Shown: piece after piece, positions 1 to 16,439 of the stretch | How positions within the stretch are numbered: position 1 is the stretch's first letter | Layout: each line of letters starts with the position of its first letter | NCBI GenBank assembly: GCA_030849065.1 | Contig: JASAON010001358.1 | Span: forward strand, 1 to 16,439 | Direction of reading: 5' to 3' | Source of the DNA: Jaenimonas drosophilae | Taxonomy: Eukaryota; Euglenozoa; Kinetoplastea; Trypanosomatida; Trypanosomatidae | Length of the DNA stretch: 16,439 nt | The notes under the pieces: model-generated | What the model was told of the DNA's origin: nothing | What the model saw: the letters and a program-made list of their open reading frames with translations, nothing else | Databases searched by the model: none | Position numbers and translations under genes: made by a program

Positions 1-268
1 GTGCATTCGCAGCAGTCACCGCATCCACAATGCTCTGGCCAAGTGTGGCCGCATTGCTGCTGAAGCTCAACGTGCTGACGGAGATATCTGCATAGCTGTT
101 TGCATTTAAGCTCTTCACTGCTGCCTGCCACCCAAGTGAGATGAGTGGTGGATCGGTGTCCGTCGAACTTGTCAGCGTAGCTTCGATCATAATAGCAGCA
201 TTCCCAACCCCCATGAAGAGAACGCAGAGTGTCGTGAGAGTAACAAGGAATGAAAGGCGCTGGTGCAT
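1..268 (-). CDS. Receptor-type adenylate cyclase-like protein, 5' end only (copy 5)
   Basis: The first 89 codons of a fifth array member run off the left edge of the window. I chose the ATG at 266-268 because an in-frame TAG lies just upstream (284-286). It opens a good signal peptide (MHQRLSFLVTLTTLCVLFMG, then VGNA) followed by the family's ectodomain start. That start includes the I-S-L-G-W-Q-A-A motif and the stretch SIVDAVTAANA, which copy 4 (1247-4975) has as SIVNAVTAANA. Bases 1-24 are identical to 4717-4740 in copy 4, which looks like its closest relative here. The family role is a single-pass surface receptor with an intracellular cyclase-like domain, but that part is outside the window, so catalytic status is unknown. 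Call by homology to the complete neighbours. Confidence 0.88.
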   Translation of the reverse strand, partial: MHQRLSFLVTLTTLCVLFMGVGNAAIMIEATLTSSTDTDPPLISLGWQAAVKSLNANSYADISVSTLSFSSNAATLGQSIVDAVTAANA

Positions 269-1246
269 GATATGAGCCGCTGACTAGATCCAAAACCAAA
301 GAAGGAAGACTGTTGTATTCGAGCGAGTTGCCTATCCAAGACGATAAAAAGAAGCGAGTAGTCGTTGGTGGGGCATGTAACGTGTGACTACGGCAAAGCG
401 GTCACGAATGCAGCAATAACAGGAATGGAAGTAAGTCTGCTGGTAATGCACTGGGCCACGTTTCAGACAACTCCTTGTCATGTACGGGCGTTGCAGCAGC
501 GGGCAAGAACTCTTCATGAGTACACACGGCACTCCCCAGTAAACCCAGGAAGAGCCACGTGGGATATCCACAAAACGTTCATGCACATATGTGTCTCAAA
601 TGCCCAAGCCAAAAATAGCGGCTCATTCTTTGGGGGAGGTCACCATCAATGTTCCCACTTGTGGGTACCACTGACAAAGATGTTAAACCCAACGGGAGGG
701 ACGAAAAGAAACTAATAACATAGTTCGCTAAGAAAACAAAGAAACGGCAAAACATCACGGCACAAGAAAAGAAAGAGTCACTAGAAAGGGTTTGCGTTCC
801 ACCGCGCACCTGTCGGTGTTGGTGGTATTAAGCGTAGAAAAACAAAGACTGGAGCAAGCGGAGTCATAGCCAGGTTCAACGGTTTGTCTGCTACAATGCC
901 TGTAACAATAAAAAACACTTGACGTACAGCCCACGCTCGTACATGGGACCAATGAACGACGCGGAGAACGACCTCCCACCCCTCCTTCTCATAACAATTC
1001 CACAAAAAAAAATCCGAAAGAAAAACTACACTAATGTGCGCACACCATCCACTCCCACAGCCGTGCATAACAACCAAAAAACAAACCTGCCAACATGAGA
1101 ACTCATCAAGAACTCACCACATTCCAAGACGACAGCACGAATAATTCGATATTGGCTCTCAGACACAAAACTGGACCAACTATTACACACCTGTCGCTCC
1201 TCCAATCAAAACACAACACGAGGTCCGATACCCTCTTCTGCAATCA
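269..1246. other. Intergenic region between copies 4 and 5
   Basis: This stretch of about 980 bases between the stop of one cyclase-like gene and the start of the next holds no supportable gene. Short open frames on either strand have no recognisable domain. The plus strand is purine-rich in blocks (about 291-309, 730-775, 1003-1026), which are pyrimidine tracts on the coding strand. They are candidates for the trans-splicing and polyadenylation signals that separate kinetoplastid genes. No visible similarity to the other intergenic regions of the window. Confidence 0.75.
728..750 (-). promoter_or_regulatory. Candidate trans-splice acceptor for copy 5
   Basis: On the minus strand a pyrimidine-rich run (TTTCTTTGTTTTCTTAG) ends in an AG at 728-729, with no other AG back to 781-782. 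In kinetoplastids the spliced leader joins at the first AG after such a tract. Use of this site would give a 5' UTR of about 460 nt to the ATG at 268. A second possible site lies much closer: a tract at 291-309 followed by AGs at 284-285 and 280-281. The sequence cannot decide between them. Confidence 0.4.
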
Positions 1247-4200
1247 TCACTTCACGAAGGAATGCTTCGTAGGTACATCACCAGCATCCAGTTGACGTGA
1301 GCTATGCTCCGCCAGCAAGTCCAACATCACCGCACAGAATCCCTCATCAGACAACCTCCCACGCACTGGGTGGCGCAAACCACGTTCATCGCAAAGGGTA
1401 CGCAGAATGACAACACGATCCCTCAACGCAAACGTTTCGTAGCTCAGCGACAACATCTCACGCGACACTGCAAAGTCCCTACTTCGCTCATCATCTGCAT
1501 GACTTCCAAAGACACACATCATCCAAACAGGGTCCTCTTCCCAAATGCAGCACCCATCCATAACGGCACCAAACTCACGGTGCGGAAGCACAACAAGCTC
1601 GAACAACGGCACAGGCTCATCGTACTCATCAAAGGAGTGAGTGCCCACAGACACAGCACTCACACACGCAAGCTGCTTCTCCGTCAGCGCCTCACATGTC
1701 GCTCCAGTCACAAGCACCTGCCCACCGTGCGCAAGTCGCTCCGTCCGCAGCGCAGCAACACACCCACTCCCACGGTACTCATAGTGGTCCGTGTCCACGT
1801 CGTACGCAATGTCCACAACATCCGTGTGCACACCAACACGAACACGCATGCCGCGCACAGCCCCGGATGAAAACCCAAGGCTGCTGTATGCAGCATCCAC
1901 AGCATCAACAGCAGGGCCACGCATCCCATCCAACTCCTTCTGAAGGGCAGCAGCAAACTTCAGTGCACTGTCAGCATGGCGGGACACAACCATGAAGGCA
2001 TCCATCCACGACCCACACTCGTAGCAGTCATGCTTCTCAACAAGACGACGCACAATGTTGCGGTACTCAGCAACACACTCCGCAGATGCATCAGGCACCG
2101 CACGCTGCACATCAGACCACTTCTCCACCTCCACAAACACAACAGTCGTGGCGGCATCACAGTCCACAGGTGCACAGTGCATGGGCTCACCACCAAAACA
2201 GGGAAGCACAGTGCAGCACAGATGAATGCAGAAAATGGCAACGGCAATGAACAAAATGGCCATGATCGCCAGAACCACATACTTCCACGCATCGGAGGCC
2301 TGCTTCTCAGTGTTGCGAGCAGCACGCGTAGTCGTCGTAGTCGTCGTCGTCGTTGGAGGTGCTGGAACTTTGCTTGTTTCTGGTGGAAGAAGGTGACACG
2401 GTGGAAGGGTTGTCGTCGTCGTGGTTGTTGTCGTCGTCGTCGTTGTAGTAGATGGTGTTTTTGTCGTCGTAGTCTGTGGAGGAATGTCTAAGGAAACAGA
2501 GGTTCCATATATCAATGGAAGTGTCTGACCAGCAGCTACAAAGCCATTGGATGGATTCACTACACGTGTATAAGACCACAGCGCAACATTTGCCCCACCA
2601 CCATTGTTCATGCTTCTCGTGTATGGACTCAGTGGTGGATATAGAGTCGCCGTATCTATGTAGGGGCCTAACGGTACACCCGCCACCTCCACAGAGCCCA
2701 AATAGTACAGCGCACGACGCAACGATACGGAGCTGATGTTGTTGGACTTGGCAGTGATCTGGTTCAACGCCATCGCACCAACAAACGCACGCATCGCCGC
2801 AGGAGAGCAGGAAGCTGCACCCATATTCGACACAAACTTCTGAAATATGGTGCCGCTGGAGGAGGCATCTGTCCACGACGGCATGTTCGTCGCAAACAGC
2901 ACCTGAGACATGAATGGTGACGCGGTCGTACCAAAGGCAGACGTGAAGGAAGAGTAGTACAGCGTCAACTCATCAAAAGAGATGATCACGTTGGCATTGG
3001 AGTTCGCAGTCAAGAAGGCACGAAGAGGTGCAAGGTCACTTGGCTGAAGACCAAACACAAAGGTGTAGCCAGTCGTGGGAAGTGTATCCATAAACGAAAT
3101 AGTTGCACCGACTCCATGCGCAGTTGACACAGGTACACCGAAATAGCCCAATGACTGTTTTACAGCACTCAAGATTCCATCATCATTCCCAGTACGTACA
3201 CGGGCGTGAACGCCTCCAGCTATACCAGACGCCTTCTGCTTCGCAAGCGTACCCAAGTAGCTCGCAGCAATGTAGATTTGTTGGCGAAGCGTCGCAGACA
3301 CATACATTGCATTCGGTGATGGGTCATGGTCCAACACTGGCGGTGACACAATCGGCTCCACAAAGAAGTAGTCACTCATCGCAGAGGGCGTGAAGGGTGC
3401 GGCAACAGGTCCAAACACAACAGACAACGTCGTCATATTTGTCTGCTTCCTCACAGAAGTCGCTGCATCCGCGGGAGTCGCGGCTGTCAGTGCGGCAGAC
3501 GGTGCTGTAAAGGCAAGTGGTGACGTCTGTCCATACGTCGAGCCCTTCGCGGCCTCCGCAAGGGCGGCGCCCATCGATGAAGCAATGGATGACAACACTT
3601 GGCTGCTCTGTAGTGCAACCGTCGCGCCATAAATTGAACGGGGACGTCCAGTGACATTCTGGTTGGTGTAACAGGGTGTGTTGGGGAAGTAGTACTCGCC
3701 GTTCCCCGCCACTGCAATGGCGGAGTTGCGGCTACTCGTCGAAGCAGCAACACTTGCAATTTTCAAAATGGTCGCATAGTGACCTCCTTGGTTGCAGCTA
3801 CATGCGGCACCTAAGCGGCTTCCCGTTACGTCATTGGAACAGCTTCCTCCATAATTTCCCAGCACAATATCCTCGATATTGTACCGATTTTGGAGGAAAA
3901 CATTCTTCTTTAGCATCTCTCGGTTAACGCCTCCATAGGTATTGTACATGCTGCCGATGTAGTTAATCTGCTGCATGAAAACCCATCCGTAATACATGAG
4001 ATAGCCACTGGTAGTTTTCAGCGACGTAGCCGTAAGGGAGGCGTCAAAGGTACTCATGTCACTCTGAAAAGACACCGCAGCTAAGCGGGAAGAGTCTGTT
4101 GGGATGGGCAGTGGGGCAGTGTAACGGAGGTTATTGTAGCTCACCACACTGTTGCTGTTCTTCAGGTACAGTGTCTGGTACGCAGTTGTGGTGGTGTACA

Positions 4201-4975
4201 TCAACGCAAATGGCATCATGATGTAGAAGCTGTTCGATACATCCATCACAAAGGTATTCTGGATCAGGGCAGTGAAGAACGACGTCGTGTGGTCTCCACG
4301 GGCACCAAACAGAAACATGCACGTCGGTGTCAACGCCATGTACGCATTGAATGTATCCGTACTGAAGGAACTGGCTACGGGCTCATTATACACATAAGGT
4401 GCACGGAGCCCGAGCATCAGAAGCTGATCAGTCATCAATGTCTGCAGTTTGCCATCATACACACCACCACTCAGGTACATGAATCCAACATTTCCATACC
4501 TTACAGCTCCCTGTGAATTGCTCCCAAACATCCAACTCATCAGTGAGATCAGCTCCATCATGGGATCACACGTCATGAAGTACACGTTGTCGCTCCACGT
4601 ACGTACTCCCGTCGACTGTGTGTAAGGACCAAACAACACAAGGTTCGCATCAGTGAAGGCAGTGCTCTGCATCACAGCCTGTGTCGCATCATCGTCATAC
4701 AGGCCAAACACCATCAGTGCATTCGCAGCAGTCACCGCATTCACAATACTCTGAGCAAGCGCAGTCCCAGAGCCGCTGAAGCTCACGGTGCTGCTGGTGA
4801 TGCCTGCATTGCTGCGGCTGTTTAAGCCCTTGGCTGCTGCCTGCCACCCAAGTGAAATGAAAGGTGCATCTGGATTGTTGAAGTCCGACAATGCAGCCTC
4901 CAAGATAACCATGCCTTGTACCAGTTGCAGGCAGAGAGACAATGTCAAAATAAGTACGTGGTGAGTACGGTGCAT
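1247..4975 (-). CDS. Receptor-type adenylate cyclase-like protein, degenerate cyclase domain (copy 4)
   Basis: 1242 aa type-I membrane protein. Start: ATG at 4975; the open frame continues to 5068, but that codon is GTG, unlikely in a eukaryote, whereas the ATG opens a signal peptide (about 1-21). The ectodomain (22-830) carries GPYTQSTGVR (116-125), QNRYNIEDIVLGNYGG (362-377), a Cys-rich C-x-C-N-Q-G-G motif (392-398) and P-C-Y-T-N-Q-N-V-T (434-442, with an N-glycosylation sequon). All resemble trypanosome receptor cyclase ectodomains. Next come Thr runs of 14 (843-856) and 9 (875-883) around LPPC, a TM helix (899-921), a class III cyclase-like domain (938-1136) and a 106-residue tail. Catalytic positions: metal-1 Asp is Glu949, base-binding Lys is Gly988, metal-2 Asp992 is kept, base-binding Asp is Glu1066, transition-state Asn is Val1073, Arg1077 is kept. 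Adenylate cyclase activity is therefore doubtful. Probably a surface sensor; ligand unknown. Confidence 0.93.
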   Translation of the reverse strand: MHRTHHVLILTLSLCLQLVQGMVILEAALSDFNNPDAPFISLGWQAAAKGLNSRSNAGITSSTVSFSGSGTALAQSIVNAVTAANALMVFGLYDDDATQAVMQSTAFTDANLVLFGPYTQSTGVRTWSDNVYFMTCDPMMELISLMSWMFGSNSQGAVRYGNVGFMYLSGGVYDGKLQTLMTDQLLMLGLRAPYVYNEPVASSFSTDTFNAYMALTPTCMFLFGARGDHTTSFFTALIQNTFVMDVSNSFYIMMPFALMYTTTTAYQTLYLKNSNSVVSYNNLRYTAPLPIPTDSSRLAAVSFQSDMSTFDASLTATSLKTTSGYLMYYGWVFMQQINYIGSMYNTYGGVNREMLKKNVFLQNRYNIEDIVLGNYGGSCSNDVTGSRLGAACSCNQGGHYATILKIASVAASTSSRNSAIAVAGNGEYYFPNTPCYTNQNVTGRPRSIYGATVALQSSQVLSSIASSMGAALAEAAKGSTYGQTSPLAFTAPSAALTAATPADAATSVRKQTNMTTLSVVFGPVAAPFTPSAMSDYFFVEPIVSPPVLDHDPSPNAMYVSATLRQQIYIAASYLGTLAKQKASGIAGGVHARVRTGNDDGILSAVKQSLGYFGVPVSTAHGVGATISFMDTLPTTGYTFVFGLQPSDLAPLRAFLTANSNANVIISFDELTLYYSSFTSAFGTTASPFMSQVLFATNMPSWTDASSSGTIFQKFVSNMGAASCSPAAMRAFVGAMALNQITAKSNNISSVSLRRALYYLGSVEVAGVPLGPYIDTATLYPPLSPYTRSMNNGGGANVALWSYTRVVNPSNGFVAAGQTLPLIYGTSVSLDIPPQTTTTKTPSTTTTTTTTTTTTTTLPPCHLLPPETSKVPAPPTTTTTTTTTRAARNTEKQASDAWKYVVLAIMAILFIAVAIFCIHLCCTVLPCFGGEPMHCAPVDCDAATTVVFVEVEKWSDVQRAVPDASAECVAEYRNIVRRLVEKHDCYECGSWMDAFMVVSRHADSALKFAAALQKELDGMRGPAVDAVDAAYSSLGFSSGAVRGMRVRVGVHTDVVDIAYDVDTDHYEYRGSGCVAALRTERLAHGGQVLVTGATCEALTEKQLACVSAVSVGTHSFDEYDEPVPLFELVVLPHREFGAVMDGCCIWEEDPVWMMCVFGSHADDERSRDFAVSREMLSLSYETFALRDRVVILRTLCDERGLRHPVRGRLSDEGFCAVMLDLLAEHSSRQLDAGDVPTKHSFVK
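1970..2206. repeat. 237-bp block identical to 6843-7079 (inside copies 4 and 3)
   Basis: Aligned by eye, these 237 bases match 6843-7079 without a difference, including synonymous positions. They encode the juxtamembrane FGGEP segment and the first third of the cyclase-like domain through VVSRHAD. The flanks differ at once: T versus G at 1969/6842 and C versus T at 2207/7080. This fits recent gene conversion between copies, or recent duplication of this segment. Confidence 0.9.
2184..2228. repeat. 45-bp block shared only by copies 4 and 2 (matches 12219-12263)
   Basis: This run is identical to 12219-12263 in copy 2 and encodes the end of the TM helix and the IHLCCTVLPCFGGEP juxtamembrane segment. 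Copy 3 differs at the corresponding place (HLGGRVLPCF). The sharing pattern (copies 4 and 2 here, copies 4 and 3 immediately beside it) marks the array as a mosaic. Confidence 0.85.
2328..2354 (-). repeat. Threonine-codon run, membrane-proximal (9 Thr), copy 4
   Basis: Nine consecutive ACN codons (ACG and ACT) form the membrane-proximal part of the ectodomain stalk, just outside the TM helix. On the plus strand it reads as a GTC/GTA/GTT trinucleotide tract. Probably an extended, O-glycosylated mucin-like stem (inference). Confidence 0.9.
2408..2449 (-). repeat. Threonine-codon run (14 Thr), copy 4
   Basis: Fourteen consecutive Thr codons, using all four ACN forms (ACG, ACA, ACC, ACT), directly precede the conserved LPPC motif. 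The mixture of synonymous codons argues that threonine itself is maintained, rather than the run being a fresh slippage expansion of one trinucleotide. Confidence 0.9.
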
Positions 4976-6116
4976 CGCCGTAGTGTGACGGTGTGTGCGA
5001 GAGAGACGGAAAGGACGGAAGGACGAGGGGAGACAAACTTCGAAAGATTGCAAAGTCAAACACGCCACGTAAAAGTGGCAACGAGCACGCGGAAACCCAC
5101 AACGACGTGGCAGTTTGCCTCTTACTGTTCAGTTTGCCCGCTATAAGAGAAACTGGATGAAATAGGGAGCAGTGTGGGGCCAGCAAACAATGACGTACCT
5201 GCCTCCAGGAAAGGGGAACAGTGAGTTTGAGTGGGCAGGTTATCGCCAACGAGTCCTTCGTCAATGGGCGAGCAAAAGGACAGGCAACCAGCGCAAAAGC
5301 ACGTGGAGACAATGGAGCAGCGACGAGAAACAAAGGGGCAAGAAAGGGCTACCGATATCCTGTGTGTAAAGAAGAAAAGAGCCAGTGTGTCCTTTGTCAA
5401 GAAGGGAGAAGTGACAAACAGGAGAAGGACCACATGAGATAACGGAGCGGCATCTACTAGTCATGACCACATACAGGTACACCGTCCTTCACAGTAGTCC
5501 AATCGGACAGCACTTTGATCGAAAACCTGCAGACAAAAGCAAGTACTCACATGATGTATTTTCTCATCTGCTACAACCTGGAGCAAGGTATGGACTCCAA
5601 AACACAGCAGCGAGACAGCACAGATACACTCCTCAAAAGATGAATTGAGAAAAAAAAAAACAGTCAACCACATACACGTGAGAGCATCTCCCGACACAAA
5701 TGCCGCATTCTGGAATCGTTGTAACGTTTCAGAGCGGGGCACTGGCACTGTACACGGAAACCGAGCACTCAACAAAAAATCGCACTCTATAGAACGATCA
5801 AAACGACACAATACCAACTCTAGAAGTTGATCACTTCATCCTCAAACCAAAGTCGCGATTGTTCTCGCAGGGCAGACATACTCTGACAACAATCCGGATT
5901 GTGTATGCGTCTGACCCAGTACCACGACCTGTCAAACAAATCCAAAAACAACTCTCCGATGGATGATCCTGAGGACAATCGCGCGCATCCTCTGTGGCGG
6001 GTTTCACAAAACGTCCTCCTAATGATGCTTCGTCACCATCAATGCGCCAATCCCACAGATCTGCGTCTCGCTACATAGTATTCCGTACTCTCCAACAAAA
6101 ATACACAAGTGCATAG
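4976..6116. other. Intergenic region between copies 3 and 4
   Basis: About 1140 bases without a supportable gene. The coding (minus) strand has pyrimidine tracts facing 5008-5034, 5322-5345, 5368-5380, 5403-5430 and 5647-5660 (a run of ten T). These are candidate processing signals. The open frame of copy 4 extends into this region to 5068 but without an ATG, so it is treated as 5' UTR. The short plus-strand frames around 5172-5440 show no domain, and their charged, Lys/Arg-rich translations reflect the purine bias of this strand. Confidence 0.7.
5360..5382 (-). promoter_or_regulatory. Candidate trans-splice acceptor for copy 4
   Basis: The minus strand reads TTTTCTTCTTTACACACAG ending at 5360-5361, and no other AG occurs back to 5392-5393. 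Tract plus first AG fits the kinetoplastid spliced-leader acceptor rule and would give a 5' UTR of about 385 nt. A later AG at 5038-5039 is an alternative that would give about 62 nt. There is no AG between 5038 and the ATG. Confidence 0.4.
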
Positions 6117-9100
6117 TTAGCCCACCTTCTTCCGGTGCTGAAATGATCCATTGCAACTACGACTCAAATCTTCAGCAAACACATTCAGGACCATGTCAGC
6201 GTAGCGCTCATCAGACACCGATCGACCACGTCCTGGTACCATCAGCCCGTGCTCCTCACACTTCCCTCGCAAGACAGTAATACGCTCCTTCACAGGAAGT
6301 GGAAGGTAGACCATGTTCAGTACTTCACGGCATACAGCAAGCTCAGAAGAAGAATCTGCATTTCTATCTAGCTCTTCGCTGCAGAGGCTCAGCACCCGAT
6401 CGCCGTCTCGCACTGACACAGGAAGCGCAACAGTTGCGCCAAACTCACGGTGCGGAAGCACAACAAGCTCGAACAACGGCACAGGCTCATCGTACTCATC
6501 AAAGGACTGAGTGCCCACAGACACTGCACTCACACGCGCAAGCTGCTTCTCCGTCAGCGCCTCACACGTGGCTCCAGTCACAAGCACCTGCCCACCGTGC
6601 GCAAGTCGCTCCGTCCGCAGCGCAGCAACACACCCACTCCCACGGTACTCATAGTGGTCCGTGTCCACGTCGTACGCAATGTCCACAACATCCGTGTGCA
6701 CACCAACACGAACACGCAGCCCACGCACACACGCAGACGACGGCAGACCAAGCCCAGCGTACGCAGCATCCACAGCATCAACAGCAGGGCCATGCATCCC
6801 ATCCAACTCCTTCTGAAGGGCAGCAGCAAACTTCAGTGCACGGTCAGCATGGCGGGACACAACCATGAAGGCATCCATCCACGACCCACACTCGTAGCAG
6901 TCATGCTTCTCAACAAGACGACGCACAATGTTGCGGTACTCAGCAACACACTCCGCAGATGCATCAGGCACCGCACGCTGCACATCAGACCACTTCTCCA
7001 CCTCCACAAACACAACAGTCGTGGCGGCATCACAGTCCACAGGTGCACAGTGCATGGGCTCACCACCAAAACAGGGAAGTACGCGGCCACCTAAGTGGGC
7101 AATCAACAAAACCGTCGCCACAAGAAGGATTCCCAGAATTACCAAGACAACATACTTCCATGCATCGGACTTGATATGTTTCTTGGGAATGAGTGTTGTG
7201 GTTGTAGTTGTAGTTGTTGTGTGTGTTGGATGAAGTGTCGTGGGAGCTGCAGTAAGGTCACAAGGAGGGAGGGTCGTGGTTGTGGTTGTGGTGGAGGTTG
7301 TGGTGGTGGTTCCAGGTGTCGTCGTCGTCGTCGTCGTGGAGGGTGACGTTGTACCAGCTAAGGCTGCTGGGTTTTGGTAGAGCACCGTCATGGTGGTGGG
7401 TGCTGCGATCAATGCAGTGGCTGGATTCACAATCCTAGTGTAGGACCACACAGATATATTTCTCGCACCAAAGTTGGCCAACCGCGAAAGAGGATAAGCA
7501 GGGGCATAGAGAGCGTTGCTTTGTAGGAATGGGCCATAGAGCTGACCGCCCAACTGGAAGAATGTACGTTCGTAGAGGGTTGCTTGAAGAGACTGTGCTG
7601 TGGTGCTTCTTGTTCGGTTGTTGCTTGATAATGTTGATAGGGCTGCGACAAACGCACGCATGCCAGCGGGGGTGTGAGCTGCAGCGGGGGTATCCGAGAC
7701 AAACTTCTGGAAGATAGTGCCTGTGCCAGGCTCCGTCCATGAGGGTACATTCGTGGCGAAGAGCACCTGGTTCATAAACGGGCTGGACGTGGTGCCAAAC
7801 GCTGTGGTGAAGTCGTCATAGAATACCGTCAAGTCGTCAAACGACACAATGATGTATGCGTCCGTGTTGGTTGTTAGAAATGGCTTGAGGGAGGCAATGA
7901 GTGAAGCGTTCAGTCCAATGACGAAGGTATATCCGCTCGTGGGGAGCATCTCGATGAAGTTGACAGTCTTGCCTACACCCATTGCTGATCCAATGGGTAC
8001 GTTGAAGAAGCCAAGGGAGTATCGTACCATTTCGAGCACTAATGCATCATTCCCCGTTGAGCACCGTAGGTTTACTCCAGCAGACAACAGGGTCGACTTC
8101 TGGTCAACCAAGCTCCCAAGGTAACTGGCAACAACAAAAATTTGCTGGCGGAGTGTTGCAGAGAGGTAGATGGCGTTGGTTGCCGTGCTGGGCTCCAGAG
8201 CGGGCGGGATGACGATGGGGTCTACAAACAAGTAGTCCGGCATCGATTCCGGGATGAAGGGAGAAGCAATCGGACCAGTAATGATGGAAAGCGGCATCAC
8301 AGCAGACTGCGTAGCCACAGCAGCAGCCGCATCGCTCGGTGTGGAAGCCGTCAGCGAAGTCATGGACAGCGTCAGGGGTGAAGCCTTCAGCTCCGCTTCA
8401 CCAGCGCTGAGGCCAGAAAATGCGGCGGCAGCCTGACTTGCCAGGCTAGATGCCTCTGCATTGCTCGTCATACTGACAACAACTCCATTCACCGGAAGGA
8501 AGGTCACCGTGACGTTCTGATTAGTGTAGCACGGATTGTTGGGGAAGAAGTAGTCTGATGCAGTAGCAATCCCCACACCCGAGTTATCACCATTCACCGC
8601 AGCAACGGAGGAAATGTAGCCGACAGAGACGTGGTGCCCTCCCTGATTGCACGAACAAGCTGCGCCAAGTCGTGTGGCAGTTTTCTCGTTGGGGCACGTG
8701 CCTCCATAGTTCCCCAAAACAATGTCACTCAAGTAGTAGCGGTTCTGGCGGAACATGTTTTCCTTTAAGTACTGTCGTGGATACGTAGTCATGCCTCCAG
8801 GTGAGTAAATGAAGGTGACGTAGTAAATCTGCTGCATAAAAATCCAACCGTAGTACATCAGGTAGCCACTCGTGGTCTGAAGTGAGCTTCCAGTGAGTCC
8901 AATTCGTGTGTTCACATCAGCCTGGAATTGAGTAGATGAAGCATAGGTCGTATCCGTGGGTGAGGGAAGTGGCGTGCTGTAGCGTATGTTGCCCATTGGA
9001 ATGACACTAGCAGCGTTCTGCAAGTACAAGGATTGGTACGCAGCTGCCGTCGTGTACATCAACGCAAAGGGCATCATCACGTAAAAGCTAGCACCATTTG

Positions 9101-9863
9101 TCAACACATATGCATCTTGAATAAGGGCCTGAAAGAAGGATGCTGTGTGAGCTCCACGCGCACCAAACAGGAACATGCACGTTGGCTGCTGTGCCATGTA
9201 GGTGCTGAAAGTGGCGGTACTGAACGGACTTCCAACAGCTGCAGAGTACGAAAGCGGAGGCTGCAGCCCCAGTAACGACAGCTGAGCTGACATCAAGTCT
9301 GTCAGTTTGCTTTCAAAGACACCGCCACTCAAAAACATCCAACCAACACGAGTCGTCTTCACCTTCCCAGCCGCGTTGGCAGAAAAGGTCCAGCTCAGCA
9401 GCCCAATCAGCTCCGCCATGGGATCTGCAGTCATAAAGTACACATTATCGTTCCAGTGGCGCACGCCCGTCGACTGCGTGTAAGGGCCCATCAGAACCAG
9501 GTTGTTCGAAGTGAACTCTGGTGCATTCATCACGGCGAGTGTGGAATCATCGTCGTAAATGCCGAATTGCATGACGGCAGAGGCAGCGTAGGCTGCTGAG
9601 TATATGCTGCTGGCAATAGAAGCGCTGGGGCTTGAGCTCACGCTCAACGTGCTCCAACCCACGCCCCAGCTACTCCTGGAATTCAATCCAGTGACGGCAG
9701 CCTTCCAACCAATTGATATCATTGGCTGGTCAGGGTTGTTCACACCATCAACGAGGCACTCGAGAACAATGGGATCACCCAACACCAGTGGCACTACTCC
9801 ACATAAAAGGAGGAGAAACAGCAGCAGAGCCATCGTACTGCGAGGTATTGAACGCTGGGCCAT
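6117..9863 (-). CDS. Receptor-type adenylate cyclase-like protein, degenerate cyclase domain (copy 3)
   Basis: 1248 aa type-I membrane protein. The ATG at 9863 is the first in frame after a TAA (9960-9962) and aligns with the short N-termini of the sister genes; an internal ATG at codon 11 could also begin the signal peptide (hydrophobic MALLLFLLLLCG). Ectodomain landmarks: GPYTQSTGVR (126-135), IVLGNYGG, C-S-C-N-Q-G-G, and P-C-Y-T-N-Q-N-V-T. The stalk has Thr runs of 7, 5 and 7, then LPPC, then a run of 9. TM helix 904-926, cyclase-like domain 943-1142, tail 106 residues. Catalytic positions: Glu954 for metal-1 Asp, Gly993 for Lys, Asp997 kept, Glu1072 for Asp, Val1079 for Asn, Arg1083 kept. 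The juxtamembrane segment differs from the other copies (HLGGRVLPCF, not HLCCTVLPCF). Same pseudocyclase reading as its neighbours; receptor role inferred from architecture. Confidence 0.94.
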   Translation of the reverse strand: MAQRSIPRSTMALLLFLLLLCGVVPLVLGDPIVLECLVDGVNNPDQPMISIGWKAAVTGLNSRSSWGVGWSTLSVSSSPSASIASSIYSAAYAASAVMQFGIYDDDSTLAVMNAPEFTSNNLVLMGPYTQSTGVRHWNDNVYFMTADPMAELIGLLSWTFSANAAGKVKTTRVGWMFLSGGVFESKLTDLMSAQLSLLGLQPPLSYSAAVGSPFSTATFSTYMAQQPTCMFLFGARGAHTASFFQALIQDAYVLTNGASFYVMMPFALMYTTAAAYQSLYLQNAASVIPMGNIRYSTPLPSPTDTTYASSTQFQADVNTRIGLTGSSLQTTSGYLMYYGWIFMQQIYYVTFIYSPGGMTTYPRQYLKENMFRQNRYYLSDIVLGNYGGTCPNEKTATRLGAACSCNQGGHHVSVGYISSVAAVNGDNSGVGIATASDYFFPNNPCYTNQNVTVTFLPVNGVVVSMTSNAEASSLASQAAAAFSGLSAGEAELKASPLTLSMTSLTASTPSDAAAAVATQSAVMPLSIITGPIASPFIPESMPDYLFVDPIVIPPALEPSTATNAIYLSATLRQQIFVVASYLGSLVDQKSTLLSAGVNLRCSTGNDALVLEMVRYSLGFFNVPIGSAMGVGKTVNFIEMLPTSGYTFVIGLNASLIASLKPFLTTNTDAYIIVSFDDLTVFYDDFTTAFGTTSSPFMNQVLFATNVPSWTEPGTGTIFQKFVSDTPAAAHTPAGMRAFVAALSTLSSNNRTRSTTAQSLQATLYERTFFQLGGQLYGPFLQSNALYAPAYPLSRLANFGARNISVWSYTRIVNPATALIAAPTTMTVLYQNPAALAGTTSPSTTTTTTTPGTTTTTSTTTTTTTLPPCDLTAAPTTLHPTHTTTTTTTTTLIPKKHIKSDAWKYVVLVILGILLVATVLLIAHLGGRVLPCFGGEPMHCAPVDCDAATTVVFVEVEKWSDVQRAVPDASAECVAEYRNIVRRLVEKHDCYECGSWMDAFMVVSRHADRALKFAAALQKELDGMHGPAVDAVDAAYAGLGLPSSACVRGLRVRVGVHTDVVDIAYDVDTDHYEYRGSGCVAALRTERLAHGGQVLVTGATCEALTEKQLARVSAVSVGTQSFDEYDEPVPLFELVVLPHREFGATVALPVSVRDGDRVLSLCSEELDRNADSSSELAVCREVLNMVYLPLPVKERITVLRGKCEEHGLMVPGRGRSVSDERYADMVLNVFAEDLSRSCNGSFQHRKKVG
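6571..6746. repeat. 176-bp block identical to 11733-11908 (inside copies 3 and 2)
   Basis: These 176 bases match 11733-11908 without a difference and continue with only a few substitutions to about 12036. The first 158 bases also match copy 4 at 1701-1858. They encode the second half of the cyclase-like domain, from the inserted C-V-R-G loop through R-V-R-V-G-V-H-T and Y-E-Y-R-G to VTGAT. This is the most homogenised part of the array. Confidence 0.9.
7194..7220 (-). repeat. Threonine-codon run, membrane-proximal (9 Thr), copy 3
   Basis: Nine consecutive ACA/ACC/ACT codons just outside the TM segment, equivalent in position to the nine-Thr run of copy 4 but with different codons (no ACG). 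The amino-acid run is conserved while the DNA is not. Confidence 0.88.
7272..7337 (-). repeat. Threonine-rich stalk repeat (7+5+7 Thr), copy 3
   Basis: Three Thr runs separated by P-G and S precede the LPPC motif. One run is almost pure ACG (six ACG plus ACA), while the others mix ACC, ACA and ACG. This makes it the stalk with the most interruptions among the three complete genes. Confidence 0.88.
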
Positions 9864-11275
9864 GCCACAGGACAGTTGCTGAGGTAGTCGAGAGAGTGCA
9901 CAGAGAATGTGGAGCGGTGCAGGCCAAGCAGAGTCAAGAAAGAGCGAACGTAAAATTGCTTATGTGTGAAGAAGCTAACCAATGAGGTCTAACAATCAGC
10001 GTGAGAAGGCGACAAAGATTAGCAGCGAGCATGGCATGCCATATCATGTTCCTTGTGACAAAAGTGCATTGAGCACAGAAGCGGCCGCATCCACAGAGAC
10101 ACGGAGAGTGATGATCGTATCGGGAGAGCCGTTGAATGAATCTCACGAGGAAAGACGACATGAAAAATCTCATATCGTGAGCGCACTCATGAGTTTGCAA
10201 TAGGAACCCGCGGAGTTGGTAAGAATCGTTTTGCACGTGCTCCCATGTGTGGAATTAAAAAGCTCTACTTGCGTGCACAAGAAGATATGCAGAGTATATA
10301 AACGGAACTACGCACAGTTCGAGTTGGGAAGCTGCAGGAAGAGGCATCGCCAACAAAAATGGTTCATTCCAGTAGACAAGAGCATTCAAAGCTCAGTTCT
10401 AGCATTGCGAAGTAGCTATATACAGTGCTGTGGTCGTACACGGCAACAGCTATGGAAATGTAATCAATATCAGCATCTCACACTTCCAGAAAATAAAGGG
10501 GGGAAAACACTTTTACAACATGATGAAGCATTGAAACAAGTAAGCCCTACGGCAACAAAAGTGTGTATCATCAACCAAGTCCTCAAGAACAGCCTTGCAA
10601 TTGCTCATGACGAACGCAAAGTACAACCACACACATAAGAACTAAAAAAGCACTCCTGGCACTTGACGAACACAGTGAAGTCTTTTCCACTTCTTCAGCC
10701 ATCAACCGCCGATAGCTCACAATGTTCTTCAGAAAAAGATGACAGTCATGGAAACGTGCGCGTACGAGGTAAATGCACAACAAAGGGGGAAAGGAAAAAT
10801 CAATATCGCAAATAGATGCACGGACAGAGAAGTGTATCAGCGGCACATCACACGGCCGTAGCTCTACCGTAATCCATTCTCAGGAAGAAGGATAGAGGAG
10901 TGGGACGCATACAAGCAAAACAAAAAAGAACTTTAGCCCCACCCACAGAAACGCTCTGGACCCAATCACAGGAAGTCTTCGATCCGTCAACGAGTAAAAG
11001 AACTACCACCAAAGCAATGGCATTCTTCACTCCATCGAAGAGAGGTCAATTGGGCCAATAAGCGCCATGTACTCCACGTGGTCTACTACCGTTACAGCCA
11101 TATCTGAGCAACATCCACGAACAACAGCCACCATATTACGGACCAAACAAGTGCATCAACCTTCACCTTCATCAATCAGCACAAAACCAATGAAGTATTC
11201 ACACGACTTGTCGAGTTCAACCTAAGGAATCCACTCTCTCCATCCTTTGACACCTGAACTCACACACTCCACCTT
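9864..11275. other. Intergenic region between copies 2 and 3
   Basis: The longest spacer of the window, about 1410 bases, with no supportable gene on either strand. Pyrimidine tracts on the minus strand face 9930-9955, 10496-10512 and 10779-10800 (purine runs on plus). The open frames here (longest about 140 codons, plus strand, 10216-10638) have no recognisable domain and oppose the transcription direction. I see no tRNA-like cloverleaf or other RNA gene by eye. Confidence 0.7.
9879..9958 (-). promoter_or_regulatory. Candidate trans-splice acceptor for copy 3
   Basis: A pyrimidine-rich run (opposite 9930-9955) is followed on the minus strand by 78 nt with no AG dinucleotide, then CTCTCTCGACTACCTCAG with AG at 9879-9880. 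An AG-free interval before the used AG is typical of trypanosome acceptors. The resulting 5' UTR would be only about 16 nt, short but possible. Confidence 0.42.
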
Positions 11276-14200
11276 CTATTTTTTCACTCCCATTCCTAAG
11301 GCTGTCTCACTTTGCTGCGTACTGCACATACTATCTGACAGAATTTTGAGTAATGATTGGGCGTAGCGTTCCTCTGTAACGCCACTACCGCGCTTTGGTA
11401 CGTGCAGTCCTCGCTCAAGGCACTTGTCCCTCAGCACTCTCGCCCGCTGACTCACTGGAACTGAGCTGTGCGCAATTGTGATAATCTCCAGAGCCAGCGC
11501 CAGTTGAGACTCCTCCTCCGCTGTCGCGGGGTCCACTTCCATGCACAACCTCGTCACAGGGTCTCGCAGCTCCAACGTTGCTGGGGAACCACTGACGCCA
11601 CCAAACTCACGTTGCGGAAGCACCACAAGCTCGAGCAACGGCACAGGCTCATCGTACTCATCAAAGGAGTGAGTGCCCACAGACACAGCATGCACCTCCC
11701 CAAGCTGCTTCTCCGTCAGCGCCTCGCGCGTCGCTCCAGTCACAAGCACCTGCCCACCGTGCGCAAGTCGCTCCGTCCGCAGCGCAGCAACACACCCACT
11801 CCCACGGTACTCATAGTGGTCCGTGTCCACGTCGTACGCAATGTCCACAACATCCGTGTGCACACCAACACGAACACGCAGCCCACGCACACACGCAGAC
11901 GACGGCAGCCCAAGCCCAGCGTACGCAGCATCCACAGCATCAACAGCAGGGCCATGCATCCCATCCAACTCCTTCTGAAGGGAGGCAGCAAACTTCAGTG
12001 CACTGTCAGCATGGCGGGACACAACCATGAAGGCATCATTTATGCTACCAGCCTCGTAGCAGTCATGCTTCTCAACCAGGCGACGCACAATGTTGCGGTA
12101 CTCAGCAACGCACTCGGTTGCAGCATCAGGAGCCAGATGTTGAAGGTCGGTCCATTTCACCACCTCAGCGAAGATCATCGTGGTGGCGGCATCACAGTCC
12201 ATTGGCGCGTTATTGAATGGCTCACCACCAAAACAGGGAAGCACAGTGCAGCACAGATGAATGGCAAAGAGCACGGCTGCCACAAGAAGCAATGACAGGA
12301 TGACCAACAGTACGTACAGCCCCGCATGAGATGATCCGCTATGGGATGCGGGTGGCAGCAATGTGGGTGGTGCCGTCGTGGTAGGCGCTATGGTTGTGAT
12401 GACAGTGGGAGCAGGTGACGTAGTTAGTTTGCAGGGTGGTAACGTGGTTGTCGTTGTCGTCGTGGTCGTCGTTGTGGTGGTGGGTGTGGCCGTGGACGTC
12501 GTCGTGGTAGTGGTAGGCTCCACGAGGTCAGGGAGTTTGGCATACAGCACCGTGTGGGCCTCTGGGTCATACACGTAGGCAGTGCTCGTGCTGACAATAC
12601 GGGCATAGGACCACACCGCAATCTCCCGGCCGCCATAGTTCATGGGTCCATTCATCGGTGACGTCTTTGGAAGGACGACACTGCTCTGGATATAGGGGCC
12701 CAGGACTTGTCCGCCCACTTCAAAGCTGCTCAGCTTGTAAAGCGCGCGCTGCAAAGCCAAGGCACTGATGTTGCGAGAAGCCGCGGTGATGGAATCCAAG
12801 GCGATGGCTCCCATGAATGCGCGCATTGCGGAAGGTGTGTGAGCACTGCTCGCAACGTTGTTCACGAAGGTCTCGAAAATGCTACCCGAGCCGGACTGCG
12901 TCCACGAGGGCAAGTTCGTTGCAAACAGCACCTGGCTCATGAAAGGGCTAGAAGAGGTACCAAATGCAGTCGTAAAGTTGGAGTAGTACACGGATATCTC
13001 CTCAAACCACAAAATAACGTAAGCGGAAGGGTTGGCTGTGAGGAACGTCTTGATTGGAACAAGGTCGGATTGCTGCAAACCGAAGAGAAAGGTGTAGCCA
13101 GTGGAAGGAATCATCTCTGCCAAGGTCACGGTGCCTCCGCATGCTATACCGCTGTTAAGTTGTACGTTGAAATGTCCCAGTGAACCACGTATCATGGAGA
13201 GCACCATCGCATCATTTTCTGTCCGCACTCGAGCATGAACGCCGGCGCCAACAATACCTGTGGTCGTTGAAGCAAGTGTGCTGAGATACTTTGCGACGGC
13301 GTGGATCTCTTGGCTCAGCGAGGGTGTCACGTACATGACATTCGGAGAAGCGCTACGAACAAAAGGTGGAGGTACAACGATGGGCTCCACAAAAAGGTAG
13401 TTGCTCATTGCCTCGGGTGTATAGGGCTCCGCCACCGGGCCAAAGAGAACGCCAAGAGTTGTGGTGGTTGCTTGTGTCGCAACCGCAGCAGGCGCATCCG
13501 CGGCCGTTGCAACCGACAGTGCAGCTGCTGGAGTGGTGAACTTTAGTGGGGATTTCAAGCTGTAGCGCGCGGTATTCGTAGCTTCTGAAATCGCCAGCCC
13601 AATCTGAGTACCAATATCTGACGTGAAGCTGTTATCGCCAAGAGACAGAGCAATTCCGTATACCTTCGAAGGCGCGCCAGCAGTGACATTTTGGTTGGTG
13701 TAGCATGGTGTATTGGGGAATGTTTGCTGTCCAATTCCATTAATGACAACGTTAGACGACACGCCACTGGTGGCCGCAGATATAGTGCCAAACTGACCGA
13801 TGCCCACGTAGTGACCGCCCTGGTTGCACTCACAGGCAGCACCGAGTCGTGTGCCAGTGACGGAGTTGCCGCAGGAGCCTCCGTAGTTGCCGAGAACAAT
13901 GTCTCCAATTAGGTAGCGGTTTTGAAGGAAAACATTGGTCTTGATGGCTGCGAGGTTCCTGCCACCGCCGGTATTATACATGTTGGTGATGTAGTACAAT
14001 TGTTGCATGAAGAGCCATCCGTAGTACACCAGATAGCCACTGGTCGTTTGAAGCTGCGTCCCGCCAATGTTGCTATTCATTGCGGCGATGTCTGCCATAA
14101 AATTCTTCGATGCAAGATTGCTACTGTCGCTTGGAGAGGGTAGCGGGGTAGAGTAGCAGAACCTGTTCTTCGCCAAAACAGAGCTCGAGCTGGCCATGTA

Positions 14201-15013
14201 GAGTGGCTGATAGGCAGCTCCCGTGGAGTACATCAACGCAAAGGGGAGCATCATGTAGAAGGTGTTGGCATTGGCCAGTACATAGGTATTCTGAATGAGA
14301 GCTGTGAAGAAGGAGGTCGTGTGAGGACCACGGGCTCCAAACACAAACATGAATGTCGGCTTCTGGGCCATGAACGTGTTGAAGATGGTCACATCGAAGG
14401 TGTTTGCCACGGGCTCGTTGTAGTAGATTGGTGAATTCAGCCCTAGCATCAACAGCTGATTGTTGAGGGCATTGTAGATGGTACTATCGAAGATGTTGCT
14501 CGAGAGAGTCATGAGGCCGATTTGGCCCAACAACAAGTTGGATGGTCCAGAGAACATGTAATTCATCAATGCAATCAGCTCCGACACTGGATCGGGTGAC
14601 ATAAAGTACACGTTGCTGCTCCACTGCCTCACTCCAGTGGACTGCGTGTACGGGCCAAACAGTACGAGATTACCAGTAGTGAAAGCTGAGTCCTGCATAA
14701 TGTTGTAGGTTGAATCGTCATCGTACAGACCAAAAACAGCCAGTGCGTCGTTCTTCGTTGCAGATGCCACAATGCTTTGTGGGAGGCCCGTCCCGCTCGC
14801 AAAGCTCTCAGTAACACTGTTGATGTTAGCAGAGCTCTTCGTATTGAGGTTTTGCGCAGCACCTTTCCATCCAAGCTGGATCCACTCAACGTCAGCGTCG
14901 GAGCTACCACTGAGCACAGCCTCCATTAGTGTAATCGCGCTACTGCTTGTGCAGCAACATATGACTGTAATTACACACAGAGCAAGATACACATGACTGG
15001 ATCTGTGCACCAT
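11276..15013 (-). CDS. Receptor-type adenylate cyclase-like protein, degenerate cyclase domain (copy 2)
   Basis: 1245 aa type-I membrane protein. The frame opens to 15061, but that codon is TTG; the first ATG is at 15013 and starts a signal peptide (MVHRSSHVYLALCVITVICC, cut near 26). Ectodomain landmarks: GPYTQSTGVR (120-129), QNRYLIGDIVLGNYGG, C-E-C-N-Q-G-G, P-C-Y-T-N-Q-N-V-T. The Thr stalk has runs of 6 and 13 before LPPC but no third run next to the membrane; a P/T/A/S-rich segment replaces it. TM helix 898-921, cyclase-like domain 938-1138, tail 107 residues. Catalytic positions: Glu950 (metal-1 Asp), Gly989 (Lys), Asp993 kept, Glu1068 (Asp), Val1075 (Asn), Arg1079 kept. The first third of the cyclase-like domain (FAEVVKW, EAGSINDAFM) differs from the other two copies, yet the same catalytic residues are missing. 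Probable receptor pseudocyclase. Confidence 0.93.
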   Translation of the reverse strand: MVHRSSHVYLALCVITVICCCTSSSAITLMEAVLSGSSDADVEWIQLGWKGAAQNLNTKSSANINSVTESFASGTGLPQSIVASATKNDALAVFGLYDDDSTYNIMQDSAFTTGNLVLFGPYTQSTGVRQWSSNVYFMSPDPVSELIALMNYMFSGPSNLLLGQIGLMTLSSNIFDSTIYNALNNQLLMLGLNSPIYYNEPVANTFDVTIFNTFMAQKPTFMFVFGARGPHTTSFFTALIQNTYVLANANTFYMMLPFALMYSTGAAYQPLYMASSSSVLAKNRFCYSTPLPSPSDSSNLASKNFMADIAAMNSNIGGTQLQTTSGYLVYYGWLFMQQLYYITNMYNTGGGRNLAAIKTNVFLQNRYLIGDIVLGNYGGSCGNSVTGTRLGAACECNQGGHYVGIGQFGTISAATSGVSSNVVINGIGQQTFPNTPCYTNQNVTAGAPSKVYGIALSLGDNSFTSDIGTQIGLAISEATNTARYSLKSPLKFTTPAAALSVATAADAPAAVATQATTTTLGVLFGPVAEPYTPEAMSNYLFVEPIVVPPPFVRSASPNVMYVTPSLSQEIHAVAKYLSTLASTTTGIVGAGVHARVRTENDAMVLSMIRGSLGHFNVQLNSGIACGGTVTLAEMIPSTGYTFLFGLQQSDLVPIKTFLTANPSAYVILWFEEISVYYSNFTTAFGTSSSPFMSQVLFATNLPSWTQSGSGSIFETFVNNVASSAHTPSAMRAFMGAIALDSITAASRNISALALQRALYKLSSFEVGGQVLGPYIQSSVVLPKTSPMNGPMNYGGREIAVWSYARIVSTSTAYVYDPEAHTVLYAKLPDLVEPTTTTTTSTATPTTTTTTTTTTTTTLPPCKLTTSPAPTVITTIAPTTTAPPTLLPPASHSGSSHAGLYVLLVILSLLLVAAVLFAIHLCCTVLPCFGGEPFNNAPMDCDAATTMIFAEVVKWTDLQHLAPDAATECVAEYRNIVRRLVEKHDCYEAGSINDAFMVVSRHADSALKFAASLQKELDGMHGPAVDAVDAAYAGLGLPSSACVRGLRVRVGVHTDVVDIAYDVDTDHYEYRGSGCVAALRTERLAHGGQVLVTGATREALTEKQLGEVHAVSVGTHSFDEYDEPVPLLELVVLPQREFGGVSGSPATLELRDPVTRLCMEVDPATAEEESQLALALEIITIAHSSVPVSQRARVLRDKCLERGLHVPKRGSGVTEERYAQSLLKILSDSMCSTQQSETALGMGVKK
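12443..12514 (-). repeat. Threonine-rich stalk repeat (6+13 Thr), copy 2
   Basis: Thirteen Thr codons (12443-12481) directly precede LPPC, and six more (12497-12514) lie before them, separated by S-T-A-T-P. All are ACN codons of mixed third base. The membrane-proximal nine-Thr run of the other two genes is absent here. Confidence 0.88.
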
Positions 15014-15335
15014 CGTCTGAGTTGCGAGGGGATTCAATGAATGCTGCAAGTCAACCACCAATTGTTGAGCCCTCAGTGAAGGTCACTTTGGGCTGCTGCC
15101 AACTCTCACGAACTCTAACTGCGTACCAGCTTGTGGACTAACGTGAGTAACCTGAACGGAAGAGCTTACCAAACTGCGTAGCAAAGCCTTAATCTGTACT
15201 GCTGTAACAACCAGACACAACTAATCTTCTATCACGTTTGACCAAGAGAAATGAGAGCAGAAAGAGGCATCCAAATTGATCCATTTCTTGTCATCCCGCT
15301 ACTTAGCATGCACCTGACAACCGAGTGTAGCAGAA

Positions 15336-15424
15336 CTGTTCCGGCGTTCACCAAGTCCACAATCAAAAAGAAAACATGAGCAAAAACATGGAAAGGGGGT
15401 AAAAAAAAAAAAAAAGAGGACCGT
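15336..15424 (-). promoter_or_regulatory. Candidate trans-splice acceptor for copy 2
   Basis: The coding strand has the strongest pyrimidine tract in the window: about 15 T followed by CCCCCTTTCC, opposite 15394-15416. No AG follows until 15336-15337. This is a textbook arrangement for a spliced-leader acceptor and would give a 5' UTR of about 323 nt before the ATG at 15013. AGs at 15017-15018 and 15044-15045 are weaker alternatives. Confidence 0.42.
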
Positions 15425-15631
15425 TTAAAAGGTCGATGCCACATCAAGAAAGGTCAAACCACCATCGACGACCATCCAGTAGAGACAGCATAAAAAAACA
15501 GCCCCATAAACCTCACGCGCATGCCTTAATCAATGAAATGCACACAAAAACAAACACACACACATCAGAACAACAGTCACAATCTCCAAACACGCGTAAA
15601 ACAAAACTCCCATTGTCAGGGAGTAGACTTC

Positions 15632-15799
15632 TCATTCACGCGGAAGCAAGCATCTTCGCTGCATCTTCCATCCTAAACACTTACCACAAGATACAAAAAA
15701 AAAACGAAGGTACGCTGAGTAGTAAGTCATTCACGCAGAAGCAAGCATCTTCGCTGCATCTTCCATCCTAAACACTTACCACAAGATACAAAAAAAAAA
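15632..15799. repeat. Two-copy 73-bp direct repeat, period 95 bp
   Basis: Units 15632-15704 and 15727-15799 are identical except for one G/A difference in CACGCGGAAG versus CACGCAGAAG. They are separated by a 22-bp spacer (15705-15726). Each unit begins TCATTCACGC and ends with ten A (ten T on the transcribed strand). The repeat is found only in this spacer, not in the other three. Confidence 0.95.
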
Positions 15800-16027
15800 G
15801 GAGTTACGCACAAAAGGAGGAAGAAACGGGAAGGGCATCACCGCATTACAGTGCATATGAATCTACACCATCGTGACAATCAAATCCACTTTTTAAAAGC
15901 CCACCCTCCTCACCAACACAAGAGAGAGAAACCAACAACTCAAAACAACTAAAACCCATCCAACATCACAAGAATTACAAAAGACCAATATGTACGCAGA
16001 CAACACACCACCACGCACAACCACCAT

Positions 16028-16080
16028 CAGACAATCTGTAGACACCTAACGTTTGTATCGTACGCAAATACGATTGTCTG
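16028..16080. repeat. 9-bp inverted repeat with 35-nt loop
   Basis: CAGACAATC (16028-16036) pairs with GATTGTCTG (16072-16080). Part of the right arm also takes part in a nested 6-bp inverted repeat, ATCGTA/TACGAT, around 16057-16074. On the transcript it lies in the 3' flank of copy 1, about 130 nt past the stop. It may be a chance stem. Confidence 0.4.
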
Positions 16081-16209
16081 CAACAGCCATCCCAATTACT
16101 CCCAAGCTTCCAACATTCTGCATAAACCGCCATCCGTCAGCAACAAACAAACCAAACAATCACTCCTCAATGAATAGTAAAGTCCATCCGTCTGTCGAAA
16201 AATCATTTC

Positions 16210-16439
16210 CTACATTGACTTCTCAGAATCCATGTCCACTGCACTCAAATCAACAGACGGCTCCTCGGCAACATATGGGGCTGCAGACTTGTCATTCATG
16301 TCATCCGTTAGCCAGCTCGAGTCACCTCCTGCAGAATCACCCGCACCCGATCGACACAAGCAAGCAGGTGCAGCCATGCACTGGGCAAGCATGTTCAGCA
16401 ACGAGTCCGCATACCGCTCCTCCGTCACACCCTTCCCAC
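16210..16439 (-). CDS. Receptor-type adenylate cyclase-like protein, 3' end only (copy 1)
   Basis: The last 75 codons of the most upstream array member, running off the right edge; stop TAG at 16210-16212. It begins inside the C-terminal tail with GKGVTEERYADSLLNMLAQ, which matches GSGVTEERYAQSLLKILSD of copy 2 and the SDERYADMVL region of copy 3. That fixes its identity even though the cyclase-like domain lies outside the window. Its tail then continues for about 55 residues rich in Ser, Asp, Glu and Ala (with Cys early on), longer and more acidic than in the three complete genes, which end within about 20 residues of this motif. The function of the extension is unknown; it could be a docking or phosphorylated tail (inference). 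Confidence 0.85.
   Translation of the reverse strand, partial: GKGVTEERYADSLLNMLAQCMAAPACLCRSGAGDSAGGDSSWLTDDMNDKSAAPYVAEEPSVDLSAVDMDSEKSM

What the first reader, a model, noticed from the sequence alone, without database searches (positions are those of the whole stretch)
6117..15013. Same catalytic losses in all copies: a pseudocyclase subfamily rather than one decayed gene
Copies 2 and 3 carry the same four substitutions (Glu950/954, Gly989/993, Glu1068/1072, Val1075/1079) and keep the same Asp and Arg. Copy 2 has a clearly different first third of the domain (FAEVVKW, EAGSINDAFM) yet shares the losses. All three frames are intact over more than 1240 codons. This implies selection for a non-canonical function across a family, with the losses older than the array. 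An altered nucleotide specificity is the main alternative, because both base-recognition positions changed together.
Basis: partly seen in the sequence, partly recalled or inferred. Interest (0 to 1): 0.8.

Follow-up and report, generated by a model that had tools for sequence, protein, structure and literature searches.

The report
Receptor family with dead cyclase domains
In this unnamed single-celled organism, nearly every receptor adenylate cyclase gene found, including the three in this window, seems to have lost residues needed to make cyclic AMP, yet the copies tested are still preserved by selection, so these receptors probably work without making the messenger they are named for.

Summary
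Three intact genes (1242, 1248, 1245 codons) encode receptor adenylate cyclase-like proteins reading E-G-D-E-V-R where T. brucei GRESAG4 and two receptor-type relatives in this genome read D-K-D-D-N-R. Eight copies on three contigs form one supported clade. It is part of something larger: of 58 cyclase domains found behind a receptor ectodomain in this genome, 2 keep all six catalytic residues and 51 keep two or fewer. Domains in the best-suited degenerate pairs are under purifying selection (dN/dS 0.22-0.24, intervals below 0.4). One inference needs correcting: gene conversion is concentrated in this domain (A-B synonymous differences 6-10% inside, saturated outside), so identical losses in A, B and C are not independent. 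Asp-to-Glu and Lys-to-Gly are older, since unconverted copies share them; the other two losses cannot be dated from the array. Altered nucleotide specificity is unlikely because a metal Asp and the transition-state Asn are also gone. Most likely these are receptor pseudoenzymes whose cyclase-like domain dimerises or scaffolds.

The parts
1247..4975 (-). Copy A: receptor pseudocyclase gene, 1242 aa, open
6117..9863 (-).
11276..15013 (-).
1..268 (-). 5' end of a fourth copy, cut by the start of the window
   Evidence: start codon and hydrophobic N-terminus in the translation; 1-159 is 86% identical to C123:19259-19417 (gene E)
1556..2203 (-). Copy A cyclase-like domain (class III type, E-G-D-E-V-R)
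6429..7076 (-). Copy B cyclase-like domain (E-G-D-E-V-R)
11591..12238 (-). Copy C cyclase-like domain (E-G-D-E-V-R)
1566..2206 (-). Gene-conversion island in A, 95.8% DNA identity to 6436-7079, with saturated synonymous divergence from B on both sides
6436..7079 (-). Gene-conversion island in B (95.8% to A; 97.8% over 6438-7079 to C123:21287-21928)
11601..12241 (-). Partial conversion island in C (89.9% to B overall; second half nearly identical)
4559..4870 (-). Second likely conversion tract, in the N-terminal ectodomain of A: 90.7% identical to C123:19101-19412 (gene E)
2507..3628 (-). Copy A periplasmic-binding-type ectodomain (PF25493)
7377..8495 (-). Copy B periplasmic-binding-type ectodomain (PF25493)
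12542..13663 (-). Copy C periplasmic-binding-type ectodomain (PF25493)
7002..7004 (-). Copy B Glu954 at the first metal Asp position
   Evidence: base coordinates by arithmetic from the residue number
6885..6887 (-). Copy B Gly993 at the base-recognition Lys position
   Evidence: coordinates by arithmetic
6648..6650 (-). Copy B Glu1072 at the base-recognition Asp position
   Evidence: coordinates by arithmetic
6627..6629 (-). Copy B Val1079 at the transition-state Asn position
   Evidence: coordinates by arithmetic
12164..12166 (-). Copy C Glu950 at the first metal Asp position
   Evidence: coordinates by arithmetic
12047..12049 (-). Copy C Gly989 at the base-recognition Lys position
   Evidence: coordinates by arithmetic
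11810..11812 (-). Copy C Glu1068 at the base-recognition Asp position
   Evidence: coordinates by arithmetic
11789..11791 (-). Copy C Val1075 at the transition-state Asn position
   Evidence: coordinates by arithmetic

Best explanation
These are receptor pseudocyclases. Each is a single-pass surface receptor with a signal-peptide-like start, a periplasmic-binding-type ectodomain, a Thr-rich stalk, one membrane helix and a class III cyclase-like domain inside the cell. The domain is kept but both halves of the shared active site are damaged: one metal Asp on one side; base-recognition Lys and Asp and the transition-state Asn on the other. They should make no cAMP as homodimers, and should supply no complete site to a heterodimer with a working cyclase. 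Shown here: the losses, intact frames, purifying selection on the domain in the pairs suited to the test, conversion concentrated in the domain, and coexistence with two fully canonical receptor cyclases. Inferred: the domain is kept as a dimerisation and docking module. It would let a diverse set of ectodomains pair with each other, with the few active cyclases (dampening or tuning them), or with a flagellar scaffold, so that ligand sensing is carried without local cAMP synthesis.
For: Residues against solved T. brucei cyclases, with a canonical own-genome control. Eight-copy clade, 100/96. 54 of 67 cyclase domains have neither half-site complete, 7 keep the metal half only, 6 keep both. 2 of 58 domains with a PF25493 ectodomain keep all six residues. 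dN/dS in degenerate pairs: D-G 0.22 (0.13-0.34), E-H 0.24 (0.15-0.37), C237-C54_9550 0.19 (0.11-0.28), C230-C237 0.22 (0.13-0.34), against 0.16-0.21 in the three canonical C47 pairs. Conversion island: A-B run of 90 matching polymorphic third positions, 0 of 10,000 shuffles as long. From papers: deleting the catalytic domain of T. brucei ESAG4 abolishes CARP3 binding, other AC isoforms are enriched with ESAG4 in pull-down, and the authors suggest that heterodimers may activate or inhibit dominantly (PMC9481589, passages); T. brucei catalytic domains show a low dimerisation tendency, while receptor ACs form dimers in vivo (PMC6027212, passages).
Against: No activity, expression, partner or localisation data. 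Glu in place of Asp might still hold a metal, and the second Asp and the Arg are kept. CARP3 is reported to have no sequence homologue outside Trypanosoma, so that scaffold may not exist here. Purifying selection could act only on folding and trafficking. Conversion is not strictly limited to the domain (A-E tract in the ectodomain). Some degenerate pairs do not give a clear dN/dS: C253_1674-C253_5860 is 0.71 (0.50-0.97), and C123_20975-C67_1250 is 0.43 (0.17-1.06). The AF2 model of the domain is poor (mean pLDDT 49).
Confidence: 0.62

Rival explanations
1. Surface-coat or receptor diversity family: the ectodomain does the work (ligand capture, adhesion or variant antigen), and the cyclase-like domain is kept only for folding, membrane delivery and flagellar targeting, with no signalling role.
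For: Ectodomain synonymous differences are pS 0.68 or more in 19 of 21 pairs of the seven full-length copies. 94 ectodomain matches in the genome, 36 of them not paired with a cyclase domain in my set, though some of those are second pieces of one gene or lie outside what I fetched. In T. brucei the positively selected AC codons are largely extracellular (PMC2386149, passages).
Against: dN/dS on the degenerate cyclase domain (0.20-0.24 in E-H and D-G) is about as low as on the ectodomain (0.12-0.25). In T. brucei, deleting the last 112 residues did not affect ESAG4 flagellar targeting, but that does not test the cyclase domain itself.
Confidence: 0.25
2. Changed substrate: the domain still binds or cyclises a nucleotide, with Gly and Glu replacing the Lys/Asp base pair.
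For: Both base-recognition positions are changed to the same residues in all eight copies. A solved bacterial cyclase with KDA changed to EGY is listed as 'in complex with GT...' (title cut in the listing), so these positions can be re-tuned.
Against: The first metal Asp is Glu and the transition-state Asn is Val (7) or Ile (1) in the eight copies. Relatives of the clade carry other residues at the base positions (R/E in C160, G/Q in C253_41559, G/I in C267), which does not look like a fixed new specificity.
Confidence: 0.07
3. Neutral decay kept looking uniform by gene conversion: the dead domain spreads by copying and has no function.
For: Conversion is strong in this domain and can carry a loss from copy to copy.
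Against: dN/dS intervals lie below 1 in the diverged degenerate pairs D-G, E-H and in close pairs of other clades. Frames over 1240 codons stay open at near-saturated synonymous divergence. Stop-bearing fragments exist elsewhere (4 of 94 ectodomain matches), so decay occurs in this genome and looks different.
Confidence: 0.04
4. Obligate heterodimer halves, as in mammalian membrane cyclases: degenerate copies complement each other.
For: Seven of 67 domains keep both metal Asp but not the other half-site.
Against: No domain keeps only the base/transition-state half (0 of 67), and the window copies keep neither half. A window copy can therefore complete no site.
Confidence: 0.02

Closest known systems
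Trypanosomatid receptor-type adenylate cyclases (GRESAG4/ESAG4 of T. brucei, TcAC, Leishmania RAC)
   Same: Architecture: hydrophobic N-terminus, periplasmic-binding-type ectodomain (PF25493), one membrane helix, class III domain whose best solved relatives are 1fx4 and 1fx2.
   Different: Four of six catalytic residues replaced in the window clade. 27 residues between the two aligned stretches of the domain against 45 in 1fx4. Thr-rich stalk.
Class III adenylate/guanylate cyclases (PF00211)
   Same: Over the Pfam cut-off in all three copies; the Foldseek matches shown are class III cyclases, from a weak model.
   Different: Lower scores than the canonical receptor copies (44-53 bits; 93 for C165 and 116 for C201); active-site residues missing.
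Pseudoenzymes that regulate an active paralogue (for example trypanosomatid deoxyhypusine synthase with its dead paralogue, PMC3663545, listing; pseudokinases, PMC3014569, listing)
   Same: Dead copies kept next to active copies.
   Different: No regulation of an active cyclase has been shown here; the scale is most of a family.
Dominant-negative cyclase subunits discussed in PMC9481589 (passages): an invertebrate soluble guanylate cyclase subunit, short AC8 isoforms, ESAG4
   Same: A subunit without a working site would silence a shared-site dimer.
   Different: Single subunits or isoforms there; here it would be a natural gene family. The passages do not say how the ESAG4 case was made.

Membership tests
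Trypanosomatid receptor-type adenylate cyclase (as protein family) | Periplasmic-binding-type cyclase ectodomain PF25493 | tested here: met
   195-217 bits in the three copies, cut-off 27.2
Trypanosomatid receptor-type adenylate cyclase (as protein family) | Single transmembrane helix between ectodomain and class III domain, N-terminal signal peptide | tested here: met
   two hydrophobic peaks per copy, one at the N-terminus and one at about residue 900; hydropathy only
Trypanosomatid receptor-type adenylate cyclase (as protein family) | Cyclase domain closest to GRESAG4 among solved structures | tested here: met
   (copy B): 1fx4 3.5e-23, 1fx2 2.7e-22; the other two of the four matches are not cyclases
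Active class III adenylate cyclase | Two metal-binding Asp | tested here: not met
   first is Glu, second is kept
Active class III adenylate cyclase | Base-recognition Lys and Asp | tested here: not met
   Gly and Glu
Active class III adenylate cyclase | Transition-state Asn and Arg | tested here: not met
   Asn is Val, Arg is kept
Active class III adenylate cyclase | Measured production of cAMP | not testable with these tools
   needs purified domain or cells
Guanylate cyclase by changed specificity | Guanine-type residues (Glu at the Lys position; recalled rule) with metal and transition-state residues kept | tested here: not met
   Gly at the Lys position; metal Asp and Asn lost
Pseudoenzyme kept by selection | Catalytic residues lost with open frame and dN/dS clearly below 1 | tested here: met
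   dN/dS from paralogue pairs, the window copies themselves being partly converted
Pseudoenzyme kept by selection | A demonstrated non-catalytic role | not testable with these tools
   no expression or partner data

The most novel reading that the evidence does not exclude
In this lineage the receptor-cyclase family has been repurposed almost wholesale into receptors that do not make cAMP. The two canonical receptor cyclases found would be the only cAMP-making receptor partners, and more than fifty ectodomains would report through cyclase-shaped dimerisation or nucleotide-sensing domains that gene conversion helps to keep interchangeable.
Probability: 0.35. Interest if true: 0.8.

Novelty: new variant of a known kind. 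Interest (0 to 1): 0.62.

Why it matters
Large receptor adenylate cyclase families in trypanosomatids are usually read as many cAMP-producing sensors. If most members in one lineage cannot make cAMP yet are preserved, counts of 'adenylate cyclases' do not measure cAMP signalling, and the open question of why the family expands (ligand sensing, dimer composition or surface diversity) becomes testable, because here catalysis is already separated from the rest by evolution. The conversion island is also a warning: shared catalytic losses in tandem arrays cannot be counted as independent or dated without looking at synonymous sites.

Tried and rejected
Altered substrate specificity, neutral decay and complementary half-sites were considered and are in the rivals. 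A DNA-level constraint (for example an overlapping gene) as the cause of the identical DNA was rejected because the identical stretch differs from pair to pair: A-B match over residues 929-1033, while E matches the others only in the second half. A single origin of the coupled Asp>Glu and Ser>Trp (position +4) signature, seen in 25 of 67 domains, was tested: holding those 25 rows together as one clade is rejected (p-AU 1.1e-54; 65 rows, the long rows C275_52289 and C222_8365 left out). That means at least two origins or later reversals, and the backbone of the tree is weakly supported, so I do not build on it. An aromatic at +4 is common in other class III cyclases (recalled), so I drop the idea that Trp alone blocks the pocket.

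Led nowhere: a search of 5.8 billion proteins found nothing at E <= 0.001 among the 7990 candidates scored. AlphaFold2 on three near-identical rows gave mean pLDDT 49; Foldseek still ranked 1fx4 first (4e-10), which adds little to the sequence match. The most relevant survey, Durante et al. 2020 on trypanosomatid adenylate cyclases, is not held; I saw its title and one sentence about it in a review, so I cannot say whether it reports degenerate members. My literature searches were nine; none of the listed titles or abstract starts describes a degenerate receptor-cyclase family, and 'pseudocyclase' with 'adenylate cyclase' gave 0 papers. Leishmania RAC-B as a receptor cyclase without detected activity is recalled, not checked.

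Limits: counts are lower bounds (the genome search scores only its best candidates, and I fetched 60 regions). One duplicate frame of a C215 domain was dropped before alignment. Catalytic columns in very diverged rows rest on a MAFFT alignment and may be off for some. C347 did not align in its first half; it is counted in the 68 but left out of the tree and of the half-site count. C47_12551 keeps six of six but lacks a stretch of the domain. C123_20975 lies next to an N in the assembly. dN/dS is by Nei-Gojobori with codon bootstrap; converted stretches make some pairs unsuitable, so I rest on D-G, E-H and pairs outside the array. The listing was cut in the middle, so I speak only of the pairs printed.
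Full report
What is there. The window is G000:C67:1-16439 of an 18.8 Mb, 370-contig assembly. Three long open frames lie on the minus strand: A 1247-4975, B 6117-9863, C 11276-15013, plus the 5' end of a fourth at 1-268. Each has a hydrophobic N-terminus, a PF25493 ectodomain (195-217 bits, cut-off 27.2), a Thr-rich stalk, a membrane helix near residue 900 and a PF00211 domain (44-53 bits, cut-off 21.9). The only cyclases among solved structures that match copy B are T. brucei GRESAG4.3 and 4.1. This is a receptor-type adenylate cyclase array of the kind known from kinetoplastids.

The losses. Against 1fx4, copy B reads FVE for FTD, ECGSWMD for EVKTVGD, YEYRG for YDYYG, and Val for the Asn of NxxxR. 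All three copies carry Glu, Gly, Asp, Glu, Val, Arg at the six positions. As a control, the own-genome copy C201 has all six canonical residues and aligns to 1fx4 over its whole length at 7.2e-76. A domain from another degenerate clade, C258, still matches 1fx4 in its first part (2e-12).

The family in this genome. Searches with the ectodomain, with PF00211, with the copy B domain (E up to 10) and with PF25493 gave 57, 33, 72 and 94 matches. From the window and 60 fetched regions I extracted 68 cyclase-type domains. Six of 68 keep all six catalytic residues: C201, C165, C155 and three on C47. 58 of 68 lie within 1.5 kb behind a PF25493 match on the same strand; of these 2 keep six of six (C201, C165), 1 keeps four (C306), 4 keep three, and 51 keep two or fewer. 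C47 and C155 have no PF25493 match. Half-sites, C347 left out: 6 of 67 keep both halves, 7 keep only the two metal Asp, 0 keep only the base/transition-state half, 54 keep neither; the window copies are among the 54.

The tree. With the six catalytic columns removed, 67 domains gave a tree in which the canonical six plus C306 form one clade (99/98). The eight copies on C67, C123 and C215 form another (100/96), joined by C160_19784 (99/93) and C253_41559 (99/96), with C267 weakly (81/79); ten inner branches are unsupported. The kept/lost states need at least 6, 5, 4, 5, 4 and 11 changes for D1, K, D2, Db, N and R. So the window copies are neither scattered decays in a canonical clade nor the only degenerate clade.

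Gene conversion. Between A and B, synonymous differences are pS 0.77 in the ectodomain, 0.74 in the membrane region, 0.06 and 0.10 in the two parts of the cyclase domain and 0.73 in the tail. blastn shows the island directly: 6436-7079 against 1566-2206 at 95.8%, and 6438-7079 against C123:21287-21928 at 97.8%. Of 1074 polymorphic third positions among seven genes, A and B match in a run of 90 (residues 929-1033), reached in 0 of 10,000 shuffles. In 8 of 21 pairs the longest run lies in the domain and is reached in at most 8 of 10,000 shuffles; other pairs, such as A-G, B-G and B-H, have no unusual run. Conversion is not limited to the domain: A and E share an unusual run in the N-terminal ectodomain (residues 105-126, 0 of 10,000; 90.7% identity over 313 columns). 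E_C123 is like its partner H_C215 outside the domain (third-position identity 0.64) but less so inside (0.39), as expected if its second half was copied from the others. The same half-domain pattern occurs in other arrays: C253_1674/5860 (first part pS 0.67, second 0.06), C222_30602/34000 (0.55, 0.16) and the canonical C47 pairs (0.37-0.50, 0.13-0.24); C230/C39_654 shows the reverse (0.09, 0.23). Identical losses in A, B and C therefore cannot be counted as independent. Asp>Glu and Lys>Gly are nevertheless shared with E and H, whose first half differs from the rest with dS 1.3 to 4.3, so they most simply predate the split of these copies. Glu and Val in the second half cannot be dated from the array. 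C160, outside the conversion, also has Glu there but Arg instead of Val.

Selection. For the two pairs that sit in matching order on C123 and C215, dN/dS is 0.25 (ectodomain), 0.20 and 0.21 (cyclase parts) for D-G, and 0.12, 0.21 and 0.24 for E-H. Over the domain core the values are 0.22 (0.13-0.34) and 0.24 (0.15-0.37). Close degenerate pairs from other clades among those printed give 0.19-0.53, with intervals below 1; the mosaic C253_1674/5860 pair gives 0.71 (0.50-0.97); canonical C47 pairs give 0.16-0.21. Within the array, nearly identical pairs are uninformative (C123_20975-C67_1250 0.43, 0.17-1.06). Very distant pairs have values near 1 with near-saturated synonymous sites and say nothing. 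Four of 94 ectodomain matches contain stops, so true pseudogene fragments exist and look different.

How it most likely works. Shown: a conserved receptor with a cyclase-like domain that has lost residues from both halves of the shared active site, is held by selection where this can be tested, and exchanges sequence with its relatives mainly in that domain. From established knowledge: class III sites form at a dimer interface, so a subunit lacking both halves gives no complete site with any partner. From papers: T. brucei receptor cyclases dimerise, are enriched together with other isoforms, need the catalytic domain for binding to CARP3, and dominant-negative heterodimers are discussed (PMC9481589 and PMC6027212, passages). 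Inferred: the domain is kept for dimerisation or docking. The main rival is that the ectodomain alone matters and the inner domain serves folding and delivery.

What is known. T. brucei has about 80 receptor cyclases, T. vivax around 30, T. cruzi around 15 and Leishmania around 6 (PMC6027212, passage); that review says most of the T. brucei ACs appear to be involved in a cAMP burst. Positively selected AC codons in T. brucei lie largely in the ectodomain (PMC2386149, passages). Tandem receptor-cyclase arrays and concerted evolution in tandem arrays are described for Leishmania (PMC4413820, passages). None of the nine searches listed in Tried and rejected showed a degenerate receptor-cyclase family, but the key survey is not held. 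I rate this a new variant of a known kind: pseudoenzymes within a known receptor family, unusual for covering nearly all members found.

Noticed in passing
window 1-268 (-): Start of a fourth array member cut by the window start; 1-159 is 86% identical to gene E on C123.
   Followed up: partly
window 4559-4870 and C123:19101-19412 (L013): A second likely conversion tract, in the N-terminal ectodomain of copy A and gene E (90.7%).
   Followed up: partly
L014 (C123:18500-22892), near C123:22190: Contig end carries an N and a second start of the same cyclase domain in another frame: probably an assembly join of two more copies.
   Followed up: partly
C253, C222 and C47 arrays (L018, L032, L033, L060-L062): The second half of the cyclase domain is more alike than the first in other arrays too, both degenerate and canonical.
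   Followed up: partly
C47 (L060-L062) and C155 (L063): Canonical cyclase domains without a PF25493 ectodomain: a different architecture holding four of the six fully canonical domains.
   Followed up: no
C347:84952-85482 (L059): Best PF00211 match in the genome (150 bits) in a 2427-codon frame; probably another cyclase class, not properly scored here.
   Followed up: no
25 of 67 domains: Glu at the first metal Asp goes with Trp four residues on in 25 of 27 Glu-bearing domains, in clades that the tree keeps apart.
   Followed up: partly
32 of 68 domains: The second metal Asp is Gly in a large part of the family, often with a Glu just before it.
   Followed up: no
C368:72152 and C368:78580 (L044, L045): Two cyclase domains 6.4 kb apart, identical over the 163 compared codons: a recent tandem duplication or conversion.
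   Followed up: no
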